Source: Hydrogenophaga sp.
GTDB taxonomy: Bacteria; Pseudomonadota; Gammaproteobacteria; Burkholderiales; Burkholderiaceae_C
Length of the DNA stretch: 64,000 nucleotides
Assembly: GCF_018780385.1 (NCBI RefSeq)
Contig: NZ_JADMJO010000003.1
Location: 496,001 to 560,000, forward strand
Direction: 5' to 3'
The position numbers and the translations under genes were made by a program. The notes beneath the pieces were generated by a model. That model had not been told where the DNA came from. It did no database searches and saw only the letters and a program-made list of their open reading frames with translations. Shown here piece by piece: positions 1 through 64,000 of this stretch; within the stretch, counting starts at the first letter, position 1, and every line of letters begins with the position of its first letter.

Positions 1-1458
1 CATGAGGCCGCCAGGCACGATGCCCAGCAGCAGCACCAGCGCACCGTTGATGGAGAGCACCGAGCGAGCATCCATGCCAGCCTCGATGTCGGCGGTCTGC
101 GTGGGCGCGTCAAAGTACATCAACTTCACCAGGCGCAGGTAGTAGAAGGCGCCGATCAGCGACATGATGACCGCGAACACGGCAAGGCCTACGTAGAAAG
201 GCCCGCCGGAGGCCAGCAGCGCCTGCAGCACCGAGAGCTTGGCGTAGAAGCCCACCAGCGGCGGGATACCAGCCAGCGAGAACATGCAGATGGCCATGAC
301 GCCGGCGTACAACGGGCTGCGCTGGTTCAGGCCAGCCAGATCGCTGATGTTCTCGGACTCAAAACCGCTGCGCGACAGCAGCAGGATCACGCCGAAGGTG
401 CCCAGCGTGGTCAGCACATAGGTGATGACGTAGAACATGGACGAGCTGTAGGCGTTGGCCATGTTGCCCGTGTCGCCGTTCACCACGCCAGCCAGCAAGC
501 CGAGCAGCATGAAGCCCATCTGTGCGATGGTGGAGAACGCCAGCATGCGTTTGAGGTTGGTCTGCGCGATGGCTGCGAAGTTGCCGACCAGCAGCGACAT
601 CACGGCCAGCACCGCGAGCATTTGTTGCCAGTTGAAGGCCAGCGGCTGCAGACCTTCAACCAGCAGGCGGATGACAATGGCGAAGGCCGCCAGCTTGGGC
701 GCGCCACCGATCATGAGCGTGACGGCGGTGGGTGCACCGTGGTACACGTCGGGCACCCACATGTGGAAGGGCACCACGCCGAGCTTGAAGGCCAGACCGG
801 CGACCACGAACACCAGACCGAGCGTGAGCACCTGGGCCGAACCCTTGAGCGTGGCCTCGCCGCCGGCGATGGACTTCATCACCTCGGACAGGTCCAGCGA
901 ACCCGTGGCACCGTACACCATGGACAGGCCATAGAGCAGAAAACCGCTGGCCAGCGCGCCCAGCACGAAATACTTCATGGCCGCCTCGGTCGCCTGCACG
1001 TCGTCGCGGCGCAATGCCACCAGCGCATAGCTGGACAGCGTGAGCAGCTCCAGGCCGAGGTAGATCACCAGGAAGTTGTGGCCCGAGATCATGACAAACA
1101 TGCCCAGCAGCGCAAACATGGACAGCGTGAACATCTCACCGCCGCGCAGCATGTCGCGTTGGCTGGCGTAGTCGCGGCCATAGACCAGCGTGACCATCAT
1201 GGCGATGGTGGCAAAACACTTGAGCCAGTTGCCCATGGGGTCGCTGACGATCATGCCGCCGAAGCCCGGGGTGGTGGTGCCCGAGACGGCCGCCATGCCG
1301 AGCAACGAGGCAACCGAGCCCAGCGACAGCAACGTGAGAACGTAGGTGGCGCCGCGTTGGGGCGTCTTCACCGTCAGATCGGCCAGCGCGATCACGCAGG
1401 CCATCGTCAGCAGGAGGATTTCAGGGTAGGCCGCGACCCAGCTGAGCTTGTCAATCAT
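1..1458 (-). CDS. nuoN: NADH-quinone oxidoreductase subunit N (3' end outside window)
   Basis: Antiporter-like membrane subunit of respiratory complex I, one of the proton-translocating modules in the inner membrane. It is not in the ORF track because the stop lies beyond the left edge; reading the minus strand from ATG at 1458 gives 486 uninterrupted codons starting [17 protein letters not shown]. It is rich in transmembrane stretches and has the conserved lysine-bearing segment [21 protein letters not shown]. Family members are about 480-500 aa, so only the last few residues are probably missing. It is the last gene of the nuo operon, 34 bases after nuoM. The identity is secure from sequence and position. 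Confidence 0.95.
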
Positions 1459-1492
1459 TGTTCGTTCTCTTGTGTCGTGTGGCGGGCCGGGC

Positions 1493-2971
1493 TCATTGGG
1501 GCAGCTTGGAGACGGCCACGTGGCGCAGCAACTCCGCCACGGAGGCGTCCATCACGTCGGTGAAAGGCTTGGGGTACACGCCCATGAAAAGCACCGCCAC
1601 AGCCAACACCGCCATCACTAGGAATTCGCGCGGGTTGAGGTCGATCAGGGCCTTCACGTTGTCGTTGCCCACGGCGCCCAGGTACACGCGCTTGTACATC
1701 CACAGCGAATAGGCCGCGCCGAAAATCAGCGCCGATGCAGCGAGCAGACCTATCCAGAAGTTGGCCTTCACCGCAGCCAGGATCACCATCCATTCGCCCA
1801 CGAAACCGGCCGTGCCCGGCAGGCCGCAGTTGGCCATGGTGAACAGCAGCGCAAAAGCCGCGAACTTCGGCATGGTGTTCACCACACCGCCGTAATCGGC
1901 AATCTCGCGCGAATGCACGCGGTCGTACAACACGCCGATGCCCAGGAACATGGCGGCCGACACAAAGCCGTGGGCAATCATCTGCACAATGCCACCCGAC
2001 ACACCGAGGTCGCTGAAGACGAAGAAGCCCAGCGTGACGAAGCCCATGTGGGCGACCGACGAATACGCCACCAGCTTCTTCATGTCCTGCTGCACCATGG
2101 CCACCAGACCGACGTAGATCACTGCGATCAGCGAGAGCGCGATCATGAGCCAGGCCCATTCGTGCGAGGCGTCGGGCAGGATGGGCAGCGAGAAACGCAG
2201 GAAGCCGTAAGCACCGAGCTTGAGCATGATGGCCGCCAGCACGGCGGAGCCGCCGGTGGGCGCTTCCACGTGCACGTCGGGCAGCCAGGTGTGCACCGGC
2301 CACATCGGCACCTTCACCGCGAAGGCCGCGAAGAACGCGAAGAACAGCAAGGTCTGCGCGGTGCCGCTCAGAGGCAGCTTGTACCAGTCGGCCAGCGCGA
2401 AACTGCCACCCGACACGGTGTACAGGTAGATCAGCGCGACCAGCATGAGCAGCGAGCCCAGCAGCGTGTACAGGAAGAACTTGAAGGCCGCGTAGATCTT
2501 GTTCGGGCCGCCCCAGATGCCGATGATGAGATACATCGGAATCAGTGTGGCTTCGAAAAACACGTAGAACAGCATCGCGTCTTGCGCGCTGAACACACCG
2601 ATCATCAGACCCGAGAGGATCAGGAAGGCGCCCATGTACTGGTTGACGCGCGTCGTGATCGACTCCCAGCTGGCCACGACCACCACCACGTTGATGAAGG
2701 CGGTGAGCAGAATCAGCCACAACGAAATGCCGTCCACGCCGAGGTGGTAGTGGATGTTGAAGTTTTCGATCCAGGGGCTTTTTTCAACAAACTGCAGCGC
2801 GGCTGTGCCGAGCTTGAACCCGGTGTAAAGGGGCACGGTGACCGCCAGACCCGCCAGCGAACCCACCAATGCGATCCAGCGCACCATCGGTGCCTGGTCG
2901 ACACGGCCCAAGGCCAGCAGCACGACGCCAAAAAAGATGGGCGTCCAGATGGCAAGGCTCAGCAAACCCAT
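1493..2971 (-). CDS. nuoM: NADH-quinone oxidoreductase subunit M
   Basis: 492-aa antiporter-like proton channel subunit of complex I, an integral inner-membrane protein with about 14 hydrophobic helices. Family signatures include [19 protein letters not shown] near residue 80 and the charged [20 protein letters not shown] segment near residue 225, which carries part of the proton path. The ATG at 2971 gives the expected length. It is preceded by a purine-rich AGAGGAAGAAGAACATC sequence. It sits between nuoL (21 bases upstream) and nuoN. Nothing is unusual. Confidence 0.97.
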
Positions 2972-2992
2972 GATGTTCTTCTTCCTCTTGTT

Positions 2993-5020
2993 TTATTTGG
3001 CGAGCCAGACGAAGTACGTCATGAACAGCAGCACACCCACGATCATCATCAGCGCGTAGTGGTACAGGTATCCGGTCTGCGCACGGCGCACCACGCCTGA
3101 GACCACGCCCACGAGCTTCCAGCTGGCATTGACCACGCCGCCTTCGATGACACCGCGGTCACCACCCTTCCAGAGACCGATACCCAAGCCGCGTGCGCCT
3201 TTGGCCAGCACGTTCTCGTTGAACCAGTCCATGTAGTACTTGTTCTCGAGGATCACCACCAGCGGACGCAGCGCGCGGCCGATGGCGACCGGCACGGCCG
3301 GGTTGATCAGGTACATGTACCAGGCGCTCAAGGCACCGGCCAGGGCCAGGTACAGCGGCGGCGTGGACAAGGCGTGAGCCGCCATCGACAGCGGGCCATG
3401 GAAGATCTCCGCGAACTTGGCCATGGCCGGGTGGGCGGCTGCGTTGATGGCGATGGCGTCCTTCAGGAAATCACCAAACAGCATCGGCTGGATCGTCATG
3501 AAGCCGATCACCACCGAGGGAATGGCCAGCAGCACCAGCGGCACGGTGACGACCCAGGGCGATTCGTGCGGCTTGCCGTCGCCATGTCCGTGGTCATCGT
3601 GGTGACCATGGTCGTCGTGATGAGCATCGGGATTCTGGTCGTAGCGTTCCTTGCCGTGGAACACCAGGAAGTACAGACGGAACGAATAGAACGAGGTGAC
3701 AAACACACCGGCAAGCACCGCGAAATAAGCGAAGCCGGAGGCCGGCAGGTTGCTGAAGTGCACCGCCTCGATGATGCTGTCCTTGGAGTAGAAGCCCGAG
3801 AACAGCGGCGTGCCGATCAGCGCCAGCGTGCCCAGCAGCGAGGTGATCCAGGTGATGGGCATGTACTTGCGCACGGCGCCCATCCAGCGGATGTCCTGGT
3901 TGTGGTGCAGGCCCATGATGACCGAGCCCGCGGCCAGGAACAGCAGCGCCTTGAAGAAGGCGTGGGTCATGAGGTGGAACACCGCCACCGAGTAGGCGGA
4001 AGCACCGAGCGCCACCGTCATGTAGCCCAGTTGCGACAGCGTGGAGTACGCGACGATGCGCTTGATGTCGTTCTGGATGACGCCCAGGAAGCCCATGAAC
4101 AGCGCGGTGATGGCGCCGATCACCATGATGAAGTTCAGCGCCGTGTCGGACAACTCAAACAGCGGCGACATGCGCGCCACCATGAAGATGCCGGCCGTGA
4201 CCATGGTGGCGGCGTGGATCAGCGCCGAGATGGGCGTTGGGCCTTCCATCGAATCGGGCAACCACACATGCAGCGGGAACTGCGCGCTCTTGCCCATGGC
4301 GCCAATGAAGAGGCAGATGCAGATGACGGTGATCAGCAGCCAGTCGGTGCCTGGAAAGCCCAGCGCGCCGAGCTCGGGCGCCTTGGCGAACACCTCGGCG
4401 TAGTTGAGCGTGCCGGCATAGGCCACGATCAAGCCGATGCCGAGGATGAAGCCGAAGTCGCCCACCCGGTTGACCAGGAAGGCCTTCATGTTGGCGAAGA
4501 TCGCCGTGGGCTTGTTGAACCAGAAACCGATCAGCAGGTAGGACACCAGGCCCACGGCTTCCCAGCCGAAGAACAGCTGCAGCAGGTTGTTGCTCATGAC
4601 CAGCATGAGCATGGAGAAGGTGAACAGCGAGATGTAGGCGAAGAAGCGGTTGTAGCCGTCGTCCTCTTCCATGTAGCCGATGGTGTAGAGGTGCACCATG
4701 AGCGAGACGAAGGTGACCACCACCATCATCATGGCGGTGAGGCCGTCGACCAGGAAACCGATCTCCATCTTCAGACCACCGACCACCATCCAGGTGTAGA
4801 GGGTTTCGTTGAAGCGGGCGCCGTCCATGGCCACGCTCTTGAGCGTCATGGCCGACAGGATGAACGCGATCAACACACCCAGGATGGTGAGCGTGTGCGA
4901 AGCACGGCGACCGATGACATTGCCACCGAAGGTCGTGCCCAGAATGCCGGCCAGGGCCGCGCCGATCAGCGGCGCCATGGGGACGGCGAGCAGGGTGCTG
5001 GCAGAAAGGGTTGTGCTCAT
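2993..5020 (-). CDS. nuoL: NADH-quinone oxidoreductase subunit L
   Basis: 675-aa distal antiporter-like subunit of complex I; in the known structures its C-terminal lateral helix runs along the membrane arm. The motif FFGWEAVGLVSYLLIGFW and the ALIHAATMVTAGIFMVARMSP stretch are typical. An unusual feature is a loop at about residues 460-485 that is packed with His and Asp (HHDDHGHHDDHGHGDGKPH). The ATG at 5020 is preceded by AGACAAGAACATC, the same leader as nuoG. It lies 25 bases downstream of nuoK in the operon. Confidence 0.97.
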   Translation of the reverse strand: MSTTLSASTLLAVPMAPLIGAALAGILGTTFGGNVIGRRASHTLTILGVLIAFILSAMTLKSVAMDGARFNETLYTWMVVGGLKMEIGFLVDGLTAMMMVVVTFVSLMVHLYTIGYMEEDDGYNRFFAYISLFTFSMLMLVMSNNLLQLFFGWEAVGLVSYLLIGFWFNKPTAIFANMKAFLVNRVGDFGFILGIGLIVAYAGTLNYAEVFAKAPELGALGFPGTDWLLITVICICLFIGAMGKSAQFPLHVWLPDSMEGPTPISALIHAATMVTAGIFMVARMSPLFELSDTALNFIMVIGAITALFMGFLGVIQNDIKRIVAYSTLSQLGYMTVALGASAYSVAVFHLMTHAFFKALLFLAAGSVIMGLHHNQDIRWMGAVRKYMPITWITSLLGTLALIGTPLFSGFYSKDSIIEAVHFSNLPASGFAYFAVLAGVFVTSFYSFRLYFLVFHGKERYDQNPDAHHDDHGHHDDHGHGDGKPHESPWVVTVPLVLLAIPSVVIGFMTIQPMLFGDFLKDAIAINAAAHPAMAKFAEIFHGPLSMAAHALSTPPLYLALAGALSAWYMYLINPAVPVAIGRALRPLVVILENKYYMDWFNENVLAKGARGLGIGLWKGGDRGVIEGGVVNASWKLVGVVSGVVRRAQTGYLYHYALMMIVGVLLFMTYFVWLAK

Positions 5021-5045
5021 GATGTTCTTGTCTTGGGGCTGGGAC

Positions 5046-5354
5046 TCAGCCTTTGAGCGTGTTGAGCTCTTCGACGCTGATCGAATTCTTGTTGCGGAAC
5101 AACAGCACGAGAATGGCCAGACCGATCGCAGATTCGGCGGCGGCCACGGTCAGGATGAAGAACACGAACACCTGGCCGTGCATGTCACCCAGAAAATGCG
5201 AGAAGGCCACGAAGTTCATGTTCACGGCCAGGAGCATCAGCTCGATGGCCATGAGCAGCACGATCAGGTTCTTGCGGTTCAGGAAGATGCCGACGACCGA
5301 GATCGCGAAAAGGATCGCGCCCACGGCGAGGAAATGGCCCAGGGTCACGTTCAT
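5046..5354 (-). CDS. nuoK: NADH-quinone oxidoreductase subunit K
   Basis: 102-aa membrane subunit of complex I with three transmembrane helices; it is Mrp/MnhC-like and contributes acidic residues to the proton path. Membrane-embedded glutamates are visible in [13 protein letters not shown] and [18 protein letters not shown], the two positions conserved in the family. The length is exactly typical. Its start overlaps the nuoJ stop by four bases (5351-5354), so translation is likely coupled. Confidence 0.97.
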
Positions 5355-6010
5355 GATGGTTTGCCCTCTTCGGCGGTCTCCGCAACGACCGCGGGTGCGG
5401 CTTTCTGCGTGGCGTTCATTGGCAGCACCACCAGCCGGTCCCGGGCGCGCACGTGCACCTGCAGACCCGGGTTGATCGCCTTGCTGTCCTTGCGCTGGCG
5501 CAGAGTGAGCGCAATGGCAGCGACCATCGCCACCAGCAAGATCACAGCCGCCACCTCAATCGGATAGAGGTACTCGGTGTAGAGCAGCAAGCCGAGTTCA
5601 CGGGTGTTGGAGTAGTTGGCCGCGTTGATGCCGGCACCGGTCGCGTCGGGGTTGGCGGCCAGGCTCGGGAAGCCGGCGAACAGCACGGCAATCAGTTCAG
5701 CCGCCACAAAACCACCCAGGATGGCGGCAAGCGGGAAGTGTTTCCAGAAACCCTTGCGCACGCCGTCCATGTTGATGTCGAGCATCATCACCACGAACAG
5801 GAACAGCACCATCACCGCGCCCAGGTAGACCAGCACCAACGTGATGCCGAGAAATTCCGCCTTGAGCAACAGCCACAGCGCAGACGCCTGGGAGAACGCC
5901 AGCATCAGGAACAGCACGGCATGCACCGGGTTGCGCGCAGTGACGACGCGGAAGGCTGCAAACAGCAGCACTGCGGCGAAGAGATAAAAAAAGCCGGTCT
6001 GGTAATCCAT
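5351..6010 (-). CDS. nuoJ: NADH-quinone oxidoreductase subunit J
   Basis: 219-aa complex I membrane subunit with five predicted helices. The conserved segment [24 protein letters not shown] contains the family pi-bulge/glutamine-glycine region near residue 60. The C-terminal 40 residues are hydrophilic, which is common in betaproteobacteria. The start codon follows CGACACAAGAACAACGCC, a leader shared in part with other nuo genes. The stop overlaps the nuoK start. Confidence 0.96.
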
Positions 6011-6061
6011 GGCGTTGTTCTTGTGTCGTCTGTTCCGGTCGGGCTCCGGGATCAGAACGGA

Positions 6062-6598
6062 TCAGCGATAAGGGGCGTCAGCGGCCCGGGCAGCGGCAAT
6101 CTCGGTTTCGTAGCGGTCGCCCACGGCCAGCAGCATTTCCTTGGTGAAGTACAAGTCGCCGCGCTTCTCGCCGTGGTATTCGAAGATGTGTGTTTCGACG
6201 ATGGAGTCGACCGGGCAACTCTCTTCGCAGAAGCCGCAGAAGATGCACTTGGTCAGGTCGATGTCGTAACGGGTCGTGCGGCGCGAGCCGTCCTCGCGAA
6301 CGTCGGACTCGATGGTGATCGCCAGGGCCGGGCACACCGCTTCGCACAGCTTGCAGGCAATACAGCGCTCTTCACCGTTCTCATAGCGACGCAGGGCGTG
6401 CAGACCTCGGAAACGTGGTGACAGCGGCGTCTTTTCTTCGGGAAACTGCACCGTGATCTTGCGCTTGAAGGCGTAGCGACCGGTCAGGGCCATGCCCTTG
6501 AACAACTCCACCAGCAGGAAGCTGTTGAGGAAGTCACGGAATGAAAACGGCGCCACAACCACGGGGGATGCGACGGGATTGGCGGTGATGGTGGACAT
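6062..6598 (-). CDS. nuoI: NADH-quinone oxidoreductase subunit I
   Basis: 178-aa ferredoxin-like subunit that carries two [4Fe-4S] clusters (N6a/N6b) and passes electrons toward NuoB. Both cluster motifs are visible: [12 protein letters not shown] and [14 protein letters not shown]. The ORF track extends the frame to 6886, but that part overlaps nuoH antisense of its frame; the ATG at 6598 (MSTITANP) restores normal family length and lies 14 bases after the nuoH stop. The gap to nuoJ is 51 bases. Confidence 0.96.
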
Positions 6599-6612
6599 GG
6601 TCAATCGCCCTC

Positions 6613-7695
6613 TTATTTCCAGAGGTTCCACGACGTCTGCATCAAGCCGCCGACGAGCAGCAGGTAGATGAGCGTGACGGGAATGAAGATCTTCCAGCCC
6701 AGACGCATGATCTGGTCGTAGCGGAAGCGCGGGAAGGTGGCGCGGATCCAGATGAACATGGACACCACGACAAAAGTTTTCAGGCCCAGCCAGATCCAGC
6801 CTGGGATCCAGTTGAACAGCACGCTGTCGATGGGCGACAACCAGCCGCCCAGGAACATCAGCACCGCCAGGATCGAAATCAGCCACATGCTGGCGTACTC
6901 GGCCAGGAAGAAGATGGCGAAGCCCATGCCCGAGTACTCGACCATGTGGCCGGCCACGATCTCGGCCTCACCCTCGACCACGTCGAACGGATGGCGGTTG
7001 GTTTCGGCCACGCCGGAGATCAGGTAGACGAAGAAGATGGGCAGCAGCGGCAGCCAGTTCCACGACAGGAAGTTCAGGCCTTCGGACGCCGCCATGCCGC
7101 GTCCCTGCGAGTTCACGATGTCGACCAGATTCAGGCTGCCCGAGACCATGACAACCACCAGGAAGCAAAAGCCGATGGCGATCTCGTAGCTCACCATCTG
7201 GGCCGACGCGCGCAGTGCACCGAGGAAGGCGTACTTCGAGTTGGAAGCCCATCCCGCGATGATCACGCCGTAGACCTCGATCGAGGTGATCGCCAGGATC
7301 ACCAGCAGGCCGGCGTTCACGTTGGCGAGCACGGCTTCAGGACCGAAAGGCACGCACACCCAGGCGGCCAGCGCCGGCATGATGGCCATGATCGGACCGA
7401 GGCGGAACAGGCCGTTGCTCGCAGCGCTCGGGCGGATCAGTTCCTTGGTCAGCAGCTTGAGCGCATCGGCGATCGGCTGCAGCAGACCGAAGGGGCCCAC
7501 GCGGTTGGGTCCGTGGCGCACCTGGATCCAGCCGAGCAGCTTGCGCTCCCACAGCGTCAGGTAAGCCACGGCGCCCATCAGGGGCGCCAGCACGGCCACG
7601 ATCTTGATCAGGTTCCAGACGACCGGCCAGGCCGCGGTGGTCCACCAGGGTGCGGCGATCAGACCCAGGCCGCCGTTGTACATCGCGTCGATCAT
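6613..7695 (-). CDS. nuoH: NADH-quinone oxidoreductase subunit H
   Basis: 360-aa membrane subunit joining the peripheral arm to the membrane arm and forming part of the quinone chamber. Hallmarks include [21 protein letters not shown] near residue 50 and the acidic loop [20 protein letters not shown]. About eight transmembrane helices are apparent. The start at 7695 overlaps the nuoG stop by four bases. The length is typical and there are no anomalies. Confidence 0.97.
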
Positions 7696-9824
7696 GCGTG
7701 CACCTCGTCAGCAATGCGGCGCACGCGCGCATCGGCCGTCACTTGCAGCGCCGGGGCACGGCGCACGAGGCCATCGAGTTGGTAGATGCTGGCCACGCAG
7801 GGCTCAGTGCTGGCGGGCGCCATGTCGATCGATGCAACGCTGGTGTTGTTGAGACGGGCTGCATCCACCACGGCACCGCTGGCCACGCCGGGCAGCGCGC
7901 TGGCCAGCACGGCCTGGGAAGAATCGGCGTCGAAGCCGGCCAGACCGAGCAGGTTGCCCAGCACACGGATCACCTTCCAGGCAGGACGCGTGTCACCCAG
8001 GGGGCGAACAACGGCATGGAAGCTCTGCAGGCGGCCTTCGGCGTTCACGAAAGAGCCCGAGGTTTCGGTGAACGGCGCGATCGGCAGCAGCACGTCACTG
8101 ATATCCAGGTTGGTCTTGAACGGGCTGAGCGTGACGACCATGCCGGCCGAGGCCAGGCCTCGGGCGCCCGCCGCGCTGTCGTGCGCGGGTTCGGTGTTGA
8201 GCAAGACCAGTGCCTTCAGCGCGCCACACAGCATCTGACCAGCGTTCAAACCGCCCTGCCCTGGCACGGCGTTGACGAGCTGCGCACCCACGGTGTTGGC
8301 GGCTTCGCTCAGGTAACCCACGGAAGCGCCGGTTTGTTGCGCAATCCAGCTGGCCAGCGACAGCAGGCTGGCCGCTTTCTCGTGGTGTGCGGCGCCGTTG
8401 CCGAGCAGGATGGCCTTGTGCTCACCGCCCAGAAGCGACTTGGCCACGGCGCGGTGTGCGTCGGTCACGTCAGCATGCACCGGTGCGCTCACTCCGGTAT
8501 CGGCAGCAATGGCCGCGGCGATGCCGGCCAGTGCGGACACCCAGTTCGCGCTGTCGTTCAGCACGGTGTTTTTCACAGGCATGGCCCAGTCCTGCCGCTC
8601 GGCGCCGAGCACATTCACCTGGCAACCCTTGCGAGCAGCCTGACGAATGCGTTGCGCGAACAGCGGGTGGTCCTTGCGCAGGTTGGCGCCCACCACCAGC
8701 ACGCGTTGCAGGGTGGAGAGCGACGCGATCGGCAGACCCAGCCAGCGCGCCGAACCCGCGGGCGCAGCGTTGGCGAAATCAGCGTGACGCAAACGGCTGT
8801 CGATGTTCTGACTGCCCAGGCCGCGCACCAGGGCGCCGGCCAAGGCCAGCTCTTCGAGCGTGCTGTGCGGGCTGGCCAGCAGACCGATGGCAGCGGCGCC
8901 GTGTTCGGCCTTGACCTGCTTGAGGCCATTGGCAACGTATTCGAGAGCGGTTTGCCAGTCAACCGTGTGCCATTCGCCGCCCTGCTTGAGCATGGGCGCG
9001 GTCAGGCGGTCTTCGCTGTTGACGGCTTCGTACGAGAAGCGGTCGCGGTCGGCGATCCAGCATTCGTTGACGGCCTCGTTCTCCAGCGGCACCACGCGCA
9101 TGACCTTGTGGTTCTTGACCTGAACGATCAGGTTGGCGCCGGTGGAATCGTGCGGGCTCACGCTCTTGCGGCGCGAGAGCTCCCAGGTGCGGGCGCTGTA
9201 GCGGAACGGCTTGCTGGTGAGCGCGCCGACCGGGCAGATGTCGATCATGTTGCCCGAGAGTTCGGAGTCGACCGTGTCGCCGAGCACCGTGGTGATCTCG
9301 GAATGCTCGCCGCGGTGGATCATGCCCAGCTCCATCACGCCGGCCACTTCCTGGCCAAAGCGCACGCAGCGGGTGCAATGGATGCAGCGGCTCATCTCCG
9401 CCATGGAAATGAGCGGGCCCACGTCCTTGTGAAAGACGACGCGTTTCTCTTCTTCGTACCGCGAACCCGAGCTGCCATAGCCCACGGCCAGATCCTGCAG
9501 CTGGCATTCGCCTCCTTGGTCGCAGATGGGGCAATCCAGCGGGTGGTTGATGAGCAGAAACTCCATCACCGACTGCTGCGCCTTGATCGCCTTGTCGCTC
9601 TTGGTGCGAACGATCATGCCCTGCGTGACGGGCGTGGCGCAGGCCGGCATGGGTTTGGGCGCCTTCTCCACATCGACCAGGCACATGCGGCAGTTGGCCG
9701 CGATGGAGAGCTTCTTGTGATAGCAGAAGTGCGGGATGTAGGTGCCGGCCTTTTCGGCTGCATGCATGACCATGCTGCCCGGGGGCACTTCCACCTTTTT
9801 GCCGTCGAGTTCGATTTCGATCAT
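7692..9824 (-). CDS. nuoG: NADH-quinone oxidoreductase subunit G
   Basis: 710-aa iron-sulfur subunit of the NADH-oxidising arm. The N-terminal 2Fe-2S ferredoxin domain ([15 protein letters not shown]), the His/Cys cluster region [14 protein letters not shown] and the 4Fe-4S motif [10 protein letters not shown] are all present, followed by a molybdopterin-oxidoreductase-like domain that does not bind molybdenum in this family. The ATG at 9824 lies 13 bases after the nuoF stop with the leader AGACAAGAACACC. The length is close to other betaproteobacterial NuoG. Confidence 0.97.
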
Positions 9825-9837
9825 GGTGTTCTTGTCT

Positions 9838-11205
9838 TCAGACGGCCGGTGCGTTGGCCGAGGCGATCTTGGCCTCGAACTCGTGCCGGAAGTGTTTGAT
9901 CATGGCGCGCACCGGCATGGCTGCTGCATCGCCCAGGGCGCAGATGGTGCGGCCCATGATGTTCTCGGCCACGTTGTCGAGCAGCGCCATGTCGGCGGGG
10001 CGGCCCTCGCCCTGGTCGATGCGGCTGACCATGCGCCAGAGCCAACCCGTGCCTTCGCGGCACGGCGTGCACTGGCCACACGATTCGTGCATGTAGAAAT
10101 ACGAGAGGCGCTTGAGCGACTCGACCATGCAACGGCTGTCGTCCATCACGATCACGGCGCCCGAGCCCAGCATGGAGCCAGCCTTGGAGATCGAGTCGTA
10201 GTCCATGGTGCAGTCCATCATGATGGACGCGGGCAGGACGGGTGCGGACGAACCACCGGGGATCACGGCTTTGAGCGTGCGGCCCTTGCGCACGCCACCG
10301 GCGAGTTCGAGCAACTTGCTGAAAGGCGTGCCCATGGGCACTTCGTAGTTGCCGGGCATCTCCACATCACCACTCACCGAAAAGATCTTGGTGCCGCCGT
10401 TGTTGGGCTTGCCGCAAGCGAGGTAGGCCGCGCCACCGTTGCGAATGATCCAGGGCACCGCCGCGAAGGTTTCGGTGTTGTTGATGGTGGTGGGCTTGCC
10501 ATACAGGCCGAAGCTGGCGGGGAACGGCGGCTTGAAACGCGGTTGCCCTTTTTTGCCTTCGAGTGATTCGAGCAGCGCGGTCTCTTCGCCGCAGATGTAG
10601 GCGCCGAAGCCGTGGAAGGCGTGCAATTGGAAACTGAATCCGCTGTCCAGGATGTTGTCGCCCAGAAGGCCTGCGGCGCGGGCTTCTTCCAGCGCGGCTT
10701 CGAAGCGGTCGTAGGCCTCGAAGATCTCGCCGTGGATGTAGTTGTAGCCCACGCTGATGCCCATCGCGAAGGCGGCGATGGCCATGCCTTCGATCACGAT
10801 GTGCGGGTTGTACATCAGGATGTCGCGGTCCTTGCAGGTGCCCGGTTCGCCTTCATCGGAGTTGCACACCAGGTACTTCTGGCCAGGGAACTGACGCGGC
10901 ATGAAGCTCCACTTCAACCCGGTGGGGAAACCCGCACCGCCGCGACCGCGCAGCGCCGATTCCTTCAGGGTGGCAATCACCTGGTCCTGCGTCATGCCGA
11001 CCACCGGTGGATCCCCCGCCGGTTCGGCGCCGTCCTTGCCAAGCACCTTGCGCAAAGCCTGGTAACCCCCGCGCGCCACGTAGTCCTTGAGCGACCAGTT
11101 GCCACCGTCGAGGTCGGCATAGATCTGGGGGTTGATGTGGCGGCCGTGGAAGCAGGTCTGCACGCCGTTGGCGCGGAACTGCGAGAGGATCTGTTCGGCG
11201 TTCAT
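9838..11205 (-). CDS. nuoF: NADH-quinone oxidoreductase subunit F
   Basis: 455-aa NADH-binding flavoprotein carrying FMN and the N3 [4Fe-4S] cluster; it is the electron entry point of complex I. The FMN/NADH glycine-rich motif [15 protein letters not shown], the segment [15 protein letters not shown] and the cluster cysteines [12 protein letters not shown] are visible. The track extends the frame to 11826, but the ATG at 11205 ([10 protein letters not shown]) overlaps the nuoE stop by four bases and gives the standard length. Confidence 0.97.
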
Positions 11206-11723
11206 GGCTGTCCTTCCGAAGCACGCAAGCCGTCGATCAGCTGATCGAGCTTGTCGTTGCTCATGAAGCTGCACATGTGGCGGTCGTTGACCAGCATCAC
11301 GGGCGAGTCGGCGCAAGCGCCCAGGCATTCGCTCTGTTGCAGGGTGAACAATCCGTCGGCTGTGGTCTGCCCCATGCTGATACCGAGTTTGTGCTCCAGA
11401 TGGTGCAACGCACTCTGGCCGTCGCGCAGTTGGCACGGCAGGTTGGTGCAGACGTTGAGCTTGAACTTGCCCGTCGGCTGCTGGTTGTACATGTTGTAGA
11501 AGGTCGTCACCTCGTGCACGGCGATCGGTGCCATGCCCAGGTAGGCGGCCAACGACTCTTCGGCCCCGGTGCTCACGAAGCCCATCTCCTGCTGGATGAT
11601 CGCGAGACACGCCATCACAGCCGACTGCGCCTGGTCGGCCGGGTACTTGGCGACTTCGCGCGCGAAGCGCTGCTGGGTGGCGCCGCTGAATTCCACAGCG
11701 GCAACTGGGTGGCCGGTGCTCAT
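11202..11723 (-). CDS. nuoE: NADH-quinone oxidoreductase subunit E
   Basis: 173-aa thioredoxin-like subunit that binds the N1a [2Fe-2S] cluster beside NuoF. Cluster ligands are in NVCTNLPCQ and [12 protein letters not shown], the normal C-x4-C and C-x3-C arrangement. It overlaps nuoD by four bases upstream and nuoF by four bases downstream. The length is typical. Confidence 0.97.
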
Positions 11724-12973
11724 CGGTCGATCTCCCCGAAAACAATGTCCATGGTGCCGATGATGGCCACGGCGTCGGCCAGCATGTGGCCGCGCGCCAT
11801 CTCGTCCATCGTGGCGAGGTGCGCAAAACCGGGCGCGCGGATCTTCAGGCGGTAGGGCTTGTTGGCGCCATCGCTCACGAGGTAGATGCCGAACTCGCCC
11901 TTGGGGTGCTCGACCGCCGCATAGGCTTCGCCCTCAGGCACATGGAAGCCTTCAGTGAACAGCTTGAAGTGGTGAATCAGCTCTTCCATGTTGGCCTTCA
12001 TGGCCTCACGGGCGGGCGCTGCCACCTTGTGGTTGTCGGTGATCACGGGGCCGGGGTTGGCGCGCAACCACTTCGAGCACTGCTCGATGATGCGATTGGA
12101 CTGCTTCATCTCTTCCATGCGAACGAGGTAGCGGTCGTAGCAGTCACCGGTCTTGCCCACGGGAATGTCGAAATCCATCTGGTCGTACACGTCGTACGGC
12201 TGTTTCTTGCGCAGGTCCCATGCGATGCCGGAGCCGCGCAACATGGGGCCGGTCATGCCGAGGTTGAGCGCGCGCTCGGGCGTGACCACGCCGATGCCCA
12301 CGGTGCGCTGCTTCCAGATGCGGTTGTCGGTCAGCAGCGTGTGGTATTCCGCCAGATACGTGGGGAAGCGCTTCGTGAAGTCGTCGATGAAATCGAGCAG
12401 CGAACCCTGGCGGTTGGTGTTCATCTCTGCAAGAGCGCGTGCGTTGCGGATCTTGCTGTGCCGGTACTGCGGCATGGTTTCGGGCAGGTCGCGGTAGACG
12501 CCACCCGGGCGGAAATAAGCCGCGTGCATGCGCGCACCCGACACCGCCTCGTACATGTCAAACAGGTCTTCGCGCTCGCGGAACGCGTAGATCAGGATGG
12601 TGGAACTGCCGCAGTCGTTGCCATGCGAACCCAGCCACATGAGGTGGTTGAGCAGGCGCGTGATCTCGCTGAACATCACGCGGATGTACTGCGCACGGAT
12701 CGGCACTTCGATGCCGAGCAACTTCTCGATGGCCAGGCAGTAAGCGTGCTCGTTGCACATCATCGACACATAGTCGAGCCGGTCCATGTAGGGCAGCGAC
12801 TGGATGTAGGTCTTGTGCTCGGCAAGCTTTTCGGTGGCGCGGTGCAGCAGCCCGATGTGTGGGTCGGCGCGTTGCACGACTTCGCCGTCGAGCTCGAGTA
12901 CCAGGCGCAACACGCCGTGCGCGGCCGGATGCTGTGGACCGAAGTTGAGGGTGTAGTTCTTGATTTCAGCCAT
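11720..12973 (-). CDS. nuoD: NADH-quinone oxidoreductase subunit D
   Basis: 417-aa 49-kDa-type subunit that forms the quinone-binding pocket with NuoB, homologous to the large subunit of NiFe hydrogenases. It starts with the family motif [19 protein letters not shown] and contains [16 protein letters not shown]. It is separate from NuoC, unlike the fused NuoCD of enterobacteria. It follows nuoC by a single base. Confidence 0.97.
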
Positions 12974-12974
12974 A

Positions 12975-13598
12975 TCAGTGCAATCCGCCGTAGTTGTCTT
13001 CGCGGATGATGCGCGGCGTGATTTCGCGGGGCTCGATGCTCACCGGTTCGTAGATCACACGCTGGCGCTCGGCGTCGTAGCGCATCTCGACATGCCCCGA
13101 CAGCGGGAAGTCCTTGCGGAACGGGTGGCCGATGAAACCGTAGTCGGTGAGGATGCGGCGCAGGTCGTCATGACCTTCGAAAACGATGCCGAACAGGTCG
13201 AACGCTTCGCGCTCATACCAGTTGGCCGCAGCCCACAGTGGCGTGACCGAAGCCAGCACGGGGAAGTCGTCCTCGGGGCAGAACACACGCACGCGAACGC
13301 GGTGGTTGTGGCTCACCGACAGCAGGTGCACCACAGCAGCGAAGCGTTGGCCTTCCCAACGACCGTCGCCGTATGTCTGGTAGTCCATGCCACAGAGGTC
13401 GATGAGCTGCTCAAAAGCAGCTTGAGGCGCGTCACGCAGGGTTTGCATGACGTCGAAATAGTGGGCGGCCGCAACGGTCAGCGTGAGCTCTTCGCGGACC
13501 ACTTCAAGCGAGGCCACGCGGTCCCCCAGCAACTCGGCCAGGGAAAATTTCAGGGCTTCCGGCGCAACGGCGTAGTGGGTCGTTGAGGTGTCGGTCAT
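12975..13598 (-). CDS. nuoC: NADH-quinone oxidoreductase subunit C
   Basis: 207-aa 30-kDa-type subunit of the peripheral arm. The diagnostic motif [26 protein letters not shown] is present near residue 120 and the C-terminal [12 protein letters not shown] is conserved. The ATG at 13598 is 44 bases downstream of nuoB. It is a free-standing NuoC followed by NuoD. Confidence 0.97.
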
Positions 13599-13642
13599 GG
13601 ATGCGTCTCGTGGGACTCGGTTCGCCGTTGTGCAGCGAGCGC

Positions 13643-14122
13643 TCAGGCGCGGGCAATGGTCTGGGTGCGGCGGATCTTCTGTTGCAGCTGGATGATTCCG
13701 TACAGCAAGGCCTCGGCCGTGGGCGGGCAGCCGGGTACGTACACATCCACCGGCACGATGCGGTCACAACCGCGCACCACCGAATAGCTGTAGTGGTAGT
13801 AACCGCCGCCGTTGGCGCAAGAACCCATGGAGAGCACCCAACGCGGCTCGGCCATCTGGTCGTAGACCTTGCGCAAAGCGGGTGCCATCTTGTTGCACAG
13901 CGTACCGGCCACGATCATCAGATCGGACTGGCGCGGGCTGGCGCGAAACACCTCGGAGCCGAAGCGGCCGATGTCGTAGCGCGCGGCGGCCGCATGCATC
14001 ATTTCCACCGCGCAACAGGCCAGACCGAAGGTCATCGGCCAGAGCGAGCCTGTCTTGGCCCAGTTCACCACCGAGTCGTAGCTCGTGGTGACAAAACCTT
14101 CCTTGAATACGCCTTCAATCAT
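13643..14122 (-). CDS. nuoB: NADH-quinone oxidoreductase subunit B
   Basis: 159-aa PSST-type subunit with the terminal N2 [4Fe-4S] cluster, which donates electrons to quinone. The adjacent cysteines [10 protein letters not shown] and the downstream ligands in [16 protein letters not shown] and [16 protein letters not shown] are all visible. The length is typical. It starts 36 bases after the nuoA stop. Confidence 0.97.
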
Positions 14123-14158
14123 GAACCGCTCCGGTGCATTCGTGTGTCGTTGTGTCGC

Positions 14159-14518
14159 TCATTCCCAGTCCAGCGCGCCCTTCTTCCACTCGTAGGCAAA
14201 ACCCACGGTGAGAATGACAAGGAACACGACGCCGGCGAGGAAGCCCGTCATGCCGATGTCGGAGAAGGCCACGGCCCAAGGAATGAGGAAAGCGATTTCG
14301 AGGTCGAACAGGATGAAGAGAATGGCCACGAGGTAGTAGCGCACGTCGAACTTCATGCGGGCGTCTTCGAAGGCTTCGAAGCCGCACTCGTACGGGGAGT
14401 TTTTCTCGGCGTCCGGGAGGTTTGGACCAAGGATGTAACCCAGGACCTGCGGGATGATCCCGATGGAAATACCCACCAAGATGAACAGGAGCACAGGTAG
14501 GTATTGTTCGAGACTCAT
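14159..14518 (-). CDS. nuoA: NADH-quinone oxidoreductase subunit A
   Basis: 119-aa membrane subunit with three helices, first gene of the nuo operon proper. The conserved loop [39 protein letters not shown] is present. The ORF track extends it to 14608 into the tRNA gene; the ATG at 14518 ([12 protein letters not shown]) is the normal start. It lies 48 bases downstream of the tRNA-Leu gene, so processing of the tRNA may set the 5' end of the nuo mRNA (inference). Confidence 0.96.
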
Positions 14519-14566
14519 CTTGGTCTGTTCCACTGACACGGCGTGGGGCCGTGTTTGTCCAAAGAT

Positions 14567-14651
14567 TGGTGCCGACGGCGAGACTCGAACTCGCACAGCT
14601 TTCGCCACTACCCCCTCAAGATAGCGTGTCTACCAATTTCACCACGTCGGC
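14567..14651 (-). tRNA. tRNA-Leu (anticodon GAG)
   Basis: The minus strand folds as an 85-nt class II tRNA. The acceptor GCCGACG pairs with CGTCGGC followed by A and an encoded CCA. The anticodon stem CTATC/GGTAG closes the loop TTGAGGG with anticodon GAG, which reads CUC/CUU. There is a long variable arm and the T-loop GTTCGAGTC. It lies between secG and nuoA on the same strand. In Escherichia coli the secG-tRNA-Leu(GAG) pair (leuU) is also adjacent, so this is conserved synteny. Confidence 0.95.
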
Positions 14652-14806
14652 TGGTCTGCATTGCCGGCTCACGAGGTCTGTGTGAGCCTTGCTGACAAGC
14701 ATTGGAGTTTACCCTGAAACCACCCCTCTTTTGAGGGGCAGCGGGCCTTTTTCAACTCGAATGGAAGATGAATCGGCGTGCACATGAAGCTCGCACGCCG
14801 CCATGA

Positions 14807-15220
14807 TCATTTCACCGGGATTTGCGCCGGGCCCGTGGGGGCTGGTGTGGCGGCAGCGGGCGCCGGAGCGGTGCCCGTTGCAGGAGCTGCGCCGGGAATC
14901 TGTTGCGAAGCATCGGCAGGCTGCGCGGGCGTCACCACGCCTTCGAGCACACTGCCCGAACTCGGCGCAACAGTGCGCAGGTTGCCGAAGTAAGCCAGGC
15001 CCAAAGTGCAGCTCAGGAAAATCGCCGCCAGCACAGCGGTGGAGCGCGACAGGAAGTTGGCACCTCCCGATGCACCGAACAGGCTCGCAGAACCCGCACC
15101 GCCGCCGCCGAAGGCAGCGCCTGCATCGGCACCCTTGCCGTGCTGCATGAGGATCAGGCCGATCATGGCCAGCGCCGAAAGAATCTGCACGGCCAGCAGG
15201 ATGGTCAACACAACGTTCAT
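14807..15220 (-). CDS. secG: Protein-export membrane protein SecG
   Basis: 137-aa small subunit of the SecYEG translocon. Two hydrophobic helices are visible: residues 3-25 (VVLTILLAVQILSALAMIGLIL) and about 55-75, with the family motif MQHGKGADAGAAFGGG between them. The C-terminal half is an Ala/Pro/Thr-rich low-complexity tail, common in betaproteobacteria. It sits between tpiA and the tRNA-Leu gene on one strand. The 155-base gap before the tRNA contains only a short CCCCTC/GAGGGG hairpin (14723-14738). Confidence 0.93.
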   Translation of the reverse strand: MNVVLTILLAVQILSALAMIGLILMQHGKGADAGAAFGGGGAGSASLFGASGGANFLSRSTAVLAAIFLSCTLGLAYFGNLRTVAPSSGSVLEGVVTPAQPADASQQIPGAAPATGTAPAPAAATPAPTGPAQIPVK

Positions 15221-15272
15221 TTTTTACTCCGGAATCACAGTTATCGATGTGCCGATGAAGGCACGAAAAAGG

Positions 15273-16019
15273 TCAATGGGCCAAGGCCACGATCTGAAGG
15301 AAGTCGGCCGCCTTGAGTGACGCGCCGCCGATGAGGCCGCCGTCGATGTCGGGCTGGGCCAGCAGGCTGGCGGCATTCGCCGCGTTCATGCTGCCGCCAT
15401 AGAGGATGTGCACGCGCTCGGGATGCTGCGTGGCCGCGGCAATCTGGGCGCGAAGCACCGCATGCACTTGCTGCGCCTGTTCGGGCGACGCGGTCTTGCC
15501 GGTGCCGATGGCCCAGACAGGCTCATAGGCCACCACGATCTCACTGGTGCAATGCGCCACCGCATGGATGACCGCTGCCAACTGGCGCTTGACCACCGTC
15601 TCGGTGTGCCCGGCCTCGCGTTCGGCCAGGGTCTCACCCACGCACACGATGGGCGTGATGCCGTGGGCCAACGCCACCTTGGCCTTGTCGGCCACCAACA
15701 GGTCGGACTCGCCGTGGTACTGGCGTCTCTCTGAATGACCCACGATCGCGTAGCGGCAGGCGAAGTCGTTGAGCATGGTCGCAGACACCTCACCGGTGTA
15801 GGCCCCCTGCTCATGACTGGACACGTCCTGCGCACCCCAGGCGATCGGACTGCCTGTCAACAGCGATTGCAGTTGAGCCAGAAAGGGCGCTGGCACGCAC
15901 AGGGCCATGTCGGCACCCGGCGCCTGCCCGCCCAGGCCATCGAGCATGGCTTTCACCAGCGCCTCGTTGGACGCCAGCGAGCCGTTCATTTTCCAGTTGC
16001 CTGCGATCAGTGGTTTCAT
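15273..16019 (-). CDS. tpiA: Triosephosphate isomerase
   Basis: 248-aa TIM-barrel glycolytic enzyme interconverting dihydroxyacetone phosphate and glyceraldehyde 3-phosphate. The N-terminal NWKMNGS carries the substrate lysine, the catalytic histidine is in AIVGHSERR, the catalytic glutamate is in [13 protein letters not shown] and the phosphate-binding loop is [11 protein letters not shown]. The length is standard. It starts 13 bases after the quinone oxidoreductase gene, so it is likely cotranscribed. Confidence 0.97.
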
Positions 16020-16032
16020 GTCTGTGGAGCCG

Positions 16033-17022
16033 TCATGCCCAGGTCAGGACGAGCTTGCCGATGTGGCGATTGGATTCCATGAGCGTGTGTGCAGCCGCAG
16101 CCTCGTTGGCGGGAAACACCTGGTGGATCACCGGCTTGATGTGCCCTTGAGCCAACAACGGCCAGACACGTTCGCGCAGCGCTTGCGCGATCGCGGCCTT
16201 GAATGCAATCGGACGCGGGCGCAGGGTCGAGCCGGTGATGGTGAGGCGTTTGCGCAGCACCATGCCGGCGTTGAACTCGGCCTTCACACCACCCTGCACC
16301 GCGATGATGACCAGGCGGCCATCTTCGGCCAGACAGTCGACTTCACGCGCCACGTAGGCACCAGCCACCATGTCGAGCACCACATTGACACCCTTTCCGC
16401 CCGTGAGGTCGGCAACAGTGGCAACAAAGTCCTGCGTCTTGTAGTTGATGGCGTGATCCGCACCCAGTGCCAGGCAGGCCGCGCATTTGTCGTCGCTGCC
16501 CGCGGTGGCGATCACGCGAGCGCCCAGCGCTTTCGCCATCTGGATCGCGGTCACACCGATGCCGCTGGTGCCACCCTGGATCAACAGGGTCTCGCCCGCT
16601 TGCAGACGCGCACGGTCGAACACATTGCTCCAGACGGTGAAGAAGGTCTCGGGCAGCGATGCAGCGGCGATGTCGTCCAGCCCTTCGGGCACCGGCAGGC
16701 ACTGGCCCACGGGTGCCACGCACCACTGGGCGTAACCGCCACCCGCCACCAGGGCGCACACGCGGTCACCCACCTTCAGGCCGGCGGCGGCCATGGCCGC
16801 TGCGTCACCCGAGGCGATCACACCCGCCACTTCGAGGCCGGGAATGTCGGACGCGCCGGGCGGCACGGGGTAGTTGCCGGTGCGCTGCAGCACGTCAGGG
16901 CGATTCACGCCCGACGCGCTGACGCGGATCAGCACCTCGCCCTCGGCCGCCACCGGCACCGGGCGTTCACCCAGACGCAGCACCTCGGGCGCACCGAAGC
17001 TGCTGATCTCGACCGCTTGCAT
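16033..17022 (-). CDS. NAD(P)H quinone oxidoreductase, PIG3/Qor family
   Basis: 329-aa zinc-independent medium-chain dehydrogenase/reductase. The nucleotide-binding motif [21 protein letters not shown] is central and the N-terminus [17 protein letters not shown] matches the PIG3/TP53I3-type group, whose members reduce quinones with NADPH. I chose ATG 17022; the track uses GTG 17037, which overlaps the pnp stop as GTGA and would add five residues. Either start is possible. The physiological substrate cannot be read from sequence. Confidence 0.85.
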
Positions 17023-17033
17023 CACCGACGGGA

Positions 17034-19160
17034 TCACGACTGGGGCTGCTGCTGCGGCTCGACCGCACTGCGATCGGCCAGCGCCTTCATGGACAGCTTG
17101 ACGCGGCCTTTTTCGTCGGTCTCGAGCACCTTCACGCGAACGATCTGGCCTTCGGTCAGGTAGTCGGTGACGCGCTCGACGCGCTCGTGCGCGATCTGGC
17201 TGATGTGCAGCAGGCCGTCCTTGCCGGGCAGCAGGTTGATCAGGGCACCGAAGTCCAGGATCTTGGTGACCGGGCCTTCGTAGACCTTGCCCACTTCCAC
17301 TTCGGCGGTGATCTGCTCGATACGGCGCTTGGCCTCATCGGCCTTGGCCGCGTCGGTCGAGGCGATGGTGATGGTGCCGTCTTCATCGATGTTGATCTGC
17401 GTGCCGGTCTCTTCGGTCAGCGCGCGGATGACGGCGCCGCCCTTGCCGATCACGTCGCGGATCTTCTCGGGATTGATCTTCATGGTGAAGAGTTTGGGCG
17501 CGAAGTTGGACACCTCGGTCTTGGCTTCGCCCATGGCTTCCTGCATCTTGCCCAGAATGTGCATGCGGGCTTCCTTGGCCTGGGCCAGTGCCACCTGCAT
17601 GATTTCCTTGGTGATGCCCTGGATCTTGATGTCCATCTGCAGCGCCGAGATACCGTTGGTGGTGCCGGCGACCTTGAAGTCCATGTCACCCAGATGATCT
17701 TCGTCACCCAGGATGTCGGTCAGCACCGCGAAGCGGTTGCCGTCCTTGATCAGGCCCATGGCGATACCGGCCACGTGGGCTTTCATCGGCACGCCGGCGT
17801 CCATCAGCGCCAAGCAGCCGCCGCAGACGGAAGCCATCGACGAAGAACCGTTGGATTCGGTGATTTCGGACACCACACGCATGGTGTAGGGGAAGTCTTC
17901 CTTGCTCGGGAGCGCTGCGATCAGCGCGCGCTTGGCCAGACGGCCGTGGCCGATCTCGCGGCGCTTGGGCGTGCCGAAGCGGCCGGCTTCGCCGGTGGCG
18001 AAGGGAGGCATGTTGTAGTGCAGCATGAAGCGGTCTTCGAACTCGCCAGCCAGCGCGTCGATGCGCTGCGCGTCGCGGTCGGTGCCGAGCGTGGCCACGA
18101 CCAGCGCCTGGGTTTCACCCCGGGTGAACAGGGCCGAGCCGTGGGTGCGGGGCAACACGCCGTTGCGGATTTCGATGGCGCGCACGGTGCGCGTGTCGCG
18201 GCCGTCGATGCGGGGCTCGCCGGCCAGGATCTGGCCACGCACGATCTTCGCTTCGATCTCGAACAGCAGGGCTTCGATGGCCACGCTGTCGAAGGCCACG
18301 CCTTCGGCTTTCAGGGCAGCGAACACGTCGGCGTAGGCAGAGCGGCAAGCTTGCGTGCGGGCCTGTTTGTTGCGGATCTGGTAAGCGGCTTCGAGCTTGG
18401 CTTTGGCCAGCTCGTCGATCTTGGCGATCAGCGGCTCGTCCTTGGCGGGCGCCTGCCAGTCCCAGGACGGCTTGCCGGCGTCGCGCACCAGTTCATTGAT
18501 GGCAGCAATCGCAATGTTGCCCTGCTCATGGCCGAACACCACGGCGCCCAGCATGATCTCTTCGGACAGCTGATCGGCTTCGGACTCCACCATCAGCACG
18601 GCGGACTCGGTGCCGGCGACCACGAGGTCGAGCTGGCTGTCCTTCAACTGGGTCTGGCCCGGGTTGAGCACGTACTGGCCATTGATATAACCCACGCGGG
18701 CAGCACCGATCGGGCCGTTAAACGGGATGCCGCTGACGGACAGCGCGGCGGAGGTCGCGATCATGGCGGCGATGTCGGCCTGCACTTCAGGGTTCAGGCT
18801 CACCACGTGCACGATCACCTGGACTTCGTTGTAGAAGCCTTCGGGGAACAGCGGGCGGATCGGGCGGTCGATCAGGCGGCAGGTGAGCGTCTCGAGTTCG
18901 CTCGGGCGGCCTTCGCGCTTGAAAAAGCTGCCGGGGATCTTGCCGGCGGCGTACGACTTTTCGGTGTAGTCGACGGTGAGGGGGAAGAAGTCCTGGCCGG
19001 CCTTGGCTTCGGTCTTGGCGACCACGGTGGCGAGCACCACGGTGTCGTCGATGTTGACCAGCACGGCGCCGGTGGCCTGGCGTGCCATTTCGCCGGTTTC
19101 CATGGTGACCGTGTGGGGGCCCCACTGGAAGGTCTTGGTGACTTTGTTGAACATGCTCAT
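17034..19160 (-). CDS. pnp: Polyribonucleotide nucleotidyltransferase (PNPase)
   Basis: 708-aa phosphorolytic 3'-5' exoribonuclease and degradosome-type enzyme. Two RNase PH domains (about 1-140 and 310-540) flank an all-alpha linker. The KH domain ([20 protein letters not shown], near 560) and S1 domain ([20 protein letters not shown], near 625) follow. AGGAGA precedes the ATG. The rpsO-pnp order is the classical one; a 260-base gap with the rpsO terminator separates them. PNPase usually autoregulates through its leader, but I could not define such an element here. Confidence 0.97.
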
Positions 19161-19362
19161 GGTTTATCTCCTGGAATTTTTTCCGCCACTCGGCAGAAAA
19201 CACAGCGTGCGGCAAACCCGCACAAAACCCGGAAACACAACCCAGAACACGATGCCATTCCAGATGGATTGAGTGGCCCGCTGATGGCGCTCAACCCGCT
19301 TGGAATGACACAGCTTCGCTCTGTAATCAATGCTCCGGAATCAAAAATGGGGATCAACAAGC

Positions 19363-19400
19363 AAAAAACGCCCGAGCCAGCGAACCAACTCAGGCGTTTT
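19363..19400 (-). terminator. Rho-independent terminator after rpsO
   Basis: On the minus strand AACGCCTGAG pairs with CTCGGGCGTT (one G-U) around a 12-nt loop, followed directly by a run of T. It begins 20 bases after the rpsO stop. It probably gives partial termination between rpsO and pnp, as in the classical arrangement. Confidence 0.85.
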
Positions 19401-19420
19401 GTGTGTCAACCCGGGCTCAA

Positions 19421-19687
19421 TTACTTGCGCAGACCCAGTTTCGCGATCAGCGCGACGTAACGCTGGGCGTCCTTGGACTTCAGGTAGTCCAGCAACTTGC
19501 GACGGCGGCTCACCATGCGAAGCAGGCCGCGACGACCGTGGTGGTCTTTGGCGTGCGTCTTGAAGTGGGGAGTCAGTTCGTTGATGCGTGCGGTCAGGAT
19601 GGCGACCTGCACTTCTGGGCTGCCGGTGTCATTGGCGGCGCGGGCGTTGGCCGCGACGACTTCGGCTTTGATGGATTGGGCAATCAT
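19421..19687 (-). CDS. rpsO: 30S ribosomal protein S15
   Basis: 88-aa primary 16S rRNA-binding protein of the small subunit platform. The family motifs [35 protein letters not shown] and [22 protein letters not shown] are intact, and the length is nearly invariant in bacteria. It is followed by a strong terminator and then pnp. A TATAAT box lies about 120 bases upstream. Confidence 0.98.
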
Positions 19688-19803
19688 GGAAATTTCCTTG
19701 GGGTTACATGCGTCCCGGCGCAGCAGGTCGGCCTCTGGAGTTGCTCCAGAGCCGGCCGCCGCATCGGGCGTGGGTATGCTGTCCTTTCGAACGGCAACCG
19801 CAG

Positions 19804-19809
19804 ATTATA
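19804..19809 (-). promoter_or_regulatory. Candidate -10 box upstream of rpsO
   Basis: A perfect TATAAT is present on the minus strand about 117 bases before the rpsO ATG, just beyond the aminotransferase stop. No convincing -35 hexamer is seen at the right spacing, so this is only a candidate. Confidence 0.35.
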
Positions 19810-19821
19810 GGGCAGAAGGTG

Positions 19822-21045
19822 TCAGACGCCGCCACCCGGCTGGGCGGCGATCCACCGGCGCAGGCGCAGGACGCCCTCTTCCAGTCGGTGGGTGTCGCGG
19901 CTGGCAAAGCACCAGCGCAACCAGCCGGCCGCTTCCAGGCTGAAGGCGCTGCCAGGCGCCAAGCCAATGCCGGCCTCGCGCACCAGCCGCTTGGCCACGG
20001 CCAGGCAATCGTCCTGCCCTTGCAGCTTGAAAAAGGCGTACATGCCGCCCAGCGGCTCGGCCAGCGTCACGCCCGGCACGGCGCGCAGCAGGGGCACCAG
20101 GGTGTCTCGGCAGGTTTTCAGGTGGGCCACCAGAGCAGGTGTGACCTCGGCGCCGCGCTGCAGCGCCACCGTGGCCCCGCGCTGCACGAACACCGGTGCG
20201 CACGAGGTGTTGAACTCGATCAGCTTGCCCATCGCTGGCGTGAGCGCAGCGGGCAGCACCAGCCAGCCCAGGCGCCAGCCGGTCATGAGGAAACTCTTGG
20301 AAAAACTGTGGGCGACGACGACCCGGTCGTCCGGCTCGGCCACGTCGAGAAAGCTGCTGGCCGCGCCGTTGGCGGTGTCGCCGGCGTAATACAGGCGCTC
20401 GTAGACCTCGTCGGCCAGGATCCAGGTACCTGTGCGGCGGCAGTGCGCCAGGATGGTGGCCTGCTCGTCGCGGGTCAGGGTCCAGCCCGTGGGGTTGTTG
20501 GGCGCGTTGACGATGAGCAGGCGCGTGGCCGGCGTGATGGCCGACAGCAAGGCGTCCATGTCCAGCGCCCAGGCGCCAGCGCGCGGGCCGGTGCTGAGCA
20601 CGCGCAGCGGCACGCTTTTCACGTTCGCGCCCATGATCAGCGGCTGCGCCACGAGGTTGGGCCAGGCCGGCGTGACCACCACCACCTCGTCGCCCGCCTC
20701 CACCAGCGCCTGCGACGCCAGCATCAGCCCGTTGACACCACCCGAGGTGACGGCCAGCCGGTCCAGCCAGTGCGCAACACCCCGGCCCGGGTGCAGGCCG
20801 TCGGTGTACACCGCGAGCGCTTCGCGCAACTCGGGCAGGCCGAGGTTGTGCGCGTAGAAGGTCTCGCCGGCCTGCAGCGAGGCCATGGCGGCTTCGCGAA
20901 TGAAGTCGGGCGTGACTTCGTCGCTCTCGCCAAACCAGAACTTGAGCACGTTGTCGCGGCCCAGGCCTTCGTTGGCCACCTCGCGGATGCGGGAGGCTTC
21001 AAGGTTTTCAACGACGGGGCGCATGAAGGGAGCGTGTGGGGACAT
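19822..21045 (-). CDS. Pyridoxal phosphate-dependent class I/II aminotransferase
   Basis: 407-aa fold-type I aminotransferase. The PLP lysine lies in AHSFSKSFLMTGWRLGW near residue 250; the N-A-P-N-NPTG motif (NAPNNPTGWTLTRDE) and the aspartate of ILADEVYE are visible. It belongs to the aspartate/aromatic aminotransferase superfamily, but the substrate cannot be assigned. Its ATG overlaps the stop of the upstream binding-protein gene by one base (TGATG), suggesting coupled expression and perhaps amino-acid metabolism. Confidence 0.85.
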   Translation of the reverse strand: MSPHAPFMRPVVENLEASRIREVANEGLGRDNVLKFWFGESDEVTPDFIREAAMASLQAGETFYAHNLGLPELREALAVYTDGLHPGRGVAHWLDRLAVTSGGVNGLMLASQALVEAGDEVVVVTPAWPNLVAQPLIMGANVKSVPLRVLSTGPRAGAWALDMDALLSAITPATRLLIVNAPNNPTGWTLTRDEQATILAHCRRTGTWILADEVYERLYYAGDTANGAASSFLDVAEPDDRVVVAHSFSKSFLMTGWRLGWLVLPAALTPAMGKLIEFNTSCAPVFVQRGATVALQRGAEVTPALVAHLKTCRDTLVPLLRAVPGVTLAEPLGGMYAFFKLQGQDDCLAVAKRLVREAGIGLAPGSAFSLEAAGWLRWCFASRDTHRLEEGVLRLRRWIAAQPGGGV

Positions 21046-22340
21046 CAGGGTCGGATCATGTTGCAGCGGTGAGGCTGTTCGGCTTGTTGGGGAGCCAGGT
21101 TGCGGATGACGCGAAAGCCGTAGCCCGAGCCTTCGACGTCGAATTTCGCGCCAGGCGCACCCTGACGGTCCATCACGGCCACCGCCAGCGGTTGCTGGAA
21201 CTGGTGGTCGGCGGCGCGCATGCGGGCGGTCTGGCCGGCAAGGGTGACTTCGGCTTTCTCCAGCTGGGCGGCGATGGTAGCCGCATTGACCGAGCCCGCA
21301 GCGCCGGCGCGTTCGATCGCCTGCGTGAGCGACTCGATCATGAGCTGCATGCGCATGTGCACGTAGTCGTCGGCGGGGTTGGGGAAGCGTTGGCGGAACG
21401 ATTGATAGAAAGCTTCGGACTCGCGCGTGGGCACGTTGGGGAACCAGTCGGCCACCGCGATCACCTTGCCGATGCCGGCCTCGCCCATGGCCGCCGGTGC
21501 ACCCAGCGCGTTGCCGTAGAAGGTGTAGAACGCGCCCTCGAAACCGACCTCGCGCGCGGCCTTCACCAGCAGCGTGAGGTCGTTGCCCCAGTTGCCGGTG
21601 AGCACCGCCTGTGCCCCACTGGCCTTGATCTTGGCGGCGTAAGGGAGGAAGTCCTTCACACGCGCCATGGGATGCAGCTCTTCGCCCACGATCTTCACGT
21701 CAGGCCGCTGCGCGGCCAGCTGGCTGCGGCCCTCGCGCAGCACGGCCTGGCCAAAGCTGTAGTCCTGGCCGATCAGATAGATGCTTTTGAGCTGCTGGTC
21801 TTCCCGCAGCACGCTCATGAGCGCGGTCATTCGCATGTCGGCGTGGGCGTCAAAACGGAAATGCCAGTAGCTGCACTTCTCGTTGGTCAGAGCCGGGTCC
21901 ACCGCCGAGTAGTTGAGAAACAGCATCTGGCGCGCCGGCTCGCGCTCGTTGTGCTTGTTGATGGCCTCGATCAGGGCGCTGGCCACGGCCGACGAGTTGC
22001 CCTGCGTGACGAAGGTGATGTCGCGGTCCACCGCCGAACGCAGCGCCGACAGCGCCTCTTCGGTCTGGCCCTTGCTGTCGAAACGTTCGATCAGCAGCGG
22101 GCGGTTGCCTCCGGGCAGCTTCACGCCACCGCGGGCATTCACCCGCTCGGTCGCCCAGACCAGGTTGCGGTAGACGGCCTCGCCGGTGTTGGCAATCGGG
22201 CCGGACAGACCTTCGATCATGCCGATGCGGATCGGCGCAGGCACCTGGGCCAGCGAGACGGTGGCCGAGAAAGCGCCGATCAACAGGCCCGCCAGAGCGC
22301 GGCGGCGCTGGGAAAAAACGGAATCAAGCAGGTGTTTCAT
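21045..22340 (-). CDS. ABC transporter substrate-binding protein, branched-chain amino acid (LivK) type
   Basis: 431-aa periplasmic binding protein of the type 1 fold (receptor ligand-binding family). A basic N-terminus plus hydrophobic stretch (LAGLLIGAFSATVSLAQ) forms a signal peptide cleaved near residue 32. The mature start PIRIGMIEGLSGPIANTGEAV is characteristic. No permease or ATPase genes are adjacent, so it is an orphan whose partner must be encoded elsewhere. It is translationally linked to the aminotransferase downstream. Confidence 0.85.
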   Translation of the reverse strand: MKHLLDSVFSQRRRALAGLLIGAFSATVSLAQVPAPIRIGMIEGLSGPIANTGEAVYRNLVWATERVNARGGVKLPGGNRPLLIERFDSKGQTEEALSALRSAVDRDITFVTQGNSSAVASALIEAINKHNEREPARQMLFLNYSAVDPALTNEKCSYWHFRFDAHADMRMTALMSVLREDQQLKSIYLIGQDYSFGQAVLREGRSQLAAQRPDVKIVGEELHPMARVKDFLPYAAKIKASGAQAVLTGNWGNDLTLLVKAAREVGFEGAFYTFYGNALGAPAAMGEAGIGKVIAVADWFPNVPTRESEAFYQSFRQRFPNPADDYVHMRMQLMIESLTQAIERAGAAGSVNAATIAAQLEKAEVTLAGQTARMRAADHQFQQPLAVAVMDRQGAPGAKFDVEGSGYGFRVIRNLAPQQAEQPHRCNMIRP

Positions 22341-22428
22341 GGGGGAGTGTTGTTCATGGGTATCCGAACGCGGACGCTCGGTCTTTCTGGCATCTTGGCG
22401 CCAGCGCCGGAACTCGAATGGATCAATG

Positions 22429-23547
22429 TCAGCTGGCGCCGACCGGCACGGCCGGCCCGAGTTCCGACAGCGGCCAGCGCGGCTTCACATCGAAGCTGTA
22501 TCCGTTGCCATCGGCTCCGGCGGCCAGGTCCAGGCTGACCAGTCCGGCCTGCACGCGCATGCCGCCGGCCAGCGCGATCATGGCGCCGTTGTCGGTGCAC
22601 AGGTGCAGCTCGGGATAGTGCACGCGAATGCCTGCCTTGGCGCACGCGGCACCCAGTTGCTCGCGCAACAGGGTGTTGGCTCCCACACCGCCGGCCACCA
22701 CCAGGCGGCGCAAACCGGTCTGGCGCACCGCCGCCATGGACTTCTTCACCAGCACCTCGACGATCGCGGCCTGCACGCTGGCGGCCACATCGGCCTTTTG
22801 CTGCGGCGTCAGCGGATCGGCCAGGTGCAGCGTGGCCGGGCCGTCCAGGCTGGCGTGGGCCAGCCTCTTCACCTGGGTCAGCACCGCCGTCTTGAGTCCG
22901 GCAAACGAAAAATCGAGGTCACCGCTGTGCAGCAGCGGGCGGGGAAACTTGTAGGCCTGGGCGTCGCCCTGCAGCGCCAGGCGGGCCAGAGCCGGTCCGC
23001 CCGGGTAACCCAGGCCGAGCAGCTTGGCCGACTTGTCGAAGGCCTCGCCGGCCGCGTCGTCGATGGTTTCGCCGAGCAACGTGTAGCGCCCCACCCCGTC
23101 CACCCGCATCAGCTGGCTGTGGCCGCCCGACACCAGCAGCGCCACAAAAGGAAACTCGGGTGGATCGGCACTCAGGAATGGCGACAGCAGGTGGCCTTCC
23201 AGGTGGTGCACGCCGATCACCGGTTTGCCCAGTGCAAAGCCCAGCGCGCAGGCCACGCCCGAGCCCACCAGCAGCGCACCGGCCAGGCCAGGACCGCGGG
23301 TGTAGGCCACCGCGTCCACCGCCGACAGCGGCAGGCCGGCCTGGGCCAGCACCGCGTCGGTGAGCGGCAGCACGCGGCGGATGTGGTCGCGGCTGGCCAA
23401 TTCGGGCACCACACCGCCATAGGCACGGTGCATCTCGATCTGGCTGTGCAGCGCATCGCCCAGCAGCCGCGGCGTGTGACCGCCACTGGCGTCGACCAAG
23501 GCCACGCCGGTTTCGTCGCAAGACGACTCGATTCCCAAAATCAGCAT
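22429..23547 (-). CDS. tsaD: tRNA N6-adenosine threonylcarbamoyltransferase TsaD
   Basis: 372-aa ASKHA-fold enzyme that transfers threonylcarbamoyl to A37 of ANN-decoding tRNAs, acting with TsaB/TsaE. The N-terminus [17 protein letters not shown] and the metal-binding histidines in [12 protein letters not shown] are diagnostic, as is [16 protein letters not shown] near residue 290. The length is slightly above the usual 340 aa because of a C-terminal extension. It is divergent from the nasR-like gene, with a 67-base shared upstream region. Confidence 0.96.
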
Positions 23548-23563
23548 CGCCCAAGTGTACGGG

Positions 23564-23578
23564 CGGCATGTTTGTTGC
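23564..23578 (+). promoter_or_regulatory. Sigma-54 (-24/-12) promoter of the nasR-like gene
   Basis: CGGCAT-GTTTG-TTGC matches the sigma-54 consensus (GG and GC at the invariant spacing). The predicted start is near 23590, which leaves a 25-nt leader before ATG 23615 and argues against the GTG at 23594 used by the ORF track. Confidence 0.65.
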
Positions 23579-23614
23579 TCACACTAGGCGCATGTGTGCA
23601 CAACTCTCTCGAAC

Positions 23615-24883
23615 ATGAAATCGGGCCTGAACTTTCTGGTGGCGGCCAAACGCTGCGAAATCGCCGAGCTGCAGCAGCTCGCGCTCACCAGTGCGTTGGT
23701 GAATGTGACCGGGCGTCTGGTGCATGCCCTGCAGCGCGAGCGAGGCCTGTCCAACCTGTTTCTCGGCTCACAGGGCCATCAGTTTGGCGAGATGCGCACG
23801 AACCAGATCAGGGAATCCCGGCAGATTGAAACTGAACTGCGCGCCTGCTTTGACGAGCTGGACACCGAGTCGGCCCTGGTGGGCAACGGCGCTCGCCTGT
23901 TCAGTCGCATCGCCTACGTGCTGCACGGGCTGGATGCGCTCGACGGTTTGCGCTCGTGCGTGCAGGCGCTGCAATGGACGACCCAGCAGGCCACCGAAGC
24001 CTATGTGCGGCTGATCTCGGGCCTGCTGGCCGTGGTGTTCGAAGCGGCGGACACCGCCAGCGATCCCGAGATCTCACGCTTGCTGGTGGCCTTGTTCAAC
24101 TTCATGCAAGGCAAGGAGTTCGCCGGCCAGGAGCGTGCGGCCGGGTCGGCGCTGTTCGCCGGGGGGCGCGCCGAGGCGGGCGACCAGCAGCGTCTGCTGC
24201 ACCTGATCGAGTCGCAGGAACGCTGCCTGGAGGTGTTCATCGAGTTTTCGAAAGCCCAGGCGGTGGAGCTGTGGCATGCCACCCAGGCCAGCGCCACACT
24301 GGCCGAGCTGGAACGGCTGCGCCGCGTGCTGTGCACCGCCGCCCACGGCTCACCGCTCAATGCCCAGATGAGCCAGGCGTGGTTCGACTGCTGCAGCCGG
24401 CGCATTGACCGCATGAAAACGGTGGAGGAGCGTCTGGCGCTGGACTTGTTGCAAGCCTGCGAGCAGAAGATCGTCGCGGCCCATGCCGAGCTGAACAGTT
24501 TTCACGCGCTGCAAACAGCCCCCGCCACCGAGGCGGACGTTCTGTCGTTCTTCCGGGCGCCGAACGCTCGGGACAGCAGCGGTTTCGGCACCGGCACCCA
24601 GAGTTACGGCCTTCACCTGGAGCGCTCGATCCTGGAACTGGTGCAGGAGCAGGCGCGGCGCCTGCAGACCATGAGCGAGGAGCTCGACACCGTGCGGGCC
24701 AGCCTCAACGAGCGCAAGCTGATCGAGCGCGCCAAGGGTCTGCTGATGGCACACCGCCACCTCAGCGAGGAAGACGCCCACAAGACCATCCGCCAGATGG
24801 CCATGAACCAGAACCGCCGGCTGATCGAGGTGGCCGAGGCCGTGCTGGCCATGGCCGACGTGCTGCCCGATCGGCAACGCTGA
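23615..24883 (+). CDS. nasR: NasR-like nitrate/nitrite-sensing antiterminator (NIT + ANTAR)
   Basis: 422-aa cytoplasmic regulator. The N-terminal two thirds (about 25-260) is an all-helical NIT domain with the typical motif LVHALQRERGLSNLFLGS; this family binds nitrate/nitrite in Klebsiella NasR. The C-terminus (about 360-415: LNERKLIERAKGLLMAHRHLSEEDAHKTIRQMAM) is an ANTAR domain that binds paired hexaloop RNA hairpins to block transcription termination. The gene is directly upstream of the nrt operon, whose leader contains such hairpins. The start ATG was chosen from the sigma-54 promoter position; no strong Shine-Dalgarno sequence is seen. Confidence 0.88.
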   Translation: MKSGLNFLVAAKRCEIAELQQLALTSALVNVTGRLVHALQRERGLSNLFLGSQGHQFGEMRTNQIRESRQIETELRACFDELDTESALVGNGARLFSRIAYVLHGLDALDGLRSCVQALQWTTQQATEAYVRLISGLLAVVFEAADTASDPEISRLLVALFNFMQGKEFAGQERAAGSALFAGGRAEAGDQQRLLHLIESQERCLEVFIEFSKAQAVELWHATQASATLAELERLRRVLCTAAHGSPLNAQMSQAWFDCCSRRIDRMKTVEERLALDLLQACEQKIVAAHAELNSFHALQTAPATEADVLSFFRAPNARDSSGFGTGTQSYGLHLERSILELVQEQARRLQTMSEELDTVRASLNERKLIERAKGLLMAHRHLSEEDAHKTIRQMAMNQNRRLIEVAEAVLAMADVLPDRQR

Positions 24884-24905
24884 GCGCACGGCGTGTTGCT
24901 GCAGC

Positions 24906-24920
24906 GCACAAATACCGTGC
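24906..24920 (+). promoter_or_regulatory. Candidate NtrC enhancer site 1
   Basis: GCAC-N7-GTGC matches the NtrC half-site spacing. It lies about 175 bases upstream of the predicted nrt start, a usual distance for NtrC enhancers, and 29 bases centre to centre from site 2. Confidence 0.5.
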
Positions 24921-24933
24921 CAAGGCAGCATCG

Positions 24934-24950
24934 CGCACCAGATTGAGGCG
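24934..24950 (+). promoter_or_regulatory. Candidate NtrC enhancer site 2
   Basis: CGCACCAGATTGAGGCG agrees with the classical NtrC 17-mer at 12 of 17 positions, including GCACCA and ATTG; the right half-site is degenerate. It is paired with site 1. Confidence 0.45.
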
Positions 24951-24962
24951 CGCTGCGACCAT

Positions 24963-24982
24963 GGCCAGACCGCCGTCTGGCC
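24963..24982 (+). other. Perfect inverted repeat between nasR and nrtA
   Basis: GGCCAGAC-CGCC-GTCTGGCC is an 8-bp perfect inverted repeat with a 4-base loop, 80 bases after the nasR stop. There is no T-run, so it may be a weak terminator for nasR or a protein site; the role is unknown. Confidence 0.4.
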
Positions 24983-25061
24983 TCTGAGGCGACGGCGATC
25001 CTGTCGATTTCTGTTTTGAAATCAAGCCTCTTGCAACCGCTTCCCGGGTCGACCCTGATGC

Positions 25062-25077
25062 TGGCACACAAACTGCT
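25062..25077 (+). promoter_or_regulatory. Sigma-54 (-24/-12) promoter of the nrt operon
   Basis: TGGCAC-ACAAA-CTGCT keeps the GG and GC dinucleotides at the exact sigma-54 spacing. The predicted transcription start is about 25088, only a few bases before the first ANTAR-type hairpin. Two NtrC-like sites lie 145-180 bases upstream. A near-match to an IHF site (AATCAA-N5-TTG, spacer one base long) lies between them. Confidence 0.7.
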
Positions 25078-25093
25078 GTAAGCAAGACAAAGC

Positions 25094-25203
25094 GATTCGA
25101 GCCAACGGCGGCCCGGGTTTCGACAGTCTCCCCGACACGAGGACAACGGCGTCCATTTCCGGCTTGCGAAGCACAGCCACGGAAATGGGCGCCGTTGTGT
25201 TTT
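25094..25203 (+). promoter_or_regulatory. ANTAR-type dual-hexaloop leader and attenuator of the nrt operon
   Basis: Hairpin P1 (25094-25119) has the hexaloop AACGGC on a stem GAGCC/GGCCC with one A-C mismatch. Hairpin P2 (25141-25154) is GGAC-AACGGC-GTCC. Both loops have A at position 1 and G at position 4, as required for ANTAR RNA ligands. P2 overlaps the 5' arm of a 19-bp hairpin (25143-25161 with 25180-25198, one G-U) followed by TTTT, so P2 and the terminator-like stem are mutually exclusive. The inferred role is nitrate-dependent antitermination by the NasR-like or NasT-like protein. Confidence 0.8.
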
Positions 25204-25238
25204 GGGGCACCGATTTTTTAATCAGCAAGGAGTTGGAC

Positions 25239-26537
25239 ATGAACGCAGACACCACCGGCGCAACCGTTCCCCACGCCGCGACCGACACGACCACCGACAC
25301 CGCAGCGGCTTCGCGGCGCGACTTCATCAAGAAAAGCACCGCCATCGGCGGCGCCGCCTTCTTCTCCACGCTGGGTCACAGTGGCGTGTGGGCGGCCGGC
25401 TCCGATGCTCCCGAAAAGACCGAAGTCAAGATTGGCTTCATCCCGCTGACCGACTGCGCCAGCGTGGTGATGGCCGCTGAGCTCGGCATCGACAAGAAGT
25501 ACGGCGTGAAGATCGTGCCGACCAAGGAAGCCAGTTGGGCCGGTGTGCGCGACAAACTGGTCAATGGCGAACTCGACATGGCGCACGTGCTCTACGGCCT
25601 GATCTACGGCCTGCAGCTGGGCACCGCTGGCCCCAAGAAGGACATGGCGATCCTGATGAACCTGCAGCAGAACGGCCAGGCCATCACGCTGTCGAAGAAG
25701 CTCGCCGAAAAAGGCGCTGTGGACGGCCCCTCGCTCGCCAAATTGATGGCCAGCGAGAAGCGCGAATACACCTTCGCCCAGACCTTCCCCACCGGCACCC
25801 ACGCCATGTGGCTCTACTACTGGCTGGCCGCCGCCGGCATCGATCCGATGAAGGACGCGCGCGCCATCGTGGTGCCGCCGCCGCAGATGGTGGCCAACAT
25901 GCGCGTGGGCAACATGGACGGCTTCTGCGTGGGCGAGCCCTGGAACCACCGCGCCATCATGGACGGCATCGGCATCACCGCCAACACCACCCAGGACATC
26001 TGGAAGGACCACCCCGAGAAGGTGCTGGGCACGACGGCCGACTTCGTGGCCAAGAACCCCAACACGGCGCGCGCCGTGACGGCCGCCATCCTGGAAGCCG
26101 GCAAGTGGATCGACGCCGGTCTGCAGAACAAGAACAAGATGGCCGAGACGATCGCCCAGCGCGCCTATGTGAACACCGGCGTGGACGCGATCAACCAGCG
26201 CATCCTGGGCCGCTACCAGAACGGCATGGGCAAGACCTGGGACGACCCCAACCACATGAAGTTCTTCAACGACGGCCTGGCGAACTTCCCCTACCTGAGC
26301 GACGGCATGTGGTTCCTCACGCAGCACAAGCGCTGGGGCTTGCTCAAGTCGCACCCCGACTACCTGGCCGTGGCCAAACAGGTCAACCGCATCGACATCT
26401 TCAAGCAGGCCGCAGCGGCCAGCAAGACCTCGTTGCCCAAGTCCGAAATGCGCAGCGCCAAGTTCATCGACGGCGTGGTGTGGGACGGCAAGGACCCGGC
26501 GAAATACGCCGACAGCTTCAAGATCAACGCGGCCTGA
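25239..26537 (+). CDS. nrtA: Nitrate ABC transporter substrate-binding protein (NrtA/NasF family)
   Basis: 432-aa NrtA/CmpA-family periplasmic nitrate-binding protein. A twin-arginine signal (ASRRDFIKKSTAIGGAAFFS) occupies residues about 25-52, so it is exported folded through Tat. The mature part (KIGFIPLTDCASVVMAAELG) and FCVGEPWNHRAI match the family. The ATG at 25239 follows AAGGAG; the track start at 25164 lies inside the attenuator. It is the first gene of nrtA-nrtB-nrtD, behind a sigma-54 promoter and ANTAR leader. Specificity for nitrate is inferred from context. Confidence 0.92.
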   Translation: MNADTTGATVPHAATDTTTDTAAASRRDFIKKSTAIGGAAFFSTLGHSGVWAAGSDAPEKTEVKIGFIPLTDCASVVMAAELGIDKKYGVKIVPTKEASWAGVRDKLVNGELDMAHVLYGLIYGLQLGTAGPKKDMAILMNLQQNGQAITLSKKLAEKGAVDGPSLAKLMASEKREYTFAQTFPTGTHAMWLYYWLAAAGIDPMKDARAIVVPPPQMVANMRVGNMDGFCVGEPWNHRAIMDGIGITANTTQDIWKDHPEKVLGTTADFVAKNPNTARAVTAAILEAGKWIDAGLQNKNKMAETIAQRAYVNTGVDAINQRILGRYQNGMGKTWDDPNHMKFFNDGLANFPYLSDGMWFLTQHKRWGLLKSHPDYLAVAKQVNRIDIFKQAAAASKTSLPKSEMRSAKFIDGVVWDGKDPAKYADSFKINAA

Positions 26538-26564
26538 TCAGGCCTGCAGCACCGGAGAAACACC

Positions 26565-27473
26565 ATGGTCAGCGCCGTCTTTCATTCGCCTCTGGAGGGG
26601 CTCGCCTCCACCAAGACCGAGCCGACGACCACCGCTGCGGCGGTGCCCCGGCCGGCGCCTGCACCGGTGGCGCAGGTCAAGCGCGGCCGGGACCTGCGCT
26701 TCCTCTGGACCAACGTCTTGCCACCCGTGCTGGGCCTGGTCTTCCTCATCGCCGTGTGGGCGGTGGTGGCTGGCACCGGTGCGAGCGGCATTCCCACACC
26801 GCTGGAGACCTGGAAACAGGCGATCGAGGTGTTCTCCGATCCGTTCTACCAGGTGGGCCCGAACGACCAGGGCGTGGGCTGGAACGTGCTCATGTCGCTG
26901 CAGCGCGTGGCCATCGGCTTCGGCCTGGCCGCAGCGGTGGGCATCCCCGCGGGCTTTGCCATCGGCCGCTTCGAGTTCTTGAGCCGCATGTTCAATCCGC
27001 TCATCAGCCTGCTGCGCCCGGTGTCCCCACTGGCCTGGCTGCCGATCGGTCTGCTGGTCTTCAAGGGCGCCAACCCGGCGGCCATCTGGACCATCTTCAT
27101 CTGCTCCATCTGGCCCATGATCATCAACACCGCGGTGGGCGTACAGCGCGTGCCGCAGGACTACATGAACGTGGCGCGGGTGCTCAATCTGAGCGAATGG
27201 AAGATCTTCACCAAGATCCTGTTCCCCGCCGTGCTGCCCTACCTGCTGACCGGCGTGCGCCTGGCGGTGGGCACGGCCTGGCTGGTGATCGTGGCCGCCG
27301 AGATGCTGACCGGCGGCGTGGGCATCGGTTTCTGGATCTGGGACGAGTGGAACAACCTCAATGTGGCCAGCATCATCATCGCGATCTTCGTGATCGGCAT
27401 CGTGGGCCTGGTGCTCGAATTCGGCCTCATCAAGCTGGCCACCCTGTTCACGTTTGAGGAAGTCAAATCATGA
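26565..27473 (+). CDS. nrtB: Nitrate ABC transporter permease
   Basis: 302-aa inner-membrane permease of the NrtB/SsuC family with about six helices. The EAA-type loop NVARVLNLSEWKIFTKILFPAVLPYLLTGVR, which docks the ATPase, is clear near residue 205. The first 45 residues are a soluble Ala/Pro-rich leader. It is 27 bases after nrtA and overlaps the ATPase gene by four bases (ATGA). Confidence 0.92.
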   Translation: MVSAVFHSPLEGLASTKTEPTTTAAAVPRPAPAPVAQVKRGRDLRFLWTNVLPPVLGLVFLIAVWAVVAGTGASGIPTPLETWKQAIEVFSDPFYQVGPNDQGVGWNVLMSLQRVAIGFGLAAAVGIPAGFAIGRFEFLSRMFNPLISLLRPVSPLAWLPIGLLVFKGANPAAIWTIFICSIWPMIINTAVGVQRVPQDYMNVARVLNLSEWKIFTKILFPAVLPYLLTGVRLAVGTAWLVIVAAEMLTGGVGIGFWIWDEWNNLNVASIIIAIFVIGIVGLVLEFGLIKLATLFTFEEVKS

Positions 27474-28276
27474 GTCATGCATCCAAATACATCGAGATTC
27501 AGGGCGTCGAACAGACCTTCAAGACCAAGAAGGGCAATTTTCCTGCGCTGCGCGACATCAACCTGGCGGTGGCCAAAGGCGAGTTCGTCACGCTGATCGG
27601 CCACTCGGGCTGCGGCAAGTCCACCTTGCTCAACCTCATCGCCGGCCTGACCGTGCCCACCAGCGGCGTGTTGATCTGCGCCGACAAGGAGATTGTCGGG
27701 CCCGGCCCAGAGCGCGCGGTGGTGTTCCAGAACCACTCACTGCTACCGTGGCTCACCTGCTTCGAAAACGTCTATCTGGCGGTCGAACGCGTGTTCTCGA
27801 CCACCGAGACCAAGGCACAGCTCAAGGCCCGCACCGAGGCCGCGCTGGCCATGGTGGGCCTCACGCCCGCCGCCCAGAAACGGCCCGGTGAAATCTCTGG
27901 CGGCATGAAGCAGCGCGTGGGCATCGCCCGCGCCCTGTCGATGGAACCCAAGGTCTTGCTGATGGACGAGCCCTTCGGCGCGCTCGACGCCCTTACCCGC
28001 GCCAAACTGCAGGACGAGCTGCTCGAGATCGTGGCGCGCACGCACAGCACAGTGGTCATGGTCACGCACGACGTGGACGAAGCCGTGCTGCTGTCCGACC
28101 GCATCGTGATGCTCACCAACGGACCGGCCGCCACCATCGGCGAAGTGCTCACCGTGGACCTGCCGCGCCCGCGCAACCGCGTGGCCCTGGCCGACGAACC
28201 GCGCTACCAGCAATGCCGCAAGGCGGTGATCGACTTCCTCTACACACGCCAGGCGCACGTCGAAAAAGTCGCCTGA
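27470..28276 (+). CDS. nrtD: Nitrate ABC transporter ATP-binding protein
   Basis: 268-aa single-domain ABC ATPase. Walker A GHSGCGKSTLLN, signature ISGGMKQRVGIARAL, Walker B VLLMDEPFGALDA and the H-loop VMVTHDVDEAV are intact. It is NrtD/NasD-like, lacking the extra substrate-binding domain of cyanobacterial NrtC. It completes the importer with nrtA and nrtB. Confidence 0.92.
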   Translation: MSHASKYIEIQGVEQTFKTKKGNFPALRDINLAVAKGEFVTLIGHSGCGKSTLLNLIAGLTVPTSGVLICADKEIVGPGPERAVVFQNHSLLPWLTCFENVYLAVERVFSTTETKAQLKARTEAALAMVGLTPAAQKRPGEISGGMKQRVGIARALSMEPKVLLMDEPFGALDALTRAKLQDELLEIVARTHSTVVMVTHDVDEAVLLSDRIVMLTNGPAATIGEVLTVDLPRPRNRVALADEPRYQQCRKAVIDFLYTRQAHVEKVA

Positions 28277-28299
28277 GCCCCAAAAGGGGGCGTGACTCC

Positions 28300-28314
28300 C
28301 GGCATGGAATTTGC
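28300..28314 (+). promoter_or_regulatory. Sigma-54 (-24/-12) promoter of narK
   Basis: CGGCAT-GGAAT-TTGC matches the sigma-54 consensus with correct spacing. The predicted start is about 28326, two bases before a hexaloop hairpin, the same layout as in the nrt leader. It lies in the nrtD-narK gap, so narK can be transcribed independently of nrt. Confidence 0.7.
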
Positions 28315-28327
28315 GTGGTGAAACGTC

Positions 28328-28379
28328 AAGGCTAACGACGGCCTTTCAGTTGCAACAGGCTGCCGGTTCCGGCGGTCTG
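28328..28379 (+). promoter_or_regulatory. Candidate ANTAR-type leader of narK
   Basis: P1 (28328-28345) is AAGGCT-AACGAC-GGCCTT, six pairs with one G-U closing pair and an A1/G4 hexaloop. Six bases later GCA-ACAGGC-TGC (28352-28363) gives a weak 3-bp P2, also with an A1/G4 loop. P2 overlaps a 10-bp hairpin (28356-28379, loop GTTC), so the two are exclusive. No U-tract follows that hairpin, so termination is less certain than in the nrt leader. Confidence 0.55.
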
Positions 28380-28473
28380 GTGCGCCCCATGCACCGCACC
28401 CGGCATTGCGATCCGGAGGTCTGCGGCGTGGGTTCGATCTCTTCCCCACATCCCTCTCACAAAGGTCCACGCC

Positions 28474-29688
28474 ATGGCGGGTTTCCGTACGTTCCTGAAA
28501 GCAGGCCACAGCCCCACGCTGCTGGCCTCCTTCATCTACTTCACCTACTGCTGTGGCGTCTGGGTCACCAACGGGGCCATGGCCCCGTTCATCAAGGACT
28601 CGCTCAACCTGAGTCCGGCCCAGCTCGGCGTCATGCTCTCGGTGCCGATCTTTGCGGGCGCCCTGATGCGGTTTCCGCTGGGCATCCTCGCGCAGTACAT
28701 CGGCCGCAAGAACGCCACACTGGTGGAAATGGGCGGCATCGCACTCGCGCTGCTGTTCGGCTACTTCTACGTGGAGACCTTCAACCACCTGATCGCCATG
28801 GGCGTGCTGCTGGGCATTGCCGGCGCCAGCTTCGGTGTCGCGCTCTCGCTGGGCTCGGGTTCGTTCCCGGCGCGCTACAAGGGCCTGGCCATGGGTCTGG
28901 TGGGTGCGGGCAACGTGGGCACCTCGCTGTCGGCCCTGCTGGCGCCGCAACTGGCGCAAGCCTATGGCTGGAAGGCCGTGTACGGCATCGCCGCGCTGGG
29001 CCTCATGGTGCCGGTGCTGGTGATGATCTTCCTGGCCAAGGAACCCGATGACGTGGACAAACATGCTGGCCTGCGCGAACACGTCGCCTGCCTGTTCGAG
29101 AAGGACGGCTGGGCCTTCAGCGTCATCTACGCCGTCACATTCGGCGGTTTCATCGGCCTGGCCACCTTCCTGCCGAGCTACTACTACGACCAGTTCGGCG
29201 TGAGCAAGGTGCAGGCCGGTCAGCTCACCATGCTGGCGGCCTTCATGGGCGCGGCGCTGCGCATCTTCGGCGGCTGGATCTCCGACCACTGGGGCGGCAT
29301 CAACACCTTGACGACGGTGCTCGTCATCATCTCGGTCTCGCTGCTGGCCTGCGGCCTGGCCGGTGGTTCTCTGGTGATCACCACGCTGCTGATGATGTTG
29401 TGTTTCGCGGCACTGGGCGCGGGCAACGGCGCGCTGTTCCAGCTGGTGCCCCTGCGCTGGCCGCTGTCCACCGCCGTGGCCGGCTCCATGATCGGCGAGA
29501 TCGGTGCCCTCGGTGGGGGCTTGGTGCCCAACGCCATGGGCCTGTCGCGCCAGTACGCCGGCACCTACTTCTGGGGCTTCGCGCTGTTTGCGGTGCTCGC
29601 GCTGCTGGTGTTGCTGATGATGCGCTCGATGCAGATGCGATGGACGCGCACCTGGGCAGAGAAAGGTGGCCGCGCGCGCAGCGTGTGA
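28474..29688 (+). CDS. narK: NarK-family nitrate/nitrite transporter (MFS)
   Basis: 404-aa major facilitator of the nitrate-nitrite porter family with 12 hydrophobic segments. The glycine-rich NNP signatures GAGNVGTSLSALLAP near residue 145 and GAGNGALFQLVPLRWP near residue 315 are visible, as is the MFS loop LGILAQYIGRKNATLVE. It can import nitrate or exchange nitrite; in this assimilatory cluster import is likely (inference). It converges with the kinase/phosphatase gene, with only 7 bases between stops. Confidence 0.93.
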   Translation: MAGFRTFLKAGHSPTLLASFIYFTYCCGVWVTNGAMAPFIKDSLNLSPAQLGVMLSVPIFAGALMRFPLGILAQYIGRKNATLVEMGGIALALLFGYFYVETFNHLIAMGVLLGIAGASFGVALSLGSGSFPARYKGLAMGLVGAGNVGTSLSALLAPQLAQAYGWKAVYGIAALGLMVPVLVMIFLAKEPDDVDKHAGLREHVACLFEKDGWAFSVIYAVTFGGFIGLATFLPSYYYDQFGVSKVQAGQLTMLAAFMGAALRIFGGWISDHWGGINTLTTVLVIISVSLLACGLAGGSLVITTLLMMLCFAALGAGNGALFQLVPLRWPLSTAVAGSMIGEIGALGGGLVPNAMGLSRQYAGTYFWGFALFAVLALLVLLMMRSMQMRWTRTWAEKGGRARSV

Positions 29689-29695
29689 GATTGCC

Positions 29696-31453
29696 TTACT
29701 TCGGCAGAAACAGCAGCCAGTAGATCAACAACACATTGAACAAGGCGCTGAGACCCAGCAGCAGCTTCCACAGCATCGTCGGATCCCGCTGCAGCAGCGC
29801 CGATGCCGGCGGCATGGTCAGCGGTCGGGACGCACCGCGCTCCAGCGCCAGCAAAAACTCTTCCGCGGTCTCGAAGCGCAGCGACTGGTCGCGCGCCACG
29901 GCCTTCTGCACCACATGGTCCAGCCAGATCGGCACCTCGGGGTTGTGGCGGCTGGGCGGCGTCGGGTCGCGGTAGTAGCGGCCCACCTGGTAGGGCAGCA
30001 CCTGGCCATAGGGCAAGCGGGCGGTGAGCAACTGATAGAGCGTCACGCCCAGCGCGAAAAGATCGCTCCGGGCATCGGGCAGCTCCTTCGTCTCGGCGTC
30101 GGAGGCACCGGTTGCCTGCCGCGTGTTGTAGCCCCACTGCTCGGGGTTCACATAGCTCGGCGTGCCGGCGTGCAGCCGTCGCATGCTCTCGGGCTCGCGC
30201 CCGCTCAGGGCCACACCGAGATCGAGCACGCGCAGCACGCCGTCCTCGCCCTGGTGCAGATTGGCGGGCTTGATGTCGCGGTGAATCACACCCTGGCGGT
30301 GCATGCGGCCGAGCACCCGCAGGGTCTGCATGGCAATCTGCACCGCCTGGCCGGGCGCGAAGCGCTGTGACCGGTCCAGCATCTGCTGCAGGGTCTCGCC
30401 GCTGTGCCAGTCGTACAACAGGTAGTAGGCGCTGCGCGGCCGCTGCGTGGGCAGGCTCTGGTGCAGACACACCAGGTTGTCGGCCGCGCGCGAAGACTGC
30501 ATGCGCCGCGAGAGCCAGGCCTCGTGCGCGAGCATGGCGCGCTCGTCCTGGTCGTGCGCGCGCGCGGGGTGCAGGGTTTTGAGCGCATACAGCGTCTGCG
30601 TGGCGGGATCGCGCACCTGGTAGAGCAGGTTGATGCCGTTGTCGGCCACCGGCGCAGTGACGACGAAGCCGTCGATCAGGTCGCCCACCTTCAGGCGCGG
30701 CGCCATGGGCAGGGCGTGGGCCAGGCGGCTGGCGTCCTCCAGGTTGGGGTCGAGCAGGCCCAGCACACGCACCACCATGGCGGTGAGGTTGTCGTCGCTG
30801 CCCGCGGCCAGCGCCGCCTCCACCAACCGTTCGCAAGCGACCTGCGCTCGCACGGAAGGGTCGGCGCAGTCGGCGAGACGGCGCTCCGGCAACTTGCCAT
30901 GGACGCCGTCGGTGAGCAGCACGAAAATGTCGCCCACCTGCAGGTCGCCCTGCACATAGTCGACCACGAGGTGGTCTTCCAGGCCCACCGCGCGCAGCAG
31001 CTGGTGCCGCAGGTCGGGGTGGTTGACCACGTGGTCGTGCGTGAGGCGCAGCGTCTGGCCCTCGCGCAGCAAGTAGCAACGCGAATCGCCCACGTGGGCC
31101 AGCGTGTAGGACTGACCGCGCAGCACCAGCGCGGTGAGCGTGGTCAGGCCCATGGCGGGCTGGCGGCTTCGGTTGAGCCCGGCCAGCCAGGCGTTCTGCG
31201 CGCCGATGATGCGGTCCAGCGCCACCGTGGTGTCCCAGGTTTCGGGCGTGCTGTGGTAGTCGCGCACCAGGCTGGTCACCGTGGTCTGGGCCGCTTCCCG
31301 CCCCATGCCGCCGGTGCTCACTCCGTCGGCAATGGCCACGATGGAGCCCATGTCCTCTTGTCCCTCGGGCGGCAGCATGGCGGCGCAGAAGTCTTCGTTG
31401 TTCTCCTTGCGGCCCGCCAGACACACAAAGCCGATGTCGATGTCAAAGGCCAT
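29696..31453 (-). CDS. PP2C-type phosphatase / Ser-Thr protein kinase fusion with C-terminal membrane anchor
   Basis: 585 aa. Residues about 1-240 form a PPM/PP2C phosphatase with metal-binding motifs AIADGVSTGG, HVGDSRCYL, LLTDGV and GSDDNLTA. Residues about 265-535 form a Hanks-type kinase: the lysine of YALKTL, catalytic HRDIKPANL, DLG in place of DFG (VLDLGVALS), and GTPSYVNPEQ replacing APE. A canonical glycine-rich loop is not evident. A single helix (LLLGLSALFNVLLIYWLLF) ends the protein, probably tethering it to the inner membrane. It follows the NasT-like gene by 6 bases, so the two form an operon. The substrate is unknown; a role in nitrate control is inferred from context. Confidence 0.88.
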   Translation of the reverse strand: MAFDIDIGFVCLAGRKENNEDFCAAMLPPEGQEDMGSIVAIADGVSTGGMGREAAQTTVTSLVRDYHSTPETWDTTVALDRIIGAQNAWLAGLNRSRQPAMGLTTLTALVLRGQSYTLAHVGDSRCYLLREGQTLRLTHDHVVNHPDLRHQLLRAVGLEDHLVVDYVQGDLQVGDIFVLLTDGVHGKLPERRLADCADPSVRAQVACERLVEAALAAGSDDNLTAMVVRVLGLLDPNLEDASRLAHALPMAPRLKVGDLIDGFVVTAPVADNGINLLYQVRDPATQTLYALKTLHPARAHDQDERAMLAHEAWLSRRMQSSRAADNLVCLHQSLPTQRPRSAYYLLYDWHSGETLQQMLDRSQRFAPGQAVQIAMQTLRVLGRMHRQGVIHRDIKPANLHQGEDGVLRVLDLGVALSGREPESMRRLHAGTPSYVNPEQWGYNTRQATGASDAETKELPDARSDLFALGVTLYQLLTARLPYGQVLPYQVGRYYRDPTPPSRHNPEVPIWLDHVVQKAVARDQSLRFETAEEFLLALERGASRPLTMPPASALLQRDPTMLWKLLLGLSALFNVLLIYWLLFLPK

Positions 31454-31459
31454 GCGGCG

Positions 31460-32755
31460 TCACCCCATCAGCATCTGCATGCTGCGTTCGTATTCGGCCG
31501 AGAGCTGCTCGAAGGCTTCAAGCAGGCTTTCGCTGGCCGCCGCCAGGCCTTCGAGCCGCAGCAGCCGGTCGCGACCCGCGGGGCGCTGGATGTGGGCGGC
31601 ACCGGCGAGCACCTGCTCCCATTCCAGGGCCGCGGCGTCGAGCGTGCGGCGGATCTCGGGTGTGGACAGGGGCAGGCCGTTGAGCAAGGCCAGACCCGAC
31701 TCGAATTCCCGCTGCGCCCCGACCAGGGCAGCGTCACTGCCCGGCGCGCGCGCATCGGCCTCCACCAGCTCCATCAGCGCGCACTTGGCAAAACGCTGGG
31801 ACAGCATGCGCTGGCGCCCGGCGATGTTGAGCAGCTTCAGCGGCGGGGCCGAGCCCGCGCTCTCCAGGCTCGCCGTCAGGCGCTCGGCTTCCTGCAGCAG
31901 GCGCTCGGCGAGTTCGTCCACCGGCAGCACCTGCGCTGCGGCGGGCTTGCCCTTGAGGGCTGGCTTGAGGCGTTGCCAGGTGGCTTCCACCTGGGCCAGC
32001 AGGTCGCCGAAGGTGGGGGCCGAGAGTGTCTTGCCCAAGAGCGCGATGTTGGCGTCGATGCGCTGGATCGAATCGTCCAGCAGCGCCTGCTGCTGGCGCG
32101 TCTGCACCTCGGCCAGACGCAACAGGTACAGCTTGACCAGGCGCTGCGAGAGCATGCGCAACTGCCCGGCCCGGTTCACCCCTTCGGCGAAATGGGCCGA
32201 CTGGATGATGTGCTGCGACACCTGGCCCAAGCGCTGGTTGCTGTGCATGGAGGCGGTGCGCAGGATCTGGAAGGCGTCGTCGTCGGACACCTGCCGCGCG
32301 CGCATCAGGATGCCCTTGGCGCGCTCCACCATCTTGCGGTCCTCGAAACGCTGGGACACATCGCGCAGTTGCTCCTGCAGCGCCTGCTCGCGCCGAAAGC
32401 GCGCCTGCGCGAGGTGGATGAGCGGGCGCAGGCGCTGCGCTCCGTAACCGTTGACCACATAAGCGTGGATGCCGGCGGCCATGGCCTGTTCGATGTGGCC
32501 GGCATCGCTGTCGGTGGTGAACACGATCACCGGGCAGGGTGCGGTGTCGGCCAGCGCCTGCGTGGCCTTGAACAGTGCATCCGCGGGCGCCGACACCTCA
32601 CCGATCACCAGATCTGGTGCATGGCGCACGACGCCCTGCACCAGTTTGCTGCAGCCCTCTTCCTGCGCCAGGACATCGATGCCCATGGCCTCCAGGTCGA
32701 CTGCGAGGGGCAGCGTGGTGTGGGGACCGCTCCGAAAAACCAGCACAGATGTCAT
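31460..32755 (-). CDS. NasT-like regulator: degenerate receiver + ANTAR + two PilJ-N (NarX-type) sensor modules
   Basis: 431 aa, about twice the length of NasT. Residues 1-125 resemble a response-regulator receiver, but the N-terminal acidic pair is missing (VLVFRSGPH) and the phospho-Asp position is Glu53 (VIGEVSAP). Residues about 138-187 are ANTAR (DRKMVERAKGILMRARQVSDDDAFQIL). Two PilJ-N-type four-helix modules follow, each with the NarX-like box: NRAGQLRMLSQRLVK (194-208) and NIAGRQRMLSQRFAK (310-324). No membrane segment is seen. The ATG at 32755 was chosen; the track extends into the divergent promoter region. It is divergent from nirB and probably controls RNA attenuation in response to nitrate or nitrite (inference). 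Confidence 0.85.
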   Translation of the reverse strand: MTSVLVFRSGPHTTLPLAVDLEAMGIDVLAQEEGCSKLVQGVVRHAPDLVIGEVSAPADALFKATQALADTAPCPVIVFTTDSDAGHIEQAMAAGIHAYVVNGYGAQRLRPLIHLAQARFRREQALQEQLRDVSQRFEDRKMVERAKGILMRARQVSDDDAFQILRTASMHSNQRLGQVSQHIIQSAHFAEGVNRAGQLRMLSQRLVKLYLLRLAEVQTRQQQALLDDSIQRIDANIALLGKTLSAPTFGDLLAQVEATWQRLKPALKGKPAAAQVLPVDELAERLLQEAERLTASLESAGSAPPLKLLNIAGRQRMLSQRFAKCALMELVEADARAPGSDAALVGAQREFESGLALLNGLPLSTPEIRRTLDAAALEWEQVLAGAAHIQRPAGRDRLLRLEGLAAASESLLEAFEQLSAEYERSMQMLMG

Positions 32756-32805
32756 ATGAATCAAGAGCTTGAGAGTGAAAACCGGGTCCGGCTCCAGCGG
32801 CGGTT

Positions 32806-32820
32806 GCATGCCGCGTGCCG
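32806..32820 (-). promoter_or_regulatory. Candidate sigma-54 promoter of the NasT-like/kinase operon
   Basis: On the minus strand CGGCAC-GCGGC-ATGC keeps GG and GC at sigma-54 spacing, with one deviation in TTGC. The predicted start is near 32794, 39 bases before the ATG at 32755. It is divergent from the nirB promoter. Confidence 0.4.
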
Positions 32821-32866
32821 GGTCGCGGAGCGCCGCGCGCGCGCCGCCACACGGGTTTCGATGATA

Positions 32867-32882
32867 TGGCACACGTTTTGCA
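32867..32882 (+). promoter_or_regulatory. Sigma-54 (-24/-12) promoter of the nirB operon
   Basis: TGGCAC-ACGTT-TTGCA is a full consensus match. The predicted start is about 32893, which coincides with the first stem-loop of the leader. It gives a leader of about 236 nt before nirB. Confidence 0.82.
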
Positions 32883-32891
32883 TGGTTCACC

Positions 32892-33035
32892 TCAGACGTG
32901 ACGAAGCGTCTGACCCCGACCGCAGTGTCGCGGGACTGCTCACAACGACGTGCGCAGCGAGACAACGGGGCCCGCCATGTGGCGCGCCTCAGCCCGGCTT
33001 CTCGGCCGGAACAACCGAATATCCCTGTCTTTTTT
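32892..33035 (+). promoter_or_regulatory. Candidate ANTAR-type leader of nirB
   Basis: Hairpin 1 (32892-32913) has a 7-bp stem TCAGACG/CGTCTGA plus a T-G pair closing GACGAA, which has G4 but not A1. Hairpin 2 (32936-32957) is CTGCTCAC-AACGAC-GTGCGCAG, eight positions with one T-C mismatch and an A1/G4 loop. Their 22-base separation resembles the nrt leader. Downstream, AGACA (32960) can pair with TGTCT just before TTTTTT (33030-33035), with GGG/CCC added across a bulge, giving a possible terminator that does not overlap hairpin 2 directly. Confidence 0.5.
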
Positions 33036-33038
33036 CTG

Positions 33039-33076
33039 GTGACCCGGCTCACGGCGCGCGTGCGCGCACCGGTCAC
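33039..33076 (+). other. Strong hairpin in the nirB leader
   Basis: GTGACC(C)GG pairs with CCGGTCAC, with a second GCGCGC/GCGCGC stem inside. There is no T-run behind it. It precedes a second sigma-54-like element and a GGGGT/ACCCC hairpin close to the nirB ribosome-binding region. The role is unknown. Confidence 0.4.
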
Positions 33077-33091
33077 TGGCACGGGGTATGC
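33077..33091 (+). promoter_or_regulatory. Possible second sigma-54 promoter of nirB, downstream of the leader hairpins
   Basis: TGGCAC-GGGGT-ATGC has a perfect -24 half and GC at the right -12 spacing (first T of TTGC is A). The predicted start is about 33103, giving a 26-nt leader that would lack the ANTAR-type hairpins. Confidence 0.35.
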
Positions 33092-33128
33092 ACCTGACCC
33101 CTAGCGAATCACAACTGGAGTAGCCGCG

Positions 33129-35594
33129 ATGAAGAAATCAAAACTGGTGATGGTGGGCAACGGCATGGCCGGTGTGCGCACGATTGAGGAGCTGCTCAAG
33201 ATCGCGCCCGACTTTTACGACATCACGGTGTTCGGCGCAGAGCCCCACCCCAACTACAACCGCATCCTGCTCTCGCCGGTGCTCGCGGGTGAGCAGACGC
33301 TGGACGAGATCGTGCTCAACGACTGGGCCTGGTACACCGAGAACGGCGTCACGCTGCACGCAGGCAAGACCGTGACCGAGGTGGACCGCATCAAGCGCAT
33401 CGTGCGCGCCACGGATGCGGACGGCAGCGTGATCGAGGCACCGTACGACCGCCTCATCATGGCCACCGGCTCCAACCCCTTCATGCTGCCGCTGCCCGGC
33501 AAGGATCTGCAAGGCGTGCTGGCCTACCGCGACATCGCCGACACGCAGGCCATGATCGACGCAGCCACCAAATACAAACACGCGGTCGTCATCGGCGGCG
33601 GCCTGCTCGGCCTGGAAGCGGCCAACGGGCTGATGAAGCGCGGCATGACGGTGAGCGTGGTGCACGTGGCGCCCTGGCTCATGGAGCGCCAGCTCGACGA
33701 CGTGGCGGGCAAGCTGCTGCAGCAGTCGCTGGAGACGCGCGGCATGAAATTCCTGATCGGCGCGCAGACGCAGGAGCTGGTGGGCAACGAAGAAGGCCGC
33801 GTGAAGGCGATCCGCTTCAAGGACGGCACCGAGCTGCCCGCCGACCTGGTGGTGATGGCCGTGGGCATCCGCCCCAACACCGCGCTGGCCGAGAGCATGC
33901 GCCTGCACGTGAACAAGGGCATCGTGGTCAGCGACACGCTGCAGACCGTGACCGACCCGCGCATCTACGCGGTGGGCGAATGCGCGGCGCACCGCGGCAT
34001 CGCCTACGGCCTGGTGGCGCCGCTGTTCGAGCAGGGCAAAGTGCTGGCCACGCACCTGGCCGAGTTCGGCATTGGCCGCTACACCGGCTCGCTCACCTCG
34101 ACCAAGCTCAAGGTCACCGGCATCGACCTGTTCTCCGCCGGCAACTTCACCGGCGGCGCCGACACCGAAGAGATCGTGATGAGCGATCCTTCGGGCGGCG
34201 TTTACAAGAAACTGGTGATCCAGGGCGACAAGCTGGTGGGCGCCTGCCTGTACGGCGACACGGTGGACGGCTCCTGGTACTTCAAGCTACTGCGCGACGG
34301 CCGCAGCGTGGCCGACATCCGCGACAAGCTGATGTTCGGCGAATCCAACATCGGCGACGTGGGCCACCAGGGCCAGAGCAAGGCCTCGGCCATGGGCGAT
34401 TCCGACGAGGTGTGCGGCTGCAATGGCGTGACCAAAGGTGCGATCTGCAAGGCCATCAAGGACAAGGGCCTGTTCACGCTCGAAGAAGTGCGCAAGCAGA
34501 CCAAGGCCAGCGCCTCCTGCGGCTCGTGCACCGGTCTGGTCGAGCAGATCCTGATGTTCACCGCGGGTGGCGACTACTCGGCCACGCCGAAGATGAAAGC
34601 CATGTGCGGCTGCACCGAACACGGCCACGCAGCGGTGCGCGAAGCCATCCGCACGCCGCTGCCCGACGGGGGCAAGCTGCTGACCACGGCCCAGGTGTTT
34701 GCCCACCTGAACTGGAAGACGCCCAACGGCTGCGCGAGCTGCCGCCCCGCCATCAACTACTACCTGATCAGCACCTGGCCCAAGGAGGCCAAGGACGATC
34801 CGCAATCGCGCTACATCAACGAGCGCTCGCACGCCAACATCCAGAAAGACGGCACGTATTCGGTGATCCCGCGCATGTGGGGCGGTGAGACCACGGCCGA
34901 CGAGCTGCGCCGCATCGCCGACGCGGTGGACAAGTACAAGATCCCCACCGTGAAGGTCACGGGCGGCCAGCGCATCGACCTGTTGGGCGTGAAGAAGGAA
35001 GACCTGGTCAATGTCTGGAAAGACATCGGCATGCCGTCGGGTCACGCGTACGCCAAGGCCCTGCGAACGGTGAAAACCTGCGTGGGCTCCGAGTGGTGCC
35101 GCATGGGCACCCAGGACAGCACCCAGATGGGCAAGGACCTGGAGCGCGCCATGTGGCGCATGTACGCGCCGCACAAGGTGAAGTTCGCCGTCTCGGGCTG
35201 CCCGCGCAACTGCGCCGAGGCCGGCATCAAGGACGTGGGCGTCATCGGTGTCGACTCCGGCTGGGAGATGTACATCGCCGGCAACGGCGGCATCAAGACC
35301 GAGGTGGCGCACTTCTTCGTCAAGGTGAAGACGGCGGCCGAGGTGCTGGAGTACACCGGCGCATTCTGCGAGCTCTACCGCCAGGAGGGCTGGTACCTGG
35401 AGCGCACGGTGCACTACGTGAACCGCGTCGGCCTGGACTACGTGAAGAAGCGCATTCTGGAAGACCACGAAGGCCGCAAGGCCCTCTGGGAGCAGCTGCA
35501 GTTTGCGCTGGACGGCGAGCCAGACCCGTGGTTCGACTTCAAGGAAGCCGCGGTGGACACACGCCAGTTCGAACCCGTGAGCACCCTCTCGTGA
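33129..35594 (+). CDS. nirB: Assimilatory nitrite reductase large subunit
   Basis: 821-aa sirohaem enzyme reducing nitrite to ammonium with NAD(P)H. The N-terminal FAD/NAD(P)H module starts KLVMVGNGMAGVRTIEELL and has a second Rossmann motif VVIGGGLLGLEAANGL. A BFD-like [2Fe-2S] domain (CGCNGVTKGAIC ... ASCGSC) lies near residue 430. The C-terminal sirohaem/[4Fe-4S] ligands are in VGSEWCRMG and SGCPRNCAEAG. The ATG at 33129 follows CTGGAG. The small subunit nirD is two genes downstream. It is likely under the sigma-54/ANTAR-type leader upstream. Confidence 0.97.
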   Translation: MKKSKLVMVGNGMAGVRTIEELLKIAPDFYDITVFGAEPHPNYNRILLSPVLAGEQTLDEIVLNDWAWYTENGVTLHAGKTVTEVDRIKRIVRATDADGSVIEAPYDRLIMATGSNPFMLPLPGKDLQGVLAYRDIADTQAMIDAATKYKHAVVIGGGLLGLEAANGLMKRGMTVSVVHVAPWLMERQLDDVAGKLLQQSLETRGMKFLIGAQTQELVGNEEGRVKAIRFKDGTELPADLVVMAVGIRPNTALAESMRLHVNKGIVVSDTLQTVTDPRIYAVGECAAHRGIAYGLVAPLFEQGKVLATHLAEFGIGRYTGSLTSTKLKVTGIDLFSAGNFTGGADTEEIVMSDPSGGVYKKLVIQGDKLVGACLYGDTVDGSWYFKLLRDGRSVADIRDKLMFGESNIGDVGHQGQSKASAMGDSDEVCGCNGVTKGAICKAIKDKGLFTLEEVRKQTKASASCGSCTGLVEQILMFTAGGDYSATPKMKAMCGCTEHGHAAVREAIRTPLPDGGKLLTTAQVFAHLNWKTPNGCASCRPAINYYLISTWPKEAKDDPQSRYINERSHANIQKDGTYSVIPRMWGGETTADELRRIADAVDKYKIPTVKVTGGQRIDLLGVKKEDLVNVWKDIGMPSGHAYAKALRTVKTCVGSEWCRMGTQDSTQMGKDLERAMWRMYAPHKVKFAVSGCPRNCAEAGIKDVGVIGVDSGWEMYIAGNGGIKTEVAHFFVKVKTAAEVLEYTGAFCELYRQEGWYLERTVHYVNRVGLDYVKKRILEDHEGRKALWEQLQFALDGEPDPWFDFKEAAVDTRQFEPVSTLS

Positions 35595-36379
35595 ACATCA
35601 GTCGCAGAACCATCATCGCCGCCGCCGCGGGGCTCCCGCTGTTGAACGCGCGGGCCCAGGTGCTGGACCTCAACGACGCCATCAACAAGGCCGGCCGCCA
35701 ACGCATGCTGTCGCAACGCATGGGCAAGGGCTGGCTGGCGCTGGTGCACAAGACCGAAAGCGGCAGCGCTCAGGCGGTGCTCGACAAGTCGATGGCCTTG
35801 TTCGACCGCCAGCTCGTCGAGCTCAAGGCCTTCGCGCCCTCGACCGACATCCGCGACACCTACGTCAAGCTCGAAGCGGCCTGGAGCGACTACAAGACCG
35901 CGCTCGTGGGCGCCACGCCGGGCAAGCCGGGCGCGGCCGCCGTGCTGCAGGCCGATGCGCGGGTGCTGGCGCTGGCCCACCAGGGCACGCTGCAGTACGA
36001 AGCGGCCTCGGGTCGCCCGGTGGGCAAGCTGGTCAACGTGGCCGGGCGCCAGCGCATGCTCTCGCAGCGCATGGCCAAGTTCTACTTCGCCGCCACGCTG
36101 CCCATCGACGTGCCCACCGCCACGGCTGAAATCGGCAAGGCGCGCACCGAATTCCTGAGCGCCATGGAGCTGCTGCGCAACGCCCCCGAGGCCACCGAAC
36201 GCATCCGCTCGGAACTGCAACTGGCCGATGGCCAGTGGTTCTTTTTCGACCAGGCGCTGCAGCGCATGCAAACCGCTGGCGCCGCCGCCAAAACGCTGTC
36301 CGACGTGTTCGTGACGAGTGAAAACCTGCTCAGCGTCATGGACCGGGTCACCGGTCTGTACGCCGCCATCAAAACCTGA
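35591..36379 (+). CDS. Exported double PilJ-N (NarX-type sensor module) protein
   Basis: 262 aa, with no enzymatic or DNA-binding domain. The N-terminus MNISRRTIIAAAAGLPLLNARAQ looks like a short Tat-type signal peptide, so the product is probably periplasmic. It contains two copies of the PilJ-N box: KAGRQRMLSQRMGK (about 33-46) and NVAGRQRMLSQRMAK (about 149-163), each starting a helical bundle. I start it at GTG 35591, which overlaps the nirB stop as GTGA; the track runs further upstream through nirB. It sits between nirB and nirD, so it is made with the reductase. A nitrate/nitrite-binding role is inferred. Confidence 0.8.
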   Translation: MNISRRTIIAAAAGLPLLNARAQVLDLNDAINKAGRQRMLSQRMGKGWLALVHKTESGSAQAVLDKSMALFDRQLVELKAFAPSTDIRDTYVKLEAAWSDYKTALVGATPGKPGAAAVLQADARVLALAHQGTLQYEAASGRPVGKLVNVAGRQRMLSQRMAKFYFAATLPIDVPTATAEIGKARTEFLSAMELLRNAPEATERIRSELQLADGQWFFFDQALQRMQTAGAAAKTLSDVFVTSENLLSVMDRVTGLYAAIKT

Positions 36380-36393
36380 GGACTGGAAGCATC

Positions 36394-36777
36394 ATGAGTC
36401 AATGGAAGCCCATCTGCCGCGTCGACGACATCCCCGTGCTGGGTTCGCGCCGTGTGGCGCGCGAGCAAGGCCTGGACGTGGCCGTGTTCCGCAACGACCA
36501 GAACGAGGTGTTCGCCCTGCTCGACCGCTGCCCGCACAAGGGCGGCCCGCTCTCGCAAGGCATCGTGTTCGGCACCAGCGTGGCCTGCCCACTGCACAAC
36601 TGGACCATCGGCCTGTGCACCGGCCAGGCCGCCGCGCCCGACGAAGGCTGCACGCCGAAATTCGCGGTGAAGGTGGAAGATGGCCAGGTGTTCCTGGATG
36701 CGAACGAACTGGCCACCCAGGCCACCGATCTGACCCGCCCGATCGCCGGCCCGGCACGCCGAACCGTCACCGCATGA
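36394..36777 (+). CDS. nirD: Nitrite reductase small subunit
   Basis: 127-aa Rieske-type [2Fe-2S] protein partnering NirB. The ligands are visible in DRCPHKGGPLSQG and ACPLHNWTIGL, the C-x-H ... C-x2-H pattern. The length is typical. The stop overlaps the nasA start by four bases (ATGA 36774-36777). Confidence 0.95.
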   Translation: MSQWKPICRVDDIPVLGSRRVAREQGLDVAVFRNDQNEVFALLDRCPHKGGPLSQGIVFGTSVACPLHNWTIGLCTGQAAAPDEGCTPKFAVKVEDGQVFLDANELATQATDLTRPIAGPARRTVTA

Positions 36778-39551
36778 ACCCGACCACCACCCGCTCAACC
36801 TGCCCCTACTGCGGCGTGGGCTGCGGGGTGCTGATCGACAGTGTGGGCAGCCAGATCACCGACGTGCGCGGCGATCCCGATCACCCGGCCAACTTCGGCA
36901 AGCTCTGCACCAAGGGCCAGACGCTGCACCTCACCGCGTCGCCCGCGATCGCGCTGCAGACACGGCTGCTGCAACCCATGCAGCGCCTGCAACGCGGCGC
37001 ACCCGCGCAGCCCCTGGCCTGGGACGCCGCGCTCGACCTCGCCACCGAGCGCTTTGCGTCGGTCATCGAAAGCCATGGCCCCGATGCGGTGGGCTTCTAC
37101 ATCAGCGGCCAGTTGCTCACCGAGGACTACTACGTCTTCAACAAACTGGCCAAGGGCCTGATCGGCACCAACAACGTCGACACCAACTCACGCCTGTGCA
37201 TGAGCAGTGCGGTGGCCGGCTACAAGCTCACGCTGGGCGCCGACGCGCCGCCTGCCTGCTACGACGACGTGAACCACGCCAGTTGCCTGTTCATCGTCGG
37301 CAGCAACGCGGCCTTTGCGCACCCGGTGCTGTTCCGCCGCATCGAAGAAGCGAAGAAGGCCAACCCGGCCATGAAGGTGATCGTGGCCGACCCGCGCCGC
37401 ACCGACACCGCCGGCTTCGCCGACCTCTACCTGCCGCTGCAACCCGGCAGCGACGTGATGCTGTTCCACGGCCTGCTGCACATCATGCTGTGGGAAGGCT
37501 GGCTGGATGCGGCCTACATCGCCGCGCACACCACCGGGTTCGATGCACTCAAGGCGCTGGTGCGCGAGTACACGCCCGAGCACGTGGCGCAGGCCTGCGG
37601 CGTGCCGAAGGAAGACCTGTTCACAGCCGCGCAATGGTTTGCGCAGTCGCCTGCCACGCTCAGTCTCTACTGCCAGGGCCTGAACCAGAGCAGCAGCGGC
37701 ACCGCGAAGAACGCCACCTTGATCAACCTGCACCTGGCCACCGGCCAGATCGGCAAGCCCGGCGCCGGCCCCTTCAGCCTGACCGGCCAGCCCAACGCCA
37801 TGGGCGGGCGCGAAGTGGGTGGCCTGGCCAACCTGCTCAGCGCCCACCGCGACCTGGCCAACCCGCAGCACCGCGCCGAAGTGGCCGCGCTCTGGGGCGT
37901 GCCCTCGGTGCCCGAGAAGCCGGGCAAGAGCGCGGTGGAGATGTTCCAGGCCGCGGCCGACGGCGAGATCAAGGCGCTGTGGATCGCCTGCACCAACCCG
38001 GCCCAGTCCATGCCCGACCAAGCCACCGTGCGCCGCGCGCTGCAGCGCGCCGAGTTCGTGGTGGTGCAGGAGGCCTATGCCACGGCCGCCACCTGCGACT
38101 TCGCCGACCTGCTGCTGCCCGCCACCACCTGGGGCGAGAAGGACGGCACCGTGACCAACAGCGAGCGCCGCATCAGCCGCGTGCGCCCGGCCGTGACCGC
38201 GCCAGGTGAGTCCCGCCACGACTGGCGCATCGTGGTCGACTTCGCGCAGCGGCTCGAAGCCCGCTTGCGGCCCAACGAGGCCACGCTGTTTCCCTACCCG
38301 TCACCCGAGCCCATCTGGAACGAACACCGCGAATCCACCCGCGGGCGCGACCTCGACATCACTGGCCTGAGCTACGCCATGCTGGAACAACAAGGCCCGC
38401 AACAATGGCCGATGCGCACCGGTGAGACCGTGGGCCGGGAACGCCTGTACGAAGACGGCATCTTCCCCACGCCCGACGGACGCGCCCGTTTTGCCGCCCT
38501 GCCCTTCGTGCCGCTGGCCGAGCCGCGCGAATCGCGCTACCCCTTCTCGCTCACCACCGGCCGCCTGCGCGACCAGTGGCACGGCATGACGCGCACCGGC
38601 ACGCTGGGCCGCCTGTTCGGCCACGTGGCCGAGCCGGCGGTACAACTCAACCCGCAAGACATGGTCCGCCGCGGCTTGAAAGAAGGCGATCTGGTGCACG
38701 TGACCAGCAAGCGCGGATCCATCCTGGTGCCGTTGCACGGCTCGGCCGACATCGGCCTGTCGCAGGCTTTCATCGCCATGCACTGGGGCGCCGAATACCT
38801 CAGTGGTCTCAGCAGCACCGGCACGGCGCTGGCGGGCGTGAACGCGCTCACCACCTCGGCCTACTGCCCCTCGTCCAAGCAGCCTGAGCTCAAGCACGCG
38901 GCGGTGAAAGTGCTCAAGGCCGAGCTGCCCTGGACACTGCTGGCCATGGCCTGGCTGCCCGAGGCCGGCGCTTTAAGCGCCCTGCAAGGCCTGCGCGAAC
39001 TCATGGCGCAGTTTCCGTTTGCCTCGTGCGTGCCGTTCGGCAGAGACCGCACCGGTGTGCTGTTCCGCGCGGCTGCGCACGATGCGCCCGACACAGCCCT
39101 CATGGAGCGCATCGAGGATCTGCTGGGCCTGAACACACCGGATGCCCTGCGCTACGCCGACAAGCGCCTGGGCCAACGCCGCGCCGCACGGCTGGTGCGG
39201 GTGGGTGAGGTCACGCAGCTCGACGGTTTCATGCTCGCTGGCGACACGCGCGCCGAGGCCTGGCTCAAGCCGCTGCTGCAGGACGAACTGCCCGCCGACG
39301 CCTACGGTCGCCGCCTGCTGATGCCGGGTGCCAAGCCGCCGGTGGCCATCGAGGCCAAAGGCCGGCAGATCTGCACTTGTTTCAACGTGACCGACCTGGC
39401 CATCACCGAGCGGCTCACCACCTGCGAGGGCAGCGAGGACGAGCGCCTGGCCACCCTGCAGGCCAGCCTGCGTTGCGGGACCAACTGCGGCTCCTGCGTG
39501 CCCGAACTCAAACGCCTCGTGCGCGCCACCCCGGCGTTGCTGGCCGCCTGA
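36774..39551 (+). CDS. nasA: Assimilatory nitrate reductase catalytic subunit
   Basis: 925-aa molybdenum bis-MGD enzyme reducing nitrate to nitrite in the cytoplasm. The N-terminal [4Fe-4S] motif CPYCGVGCGVLI is at residues 10-21, with a further ligand in KLCTKG. A C-terminal BFD-like [2Fe-2S] domain (CTCFNVTD ... RCGTNCGSC) is present, as in Klebsiella NasA. The track begins at 36318 inside the preceding genes; ATG 36774 overlaps nirD. It needs molybdenum cofactor; mog lies 10 kb downstream. No separate electron-transfer subunit gene (NasB type) is seen in the window. Confidence 0.95.
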   Translation: MNPTTTRSTCPYCGVGCGVLIDSVGSQITDVRGDPDHPANFGKLCTKGQTLHLTASPAIALQTRLLQPMQRLQRGAPAQPLAWDAALDLATERFASVIESHGPDAVGFYISGQLLTEDYYVFNKLAKGLIGTNNVDTNSRLCMSSAVAGYKLTLGADAPPACYDDVNHASCLFIVGSNAAFAHPVLFRRIEEAKKANPAMKVIVADPRRTDTAGFADLYLPLQPGSDVMLFHGLLHIMLWEGWLDAAYIAAHTTGFDALKALVREYTPEHVAQACGVPKEDLFTAAQWFAQSPATLSLYCQGLNQSSSGTAKNATLINLHLATGQIGKPGAGPFSLTGQPNAMGGREVGGLANLLSAHRDLANPQHRAEVAALWGVPSVPEKPGKSAVEMFQAAADGEIKALWIACTNPAQSMPDQATVRRALQRAEFVVVQEAYATAATCDFADLLLPATTWGEKDGTVTNSERRISRVRPAVTAPGESRHDWRIVVDFAQRLEARLRPNEATLFPYPSPEPIWNEHRESTRGRDLDITGLSYAMLEQQGPQQWPMRTGETVGRERLYEDGIFPTPDGRARFAALPFVPLAEPRESRYPFSLTTGRLRDQWHGMTRTGTLGRLFGHVAEPAVQLNPQDMVRRGLKEGDLVHVTSKRGSILVPLHGSADIGLSQAFIAMHWGAEYLSGLSSTGTALAGVNALTTSAYCPSSKQPELKHAAVKVLKAELPWTLLAMAWLPEAGALSALQGLRELMAQFPFASCVPFGRDRTGVLFRAAAHDAPDTALMERIEDLLGLNTPDALRYADKRLGQRRAARLVRVGEVTQLDGFMLAGDTRAEAWLKPLLQDELPADAYGRRLLMPGAKPPVAIEAKGRQICTCFNVTDLAITERLTTCEGSEDERLATLQASLRCGTNCGSCVPELKRLVRATPALLAA

Positions 39552-39608
39552 ACCCTCGCTTTGGCCATATAACGCCGAGTCATCAAACTTGCCGGACAAT
39601 CGCGCGCC

Positions 39609-40538
39609 ATGGGGATCAGCCAATACATCAAGGAAATCGGCCGCGGCAAGGACGGTGCGCGTTCGCTCACGCGCGTCCAGGCCACGGACCTGCTCGGCCA
39701 GGTGCTCGACGGCACGGTGACCGATCTGGAGGTCGGTGGTTTCTGCCTGGCCATGCGCATCAAGGGCGAAACCGCGGACGAGATGGCCGGCTTCCTGGAT
39801 GCGACGCACGCCCGTCTGCACAAGCTGCCCGACAACGACCACACCACCGTGGTGCTGCCCAGCTACAACGGTGCACGCAAGCTGCCGGTGCTCACGCCGC
39901 TGCTGGCCTTGCTGCTGGCGCGCCGCGGCGCGGCGGTGCTGGTGCACGGCACGGCCACCGAAGACAAGCGTGTGTTCGCGGCCAGCGTGTTCGCCGAACT
40001 GGGCGTGTTGCCTGCCACCCGCATGACTGCACTCGCGACTGGCGAAGTGGCCTTCGTGCCCACCGAGGTGCTGTCCCCCGGCCTCAAGCGCCTGCTCGAC
40101 GTGCGCCGCGCGGTCGGCCTGCGCAACCCGGCGCACAGCCTGGTCAAGCTCATGAATCCGTGCGAAGGCAAAGCCTTCATCGTGGGCAGCTACACCCACC
40201 CCGAATACGCCAGCTCCATGGCCGCCACCTGGGCCCTCACCGGCGCGCACGCCCTGCTGCTGCGCGGCACCGAAGGTGAACCGGTGGCCGATGCACGTCG
40301 CACACCGCGCATGGAAATCTTTCAAGATGGCGAACGCACCGAGGTGCAGCCGCAACAAGACGGACCGCTGGCGAAGCTGCCTTCGCTGCCTCCAGTGGAC
40401 GCATCGAACACAGCGCATTACATCCGCGCCGTGCTCAACGGTTCGTTACCAATTCCCACACCGATCGCATTGCAGGTGGAACACATCTTGCGAGCGGTTC
40501 AACACCATGATTCCCCAGCCCATGCACACGCCATCTGA
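39609..40538 (+). CDS. ybiB: DNA-binding protein YbiB (TrpD2 family)
   Basis: 309-aa homolog of anthranilate phosphoribosyltransferase (glycosyltransferase family 3 fold). The start MGISQYIKEIGRGKDGARSLTRVQA and the segment LVHGTATEDKRVFAASVF match YbiB/TrpD2, which in E. coli binds nucleic acid rather than making tryptophan. It is 57 bases after nasA and overlaps cobA at its 3' end. Its link to nitrate assimilation is unclear, but the overlap implies coexpression with cobA. Confidence 0.85.
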   Translation: MGISQYIKEIGRGKDGARSLTRVQATDLLGQVLDGTVTDLEVGGFCLAMRIKGETADEMAGFLDATHARLHKLPDNDHTTVVLPSYNGARKLPVLTPLLALLLARRGAAVLVHGTATEDKRVFAASVFAELGVLPATRMTALATGEVAFVPTEVLSPGLKRLLDVRRAVGLRNPAHSLVKLMNPCEGKAFIVGSYTHPEYASSMAATWALTGAHALLLRGTEGEPVADARRTPRMEIFQDGERTEVQPQQDGPLAKLPSLPPVDASNTAHYIRAVLNGSLPIPTPIALQVEHILRAVQHHDSPAHAHAI

Positions 40539-41307
40539 GTTCCTGCCCGGCACCGTCGCACTCGTGGGCGCGGGCCCGGGAGACCCGGAGTTGCTCACGC
40601 TCAAAGCCGTCAAGGCGATCAGCGCGGCCACCGTGCTGCTGGTCGACGATCTGGTGAGCGATGCGGTGCTGGCCCACGCTCGCCCCAGTGCGCGCATCGT
40701 GCACGTGGGCAAGCGCGGTGGCTGCAAGAGCACGCCACAGGCCTTCATCGAAAAGCTCATGGTCATGGCCGCGAGCGAGGGCGAGGTGGTGGTGCGTCTC
40801 AAAGGGGGCGACCCGTTCATCTTCGGGCGCGGTGGTGAAGAGGTGGAGCACCTGCGCGCTGCCGGCATCGAGGTGCAGGTCATCAACGGCATCACGGCGG
40901 GCCTGGCCGGTCTCACCTCATTGGGTGTGCCGCTCACCCACCGCGAGCATGCCCACGGCGTGGTGTTCGTCACCGGCCATGCCAAGCCCGGCGACAAAGG
41001 CACCGACTGGCCTGCCCTGGCCGCCACCGCGCGCGACGCCAAGCTCACGCTGGTGATCTACATGGGTGTGAGCGGCTCGGAGCAGATCCAGACCGAGCTG
41101 CTCACCGGTCTGCCGGCCCACACGCCGGTGGCCGTGATCCAGCACGCCAGCCTGCCCCAGCAACGGCACGCCGTCACCACGCTGGGGCAATTGCGCGCCA
41201 CCATCGAGCGCGAGGGACTGGGCAGCCCGGCCGTGATCGTGGTGGGCGATGTGGTCAGCGGAATCGCCGCACTCGACATGCCCCATCAGGTCGTTCGCAC
41301 CGCCTGA
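40507..41307 (+). CDS. cobA: Uroporphyrinogen-III C-methyltransferase
   Basis: 266-aa SAM-dependent methyltransferase making precorrin-2, the first step to sirohaem. The motifs VALVGAGPGDPELLTLKAV and VVRLKGGDPFIFGRGGEEVEHL are diagnostic. It lacks the CysG oxidase/chelatase domain, so later sirohaem steps are encoded elsewhere. Its position after nirB/nasA fits supply of sirohaem to NirB. ATG 40507 overlaps ybiB by 32 bases; ATG 40522 is an alternative. Confidence 0.93.
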   Translation: MIPQPMHTPSEFLPGTVALVGAGPGDPELLTLKAVKAISAATVLLVDDLVSDAVLAHARPSARIVHVGKRGGCKSTPQAFIEKLMVMAASEGEVVVRLKGGDPFIFGRGGEEVEHLRAAGIEVQVINGITAGLAGLTSLGVPLTHREHAHGVVFVTGHAKPGDKGTDWPALAATARDAKLTLVIYMGVSGSEQIQTELLTGLPAHTPVAVIQHASLPQQRHAVTTLGQLRATIEREGLGSPAVIVVGDVVSGIAALDMPHQVVRTA

Positions 41308-41391
41308 TTCCGCGCTCTCGCGCACCGCGCTGCGGGGCAGGCTGAGCGAGCCACGTTGGTGCGCACGACGTCGGCAGCCCACGAACTGCGG

Positions 41392-41406
41392 TGGCCCGGC
41401 GATTGC
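41392..41406 (+). promoter_or_regulatory. Possible sigma-54 promoter of the mini-chemoreceptor gene
   Basis: TGGCCC-GGCGA-TTGC keeps GG/GC spacing with one deviation in the -24 half. The predicted start, 41418, is one base before ATG 41419, so the mRNA would be leaderless; this may equally be a chance match. Confidence 0.3.
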
Positions 41407-41418
41407 TTGGTGTCCTGC

Positions 41419-42105
41419 ATGACATCACTCACCGCTCACTCCACCGCCCTCCATCGCAATGACACACCGGCCCACATCGCGGGTCTCTCGCTGGTCAACC
41501 TCGCGGCGCGTCAGCGCATGCTGTCGCAACGCATGATCCTGCAGACCGTGCTGGCCGCTCACGGTGACACCGGGCGGCTAGCGGCCGCGCAACGCAGCTT
41601 GCAGATGTTCACCGAAAGCCAGCAGCACCTGCTGACCACCGCCGCGCACCTGGAGCCCGCCAGCGCCCGCAAGATCACCGACACCTACCAGGGCACGCGC
41701 GGCGTCGGCACCGTGGTGCAGGCATTCATGCAGCTCGTGCGCAGCGCACTCGATCAGATCGAAGCCGCCAGTCCGCGCGCGAGTGCGTCAGCTGCCGAGC
41801 TGGTTGGCCACACCGACCGAATCCTCGAAGCCCTCAACACTGCCACCACCGCCTTCGACGATGTCGCCAGGCTGCGCTCCGACGCCATGATGAAAGAGCT
41901 GGCAGGCATCGTCGACGACATCCAGAGCGTGGCCAAGGAAGCCAAGGTGGTGAGCTTCAACGCGCAAGTGATGGCCGCGCGGGCCGGACAGCACGGCCGT
42001 GAATTCGCGGTGGTCGCCAATGTCCTGTCGGACATCACCGGCGAAATCGACAGGCTCACCAGAAAGGCCGCGGTGCTCGCGGAGCGAAGCAGAAGCAACG
42101 GCTGA
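41419..42105 (+). CDS. Soluble mini-chemoreceptor: PilJ-N module plus MCP signalling tip
   Basis: 228 aa with no membrane helix. Residues about 20-120 carry a PilJ-N module (LVNLAARQRMLSQRMILQ at 25-42). Residues about 165-215 resemble the hairpin tip of methyl-accepting proteins (AKVVSFNAQVMAARAGQHG, then FAVVANVLSDITGEIDRL), but the normally long coiled coils with methylation helices are missing. The ATG at 41419 was chosen; the track start is a TTG 63 bases upstream. It follows cobA by 111 bases. It may signal nitrate to a Che-like pathway or simply be a scaffold; the function is unknown. Confidence 0.78.
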   Translation: MTSLTAHSTALHRNDTPAHIAGLSLVNLAARQRMLSQRMILQTVLAAHGDTGRLAAAQRSLQMFTESQQHLLTTAAHLEPASARKITDTYQGTRGVGTVVQAFMQLVRSALDQIEAASPRASASAAELVGHTDRILEALNTATTAFDDVARLRSDAMMKELAGIVDDIQSVAKEAKVVSFNAQVMAARAGQHGREFAVVANVLSDITGEIDRLTRKAAVLAERSRSNG

Positions 42106-42131
42106 ACGGCGCTGCGCCTACACTGCGCGCC

Positions 42132-43343
42132 ATGCAAAACTTCGACGCCATCGTCATCGGCGCTGGCGCCGCCGGCCTCTTCTGCGCTGGCATCGCCGGC
42201 CAACGCGGCCTGCGTGTGCTGCTGCTCGACCACAGCGACAAGGTGGCCGAGAAGATCCGCATCTCGGGAGGCAGCCGCGCCAACTTCACCAACCGCGATC
42301 TCGACCCCCACGCACCGCACAAGCACTTCATCAGCGGCAACCCCAACTTCTGCCGCTCCGCGCTCTCGCGCTACACGCCGACGGATTTCATCGAGCTCCT
42401 GCAGCGCCATGGCATTGCCTTTCACGAAAAGCACAAGGGCCAGCTGTTCTGCGATCGCTCGGCGGAAGACCTGATCCAGATGCTGCTGCGCGAGTGCGAT
42501 GCCGGCGGCGTGCAGCGCTGGCAGCCGTGCGGCGTGAAGGCCATCCGGGTGGATGGCGACGGGGTGTACGAACTCGACACCGACCGCGGCCCGGTGCGCA
42601 GCCCTGCGGTGGTGGTCGCCACCGGGGGCCTGTCCATCCCCAAGATCGGTGCCACCGACTTCGGCTACCGCGTGGCCAGGCAGTTCGGCCTGCGCATGGT
42701 CGAGCCCCGCCCGGGCCTCGTGCCCATGACCTTCGACGGCGAGGGCTGGGCGCCCTATGCCGGGCTGTCCGGGCTGGCGCTGCCGGTGCGCATCGAAACC
42801 GGCGACAAGAAGGCTCGCATGGCGTTCAACGAAGACCTGCTCTTCACCCACCGCGGCCTATCCGGCCCGGCCGTCCTGCAGATCTCCAGCTACTGGCACG
42901 ACAACACCCCGATCCGCCTCAACCTGGCGCCCGAGGTCGATCTGCCGGCCGCGCTCGCACGCGCCAAGGCCACCTCGCGCAAGCTGATCACCAACGAGCT
43001 CGCCAGCCTGGTGCCCAGCCGCCTGGCCGACGCCTGGGTGCAGCAGGACGCCGACTGGCAACGCCCCGTGGCCGAGGCGTCCGACAAGGCGCTGGCCCGG
43101 CTGGCCGAGCGCCTGTCGCGCTGGGACATCACCCCCACCGGCACCGAGGGCTACAAGAAGGCCGAGGTGACACTGGGGGGCGTGGACACGCGCGAGCTGT
43201 CGTCACAAAGCCTGGAATCGAAGCAGCCGGGGCTGTATTTCATTGGCGAAGTGGTGGACGTGACCGGTTGGCTGGGCGGCTACAACTTCCAGTGGGCCTG
43301 GGCCAGCGCGCACGCGTGTGCGCTGGCTCTGCCAAGCCCCTAG
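42132..43343 (+). CDS. FAD-dependent oxidoreductase, YhiN/HI0933 family
   Basis: 403-aa flavoprotein. The N-terminal dinucleotide motif IVIGAGAAGLFCAGIAG binds FAD, followed by the family motif KIRISGGSRANFTN, and the C-terminal GEVVDVTGWLGGYNFQWAWASA completes the FAD site. The family (BaiN-like) is widespread and its substrate is uncertain. It converges with and overlaps the ArsR-type gene by four bases at their stops. Confidence 0.9.
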   Translation: MQNFDAIVIGAGAAGLFCAGIAGQRGLRVLLLDHSDKVAEKIRISGGSRANFTNRDLDPHAPHKHFISGNPNFCRSALSRYTPTDFIELLQRHGIAFHEKHKGQLFCDRSAEDLIQMLLRECDAGGVQRWQPCGVKAIRVDGDGVYELDTDRGPVRSPAVVVATGGLSIPKIGATDFGYRVARQFGLRMVEPRPGLVPMTFDGEGWAPYAGLSGLALPVRIETGDKKARMAFNEDLLFTHRGLSGPAVLQISSYWHDNTPIRLNLAPEVDLPAALARAKATSRKLITNELASLVPSRLADAWVQQDADWQRPVAEASDKALARLAERLSRWDITPTGTEGYKKAEVTLGGVDTRELSSQSLESKQPGLYFIGEVVDVTGWLGGYNFQWAWASAHACALALPSP

Positions 43344-44071
43344 CCACCCACGAGGTCGCGCCAGCGTGCAGTGCCCAGCCAGTCGCGCAGTGCCAGGGCA
43401 CCCGGCGGCGTGATGGTGAGGGCGCGTGTACCCTGGCCGCGCAAAAGCCAACCCTGCTCCAGGCAGTGGTGGCAGATCAGCGCTCCCAGCCGGCCGGCCA
43501 GGTGCATGCGCCGCTCGCTCCAGTCCAGACACGGGCGGCAGTGAGGACGCCCGCTCGCGCGACCCGCCACCGCTGCATCGGCATCCAGCCCCAGGCCCCG
43601 CAAAACATCCGCGACGCGGTCGGTCACATGGCCCGCGCCGGCTTCGTCGTCAAACACCACAGCCCCCGACACCACCAGATGATCCGCAATGGCCACACCG
43701 AGGCGACCAGCCAGGTGGTCGTAACAGGTGCGGGCGGCGCGCAGCGCGGCATCGCGCGGGCCCACGACCACACGCCGCGGCGCCAGCGGCGCCTGGGGTG
43801 ACACCGCCAGCTGCATCAAGCCTTCGAGCACGCGCGCCACCTCGGGCGAGGCCAGGCGGTGGTATCGGTGGCGCCCTTGGCGCTCCACGCGCAGCAGCGC
43901 GGCTTCCACCAGCAGGCCCAGGTGGCGGCTGGCGGTGGCGGGCGTGACGCGGGCCGCATCGGCGAGTTCGCGTGCGGTCAGCGCGCGCCCGTCCATCAAA
44001 GCCAGCAGCATGGCCGTGCGGGCGGGCTCACCGACAAGCGCGGCCACGTGTGCGATGCGGTTGGTGTTCAT
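43340..44071 (-). CDS. ArsR-family winged-helix regulator
   Basis: 243 aa. Residues about 10-85 form the wHTH ([39 protein letters not shown]). The C-terminal half has the motif [17 protein letters not shown] and [10 protein letters not shown], cysteine pairs that could bind metal or sense redox (inference). ATG 44071 is the start; the track extends past it. It is divergent from the NIPSNAP/ABM pair with a palindromic site in between, suggesting autoregulation and control of that pair. Confidence 0.88.
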
Positions 44072-44100
44072 GCGGCGAGTGTGCGGCAAACGCCCTTCAA

Positions 44101-44126
44101 CATGCTTCGCTCCACAGCGAAGCATG
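44101..44126. promoter_or_regulatory. Palindromic operator between the ArsR-type gene and the NIPSNAP gene
   Basis: CATGCTTCGCT and AGCGAAGCATG form perfect 11-bp arms around CCAC. It lies 30 bases before the regulator ATG and 52 before the NIPSNAP ATG, where a repressor dimer would block both promoters. Confidence 0.65.
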
Positions 44127-44178
44127 CATGAGCACAAGCGCGGCAGCATGGCGGCTTCCAACCCATCAAAGACCTCGC

Positions 44179-44511
44179 ATGACCATCACCTGCTTCATCC
44201 GCTACCAGCTCGATCCCTTCCAGGTCGAGGCCTTCCGCACCTACGCCGAAAACTGGGGCCGCATCATCCCGCGTTGTGGCGGGCACCTGGTGGGCTACTT
44301 CCTGCCCAGCGAAGGCACCAACGACGAAGCCTGGGGACTGATCGGCTTCGACAGCCTGGCCGCCTACGAGGCCTACCGCGCACGCCTGCGCGCCGACGAC
44401 GAGGGACGGGCGAACTTCGAGATGGCGCGCCAGCGGCGCTTCATCCTGCGCGAGGAACGCACCTTCACCGAGCTGGTGGCGGGCACATATGACCGCAAGG
44501 CGGCGTCATGA
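44179..44511 (+). CDS. NIPSNAP-family protein
   Basis: 110-aa alpha/beta-barrel protein of the NIPSNAP type. It starts [41 protein letters not shown] and contains [22 protein letters not shown], typical of the family. ATG 44179 was chosen over the longer track frame because it removes sequence overlapping the operator. Its stop overlaps the next gene (ATGA). The biochemical role of the family is poorly known. Confidence 0.85.
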
Positions 44512-44888
44512 TCGCCGTGATCTTCGAAGTCATCCCCAGCGAAGCCGGCAGACAGGCCTACCTGGACATGGCCGCCGCGCTGCGCGCCGAACTGGAGGGG
44601 ATAGACGGTTTCGTCTCCGTGGAGCGCTTCGAGAGCCTGAGTCAGCCCGGAAAGCTGCTTTCGTTGTCGTTCTGGCGGGACGAGGCCGCCGTCGCGCTCT
44701 GGCGCACCCTCCCATCCCATCGCCAGGCCCAGGCAGCCGGCCGTGCCGGCGTGTTCTCGGATTACCGATTGCGCGTGGCCCTGGTGCAACGCGACTACGG
44801 CCTGAACGCGCGAGAACAGGCACCAACCGATGCCCGGGCCTTTCACACCAGGACCGCTGGCTTGCCCGAGGTACCGAAGTGGCTATAA
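44508..44888 (+). CDS. Antibiotic biosynthesis monooxygenase (ABM)-type protein
   Basis: 126-aa dimeric ferredoxin-like fold protein of the ABM superfamily: [43 protein letters not shown] and [17 protein letters not shown] are typical. Members include cofactor-free monooxygenases and haem-degrading enzymes; the substrate here cannot be named. It is coupled to the NIPSNAP gene. The rpsU promoter overlaps its 3' end. Confidence 0.82.
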
Positions 44889-44889
44889 T
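44862..44889 (+). promoter_or_regulatory. Sigma-70-type promoter of rpsU
   Basis: TTGCCC, 16-bp spacer, TATAAT. It lies at the 3' end of the ABM gene and would give an rpsU leader of about 120 nt. Confidence 0.6.
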
Positions 44890-45015
44890 CCAAGGCTTTG
44901 CTGGCAAATACCCGTCTGCCAATACTAGTTAACGACGGGACATTTTGCGGAAACGACGCTTGGGCCCGATCTTCCCGAACATCCTCTTTCCGCGCATTCT
45001 GGACATCTCTCGCCC

Positions 45016-45228
45016 ATGACGACCATCCGTGTAAAAGACAACGAACCCTTTGACGTCGCCCTGCGCCGTTTCAAGCGCACCATCGAAAAGCTCGGTTTGC
45101 TGACCGACCTGCGCGCCCGTGAGTTCTACGAAAAGCCCACCGCCGAGCGCAAGCGCAAGAAGGCTGCCGCCGTCAAGCGCCACTACAAGCGTGTGCGCTC
45201 GATGCAGTTGCCCAAGAAGCTGTACTGA
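45016..45228 (+). CDS. rpsU: 30S ribosomal protein S21
   Basis: 70-aa basic protein. It has the family core [28 protein letters not shown] and the Lys/Arg-rich tail [17 protein letters not shown]. It is involved in anti-Shine-Dalgarno region function at initiation. It is followed by a strong terminator and then the YqeY-like gene, whose neighbourhood with rpsU is common in proteobacteria. Confidence 0.97.
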
Positions 45229-45258
45229 GCCTGTGCCGCCGGGTTCGCCCGGTTGCCC

Positions 45259-45294
45259 AAAAGCCCGCTGGAAGACGTTCAGGCGGGCTTTTTT
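45259..45294 (+). terminator. Rho-independent terminator after rpsU
   Basis: AAAGCCCGC pairs with GCGGGCTTT around a 14-base loop, followed by TTTT. It starts 31 bases after the rpsU stop. Confidence 0.9.
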
Positions 45295-45344
45295 GTTGTC
45301 TGAATTTGCCTGAACCCCCGTTTCACCGCCCACAGGAGCCCCCC

Positions 45345-45791
45345 ATGAGCCTCAAGGACCAGATCATCGAAGACATGAAAAATGCCATGCGCGCCAAGGA
45401 CAGCGAGCGCCTGGGCACCATCCGCCTGCTGACCGCAGCCATGAAGCAGAAGGAAGTGGATGACCGCGTGGAGCTCGACGACACCATGGTGGTGGCCATC
45501 GTCGACAAGCTGATCAAGCAGCGCAAGGACAGCATCGAGGCCTTCACCAAGGCCGATCGGATGGACCTGGCCGACAAGGAAAGCGCTGAATTGAAGGTGT
45601 TGCAAGCCTACCTGCCCGCACGCCTGTCGGCCGATGAAGTGACCGCCGAAGTCAAAGCCATCGTGGCCGAGCTGGGCGCCACAGGCCCTGGTGACATGGG
45701 CAAGGTCATGGGCGCGGTGAAAACACGCCTGGCCGGCAAGGCGGACATGGGCATGGTGTCGGCTGCCGTGAAGGCTGTGCTTGCGGGCTGA
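45345..45791 (+). CDS. GatB/YqeY domain protein
   Basis: 148-aa protein of the YqeY family, related to the tail domain of GatB amidotransferase. MSLKDQIIEDMKNAMRAKDSERLGTIRLL and ELGATGPGDMGKVMGAVK are characteristic. ATG 45345 follows CAGGAG. It lies next to rpsU as in many proteobacteria. A role in tRNA-dependent amidation is suggested for the family but not demonstrated by this sequence. Confidence 0.92.
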   Translation: MSLKDQIIEDMKNAMRAKDSERLGTIRLLTAAMKQKEVDDRVELDDTMVVAIVDKLIKQRKDSIEAFTKADRMDLADKESAELKVLQAYLPARLSADEVTAEVKAIVAELGATGPGDMGKVMGAVKTRLAGKADMGMVSAAVKAVLAG

Positions 45792-45860
45792 TTGAATTGT
45801 TGCAAGATGAATGCTTTGAAGCAGACAGTTCGCAACAACATGCAATCAGGGGGAAACAAA

Positions 45861-46490
45861 ATGCCAGCATTGAACGGGCAAGCCAAGGTACGCGTGCTGC
45901 TCATGCTGGGCCTTATGACCGTATGGTCAACGCCCACATGGGCTCAGGTTTACTCGTGCACCACATCCAACGGCACCCGATACCAGTCGAGGAATCCTTG
46001 TCCGAAGGGATCCAAACCCCCTCCCTTTACCTACCACGGACCCAAGACGGCACGACCACATTACGGAAGCCCTGCTGCACCCTCAGTGCCTCGGGCTGGA
46101 GAAGAGCTGGCGTACATGGGGTCCCGTTGTGCGTCAATGCAGGAAGCAGTACGCACAGCCCCGGCTCGGGGCATCGATGCCTTGACCATCCGGGAACTGC
46201 GACGGAACTTTGAATTGGAATGCCAGGACGAGCGGCGACGGGCGCAGCAACAGCTGTCGCGCGAAAAGCGCGACAGCCGCCAACTGGCTGACGAGAGGCT
46301 CAAGACCGAGAAGCAGCATGAAGTTGAAGTGGTTGAGGCCGGTCAAAAGCTGCTCGAACAGTGCGCGGAAATGCGCCGATCCCTCCAGCAACGCAAGCAA
46401 CGGCCCTCCTTGAGCGAAGGTGAGACTCGGGACCTTGCGCTGTTTCAGGATCGCTACCAACAACGTTGCGTTCAGACCGCGGCGCGCTGA
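45861..46490 (+). CDS. Secreted hypothetical protein, DUF4124-like N-terminus
   Basis: 209 aa from ATG 45861, which follows AGGGGGA; the in-frame ATG at 45807 and a TTG further up are weaker starts. Residues about 8-29 (VRVLLMLGLMTVWSTPTWAQ) are a signal peptide. The mature start VYSCTTSNGTRYQSRNPCP loosely resembles DUF4124. Residues about 115-185 are a charged, probable coiled coil (RRRAQQQLSREKRDSRQL). Codon use is less GC-biased than the neighbours. The function is unknown. Confidence 0.7.
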   Translation: MPALNGQAKVRVLLMLGLMTVWSTPTWAQVYSCTTSNGTRYQSRNPCPKGSKPPPFTYHGPKTARPHYGSPAAPSVPRAGEELAYMGSRCASMQEAVRTAPARGIDALTIRELRRNFELECQDERRRAQQQLSREKRDSRQLADERLKTEKQHEVEVVEAGQKLLEQCAEMRRSLQQRKQRPSLSEGETRDLALFQDRYQQRCVQTAAR

Positions 46491-46491
46491 T

Positions 46492-47385
46492 TCAAAGGAT
46501 CAGTGCGGTGCCCAGCACCGCCAAAACCGCGCCCAGCCAGGCTCCTGCCGCCGGCCGGCGCCGATAAACCAGCCACAGCAGCGGCAGGATCAGGATCGGC
46601 GAGACCGAGGACAGCACGGCCACGAGACCGGCCTGACCGAGCCGCATGGCGGCGAGGATCAGCGTCATGCCCAGGGCCATGGCCACGGCGGCGCTCAGGA
46701 AGGTCAGCCCGGCGTCTTTCCACTGCAAGGGCGCCTTGGCGCGTGCGCCCGGCCATCCGCTGGCCAGCAGCACGGTGTGGGCCAGCAGAGCCATGCTCAT
46801 GCGCGCCGCGCTGGCCGCCACCGCATCCACGCCAGTGGTCATGAGGGGTTTGAGCATGAGCGTGGCCACCGACTGGCACAGCGCGGCCGCCAACCCCAGA
46901 CCCACACCGATGATCAACGGGCCATGTGTCTGTTCCCAGCCATGAAACTCGTCTCTGCGCCGTCCCAACACGATGGCCAGCATCACGCCACCGACCAGCA
47001 ACCCGCTACCAAGCAGCGCCCAGCCCCAGAGCACCTCGCCCAGAAAGGCCCAGGCGAGCACCGCCGAGAACAGCGCGTGGCACGCAAACAGCACACCCGA
47101 GCGACGGGGCCCCAGGCGGTTCATGCAGGCGAAGAGCGCGGTGTCGCCGATGAAAATGCCGATCACGCCCGAGAGCGCCAGCAGGCCGATGGCAGAGGCA
47201 TCCAGGCTGCGCCAGCCACCACCCGCCAAGGCCAGCGCCCACAGCAGCAGGCTGGCGAACAACATGCGCCAGCGGCTGAAAGCAAAAGCACCCAGGCGTT
47301 GGGCAGGACCTGCAGAAAAAAGACTGGAGACCGCCCAGCAGGCTGCGGCGAGCAGCGCAAGCGCTTCCGGGCGGAAATTCATCAA
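46492..47385 (-). CDS. EamA/DMT-superfamily transporter
   Basis: 297-aa integral membrane protein with ten hydrophobic segments in two EamA halves. Typical elements include VIGIFIGDTALFACMNRLGPRRSGVLFA and the C-terminal LVAVLSSVSPILILPLLWLVYRRRP. The substrate cannot be predicted; relatives export amino acids or nucleobases. Its start overlaps the pmbA stop by four bases. Confidence 0.88.
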   Translation of the reverse strand: MMNFRPEALALLAAACWAVSSLFSAGPAQRLGAFAFSRWRMLFASLLLWALALAGGGWRSLDASAIGLLALSGVIGIFIGDTALFACMNRLGPRRSGVLFACHALFSAVLAWAFLGEVLWGWALLGSGLLVGGVMLAIVLGRRRDEFHGWEQTHGPLIIGVGLGLAAALCQSVATLMLKPLMTTGVDAVAASAARMSMALLAHTVLLASGWPGARAKAPLQWKDAGLTFLSAAVAMALGMTLILAAMRLGQAGLVAVLSSVSPILILPLLWLVYRRRPAAGAWLGAVLAVLGTALIL

Positions 47386-48812
47386 CTGCCAGCGATTTTC
47401 ATCCTGTTGACGAGGATCGAGCCGACCGTCTTGGCGCCGAAGTTGTACGCATCCGCGCCCACGGCATCGATCCCCTGGAACATGTCCTTGAGGTTGCCGG
47501 CGATGGTGATCTCGTGCACCGGGTAGGCGATCTCGCCGTTTTCCACCCAGTAGCCCGAGGCGCCGCGCGAGTAGTCACCGGTCACGTAGTTCACGCCCTG
47601 GCCCATGAGCTCGGTGACCATCAGGCCGCGGCCAAGCTTCTTGAGCATGGCGCGCAGGTCGTCGCCGGGTTGGGTGAGGCGGCTGGTGAGTGTGAGGTTG
47701 TGCGAGCCGCCGGCGTTGCCGGTGGTGCGCATGCCCAGCTTGCGCGCCGAGTACGTGGACAGGAAATACCCCAGCACCTTGCCGGCAGAGACCACCTTGC
47801 GCTTGGCGGTGCGCACACCTTCGTCGTCAAACGGTGAGCTGCCCTTGCCGTTGCGCACGTGCGGGTCTTCCAGGATGTCGATGTGCCTGGCCAGCACGCG
47901 CTTGCCCAGGCTGTTGGGCAGGAAGGTGGTGTTGCGGTAGAGCGCACCGCCGCTGGTGGCCTGCACATAGGCGCCCAACAGGCCAGCAGCCATGGGCGAC
48001 TCGAACAGCACCGGGCATTCGGTGGTGGCGATCTTGCGGCCGTTCAGGCGCGCAAGCGTGCGTTCGGCGGCGTAGCGGCCCACGGCCTGGGGCGTGGCCA
48101 GGTCTTGCGGCGAGCGCTGCGAGCTGTACCAGTAATCGCGCTGCATGTTGGCACCCCGGCCGGCGATGGGCGCCACCGACAGGCTGTGGCGCGAACTGGC
48201 GTAACCACCGCTGAAGATGCCAGCACCCGAGCGTGCGCCTTCGCGCATGTGGGCGGTGAAGAAATGCGACTGCTGGGCCGACACGCCGGCGCCTTCGCTG
48301 TTGTTGATCTTTTTGCTGGTGGCAAAGGCCGCGGCTTCGCATTCCAGCGCGATACGCATGGCCTCTTCGGAGTTCAGCACCCAGGGGTGAAAGAGGTCGA
48401 GATCGAGGTAGCTGTCGGCCACGTCGGCGGCGTCGGGCAGGCCGGCCATGGGGTCATCGGCGGTGAAACGGGCAATGTCATAGGCTGCTTGCACCGTCTG
48501 GCGCACGGCGGCGGCAGAAAAATCGGAGGTGGACGCGTTGCCGCGCTTCTGGCCCAGGTACACGGTCACGCCGAGCGACTTGTCGCGGTTGCGCTCCACA
48601 TTCTCCAGCTCGCCCTTGCGCACCGACACGCTCAGGCCCGCGCCCTCGGACACCTCGGCCGCTGCATCGGCCGCGCCGAGCTGTTTCGCATGGGAAAGCG
48701 CCAGATCAACCAGCTCTTCAAACTGGCTGCGGGCGTACTGGAAACCGGGGAGCGGGGCGTTGGCCGAGACCGAAGGGGTGGGCTGGGCCGGGGTGTGGGG
48801 GGCATTTTTCAT
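47382..48812 (-). CDS. pmbA: Metalloprotease subunit PmbA (TldE)
   Basis: 476-aa partner of TldD in the TldD/TldE protease that matures modified peptides and degrades antitoxins in enterobacteria. The N-terminal AKQLGAADAAAEVSEGAGLSVSVRKGELENVE and the C-terminal TELMGQGVNYVTGDYSRGASGYWVENGEI are typical. TldE lacks the zinc site, which belongs to TldD (not in the window). ATG 48812 gives normal length; the track frame runs into the divergent promoter region. Confidence 0.93.
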   Translation of the reverse strand: MKNAPHTPAQPTPSVSANAPLPGFQYARSQFEELVDLALSHAKQLGAADAAAEVSEGAGLSVSVRKGELENVERNRDKSLGVTVYLGQKRGNASTSDFSAAAVRQTVQAAYDIARFTADDPMAGLPDAADVADSYLDLDLFHPWVLNSEEAMRIALECEAAAFATSKKINNSEGAGVSAQQSHFFTAHMREGARSGAGIFSGGYASSRHSLSVAPIAGRGANMQRDYWYSSQRSPQDLATPQAVGRYAAERTLARLNGRKIATTECPVLFESPMAAGLLGAYVQATSGGALYRNTTFLPNSLGKRVLARHIDILEDPHVRNGKGSSPFDDEGVRTAKRKVVSAGKVLGYFLSTYSARKLGMRTTGNAGGSHNLTLTSRLTQPGDDLRAMLKKLGRGLMVTELMGQGVNYVTGDYSRGASGYWVENGEIAYPVHEITIAGNLKDMFQGIDAVGADAYNFGAKTVGSILVNRMKIAGS

Positions 48813-48909
48813 ATCGACGGCTATGATACTGGCCGCCCTACCCGGGCGCTGCATCGCGCGCAGATGCCCATGCTGCCGAGCGTGCAGCCCTCCCCTTTCG
48901 AGTACCCAC

Positions 48910-49563
48910 ATGTCCCGCAAACCCACCAAAGGCTATTTCGTCCGTGGCCAGTTCGTTGCCCTCGGCAGCGAACTGGACCTGGAACTCAAGCGCGAGCTCA
49001 AAGGTTCGGACGACATGAGCAAGACCGACCTCAAGAAGTACAGCGACCGCCTGCAGGAGCTCGGCGAGAGCCTGCTCACGCTGCGCGCTGATCTGATGAA
49101 GCGGCTCGACCTGTCCGAAAAACTGGTGGATGCGGTCAACGACTGCAAGAAGATCACCAACTTCGAAGGCCGCCGCCGCCAGATGCAGTACATCGGCAAG
49201 CTCATGCGCGGCGTCAACGAGGCGACGCTGGCCGAGGTGGAAGCCGCGCTCGACGAACAGAACAAGGGCTCTGCCAAAGGCACGCTGTCCTTGCATCTGG
49301 CCGAGCAGTGGCGCGACCAGTTGATCGCCAACGATGACGCCCTCACGCGCTGGCTGGAGCAGGTGCCGGACACCGACGTGCAGCAGTTGCGCGCCCTGAT
49401 CCGCCAGGCCCGCAAGGACGCACAGGCCAACGAGGCCCAGGAACGACCGGGCGAGGCCGTGCGCCACGGCAAGGCTTACCGCGAGATCTTCCAATTGGTC
49501 AAGACCGCGCTGAATCAGGGCTCGGACGAACCCGACGCGCCCGTTGAGGAAGATCCCGCATGA
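48910..49563 (+). CDS. darP: Ribosome maturation protein DarP (YjgA, DUF615)
   Basis: 217-aa highly charged protein. The family core LVDAVNDCKKITNFEGRRRQMQYIGKLMR is intact. YjgA/DarP binds late 50S intermediates and aids assembly. ATG 48910 was chosen; upstream frame extension overlaps the divergent pmbA start. A TATGAT box at 48822 is a possible -10. It overlaps mog by four bases. Confidence 0.93.
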   Translation: MSRKPTKGYFVRGQFVALGSELDLELKRELKGSDDMSKTDLKKYSDRLQELGESLLTLRADLMKRLDLSEKLVDAVNDCKKITNFEGRRRQMQYIGKLMRGVNEATLAEVEAALDEQNKGSAKGTLSLHLAEQWRDQLIANDDALTRWLEQVPDTDVQQLRALIRQARKDAQANEAQERPGEAVRHGKAYREIFQLVKTALNQGSDEPDAPVEEDPA

Positions 49564-50165
49564 ACGAAAAAACCCGTTTGCCTGAAGACCCGGTGCGCAT
49601 CGGCATCGTGTCCATCAGCGACCGCGCCAGCACCGGCGTGTACGAAGACAAGGGCCTGCCCGCGCTGCAGGAGTGGCTCACGCGGGCGCTCAAGAATCCC
49701 ATCACCTTCGAGCCCCGCCTGATCCCGGACGAAGTGGAGCGCATCAGTGCCACGCTGATCGAACTGGTGGACGCGGGCTGCTCGCTGGTGCTCACCACCG
49801 GCGGCACCGGCCCCGCGCTGCGTGACGTGACGCCCGAGGCCACGCTGGCCGTGGCGCACAAGACCATGCCAGGCTTTGGCGAGCAGATGCGCCAGATCAG
49901 CCTGACGTTTGTGCCCACCGCCATCCTCTCGCGCCAGGTGGCCGTGATCCGCGATCAGAGCCTCATCATCAATTTGCCGGGCCAGCCCAAGGCGATTGCC
50001 GAAACGCTCGAAGGCCTGAAGAATGCCGACGGCACGCAGAAGGTCAACGGCATCTTTGCCGCCGTGCCCTACTGCATCGACCTCATCGGCGGGCCCTACC
50101 TGGAAACGAACGACGAGGTCTGCAAGGCCTTCCGCCCCAAATCCGCCGTGCGCCCCGCGCGCTGA
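49560..50165 (+). CDS. mog: Molybdopterin adenylyltransferase
   Basis: 201-aa MogA-type enzyme activating molybdopterin with AMP before molybdenum insertion. IGIVSISDRASTGVYEDKGLPAL and the glycine-rich LVLTTGGTGPALRDVTPEA are the MPT/nucleotide site. NasA in this window is a client of the pathway. It is translationally coupled to darP. Confidence 0.95.
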   Translation: MNEKTRLPEDPVRIGIVSISDRASTGVYEDKGLPALQEWLTRALKNPITFEPRLIPDEVERISATLIELVDAGCSLVLTTGGTGPALRDVTPEATLAVAHKTMPGFGEQMRQISLTFVPTAILSRQVAVIRDQSLIINLPGQPKAIAETLEGLKNADGTQKVNGIFAAVPYCIDLIGGPYLETNDEVCKAFRPKSAVRPAR

Positions 50166-50184
50166 CATCTCCAAGAGACACCCC

Positions 50185-50661
50185 ATGAAGATCACCAAAG
50201 ACACCATCGTCACCCTCACCTTCCGCGCCACCGATGCCCAAGGCAAGGTGCTTGAAGACGGCAAGGAGCCACGCGCCTACCTGCACGGCGGCTACGGCAA
50301 CACGCTGCCGGGCATCGAGAAAGCCCTGGAAGGCCAGGAACCCGGCTTCGCCGCCACCCTGGTGTTGCCGCCCGAAGACGCGTTTGGCGTGCGCGACGAA
50401 AGCCTGGTGACCACCATGCCCAAGCGCGACTTTCCGCCGGGCGTGAAGGTGGGTGGTCAGCTCGAAGGCAGCGACGACAAGGGCCAGCAGCACGTGTTCA
50501 CCGTCATGAAGATCAAGGGCGACACGGTGCACCTGGACGGCAACCACCCGATGGCCGGGCAAACGCTGAAGTTTGCGGTGAAGGTGGTGGATGTGAAAGC
50601 GGCTTCGGCCGAGGAGATTTCACACGGCCACGCTCACGGTGCGCACGGACATCATCACTGA
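50185..50661 (+). CDS. FKBP-type peptidyl-prolyl isomerase, SlyD-like
   Basis: 158 aa. FKBP half (VTLTFRATDAQGKVLEDGKEPRAYLHGGYGNTLPGIEKALEG) with an IF insert domain after residue 70 (LPPEDAFGVRDESLVTTMPKRDFP). The His-rich tail (HGHAHGAHGHHH) may bind nickel as in SlyD. ATG 50185 follows AGAGA. It is cytoplasmic, with no signal peptide. Confidence 0.9.
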   Translation: MKITKDTIVTLTFRATDAQGKVLEDGKEPRAYLHGGYGNTLPGIEKALEGQEPGFAATLVLPPEDAFGVRDESLVTTMPKRDFPPGVKVGGQLEGSDDKGQQHVFTVMKIKGDTVHLDGNHPMAGQTLKFAVKVVDVKAASAEEISHGHAHGAHGHHH

Positions 50662-50670
50662 TCGCGATCT

Positions 50671-50744
50671 CCGTTCGCCCTGAGCCTGTCGAAGGGCTCG
50701 TGCGGTGCATCGCGTGAGGGCTTCGACAAGCTCAGCCCGAACGG
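50671..50744. repeat. Imperfect inverted repeat of the dispersed extragenic type
   Basis: Two 29-base arms (50671-50699 and 50716-50744) are inverted repeats with five mismatches; the core is TGAGC-TGTCGAAG. Such TTCGCCCTGAGCCTGTCGAA elements are common between genes in proteobacteria. Here it lies between the convergent isomerase and cysE genes and may act as a bidirectional terminator. Confidence 0.7.
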
Positions 50745-50772
50745 CTAGAGGTTCAGTCGGAAATGGTGGAAC

Positions 50773-51537
50773 TCACTTACCGATGAGTTGATTGAGCTTC
50801 TCGGCCTCGAAGTTTTCTTCACGCGCCGCGTCCTGCGGCACGCAATCGCGCTTCTTCGTTTCAGCCAGGGTCTCGATCGCCTGCCAGAGCAGCGCGATCT
50901 GGTGTTCCTGGCCTGCGGCGTTGTCGATCAAGCCGCGCATGGCCTGTGACAGCGGGTCGTCTTCCTGCGTGATGCCGTAGGCCTGAAATTTGGGGTCGGT
51001 CACGTCGGCGCTCTCGCCGGTCTTGCTCGGGATGATGCGGGCCGGGATGCCCACGGCAGTCGCACCAGCCGGCACCGGTTTGATCACCACCGCGTTGCTG
51101 CCGATCTTGGCGCCATCGCCCACCAGGAAGCCGCCCAGCACCTTGGCGCCCGCGCTCACCACCACGTCCTTGCCCAGGGTGGGGTGGCGCTTGGTGCCCT
51201 TGTAGAGCGAGGTGCCACCCAGCGTCACCCCCTGGTAAATCGTGCAGCCGTCGCCGATCTCGGCCGTTTCGCCCACCACCACGCCCATGGCGTGGTCGAA
51301 GAACACACGCTCACCCACCTTGGCACCGGGATGGATCTCGATGCCGGTGAAGAAGCGCGCGATGTGCGAGATGAAACGGCCAAGCCATTTGAGCCCGTGC
51401 GTCCAGCACCAGTGCGCGGGGCGGTGCAGCCAGACCGCGTGCAGGCCGGGGTAGCAGGTGACGACTTCCCAGACGCTGCGCGCAGCGGGGTCGCGGTCAA
51501 GAACGCACTGGATGTCGGAGCGGATGCGGGCAAACAT
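50773..51537 (-). CDS. cysE: Serine O-acetyltransferase
   Basis: 254-aa hexapeptide-repeat (left-handed beta-helix) acetyltransferase making O-acetylserine for cysteine synthesis. The catalytic region [42 protein letters not shown] is complete. The C-terminal 70 residues beyond the helix are longer than in the shortest CysE forms. It converges with the SlyD-like gene. Confidence 0.95.
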
Positions 51538-51546
51538 GGCGGCAGT

Positions 51547-52281
51547 CTAGCGCCTGGCCTTGTCGGCCACCTGCAGCATCGCCTTGGCAACACCTCGCAG
51601 GATGTGGATTTCTTCCTCGCTGGGTGCAGCGCGGTTGAAAAGCTGGTTCAGGCGCGGCATCAGCTTCTTGGGTGCGGCGGGGTCGAGAAAATCCACCGCC
51701 ACCAGTGCCTGTTCCAGGTGCGTCAGCATGCCGCCGATGGCCTGGGCGTCGGCATGCTGGCGCGGCGGCGCGCTCGGCAGCGGGGCGAAACCGCCGAGCG
51801 CCTGGCGCCAGTCGTAGGCAATCAGCTGCACCGCAGCGGCCAGGTTGAGCGAGCCGAAATCGGGTGCGGTGGGAATGCTGAGCGCCGCGTGGCAGCGGTA
51901 CACGTCTTCGTTGCGCATGCCGAAGCGCTCGGAGCCAAACAAAAAGGCCACGCCTTCGGGCGGCTCGGGCGTATCCAGCAGGGTCTGGAAATGTTCGCGT
52001 GGCGCCAGCGTGGGCGGACCGAAGTCGCGCGGCGTCATGGCGGTGGCACACAGGTGGGTCATGCCGTCCAGGGCCTCATCGAGCGTGTCGACCACGCGCG
52101 TGTTCGCCAGCACGTCGTTGGCGCCGCTCGCGCGCTGGATGGTTTCCTCGCGGCGAAGCACGTTGGCCCAGCGCGGCTGCACCAGCACGAGGTCGTCAAA
52201 GCCCATCACTTTCATGGCGCGGGCCACGCCGCCGACGTTGCCGGCGTGGCTGGTCTGGATCAGGATAAAACGGGTGCGCAT
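51547..52281 (-). CDS. trmJ: tRNA (cytidine/uridine-2'-O-)-methyltransferase TrmJ
   Basis: 244-aa SPOUT-class RNA methyltransferase acting on position 32 of tRNAs. The start RFILIQTSHAGNVGGVARAMKVMGFDDLVLVQP and the knot motif VAFLFGSERFGMRNEDVYRCHAALSIPT, with LNLAAAVQLIAYDWR, are diagnostic. ATG 52281 gives family length. It is divergent from suhB; a TAAAAT at 52303 could be the -10 for suhB. Confidence 0.94.
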   Translation of the reverse strand: MRTRFILIQTSHAGNVGGVARAMKVMGFDDLVLVQPRWANVLRREETIQRASGANDVLANTRVVDTLDEALDGMTHLCATAMTPRDFGPPTLAPREHFQTLLDTPEPPEGVAFLFGSERFGMRNEDVYRCHAALSIPTAPDFGSLNLAAAVQLIAYDWRQALGGFAPLPSAPPRQHADAQAIGGMLTHLEQALVAVDFLDPAAPKKLMPRLNQLFNRAAPSEEEIHILRGVAKAMLQVADKARR

Positions 52282-52404
52282 GCTGGGGTGGGTGGGGGGC
52301 GGTAAAATCACGGGTATTGTCGCCGCCCCGCATCGCCGGGGCGTTTCTGTCTGCTCTTCCACTGCCGCGCGCCGCTACCCGTGTCGCGCCGAGGTTCACA
52401 ATTC

Positions 52405-53334
52405 ATGTCGTCCACGCTCCACCCCATGCTCAACGTGGCCATCAAGGCCGCGCGCCTTGCAGGCACCATCATCAACCGCGCTGCCCTGGATGTGGAATCG
52501 GTCCGCGTTTCGGTCAAGCAGACCAACGATTTTGTGACCGAAGTCGATCAGGCCGCCGAGGCCGCGATCATCGACACCTTGCTCACCGCCTACCCCGACC
52601 ACGCGATCTGGGCCGAGGAATCGGGCAAACGCGAAGGGCGGCATGGCGGCGCAGACCACGTCTGGATCATCGACCCGCTGGACGGCACCACCAACTTCAT
52701 TCACGGCTTCCCGGTTTACTGCGTGAGCATCGCGCTCATGGTGGGCAACAAGCTCGAACAAGCCGTGATCTACGACCCGACCCGCAACGACCTCTTCTGC
52801 GCCACGCGCGGGCGCGGTGCGTACATGAACGACCGCCGCATCCGCGTGGCCAAGCGCACCACGCTGCGCGAGTGCCTCATGTCCACCGGTTTTCCGTTCC
52901 GCCCGGGGGACGCCTTTCAGACCTACCTGCAGATGCTCGGAGACGTGATGCCCCGTGTGGCCGGCGTGCGTCGCCCCGGTTCGGCCGCGCTCGACCTGGC
53001 CTACGTGGCCGCGGGCTTCACCGACGGATTCTTTGAAATGGGCCTCTCGCCCTGGGACGTGGCCGCGGGTGCGCTGCTGGTGACCGAGGCCGGTGGCCTG
53101 GTGGGCAACTTCACCGGTGAAGCGGATTTCCTGGAGCAGAAGGAATGCCTGGCCGCCAACCCCAAGATCTACGGCCAACTGGTCAGCGTGACCGGCAAAT
53201 ACAGCAAGTTCGCGAGCGCCGGCGACAAGGCCTCGGTGCGCCAGGCACGCACATTGGGCACACCCGCCGCCGATGCAGCGGCGACCGAAGCTCCGTCGCC
53301 CGACGCCGCCCCCCAAGGCGACGCGCCGTTCTGA
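52405..53334 (+). CDS. suhB: Inositol-1-monophosphatase family protein SuhB
   Basis: 309-aa lithium-sensitive phosphatase family member. Metal-binding motifs are visible: [23 protein letters not shown] and the distal [17 protein letters not shown]. In E. coli SuhB also joins the rRNA antitermination complex. The C-terminal 45 residues ([19 protein letters not shown]) are a low-complexity extension. ATG 52405 was chosen. Confidence 0.94.
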
Positions 53335-53337
53335 AAC

Positions 53338-56300
53338 TCAGGCCCGCGGCACACGAAACCAGAAGCAGGCGCCCTGCCCGGGTGCCGACTCGGCCCAGAT
53401 GGTGCCGTTGTGGCGCTCGATGATGCGGGCCACGATCGCCAGCCCCACCCCCATGCCCGGAACATCGGTGCCGGCGTGCAGGCGCTGGAACAAGCCGAAC
53501 AGCTTGTTGGCCCGGGCCATGTCGAAGCCCATGCCGTTGTCGCGCACGAAATAGGCCCCTGCTTCGGCATCAAAGCCCACGCTCACCACCGGCTCGGTCT
53601 GGTGGCGCGAATACTTCAAGGCGTTGTCGAGCAGGTTGCTCAGCACTTGCCGCAGCAGTGTGGCGTCTCCCAAAGCATCAGGCAGGTCGCCCACATCGAT
53701 GCGGGTATTGGGCACCTGCGGTGCCAGCGCATCGGCCACCGTGCTGGCCAGCGACGCCATGGGCACCGGTTGGGCCACGAGCTCGACCTGCACTACGCGC
53801 AGCAGCTCCAGCATGTCGGTGATCATCTGGCCCATGTTGCGTGACGAGCGCGCGATGCGCTCGAACATCTGGCGCCCGTTCTCGCTCAGCCCCTCGCCCT
53901 CCTCTTCGGCGATCACCTGCGCAAAACCATTGACCGAACGCAGGGGCGCGCGCAGGTCGTGGGCAATCGAATACGAGATCGCTTCCATGTCCCGCATCGA
54001 TCGTTCCAGCTCGGCCGTGCGTGCCTGCACCCGCTGCTCCAGGCTGGCATTGAGCGCATGGATCTGCTCCTGCGCGGCAACGCGCTCGCTGATGTCCAGG
54101 TGCGTGCCCGACATGTAAAGCGCGCGTTCGTCGTTGTCGAGCTGGTGCACTCGACCTCGTGTGTTGATCCAGACCCAGTGACCGTCCTTGTGGCGCATCC
54201 GCAGGTCGCAATCATAGAAAGGCAGTTCGCCGCTCAGGTGCTTCTCGCGCACCACATTGGCTTTCACCAGATCGTCGGGGTGCACGCGACTGCGCCAGGT
54301 CTCATAGTCGATCGGCTCAAGTTCCTGCAGCGTGTATCCCAGCATTTCGGCCCAGCGCTCGTTGATGGTCAACGTCGAGTTGGTGAGGTTGGTTTCCCAG
54401 ATGCCGGGGCGTGTGGCGTCGAGCACCCAGGCCAGCCGCTGGCGCTCCTCCCGCAGCGCTTCCTGGGTCGAGATGTAAGACGTCACGTCGGTGAAGGTAC
54501 GGACCACACCCCCATCGGGCAAGGCACGGGACCGGATCTCCAATGTGCGCCCGTCCCTCATCTTGCGCCAGTAGTGATCGGGCATGTGGATCGGATCGGG
54601 CTCTCCCAGGTAGCGACGCGCCAGGGGATCCACCAGCTGCAGCTGTGCGCCGAAATCGCCCCGATCGCGCTGGAACTGCACCACCTCCTCGTGCGTGGGT
54701 CGCCGGGCCAGCAACTCATCGGGCAAATCCAGCAGCTCCAGCACTCGCCGGTTGTAGAACAGCACCCGACCCTGGGCATCGATCTTGGTCAATCCCTGGG
54801 TGATGCTGTCCAGCGTGGCCTGCAAGGCTGCGCTCTTTTCTGCCAGCAAGGCGCTGGTGGCCTCCAACTGGCTGCGCGTGCGCGTGCGCTCCACGAAGCC
54901 GCGCCAGGCCAGCACCAGCTGACGCACGGCGCCCAGCAGAGGCTGCAGGAATTCGATGTCGGCTTCGCTGTAGCCGTCGGGCTGATTGGCCAGCCCGACC
55001 ATCGCCACCAGGCGATCGCCAACGGCCAGCGGAATGCCCAGGAACGCGTCCATGGGTGGATGCCCGGAGGGCATGCCGGCGGCCCGCCGATCGCTGGAGG
55101 GATCGTTGGCAATCACCGGCTGCCCGCTCGTCATCGCGTGCCCGAACAAGGTCTTGAGATTGCTGAAGATCATGCCGGCATCGAGCTGGTCGGTGTACAT
55201 GCGCCTGGATTCGGCGTCCCAGGAGATGTCGGTGATCGCGTGGGTCTTCAGATAGGGGTTGTCGTTGACGTCGTACAGCACCTCGCCCACGAATCCGTAG
55301 CCACTGTTCGTGAGCTGCAGGAACGCGTCCAGCAAGCCCTGGAAAGCCTCGCGTTTGTCTTCAGTTTCAATGAACACCGCCTGCGCCCCGCGCACCGCCT
55401 CCAGCATGCGCTGTTGCCGCTCCACGCGCTGCGCGGCCGTGCGTGCCTCGGTCACGTCGGTGGTGAATCCGTGCCAGACCACCGAGCCATCGGGCTCCAG
55501 CTGGGGCACCGCTTCCACGCTGTACCAGCGCGTTCCGCGCCGGGGAAGCACCACCCGGTAGGTCTGTCGCCACAGGACCAGATCGAGGGATGCGGCATTC
55601 AACGATGCCACCACGGTGGGCCGGTCGTCGGGGTGCACCCGATCAAACAGGATGCGCGCATTGCGCAACAATTCTTCGGGCTCCACCTCGAGCATGTCGC
55701 GGACCGCGTCGTTCACATACGAGACCGTGCTCTTGCCGCCCGGTGTCAGACGGGCCCGGTACATCATGCCGGGCACGCGAGCGGCAACGCCCTGCAGCAG
55801 ATTGAGCTGCTCGGCGAGCCCTTGGGTGGCCTCGCGCTCGGGCGTGATGTCCTGCACCACGCCAAAATCGGTCTGGGGATTGCCCGCCACCATGGTCTGT
55901 CCAATGCGGGTGCGAAACCAGCGTTGCCGGCCATCCGGACGCAACCAGCGGAACTCCACCTCGCGCCCATCCATCGCGGCGCGGGCGGCTGACCAGGCGG
56001 GCTGGTCGTCCGGGTGGATGCCGGAACGCCCCTCCATCCGCCCGATGCGGTCGCTCGGCTGCAGCCCGGCGATCTCGTACAGCCCGAGAGACCAGATCAC
56101 CTCGTCTTGGTTCTCGGCGTTGGTCCAGTGGCCCACTCGGGCCATCTTCTCGATCGCGGCATGGAGTTCCACCCGCTGCTGCAAAGCCACGTTCGCCAGT
56201 TTGAGAGCTTCGTTCGTTTTGACGAGCGCTGCCTCGGCTTCAAGCTCGCGCGTGGTTTCGGTGAAATAGACCAGCAGCAACTTGTCGGAGCCGGTTTCCA

Positions 56301-56655
56301 GCGCGGTGGCATGCATCCGCACCCGGTGCGCCAGTCCCCCTTTGAGATGCAGCACCTGCACCTCGTCCGGGCCGGGCAGATCGCGCAGATACCGGTCTCG
56401 GTGGGCCGTGTCCCGCCAGTGACCGAGCTCGATCGTGGTGCGCCCGATGGCCTCTTCCCGTGACAAGCCGGTGATGTTCAGCCAGGCCTCGTTGACCGCC
56501 AGCAGCCGGCCGTCGTGCCAACGGGACACCGACGCCGGCAGCGGTGCGGCCATGAAAATGGCATCGAATGGGAGGACGGAAGCCCCGGCCGACGCGGGAG
56601 CCGACAGTTGGACGACCTGCTCGTTGGAGGCAGGATCTGAGGCAGCTTCGGACAT
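53338..56655 (-). CDS. Multi-PAS/GAF sensor histidine kinase (orphan)
   Basis: 1105 aa, no membrane helix. Approximate order: PAS (30-140), PAS (165-270), PAS (285-405), GAF (420-600, YGFVGEVLYDV ... FLGIPLAVGDRLVAMVGLA), PAS (630-760), PAS (770-880), HisKA (phospho-His in SIAHDLRAPLRSVNGF) and HATPase (N box NLLDNALKYSRHQ; G boxes DNGMGFD and GMGVGLAIV). PAC-type motifs such as VHPDD recur. There is no receiver domain and no response regulator gene nearby. ATG 56655 was chosen over the longer track frame. The 233 bases before hmuV show no other gene. Confidence 0.9.
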   Translation of the reverse strand: MSEAASDPASNEQVVQLSAPASAGASVLPFDAIFMAAPLPASVSRWHDGRLLAVNEAWLNITGLSREEAIGRTTIELGHWRDTAHRDRYLRDLPGPDEVQVLHLKGGLAHRVRMHATALETGSDKLLLVYFTETTRELEAEAALVKTNEALKLANVALQQRVELHAAIEKMARVGHWTNAENQDEVIWSLGLYEIAGLQPSDRIGRMEGRSGIHPDDQPAWSAARAAMDGREVEFRWLRPDGRQRWFRTRIGQTMVAGNPQTDFGVVQDITPEREATQGLAEQLNLLQGVAARVPGMMYRARLTPGGKSTVSYVNDAVRDMLEVEPEELLRNARILFDRVHPDDRPTVVASLNAASLDLVLWRQTYRVVLPRRGTRWYSVEAVPQLEPDGSVVWHGFTTDVTEARTAAQRVERQQRMLEAVRGAQAVFIETEDKREAFQGLLDAFLQLTNSGYGFVGEVLYDVNDNPYLKTHAITDISWDAESRRMYTDQLDAGMIFSNLKTLFGHAMTSGQPVIANDPSSDRRAAGMPSGHPPMDAFLGIPLAVGDRLVAMVGLANQPDGYSEADIEFLQPLLGAVRQLVLAWRGFVERTRTRSQLEATSALLAEKSAALQATLDSITQGLTKIDAQGRVLFYNRRVLELLDLPDELLARRPTHEEVVQFQRDRGDFGAQLQLVDPLARRYLGEPDPIHMPDHYWRKMRDGRTLEIRSRALPDGGVVRTFTDVTSYISTQEALREERQRLAWVLDATRPGIWETNLTNSTLTINERWAEMLGYTLQELEPIDYETWRSRVHPDDLVKANVVREKHLSGELPFYDCDLRMRHKDGHWVWINTRGRVHQLDNDERALYMSGTHLDISERVAAQEQIHALNASLEQRVQARTAELERSMRDMEAISYSIAHDLRAPLRSVNGFAQVIAEEEGEGLSENGRQMFERIARSSRNMGQMITDMLELLRVVQVELVAQPVPMASLASTVADALAPQVPNTRIDVGDLPDALGDATLLRQVLSNLLDNALKYSRHQTEPVVSVGFDAEAGAYFVRDNGMGFDMARANKLFGLFQRLHAGTDVPGMGVGLAIVARIIERHNGTIWAESAPGQGACFWFRVPRA

Positions 56656-56888
56656 GCGTGCTCTGTGGTGTGAGTCAACGGGTACCGGTGTCCAGCACGA
56701 TAGCTGGGTGACCATTGTCAGGCGGCAACCCCGGGCATCCGACATCCGACGCGCCCGTGGAGCACGCTGCCACCCTAATGTACGCCTCCACGCAGGCGGC
56801 GGACAGCGCCCGGTCGCGGATGCGCACAAGGCTGCCCGGGTTGCAATCTGGGTGACTCAGCGAGAACCGCGCCCCTGCGCGGCCTGCG

Positions 56889-57806
56889 TCAAGGGGCGTC
56901 GTTGCCCGAAATCAGCAGTTGAGCCAGTCCATCGGGCGCGCGCACCGTGGCCGCCTGCACCCGCCACACCTGCCGCACCAGCGCGGGCGTCAGCACACGT
57001 GCCGGATGCCCGCTCGCTTGCAGCACACCACCATCCAGCACCCAGACGCGATCGGCGTAGCGCAGCGCCAGGTTGAGGTCGTGCAGCACCGCAACCACAC
57101 CCACGCCCCGTTCGCGCGCCCAACGCTGCACGGTGCGCAGCGTTTCGTGCTGGTGGTGCAGGTCGAGGGCTGCCGTGGGTTCGTCCAACAGCAGCCAGCG
57201 CGGCGCGCCCTCGGCATCCGTGTCCCAGATCTGCGCCATCACACGCGCCAGCTGCACGCGCGCTCGCTCGCCACCGCTGAGGCTGGCGACGGTGCGCTCG
57301 GCCATCATGGCCACGCCGGTGGTCTGCATCGCCGCCTCCACAATCCCCGCCTCGTCGCGAGAGGGCTGCTGGCGGTGTGGGTAGCGGCCCAGCGCCACCA
57401 CCTCATGCACGCGAAAGTCGAAGGCCACGGCGGTCTCCTGCGGCAACACGGCGCGCTGGCGCGCCATGCGGTGCGCCAGGGCCGAATTCACGAGCTGACC
57501 ATTGATCCAGACCGCGCCCGTATCTGGCGCACGCAAGCCGGCCAGCACGGACAACAGGGTCGACTTGCCCGCGCCGTTGGGGCCGAGGATCGCGCCCACC
57601 TCACCCGCCGCAAGCCGCAGGTGCACGCCTTCAAGCAGGGTGCTCGTGTCGGCACGCACACCCACGCCACTGGCCCACAGACCCGCAATGCCGCCACGCC
57701 CGGCGGGGCTGTCTTGCTCGTCGTCGTCCAGCCAGAGTGGGCGTTCGCCGGCGGGCAGCCCGTCGCAGGCGCTGCGCCAGTCCGCGTCGAGCAGGCGCGC
57801 GTTCAC
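56889..57806 (-). CDS. hmuV: Haem ABC transporter ATP-binding protein
   Basis: 305-aa ABC ATPase of the iron-chelate/haem type. Walker A GPNGAGKSTLLSVLAG, signature LSGGERARVQLARV, Walker B WLLLDEPTAALDLHH and the H-loop AVLHDLNLALRY are clear. About 40 extra residues precede the ABC domain. The start is GTG 57806, overlapping the hmuU stop as GTGA; the track frame runs far upstream. It is the last gene of the haem operon. Confidence 0.92.
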   Translation of the reverse strand: MNARLLDADWRSACDGLPAGERPLWLDDDEQDSPAGRGGIAGLWASGVGVRADTSTLLEGVHLRLAAGEVGAILGPNGAGKSTLLSVLAGLRAPDTGAVWINGQLVNSALAHRMARQRAVLPQETAVAFDFRVHEVVALGRYPHRQQPSRDEAGIVEAAMQTTGVAMMAERTVASLSGGERARVQLARVMAQIWDTDAEGAPRWLLLDEPTAALDLHHQHETLRTVQRWARERGVGVVAVLHDLNLALRYADRVWVLDGGVLQASGHPARVLTPALVRQVWRVQAATVRAPDGLAQLLISGNDAP

Positions 57807-58876
57807 AGCCGCCTCCCGTGCGCACCGCGCAGCAACAGCAGGAAAAAGGGCACGCCGACCATGGCGGTGATCACGCCCAGTGGCAACTCGGCTGGCTGCA
57901 GCACGGTGCGCGCGACCGCGTCGGCCAACAGCACCAGCACCGCGCCCAGCAGCGCCGATCCCGGCAGCACCCAGCGGTGGTCGGGCCCACCCAGCAGGCG
58001 CACCATGTGCGGCGCAACCAGACCCACGAAACCGATGATGCCGGTGGTGGCCGTGACGGCGCCCACCACCAGCGCGGTGACCACGATGGCGATCAACTTC
58101 ACACGCTCCACCGGCACGCCCAGCAGCACCGCCTGCGCTTCGCCCAGCGCGAGTGCGTTGAGCGCGCGCGCCAGACCCAGGCCGGCGCCACCGGCGATCA
58201 GCGTAATGGCGCCCACCAGCGCGACCGCACTCCAGCGCGCGCCGCCCAGGCTGCCGAGCAGCCAGAACTGCAGATTGCGCAATTGCTCGTCCGTCGCGAG
58301 GAAGCTGAGCAGGCCCAGGCCGGCGCCGGCCAGTGCGTTGACCGCGATGCCGGCCAGCAGCATCAGCCCCACACGAGTGCCGCCCTCGCCTCGCGAAAGC
58401 AGGTAGATCAGCACAGTGACCGACAGGCCGCCGGCAAAGGCCATGAGCACCAGCGTCCAGCTGCCCAGCGCGCGCGGCAAATCGGGGAACCACAGGCTGC
58501 CCATGACGATGCTCACGCCGGCGGCCAGCGCCGCGCCACTGCTCACACCGATGAGCCCCGGGTCGGCCAGCGGATTGCGGAACAGACCCTGCATGAGCGC
58601 GCCGGCCAGACCCAGCCCGGCGCCGGCGGCCAGGCCCAGCACCAGGCGCGGCAGGCGGATGTTGAAAAACACCAGCTCGGCGCCGCGCTCCGCGCCGTCA
58701 ACGCCGAGCAACACGCCAGGCAAGGCGCTCAGCGGCAGGCTGTAGGCTCCCTGCCCGGCTGCCCACAACAGCGTGGCGAGCAACAGCAGGCCGAGCAAGG
58801 CCAGCAGGCCTGGGCCCCTGAGGCGGCGGGGCGTGCGCTGCTGCCATGCGGTGACCTCGGTCTCTGACGTGTTCAT
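57803..58876 (-). CDS. hmuU: Haem ABC transporter permease
   Basis: 357-aa FecCD/BtuC-family inner-membrane permease with about ten helices. LPRLVLGLAAGAGLGLAGALMQGLFRNPLADPGLIGVSSGAAL is the family hallmark. ATG 58876 (MNTSETEVTAW) overlaps the stop of the upstream VOC-like gene by four bases. Confidence 0.93.
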   Translation of the reverse strand: MNTSETEVTAWQQRTPRRLRGPGLLALLGLLLLATLLWAAGQGAYSLPLSALPGVLLGVDGAERGAELVFFNIRLPRLVLGLAAGAGLGLAGALMQGLFRNPLADPGLIGVSSGAALAAGVSIVMGSLWFPDLPRALGSWTLVLMAFAGGLSVTVLIYLLSRGEGGTRVGLMLLAGIAVNALAGAGLGLLSFLATDEQLRNLQFWLLGSLGGARWSAVALVGAITLIAGGAGLGLARALNALALGEAQAVLLGVPVERVKLIAIVVTALVVGAVTATTGIIGFVGLVAPHMVRLLGGPDHRWVLPGSALLGAVLVLLADAVARTVLQPAELPLGVITAMVGVPFFLLLLRGAHGRRL

Positions 58877-59346
58877 TCGGTCACCTCCGTGCCGGGCGGG
58901 TGGCGGGCAGGTGCGCCGGGGCGCCACGGTGCCCGATCGATCAGGTGCAGCACATGGCCGTCGATGTCGAGCAAGGTGCTCTCCCAGGCACACCAGTCCA
59001 TCCATTGCGGTGAGTCGGAACCCAGGCGCTGCGCGTGCAGCAGCGTGCGACCGGCCAGACGCGTGCGGCAGGGTCGCAGCAAGGCGCAGCGCAGGCTGGC
59101 GTGCAAGGCGTGGAGGCCGACCACCTCGACCCGGTGGTGTTGGGGCGCGAACGTGGTCTCACCGGGCGTGGGCTGTTCCCAGCGCCCGGGCGTGGCGCCG
59201 AAGGCCCAGAGCTGCACGCACAGCGGCCCGTGCAGCAGGCGCGCGAACACACCCGGCACGTGCTGCTGGCCATCGAAACCCAGCACCTGCGTGTAGTCGG
59301 CCAGGGCGCGCTGCAAATCCGGGGTGCGCAGGTTGACGGTGGTCAT
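58873..59346 (-). CDS. VOC (glyoxalase-fold)-like protein in the haem operon
   Basis: 157 aa. The start VNLRTPDLQRALADYTQVLGFDGQQHVPGVFARLLHGPLCVQLW fits half of a vicinal-oxygen-chelate fold, and LLDIDGHVLHLIDRAPW resembles the closing strand. Metal ligands cannot be assigned with confidence. It overlaps hmuT and hmuU by four bases on either side, so it is a fixed member of the operon. The function is unknown; a link to haem handling is inferred from context. Confidence 0.7.
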   Translation of the reverse strand: MTTVNLRTPDLQRALADYTQVLGFDGQQHVPGVFARLLHGPLCVQLWAFGATPGRWEQPTPGETTFAPQHHRVEVVGLHALHASLRCALLRPCRTRLAGRTLLHAQRLGSDSPQWMDWCAWESTLLDIDGHVLHLIDRAPWRPGAPARHPPGTEVTE

Positions 59347-60302
59347 GCTTTCACCATGCGCTCGTGCAGGCGCTCCACCACATCGGGCAGTCGCGGGCCG
59401 AAGCCCAACAGTTCCAGCGCGTCCAGGTGCACCATGGCGCGGCGGGCGTGGGCGGGCGTGAGCGCGAGTTCGGGCCGTTGCCAGAACTTCGCCTCTCCGC
59501 CGATGGCTTCAATGCCTTGCGTGGTGGTCAGGATGATGTCAGGCGCGGCCTGGGCCATGGCTTCGGCCGTCATGGGCCGGTAACCCTTGAAACCCGCCAG
59601 CGGATTGCGCGCACCGATGAAACGGATCAGCGCATCGGCAGCGGTCTGCTCACCCGCGACCATGGGACTGCCACTGTGCGAGAGCACGAACAACACGCGT
59701 GGCCCGGGATTCTTCGCGGCCTGCACACGCGCGATCACGGCCTGCCAGCGCGCATCCAGCCGCGCCTGCAACTCGCGTGCCGCCGCCTCACGGCCCGAGG
59801 CACGGCCCACCGCCGCCACCTTGCGCCGCACCTCGTCCCAGCTGTGGTCCGAGTTCACCAGCTCCACGCGCACGCCAGCGCTGCGCAGCTGGTCGATGAC
59901 CACCGGCGGGCCGGCGTCGGTTCCGGCAATCAAGGCGTCGGGCCGCAGCGCGAGCAGGCCTTCGGCCGAGAGCTGGCGCATGTAGCCCACCTTGGGTGTG
60001 GCCTGCGCCGCGGGCGGGTAGAGGCTGGTGGTGTCCGTGCCCACCAGCTGGTCTTGCGCGCCCAGCGCATAGACCACCTCGGTGATGCCACCGCCCACGG
60101 TGACCAGGCGGGGCAGCGCTTTGCGTTCAGCGCCGGGCGCGGCGCCGCTCGGGCTGTTCGCAGCCGCAGGCGCAGCCATCAACAGCGATGGCCATCCAGC
60201 GGTTGCCGCTGCCGAGCCAGCCAGTGCGGCGCTCGACAAGGCGCGCAGCGCGCTTCTGCGCGAGGTGTTCGCGAATGTTGAGGATGGCGACAGGTGCTTC
60301 AT
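59343..60302 (-). CDS. hmuT: Haem ABC transporter substrate-binding protein
   Basis: 319-aa periplasmic type III binding protein. The N-terminus has arginines (TSRRSALRALSSAALAGSAAA) and a hydrophobic stretch, so it has a Sec- or Tat-type signal. RLVTVGGGITEVVYALGAQDQLVGTDTTSLYP and GYMRQLSAEGLLALRPDALI are typical of HmuT. It delivers haem to HmuUV. Confidence 0.92.
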   Translation of the reverse strand: MKHLSPSSTFANTSRRSALRALSSAALAGSAAATAGWPSLLMAAPAAANSPSGAAPGAERKALPRLVTVGGGITEVVYALGAQDQLVGTDTTSLYPPAAQATPKVGYMRQLSAEGLLALRPDALIAGTDAGPPVVIDQLRSAGVRVELVNSDHSWDEVRRKVAAVGRASGREAAARELQARLDARWQAVIARVQAAKNPGPRVLFVLSHSGSPMVAGEQTAADALIRFIGARNPLAGFKGYRPMTAEAMAQAAPDIILTTTQGIEAIGGEAKFWQRPELALTPAHARRAMVHLDALELLGFGPRLPDVVERLHERMVKA

Positions 60303-60336
60303 GGGGTGTTCTGGTGAGGTTCATGGGGAGGGCCGT

Positions 60337-60732
60337 TCAGGGCAGGCGGCCCACAGGCTCGAAGCCGGGCGTGTTCTGTCCGATGTGCCAGCACACACCC
60401 GACGGGTCGATCACCACGAACTCGGTGATGCCCCAGGGCTGCGCCTCCAAGGGCGTGATGCGCACGCCGTAGCGCCCGGCGAGGTCTTGCGCGTCGACGT
60501 GTGCTCGCCACACCTGCACGTCGGGCACCAGCAGGTGCATGACCAGGTTTTCTGCGAGCGCCTGGTCGTAAAAGTCCTGCAGCAGGAAGGCACATCCCTC
60601 GACACAGAAGTACGCCACGCCACCGCCCTGCGAGCGCTGGGTGAAGCCGAGGTCGGCATAAAAGCGCTGTGACAGTGCGAAGTCTTTCGCCGGCACGAAA
60701 GCCTTGAGCTCGACGGCCTTGAGCGCGCTCAT
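60337..60732 (-). CDS. VOC-family protein in the haem operon
   Basis: 131-aa single-domain glyoxalase/bleomycin-resistance fold: LKAFVPAKDFALSQRFYADLGFT, then YFCVEGCAFLLQDFY and TEFVVIDPSGVCWHIGQ. The ATG 60732 overlaps the hmuS stop by four bases, so it is cotranslated. The track frame extends over hmuS and was rejected. The substrate is unknown. It is distinct in sequence from the second VOC-like protein downstream. Confidence 0.85.
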   Translation of the reverse strand: MSALKAVELKAFVPAKDFALSQRFYADLGFTQRSQGGGVAYFCVEGCAFLLQDFYDQALAENLVMHLLVPDVQVWRAHVDAQDLAGRYGVRITPLEAQPWGITEFVVIDPSGVCWHIGQNTPGFEPVGRLP

Positions 60733-61814
60733 GCGGCCACCGTGTCGTGTGGCTGGCCTGTGGCCTGCAGGTGGCTCACGATGTGGCGCCACGCGGCGAG
60801 TTCGCTCTGGCCGGGTTTGCGCGCACCGAAAAACATGGCCATGAGTTCGCCCTGGGCATCGAAGGCTTCCACCGAGGTCACCACGCCATCGCTGGTGGGT
60901 TTCTCCACCACCCACACGTCCTGGATCAGGTCTTCGCGCAGGTGCAGGTTGAAGCCGGGGTCGAGCACGTTGAGCCAGGTCTTGCCCTGCATTTCCATGG
61001 GCTCGATGCGCAGGACCGGGCCGGTGTGAATCTGGATGCACCCCGGGCTGCCGACGAACACCATGATGGGCGTGCCGTCGAAGGCGGCCTCCATGAGCAG
61101 GCCGCGCACGGCGCTGGTCTGCACGCGGTGCGTGTAGCGGCCCTCCACTAGGTGAAAGCCTTGCTGGCGCTCGATACCGAACTGTTTGAGCAGCGGAAAG
61201 AACTGGTGCGTGTCGGTCATCGCACCCCACGCGGCGGCAAACGCCGCAGCATCGGGCGCTGGCTGAGGCGCGGCCACGGCGGGCGTGGTGCGCGGCACGA
61301 AGTCGCGCGCGGCCTGCGTGTCGGTCTGCTGCGCTATGACCTGCAGCCAGGCGACCAGGTCGGTCTGCTCGCGCACGAAGATCTTGTGTACCGCCACGCC
61401 GTGGCGGTCGAAGAACTGCAAGCTGGGCGGCGCCGTGCCCAAGCCGGACTTCAGCGCCTCGGTGACCGCGAAGCCCGCATGCCACTGGTGGAAGAACAGG
61501 CGCAGGTCGATGTGTTCACCCAGCGCCAGGCCCACATGGCCGCTGGCCGAGACCTTCTGATACACGCCGGTCTTCTCGTGCACCACGGTTTCGTTGCGCG
61601 TGAGCGCCATCAGCGGACCACAGGCTTCGAGCGACTGCAGCAGACCCAGCCAGTCGGGCTTGAGCGCGGCGGCGTGCAGGGGCGCGTTGACAGCGCCCTG
61701 GTGCGCGGCGATGGCAGCGCCTTCGCTCACGCCGATGGCTTCGGCCGCTTCCCTGGCCCGCAAGCCCCGGTTGCGTGCGGTCTGGAAAGCGGTGCGGATG
61801 TCCTGGATGCTCAT
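60729..61814 (-). CDS. hmuS: Haemin-degrading factor / haem chaperone HmuS (HemS family)
   Basis: 361-aa cytoplasmic protein with the duplicated HemS/ChuX fold; it stores or breaks down imported haem. N-terminal GLRAREAAEAIGVSEGAAIAAH and the repeated core RNETVVHEKTGVYQ ... DLRLFFHQWHAGFAV, then MVFVGSPGCIQIHTGPV and LNVLDPGFNLHLR, match the family. ATG 61814 follows GAGGAA, 30 bases after the receptor gene. Confidence 0.92.
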   Translation of the reverse strand: MSIQDIRTAFQTARNRGLRAREAAEAIGVSEGAAIAAHQGAVNAPLHAAALKPDWLGLLQSLEACGPLMALTRNETVVHEKTGVYQKVSASGHVGLALGEHIDLRLFFHQWHAGFAVTEALKSGLGTAPPSLQFFDRHGVAVHKIFVREQTDLVAWLQVIAQQTDTQAARDFVPRTTPAVAAPQPAPDAAAFAAAWGAMTDTHQFFPLLKQFGIERQQGFHLVEGRYTHRVQTSAVRGLLMEAAFDGTPIMVFVGSPGCIQIHTGPVLRIEPMEMQGKTWLNVLDPGFNLHLREDLIQDVWVVEKPTSDGVVTSVEAFDAQGELMAMFFGARKPGQSELAAWRHIVSHLQATGQPHDTVAA

Positions 61815-61843
61815 GGTGGGTTCCTCGGTGATGGAAAAGTGGG

Positions 61844-64000
61844 TCAGAAAGTCGTGACCAGCGCCACCGACAGGCTGCGACCGGGTGCGGTGTAGCTGTC
61901 GAGCGCGATGTCGTTGGCGGAGATGCCGCGCACGTTGGTCCACTCCCAGTACTTGCGGTCGGTCAGGTTGTGGACCGCGGCGCTCAGGCGCGTGGCCCGG
62001 CTGAGCTGCCAGCTCGCGCGCAGGTCCAGCGTGGTGTAGGCCGGCGAGGCGAACTGGTTGGCCGCGCCGGTGGTGTCGATGTCGCTGGCCGCCTTCTTCG
62101 CGCTGTGCGCCAGCGAAGCGCCCACCGACCAGTCGCCCATGCGGTGATCCACGCCCAGCACCAGCTTGGCGGGGTTGACCGAGTTCAGCGGCAGGCCGCG
62201 CGCCGTGTCGGTGCCCGTGGTCTGCCCGTAGGCCGCGCGCAGTGTGGTACTGGCAGTGACGCGGGCCGAGCCCTTGAGTTCGAAACCGCGCAAGGTGACC
62301 GCCTGGCGGTTGACCGACTGGAACTGGATCCTTGGCGTGGTCTGCACCGTCACCAGGTCTTCGATGAAGTCCTTGTAGCGCCCAGTGAAGGCCACCGCCT
62401 CCCAGTCAAAACCACCGACCAGCCCGCGCGTGCCCAGCTCCAGCGTGCGGCTCTTCTCCGGGCGCAGGTTGGGGTTGGGGATGGTCTCGTAATTGCCAAT
62501 CGGGTTCTGGAAGTAGTTGTTGAGTTGCAGCGGGCTGGGCGACTTGAAGCCCGCTGCAAAGTTGCCGAACAGGCTCCATTGATCGCTGCCGCGAAAGATC
62601 ACGCCCAGCTTGGGGGTGACCGCATCGCTGGACAACGAGGCCGGCTGCAACGGATAGAGCGGGCTGGTGCGCGCGTCCAGCGACACGCGGTCGTAGCGCA
62701 AGGCTGGAATCACGCTCCAGCGGCCGCTGGCGTACTCGCTCTGCACGAACAGCGCCGAGGTGGTCTCGATGGTTTCGGGAAAGCGCTGCAGCGGGTAGGA
62801 CTCATACGCCGGACCGTTGACGCCGGTGACGAGGTTGTCCAGGCTGGCACGCGAGAGGTCGACCCCGTACACCAGTTTCTGCGACCAGTCGCCGCCGAGC
62901 GGGCGCAGCTTTTCGGCCTGCAGCACGGCTTGCACGATGCGCTCGCTGTAGGTCACGTCGCGCACCCGGTTCCGGGTGGCCGCGGGCTGCAGCGGGCGGA
63001 ACTCGTGCGTGGTCTCCTGCGATTCGGAGGACTGCAAGCCCACCATGGCGCGGATGTCGTCGGCCCAGGCCGAGACCACCGGGAAACGGCCATCCCAACT
63101 CACCCGGGTGCGCGTCATGTCGGAGGTGCCGTCCAGATCGCCCACATGGGCGGGCGCCGAGACGACGGGCGCGCGCCCGGTGTAGGCCTCCACATCGCTG
63201 CTCTTGTCCACGTGCTCGGCGGTGAACACGTGGCGCTGGCCGCCGCCCGGCGTGAACACCAGCTTGCCCATGAGCGAGGTGTTTTTGTCTTTCTGCGGAT
63301 TGGGTGCGGTGCGGGTGTTGTTGGGCGCGAAGTTGCGGCCCTGGTTGTCCAGTGCTTCGCTGCGCCCCACCTGCACGCTGCCCAGCCACTGCAGGCTGTC
63401 GCTGGCCACACCGGCCAGGGTGAGCCCGAGGCGGCGCGTGTCGTCCTCCCCGTCGTAGGTCAGACCGACGCGCCCACCCAGCGTCTGGCCTGGTTTGAGC
63501 AGGTCCTTGGGCTCGGTGGTGAACATGGCGACCATACCGGCCAGACCGTCGGAGCCATACAGCGCCGAGCTCGCGCCGCGCAAGATTTCCACGCGCGAGA
63601 TCAGGCCGAGGTCGTAGTAGTCGCGACCGAACGCCGCCGGGCCGAAGACGCCACTGCTGAGTTCGCGCGGCACGCGGATGCCGTCGATGGTGAGCAGCAC
63701 GCGGTTGCCCTCCAGCCCGCGGATGTTGAAGCCCGCATTGCCGTCGCGCCCGACGTTGCCGGTGACACCGCCGAAACGCACCGGGGCGCGCTTCACACTC
63801 ACGTTGGGCAGCTCCTGCACCAGATCGCGGATGTTCTGTACTCGCGCGGGGTCCAGGTCTTCACCATCGAGCACGTCGATGGCGGCGGGCACTTCGTCCA
63901 GCACGCGCTCGCTGCGCGCGCCACTGATCACGACCTCGCGCAGGGCGCTGGCGTGGCCGGCTTGTGCAACGGTGGTGGTGGCAGCATCGGGTGCGCTTTG
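61844..64000 (-). CDS. hmuR: TonB-dependent haemoglobin/haem receptor (5' end outside window)
   Basis: Outer-membrane beta-barrel receptor; 718 codons are visible plus the stop. The frame continues open past the track start (a GTG at 63931) to the right edge (AGHASALREVVISGARSE), so the signal peptide and start are missing. The plug domain (VLDEVPAAIDVLDGEDL, GRDGNAGFNIRGLEGNRVLLTIDGIRVP) and the C-terminal strand ending LSVALVTTF are typical. It belongs to the HmuR/HutA haem receptor group by context. It is the first visible gene of the haem operon; a Fur site would lie outside. Confidence 0.92.
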   Translation of the reverse strand, partial: QSAPDAATTTVAQAGHASALREVVISGARSERVLDEVPAAIDVLDGEDLDPARVQNIRDLVQELPNVSVKRAPVRFGGVTGNVGRDGNAGFNIRGLEGNRVLLTIDGIRVPRELSSGVFGPAAFGRDYYDLGLISRVEILRGASSALYGSDGLAGMVAMFTTEPKDLLKPGQTLGGRVGLTYDGEDDTRRLGLTLAGVASDSLQWLGSVQVGRSEALDNQGRNFAPNNTRTAPNPQKDKNTSLMGKLVFTPGGGQRHVFTAEHVDKSSDVEAYTGRAPVVSAPAHVGDLDGTSDMTRTRVSWDGRFPVVSAWADDIRAMVGLQSSESQETTHEFRPLQPAATRNRVRDVTYSERIVQAVLQAEKLRPLGGDWSQKLVYGVDLSRASLDNLVTGVNGPAYESYPLQRFPETIETTSALFVQSEYASGRWSVIPALRYDRVSLDARTSPLYPLQPASLSSDAVTPKLGVIFRGSDQWSLFGNFAAGFKSPSPLQLNNYFQNPIGNYETIPNPNLRPEKSRTLELGTRGLVGGFDWEAVAFTGRYKDFIEDLVTVQTTPRIQFQSVNRQAVTLRGFELKGSARVTASTTLRAAYGQTTGTDTARGLPLNSVNPAKLVLGVDHRMGDWSVGASLAHSAKKAASDIDTTGAANQFASPAYTTLDLRASWQLSRATRLSAAVHNLTDRKYWEWTNVRGISANDIALDSYTAPGRSLSVALVTTF

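Follow-up and report, generated by a model that had tools for sequence, protein, structure and literature searches.

The nitrate gene cluster

The 64,000-nucleotide stretch of DNA analysed here (the window) carries a nitrate gene cluster in the order tsaD (− strand), a NIT-ANTAR regulator gene, the leader under study, nrtA, nrtB, nrtC/D, narK, a PP2C/kinase gene (−), a REC-ANTAR-PilJ gene (−) and nirB. The host genome measures 5.4 Mb, and the nearest relatives of the window's nrtA are found in Hydrogenophaga (Comamonadaceae), with 96% identity to locus L001. The genes on which the argument turns are these:

23594..24883, + strand: NIT-ANTAR regulator, NasR-like, 429 aa (Pfam NIT 192.7 bits, ANTAR 69.8 bits)
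25239..26537, + strand: nrtA-like nitrate-binding protein, the target gene (Pfam NMT1_2, E 2e-102; adjoins nrtB/nrtC)
26565..27473, + strand: nrtB, nitrate ABC transporter permease (TIGR01183 above cut-off)
27470..28276, + strand: nrtC/D, nitrate ABC transporter ATPase (TIGR01184 above cut-off)
31460..32755, − strand: REC-ANTAR-PilJ(x2) fusion regulator, divergent from nirB (Pfam ANTAR 62.4 bits, PilJ 70.8 bits in two stretches)

A preliminary description of this DNA placed the leader between a NIT-ANTAR gene and its probable target operon, and the annotation bears this out, with a NasR-like gene directly upstream and nitrate ABC-transporter genes downstream. Along its length, the NIT-ANTAR protein aligns with the Klebsiella NasR structure 4AKK (E 1.1e-48). 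The nitrate pocket of NasR includes the helix 5 residues E175/R176 (PMC7496416), and the GQER nitrate-pocket motif is present in all 23 proteins compared (window and 22 relatives). The position corresponding to NasR W362, an aromatic residue needed for RNA binding, is occupied by His in the window's protein and in most of its clade, and by Tyr in others.

Three ANTAR proteins are encoded in the genome, two of them in the nitrate cluster. The third gene (L083, G000 C34) lies directly 3′ of a gene for an AmiC-like binding protein; it looks AmiR-like with no tie to nitrate, and the two are probably an amide sensor pair. The gene for a PP2C phosphatase-Ser/Thr kinase fusion (29696-31453, − strand) that sits within the nitrate cluster is also found beside narK in several relatives.

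Anatomy of the nrt leader

Between the regulator gene and nrtA, the following elements were delineated, all on the + strand:

25062..25077: sigma54-type promoter TGGCACACAAACTGCT (GG-N10-GC), exact pattern, predicted start at about 25088
25095..25118: P1 hairpin, core 25101-25112, loop AACGGC 25104-25109 (sequence, fold, covariation in relatives)
25113..25140: linker from P1 core to P2, 28 nt (22 nt with the lower P1 stem formed), which may hold a weak hairpin
25141..25154: P2 hairpin, loop AACGGC 25145-25150, the antiterminator half (sequence, fold, comparison with relatives)
25143..25198: terminator hairpin, 19-bp stem 25143-25161/25180-25198, excludes P2 (fold; six pairs changed on both sides)
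25200..25203: short T-tract TTTT after the stem, then GGGG (sequence; richer in relatives)
25227..25232: Shine-Dalgarno-like AAGGAG, outside the switch (sequence)

The two identical AACGGC hexaloops that had been claimed are confirmed on the sequence. Each is closed by a C:G pair (C25103-G25110 and C25144-G25151) that is invariant in 16 aligned leaders. The core stem of P1 pairs GCC 25101-25103 with GGC 25110-25112 and continues, beyond an A-C mismatch, into a lower stem (25095-25099/25114-25118), while the stem of P2 pairs GGAC 25141-25144 with GTCC 25151-25154. In several relatives a hairpin folds in the linker between P1 and P2, inconsistently.

The terminator-like stem, described earlier as 19 bp, has an unbroken run of 18 pairs in the minimum-energy fold and 19 if G25161-C25180 is paired, with one U-G pair, and the overlap of its 5′ arm with P2 is exact at positions 25143-25154, 12 common bases. 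The U-tract is short, as had also been noted, and the terminator at 25143-25203 was not called by a simple terminator scan. A second T run, TTTTTT at 25214-25219, could by speculation help termination. In relatives the stem runs straight into a longer U-tract, e.g. GTTTTGTTTTT; the tract is short in the window's clade. The sigma54 site is present in nearly all relatives at similar spacing to the hairpins. Besides the sigma54 promoter, the present analysis adds to the earlier account the 28-nt linker, a sub-threshold match to the narK RNA of Rfam, and ANTAR-like leaders at narK and nirB.

Conservation, covariation and chance

Within the window, hairpin pairs were sought with A1/G4 hexaloops, a C:G closing pair and at least three G-C pairs. 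The leader pair is unique on the + strand, one weak pair occurs on the − strand, and shuffled windows yield 0.8 such pairs per strand. When the leader itself was shuffled, any pair arose in 4 of 5000 shuffles and an identical-loop pair in none of the 5000. The 129-nt leader stretch is furthermore far more stable than its own shuffles (z −4.2).

The specificity of the loop letters is most evident across relatives. Each locus in a set of 80 nrtA loci was searched for two hexaloop hairpins closed by C:G and separated by 14-44 nt, with all letter choices at loop positions 1 and 4. The A1/G4 choice gave 74 pairs in the nrtA leaders, and each of the 15 other choices gave 0-1, although several of these controls are commoner elsewhere in the nrtA loci.

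Covariation was assessed in 16 leaders of the window's type, window included. Changes on both sides were observed at five of the seven pairs of P1 and at six of the 19 terminator pairs, and the covariation score lay above all 500 shuffles and all slid versions; about 90% of cells were paired, falling to 30-50% when the partners were slid. P2 is invariant across the 16 leaders and is therefore uninformative by itself on covariation.

A covariance model (R2) built from 15 relatives, with the window excluded, matched the window leader with 52.8 bits (E 8.9e-12 over the 5.4-Mb genome), clearly the top match in the genome, and R2 matches were found in 30 of 101 family genomes. The runner-up in the genome (L103, 24.5 bits) falls within an open reading frame, and we regard it as a chance match. 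The short-linker model R1 gave the window 13.9 bits, which at a genome-wide E of 3.0 is not separated from chance, and linker length therefore matters in model searches.

Comparison with known ANTAR systems

Nitrate and nitrite transporter genes preceded by ANTAR elements have already been reported (PMC3369931), so the kind is known, and the nrt leader is very probably a new example of the known ANTAR antiterminator class. As generally modelled for ANTAR elements, P2 and the terminator overlap (PMC3369931). NasR binds the two-hairpin RNA only with nitrate or nitrite and prefers C:G-closed A1/G4 hexaloops, the C:G closing pair being the NasR SELEX consensus (PMC7496416).

The system of Klebsiella oxytoca resembles the present one in pairing a NIT-ANTAR one-component regulator, NasR, with a nitrate assimilation operon, and in a nasF leader with two A1/G4 hexaloop hairpins of which the second overlaps the terminator. 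Differences lie in the window's target, the nrtABC uptake operon, in a 28-nt linker and in a His at the position of the ANTAR aromatic; unlike nasF, the window leader follows a sigma54 promoter and lies directly after the regulator gene, beside tsaD. The eut leaders controlled by EutV in Enterococcus and Listeria share the two-hairpin ANTAR target with P2 overlapping the terminator, but belong to a two-component ethanolamine system and have linkers of 5-12 nt; in these leaders 14 nt already hurts induction (PMC3369931). The curation range for the ANTAR linker is 2-25 nt (PMC8164766), against which the window's linker measures 28 nt on the core stems and 22 nt with the lower P1 stem. In the NasS-NasT/nasA system of Paracoccus, a REC-ANTAR protein binds the leader RNA under nitrate, and REC-ANTAR fills the regulator slot in many relatives of the window, whose own slot holds NIT-ANTAR instead. 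Where the neighbours of REC-ANTAR genes were checked in relatives, none resembled NasS.

The published ANTAR motif has no entry in Rfam, where the nearest family is the narK RNA (RF03032). The model of this RNA opens with an apparent sigma54 promoter and contains a GCC-AACGGC-GGC hairpin, and its 3′ end, CGACAAAGACGUCG, reads as a P2 hexaloop. Against the window it scores 19.5 bits, where the gathering cut-off is 43.2, and the alignment places 17 inserted nt in the linker; none of 12 relatives reached the cut-off. At the gathering threshold, Rfam reported only a single tRNA over the window; all leader matches, narK RNA included, fell under the cut-off.

The proposed switch and its alternatives

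With the terminator the leader folds to −60.2 kcal/mol, as against −40.7 kcal/mol with P1 and P2 forced. Folding with and without P2, a check that the preliminary description had proposed, thus leaves the terminator state more stable by 19.5 kcal/mol; therefore termination is expected to be the default, and something must hold P2 during transcription.

From its sequence, the nrt leader is very probably a nitrate-responsive, NasR-type ANTAR antiterminator of nrtABC, with binding and antitermination as predictions. The observed basis of this reading is sequence, conservation, covariation, mutually exclusive pairing, gene context and regulator homology. The antitermination layout proposed at the outset is upheld by the conserved A1/G4 loops, the covarying P1 and exclusive terminator, the match to a model built free of the window, the NasR-like neighbour and the nrt genes. 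Homology and anatomy point in turn to nitrate binding, RNA binding and an effect on termination, which we infer on these grounds.

In such a switch, sigma54-RNA polymerase would start the transcript near 25088, presumably under nitrogen limitation via NtrC. A search for NtrC enhancers in the window gave three weak matches versus 6.4 expected by chance, none of them by the nrt promoter. Without nitrate the leader would fold into the strong terminator and most transcripts would be expected to end near 25203. With nitrate present, the NIT-ANTAR dimer from the adjacent gene would bind it via the NIT domain, freeing the ANTAR domains to take hold of P1 and P2 of the nascent RNA by their AACGGC loops. 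Once P2 was held closed, the terminator would lose 12 nt of its 5′ arm and the polymerase could continue into nrtA.

Several observations stand against this reading. The U-tract right after the stem is only TTTT and escaped the simple scan, the linker exceeds the range of the eut leaders, the counterpart of W362 is His in most of the clade, the narK RNA match is far under its cut-off, and R1 scores the window low. As to the linker, the two loops stand at a distance of 39-43 nt from each other, in the window as in all 15 relatives of its type; the long linker is therefore a constant of the group, and because of this constancy we argue that it works here.

Three other explanations were weighed. 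The same RNA could be an ANTAR antiterminator whose working regulator is the REC-ANTAR-PilJ protein (31460-32755), alone or together with NIT-ANTAR. The presence of two of the genome's three ANTAR proteins in the nitrate cluster, and of the same RNA element beside a REC-ANTAR protein in relatives, is in keeping with this. On the other side, the nrt leader adjoins NIT-ANTAR in all sampled Hydrogenophaga loci, and the REC-ANTAR-PilJ gene has a divergent leader of its own, laid out differently with about 45 nt between the loops, and relatives in only 40 of 301 family genomes, so that we consider this role unlikely. That the ANTAR-bound leader acts on translation or Rho-dependent termination in place of intrinsic termination would suit the weak U-tract in the window's clade; it is rendered distinctly improbable by a Shine-Dalgarno sequence (25227-25232) that lies outside the structure and by the same stem leading straight into a long U-tract in most relatives.

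The long hairpin might finally be an ordinary unregulated terminator or 3′-end structure of the NIT-ANTAR gene, with the small loops incidental. A same-strand gene does lie upstream, and the hairpin is strong and followed by a T run, but it is situated some 260 nt beyond the stop codon, 3′ of a sigma54 promoter directed at nrtA, the loop letters are conserved over 80 loci, and P1 covaries though it lies outside the terminator. We give this explanation hardly any credence, and nitrate-responsive antitermination by the NIT-ANTAR protein is retained as the preferred reading.

A second type of ANTAR-like leader

Two further leaders of the cluster carry ANTAR-like hexaloops:

32867..32956, + strand: nirB leader, with a sigma54 promoter (32867-32882) and loops GACGAA (32900-32905) and AACGAC (32944-32949)
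28300..28345, + strand: narK leader, with a sigma54-like site CGGCATGGAATTTGCG (28300-28315) and the hairpin aaggct[AACGAC]ggcctt (loop 28334-28339)

Most of 30 REC-ANTAR-PilJ genes compared across the family have nirB or narK as their divergent neighbour, and nearly all of the divergent leaders start with a sigma54 site. In 25 aligned divergent leaders the hairpins are about 45 nt apart, the loops mostly have R1 and always G4, and both hairpins carry both-side changes. When both loops and a sigma54-like site were demanded, the A1/G4 choice was found in 11 loci versus 0-7 for the other choices; the 7 belong to G/G, and the A1 rule is therefore relaxed in leaders linked to REC-ANTAR-PilJ. Judged by eye, a U-tract terminator overlapping the second hairpin occurs in few of the divergent leaders. 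No description of an ANTAR-PilJ fusion was found among the papers searched.

The narK-leader hairpin is the same in loci L002 and L005, and a GC-rich hairpin without a U-tract follows it. A second sigma54-like match, TGGCACGGGGTATGCA, is located at 33077-33092, 37 nt before nirB, and is also present in the same-genus locus L120.

We tentatively entertain, at somewhat less than even confidence, a cluster with two separate ANTAR circuits. In one, NIT-ANTAR would act on the terminator-type leader of nrtA. In the other, REC-ANTAR-PilJ, apparently an undescribed one-component design of nitrate sensor, would act on leaders of a second RNA class, those of nirB and perhaps narK, in which R1/G4 hexaloop hairpins stand fixed about 45 nt apart with a middle stem, usually without an obvious overlapping U-tract terminator. 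This nirB-type class may act differently, on translation or elongation. The REC-ANTAR-PilJ/nirB leader circuit is a lead and not a demonstrated system.

Leader variants and regulator exchange

Most other leaders of the nrtA set have a loop distance of 26-32 nt. Many of these carry a third hexaloop hairpin (P0), gacc[......]ggtc, at the predicted 5′ end, with an A1/G4 loop in about half of the cases as tallied by eye. Tandem P0-P1-P2 hexaloops are seen in L009, L014, L018, L022, L024, L031, L046, L059, L067, L077 and others. In the Limnohabitans type (L011, L019) the hexaloops of the nrtA leader are only 17 nt apart with a linker of about 2 nt, as though the hairpin in the middle had dropped out. 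The P2 loop starts with G (GAAGGC or GACGGC) in five loci (L015, L035, L043, L076 and L078), and position 1 is therefore not absolute.

The slot between tsaD and nrtA is occupied in the 80 loci by NIT-ANTAR in 23 (window included) and by NasT-like REC-ANTAR in 48. The tsaD gene could be observed in 18 of the NIT-ANTAR and 27 of the REC-ANTAR loci; the remaining loci are flanked by a different gene or lie on a short contig. The regulator label requires six changes on the nrtA tree, at least three of them on well-supported branches, and the RNA element is retained in nearly all loci despite this exchange. Long spacing accompanies NIT-ANTAR in 16 of 22 loci and REC-ANTAR in 2 of 30, an association that comes down to three independent contrasts on supported branches and is not significant.

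The nrt leader provides a clean, well-controlled example of a probable ANTAR target from the Burkholderiales that is not in Rfam above threshold. The combination of a sigma54 promoter with a presumed nitrate-gated terminator suggests an AND gate of low nitrogen and nitrate present. The relatives constitute a natural experiment in which the RNA target is held constant while the adjacent regulator is swapped between NIT-ANTAR and REC-ANTAR at one slot, and in which co-adaptation of regulator and spacing becomes testable.

Follow-up and report, generated by a model that had tools for sequence, protein, structure and literature searches.

The window, a stretch of 64,000 nucleotides from a Hydrogenophaga sp. 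genome, holds a nitrate-assimilation cluster in which one gene, starting at an ATG, encodes a 431-amino-acid fusion of a pseudo-receiver, an ANTAR domain and two PilJ bundles; an earlier note on this DNA had placed the open reading frame correctly (Table 1). The gene stands head-to-head with nirB, and in nearly every readable locus (about 40) the fusion gene likewise faces away from narK or nirB, the leading gene of the nitrate-assimilation set; where nrtABD was found, a gene for NasR or NasT often lies before it. The gene for a combined PP2C phosphatase and Ser/Thr kinase directly follows the fusion gene in Hydrogenophaga-type and Polaromonas-type loci, and in this window the two are likely co-transcribed. 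In most fusion loci a PP2C-kinase gene lies near the nitrate-assimilation genes, although its position varies. Overlooked by the earlier note was a second nitrate regulator of the cluster, a NasR-type NIT-ANTAR protein. The source genome (5.38 Mb), in which the window covers C77:496001-560000, encodes three ANTAR proteins, namely the fusion, this NIT-ANTAR protein and, elsewhere, an AmiR-like protein that takes its label from an adjacent gene for an AmiC-like binding protein. In addition, positions 41356-42105 (+) encode a small protein in which a single PilJ-like box, LVNLAARQRMLSQR, has Ala in place of Gly and precedes a methyl-accepting-chemotaxis-like helix; the protein resembles a soluble mini-receptor and sits in the nitrate/sirohaem gene cluster.

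Table 1. Features of the fusion locus and the surrounding nitrate cluster, in window coordinates.
Feature	Position	Strand	Basis or remark
NasR-type NIT-ANTAR protein, second nitrate regulator of the cluster	23594..24883	+	7 kb from the fusion gene, just before nrtA
nrtA leader, ANTAR-type hairpins, hexaloops AACGGC (25104) and AACGGC (25145)	25094..25203	+	
nrtABD nitrate ABC transporter; NrtA with Tat signal	25239..28276	+	
MFS transporter	28474..29688	+	narK-type label from cluster position
PP2C phosphatase and Ser/Thr kinase in one protein	29696..31453	-	6 bp 3' of the fusion gene
Fusion: pseudo-receiver, ANTAR and two PilJ bundles	31460..32755	-	ORF, Pfam, AlphaFold
PilJ bundle 2, residues 304-430	31466..31846	-	motif and AlphaFold
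PilJ box 2, LNIAGRQRMLSQR, residues 309-321	31793-31831	-	
PilJ bundle 1, residues 185-301	31853..32203	-	Pfam and AlphaFold
PilJ box 1, VNRAGQLRMLSQR, residues 193-205	32141-32179	-	
ANTAR domain, residues 133-184	32204..32359	-	Pfam
Degenerate receiver, residues 1-110, without acidic pocket or conserved phospho-acceptor	32426..32755	-	
Sigma-54-type promoter, TGGCACACGTTTTGCA, 5' of hairpin 1	32867..32882	+	consensus match; position conserved across loci
Two-hairpin nirB leader, hexaloops GACGAA (32900) and AACGAC (32944), 44 nt apart	32891..32958	+	
nirB-type assimilatory nitrite reductase, heading the divergent operon	33129..35594	+	
Exported double-PilJ protein	35591..36379	+	Pfam; between nirB and the nitrate reductase gene
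Assimilatory nitrate reductase (molybdopterin)	36318..39551	+	true start 3' of the listed ORF start

Pfam models matched both the ANTAR domain (60.6 bits, cutoff 27.3) and the PilJ modules (two stretches, 72 bits, cutoff 26.6) of the fusion, as they did in all 26 homologues of alignment A2; the Response_reg model reached 21.2 bits over residues 21-110, under its cutoff of 30.2, and was matched in 7 of the 26. These matches and the motifs described below bear out the earlier description of a NasT-related receiver-ANTAR protein joined to a pair of PilJ modules in which the nitrate-binding signature is preserved. The same note had reported a receiver that has lost its acidic pocket and phospho-site and carries Glu at the acceptor position. 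The pocket is indeed lost, with Arg8 and Ser9 in its place, and position 53 is Glu; however, Glu is not conserved, occurring in just 3 of the 26 homologues in a column that also holds Trp (8), His (6), Asp (2), Tyr (2) and other residues. Because this column varies, Glu53 is not a conserved phosphomimic, and we ruled out that role and regard the residue as incidental. Judged from these residues, the domain appears to be a pseudo-receiver, a structural remnant whose phosphorylation is very unlikely in a family without a conserved acceptor, in agreement with the proposal that phosphorylation is bypassed. The AlphaFold model of the whole fusion (pLDDT 90.1) predicts that the final helix of ANTAR and the opening helix of bundle 1, which carries the box VNRAGQLRMLSQR, form a single helix, residues 176-214.

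PilJ domains that bind nitrate have a published signature, the N-box (PMC6381276), used here in the form [IVL]-[ND]-x-A-G-x-Q-R-M-L-[ST]-Q. Bundle 2 carries an exact match, LNIAGRQRMLSQ, starting at residue 309, and box 1 deviates from it solely by L for Q, at a position where nitrate-sensing kinases most often have L (77% of sequences). Both G-x-x-R motifs of the sensor are nearly invariant over 43 homologues: G197, R200 and R316 are invariant in alignments A1 and A2, G313 is invariant in A1 and kept in at least 90% of A2, and the second motif is lost in a few deep homologues (L025, L125). As the receiver dominated the Foldseek search with the full model, the sensor was modelled separately (residues 185-431; pLDDT 91.5, pTM 0.90), and its eight helices were predicted to form two four-helix PilJ bundles, the outcome of a structure-prediction check that the earlier note had itself suggested. 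Among 350,542 PDB chains the top Foldseek match was NasR (4akk), over both bundles (TM 0.67, probability 1.00), and McpN ranked fifth (TM 0.79 on target, rmsd 2.6); the E-values of 0.09-0.2 are not significant taken alone, and the ranking is therefore supportive rather than proof. The PilJ chemoreceptor, a double-PilJ sensor that does not bind nitrate (PMC6381276), has its two modules arranged differently and gave a TM of 0.28.

Homology between the sensor and the NIT domain of NasR was considered and rejected, since Pfam found no NIT domain (PF08376) in the fusion and hhalign of the sensor against NIT returned a probability of 0.2%; the likeness lies in the fold arrangement only. A profile of the fusion family searched against the PDB matched McpN (6gcv) at E 4e-10 and also PilJ. 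The modules, which had been called NarX-type, resemble McpN and exported double-PilJ proteins more closely than they do NarX. In support of this, the profile of the exported double-PilJ protein encoded beside nirB aligns full-length with the fusion sensor (hhalign probability 99.95%, E 2e-38), making this protein a possible source of the sensor module, or one of shared origin. The exported protein has two N-boxes and may be a periplasmic nitrate-binding protein; its relatives lie beside nirB in several genera, and tandem sets occur in other genomes (G121).

In NasR, substitution of R340, K347, W362, R366 or N373 abolishes or weakens RNA binding (PMC7496416). Residues R140, R145, K147, F162, R166 and N173 of the fusion correspond to R340, K345, K347, W362, R366 and N373 of NasR, and on this alignment the RNA-contact residues are kept in the fusion ANTAR domain. 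Across the divergent intergenic region, the sigma-54-type promoter and the two hairpins that follow it form an arrangement that recurs beside the fusion in many genera, with a hairpin spacing of 44-46 nt and hexaloops that have A or G at position 1 (a relaxed A1) and G at position 4; in the leaders of the Variovorax group, a derived clade, hairpin 1 alone is clearly retained. Over 16 leaders of the nirB family, 8 of 15 pairs were compensatory, and the covariation score was 0.377, compared to 0.216 for shuffled and at most 0.142 for slid controls. The leaders had been chosen by a hairpin scan and part of the pairing signal therefore reflects selection, so that weight should be placed just on these controls and on the matches outside the training set (L085, L104 and L107, and more weakly L092 and L093). 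Searched genome-wide, the leader model gave one strong match, before nirB (E 1.2e-9), the next being at 0.05. Of the three leaders proposed in the earlier note, those of nrtA and nirB are well supported and that of narK is weak, and just the nirB leader matches the family model.

Several further observations concern these regions. A second sigma-54-like promoter, TGGCACGGGGTATGCA, lies at 33077-33092 (+), directly before nirB and 3' of the leader, with similar sites in many loci; nirB may thus also be transcribed without its leader. Directly after hairpin 2, five loci (L089, L112, L108, L102, L103) carry TGTGCCTC(C), a stretch complementary to the GGAG...CAC/CATCATG start region that lies downstream; this start is that of a short upstream ORF in L089, L112, L102 and L103. 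A scan for sigma-70 promoters found nothing, and Rfam returned sub-threshold matches only, among them P11, a Pseudomonas sRNA family, which overlaps the nrtA leader at E 0.27 and is a hint only.

We propose that the fusion responds to nitrate or nitrite as a one-component RNA-binding regulator, parallel to NasR in function and built differently, a reading to which we assign a probability of about 0.7, and that the neighbouring nitrate-use genes are probably switched on by it with no separate sensor protein. Packing of the two PilJ bundles on one another in a single chain would resemble that in the NIT domain of NasR, and a single nitrate would sit between their two G-x-x-R motifs, as in the McpN or NarX dimer. 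Since the last ANTAR helix continues into the motif-bearing helix of bundle 1, nitrate could move the ANTAR face, and its binding would reposition or uncover the RNA-binding surface through this shared helix. Transcription of the leader would begin at the sigma-54 (nitrogen-limitation) promoter, and the fusion would bind the two-hairpin leader of the divergent nirB operon, or elsewhere of the narK nitrate-assimilation operon, and allow its expression; the receiver would need no phosphate. A fuller picture, which we hold tentatively and with the odds somewhat against it, is that of an independently evolved nitrate riboregulator in which the PilJ pair rebuilds a NIT-like single site linked by one helix to ANTAR, served by a dedicated sigma-54 leader, using a mechanism other than intrinsic-terminator antitermination and working alongside NasR or NasT in the same cell.

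The output step could take more than one form. Binding of the leader may act on translation or on Rho-dependent termination, by changing how accessible the ribosome-binding site is, either that of narK or that of a short upstream ORF, a possibility that we take seriously without favouring it. No strong intrinsic terminator was seen after the hairpins in the fusion-adjacent leaders, whereas many nrtA leaders have one, and for this reason antitermination is doubtful for the fusion leader. In the window, hairpin 2 of the nrtA leader overlaps the 5' arm of a strong terminator; this type of leader differs from that of the fusion, is found beside NasR or NasT genes and gave no match to the fusion-family model. 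A TGTGCCTCC-like stretch also recurs right after hairpin 2 and, in several loci, is able to pair with GGAG..CACATG start regions, although it is displaced in Hydrogenophaga-type leaders. Known ANTAR control of nitrate genes is nevertheless by antitermination, and the nirB leader in the window does have a U-run at 33030 with a possible weak stem. The earlier notion of a one-protein nitrate-sensing antiterminator thus keeps its fused sensor, but a protein of this kind was already known and the antitermination is in doubt.

The ligand itself bears on a second alternative, in which the PilJ pair senses some other small molecule and nitrate control is left to NasR here and to NasT in other genomes. 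NasR or NasT is present in most fusion genomes as well, and nitrate is bound by some PilJ domains, not all (PMC6381276); we nonetheless consider this alternative unlikely, given the conserved N-box and G-x-x-R motifs, a gene order that always places the fusion with nitrate genes, and genomes in which the fusion is the sole nitrate-type ANTAR protein. In G047, G140 and G068, the fusion is kept with narK, nirB and nasC, and NrtA, NasS, NasT and NIT-ANTAR were not found, these absences being less firm for G068 because that genome is 94% complete with 6% contamination. A regulator with a nitrate-type sensor could also bind RNA targets elsewhere, leaving the intergenic palindromes as DNA operator sites. 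The dyad symmetry of the hairpins and their place within a divergent promoter region would suit such operators, yet the hairpins lie just 3' of the sigma-54 -12 element, within the transcript expected from that promoter, hairpin 1 is closed by a U-G pair in 11 of the 16 leaders, which a DNA palindrome does not favour, and loop positions 1 and 4 resemble the A1 and G4 of the ANTAR target rule (PMC7496416), all of which makes operators distinctly improbable.

As the earlier note had stated, the adjacent NrtA bears a Tat signal and the source genome yielded no cytoplasmic NasS; none was found in 19 other fusion genomes searched either, the matches in the 20 genomes being NrtA or another ABC substrate-binding protein. 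A second NrtA-like protein (G115 and G134) was considered as a NasS candidate and rejected, as it is an ABC substrate-binding protein beside an NrtB-like permease. NasT is elsewhere held by NasS (PMC3795266), but with no such cytoplasmic protein seen in these genomes and no conserved acceptor in the receiver, it is highly improbable that the fusion is a NasT relative in need of an unseen partner, whether a divergent NasS or a kinase. In four Burkholderiales loci (L094, L097, L100, L122), NasT directly precedes a signal-bearing NrtA and NasS was not found beside it, so that NasT may also work without NasS there.

Of 151 genomes from one Burkholderiales family, about 21 carry a full-length fusion and many of the others have NasT or separate double-PilJ proteins; at E 1e-40 the fusion was absent from about 366 genomes of the class outside its own genus. 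Named carriers are Hydrogenophaga, Polaromonas, Rhizobacter, Methylibium, Ramlibacter, Azohydromonas, Variovorax, Aquabacterium and Mitsuaria, and the closest named relative is a protein of Hydrogenophaga sp. 2FB (82% identity). One contig labelled Beijerinckiaceae (alphaproteobacterial) carries the fusion and leader beside a different MFS transporter gene resembling narK, which suggests transfer or a binning question. In a tree of receiver-ANTAR sequences the fusions form one clade beside NasT (support 0.635), a placement that fits a single fusion event. In the literature searched, which lay mostly outside the subscription journals, we found no published description of ANTAR and PilJ in one protein; databases probably already list the architecture, since the McpN paper notes that PilJ domains occur in transcriptional regulators (PMC6381276). 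The general idea is not new, NasR being known already as a one-protein nitrate-sensing antiterminator (PMC7496416), but the build is, and we regard the fusion as a real and conserved variant of the one-component nitrate RNA regulator, one that has apparently not been described before. If our reading is right, RNA comes under direct nitrate control through a second architecture, parallel to that of NasR, and NasS becomes dispensable in part of the Burkholderiales. As a single soluble protein, the fusion would have its nitrate pocket and its RNA-binding face connected along one helix, and a genome holding two differently built nitrate regulators and two leader types offers a natural case for comparing them.

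Among known systems, the receiver-ANTAR proteins EutV, Rv1626 and AmiR have a receiver-ANTAR half that appears from the model to fold like that of the fusion, but they lack a PilJ sensor. They are controlled by phosphorylation or by a partner, and AmiR has a non-phosphorylated pseudo-receiver. NasT of the NasS-NasT systems shares the receiver and ANTAR domains, and the fusion clade is its sister; unlike NasT, a protein of about 190-215 amino acids with no further domain, the fusion adds a tandem PilJ sensor of about 245 residues, has no NasS that we found and lacks a conserved phospho-acceptor. The exported double-PilJ proteins of nirB operons have the same tandem PilJ arrangement, but they are exported and have no ANTAR domain. 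The PilJ domain of McpN (PDB 6gcv; PMC6381276) shares the N-box, the G-x-x-R motif and the bundle fold with the fusion; it is a dimerising periplasmic chemoreceptor domain, whereas the fusion has two modules in one cytoplasmic chain. NasR of Klebsiella oxytoca (NIT-ANTAR, PDB 4akk; PMC7496416) differs in that the fusion places its sensor C-terminally, as two PilJ domains without detectable sequence relation to NIT, carries a pseudo-receiver, has Phe at residue 162 in place of Trp362, as in non-NIT ANTAR proteins, and is associated with a different leader family. Nevertheless, both proteins combine a nitrate sensor (a predicted one in the fusion) made of two packed helical bundles with an ANTAR domain in one chain, have the same RNA-binding residues and are linked to a two-hairpin leader before nitrate genes, which for the fusion is a putative target.
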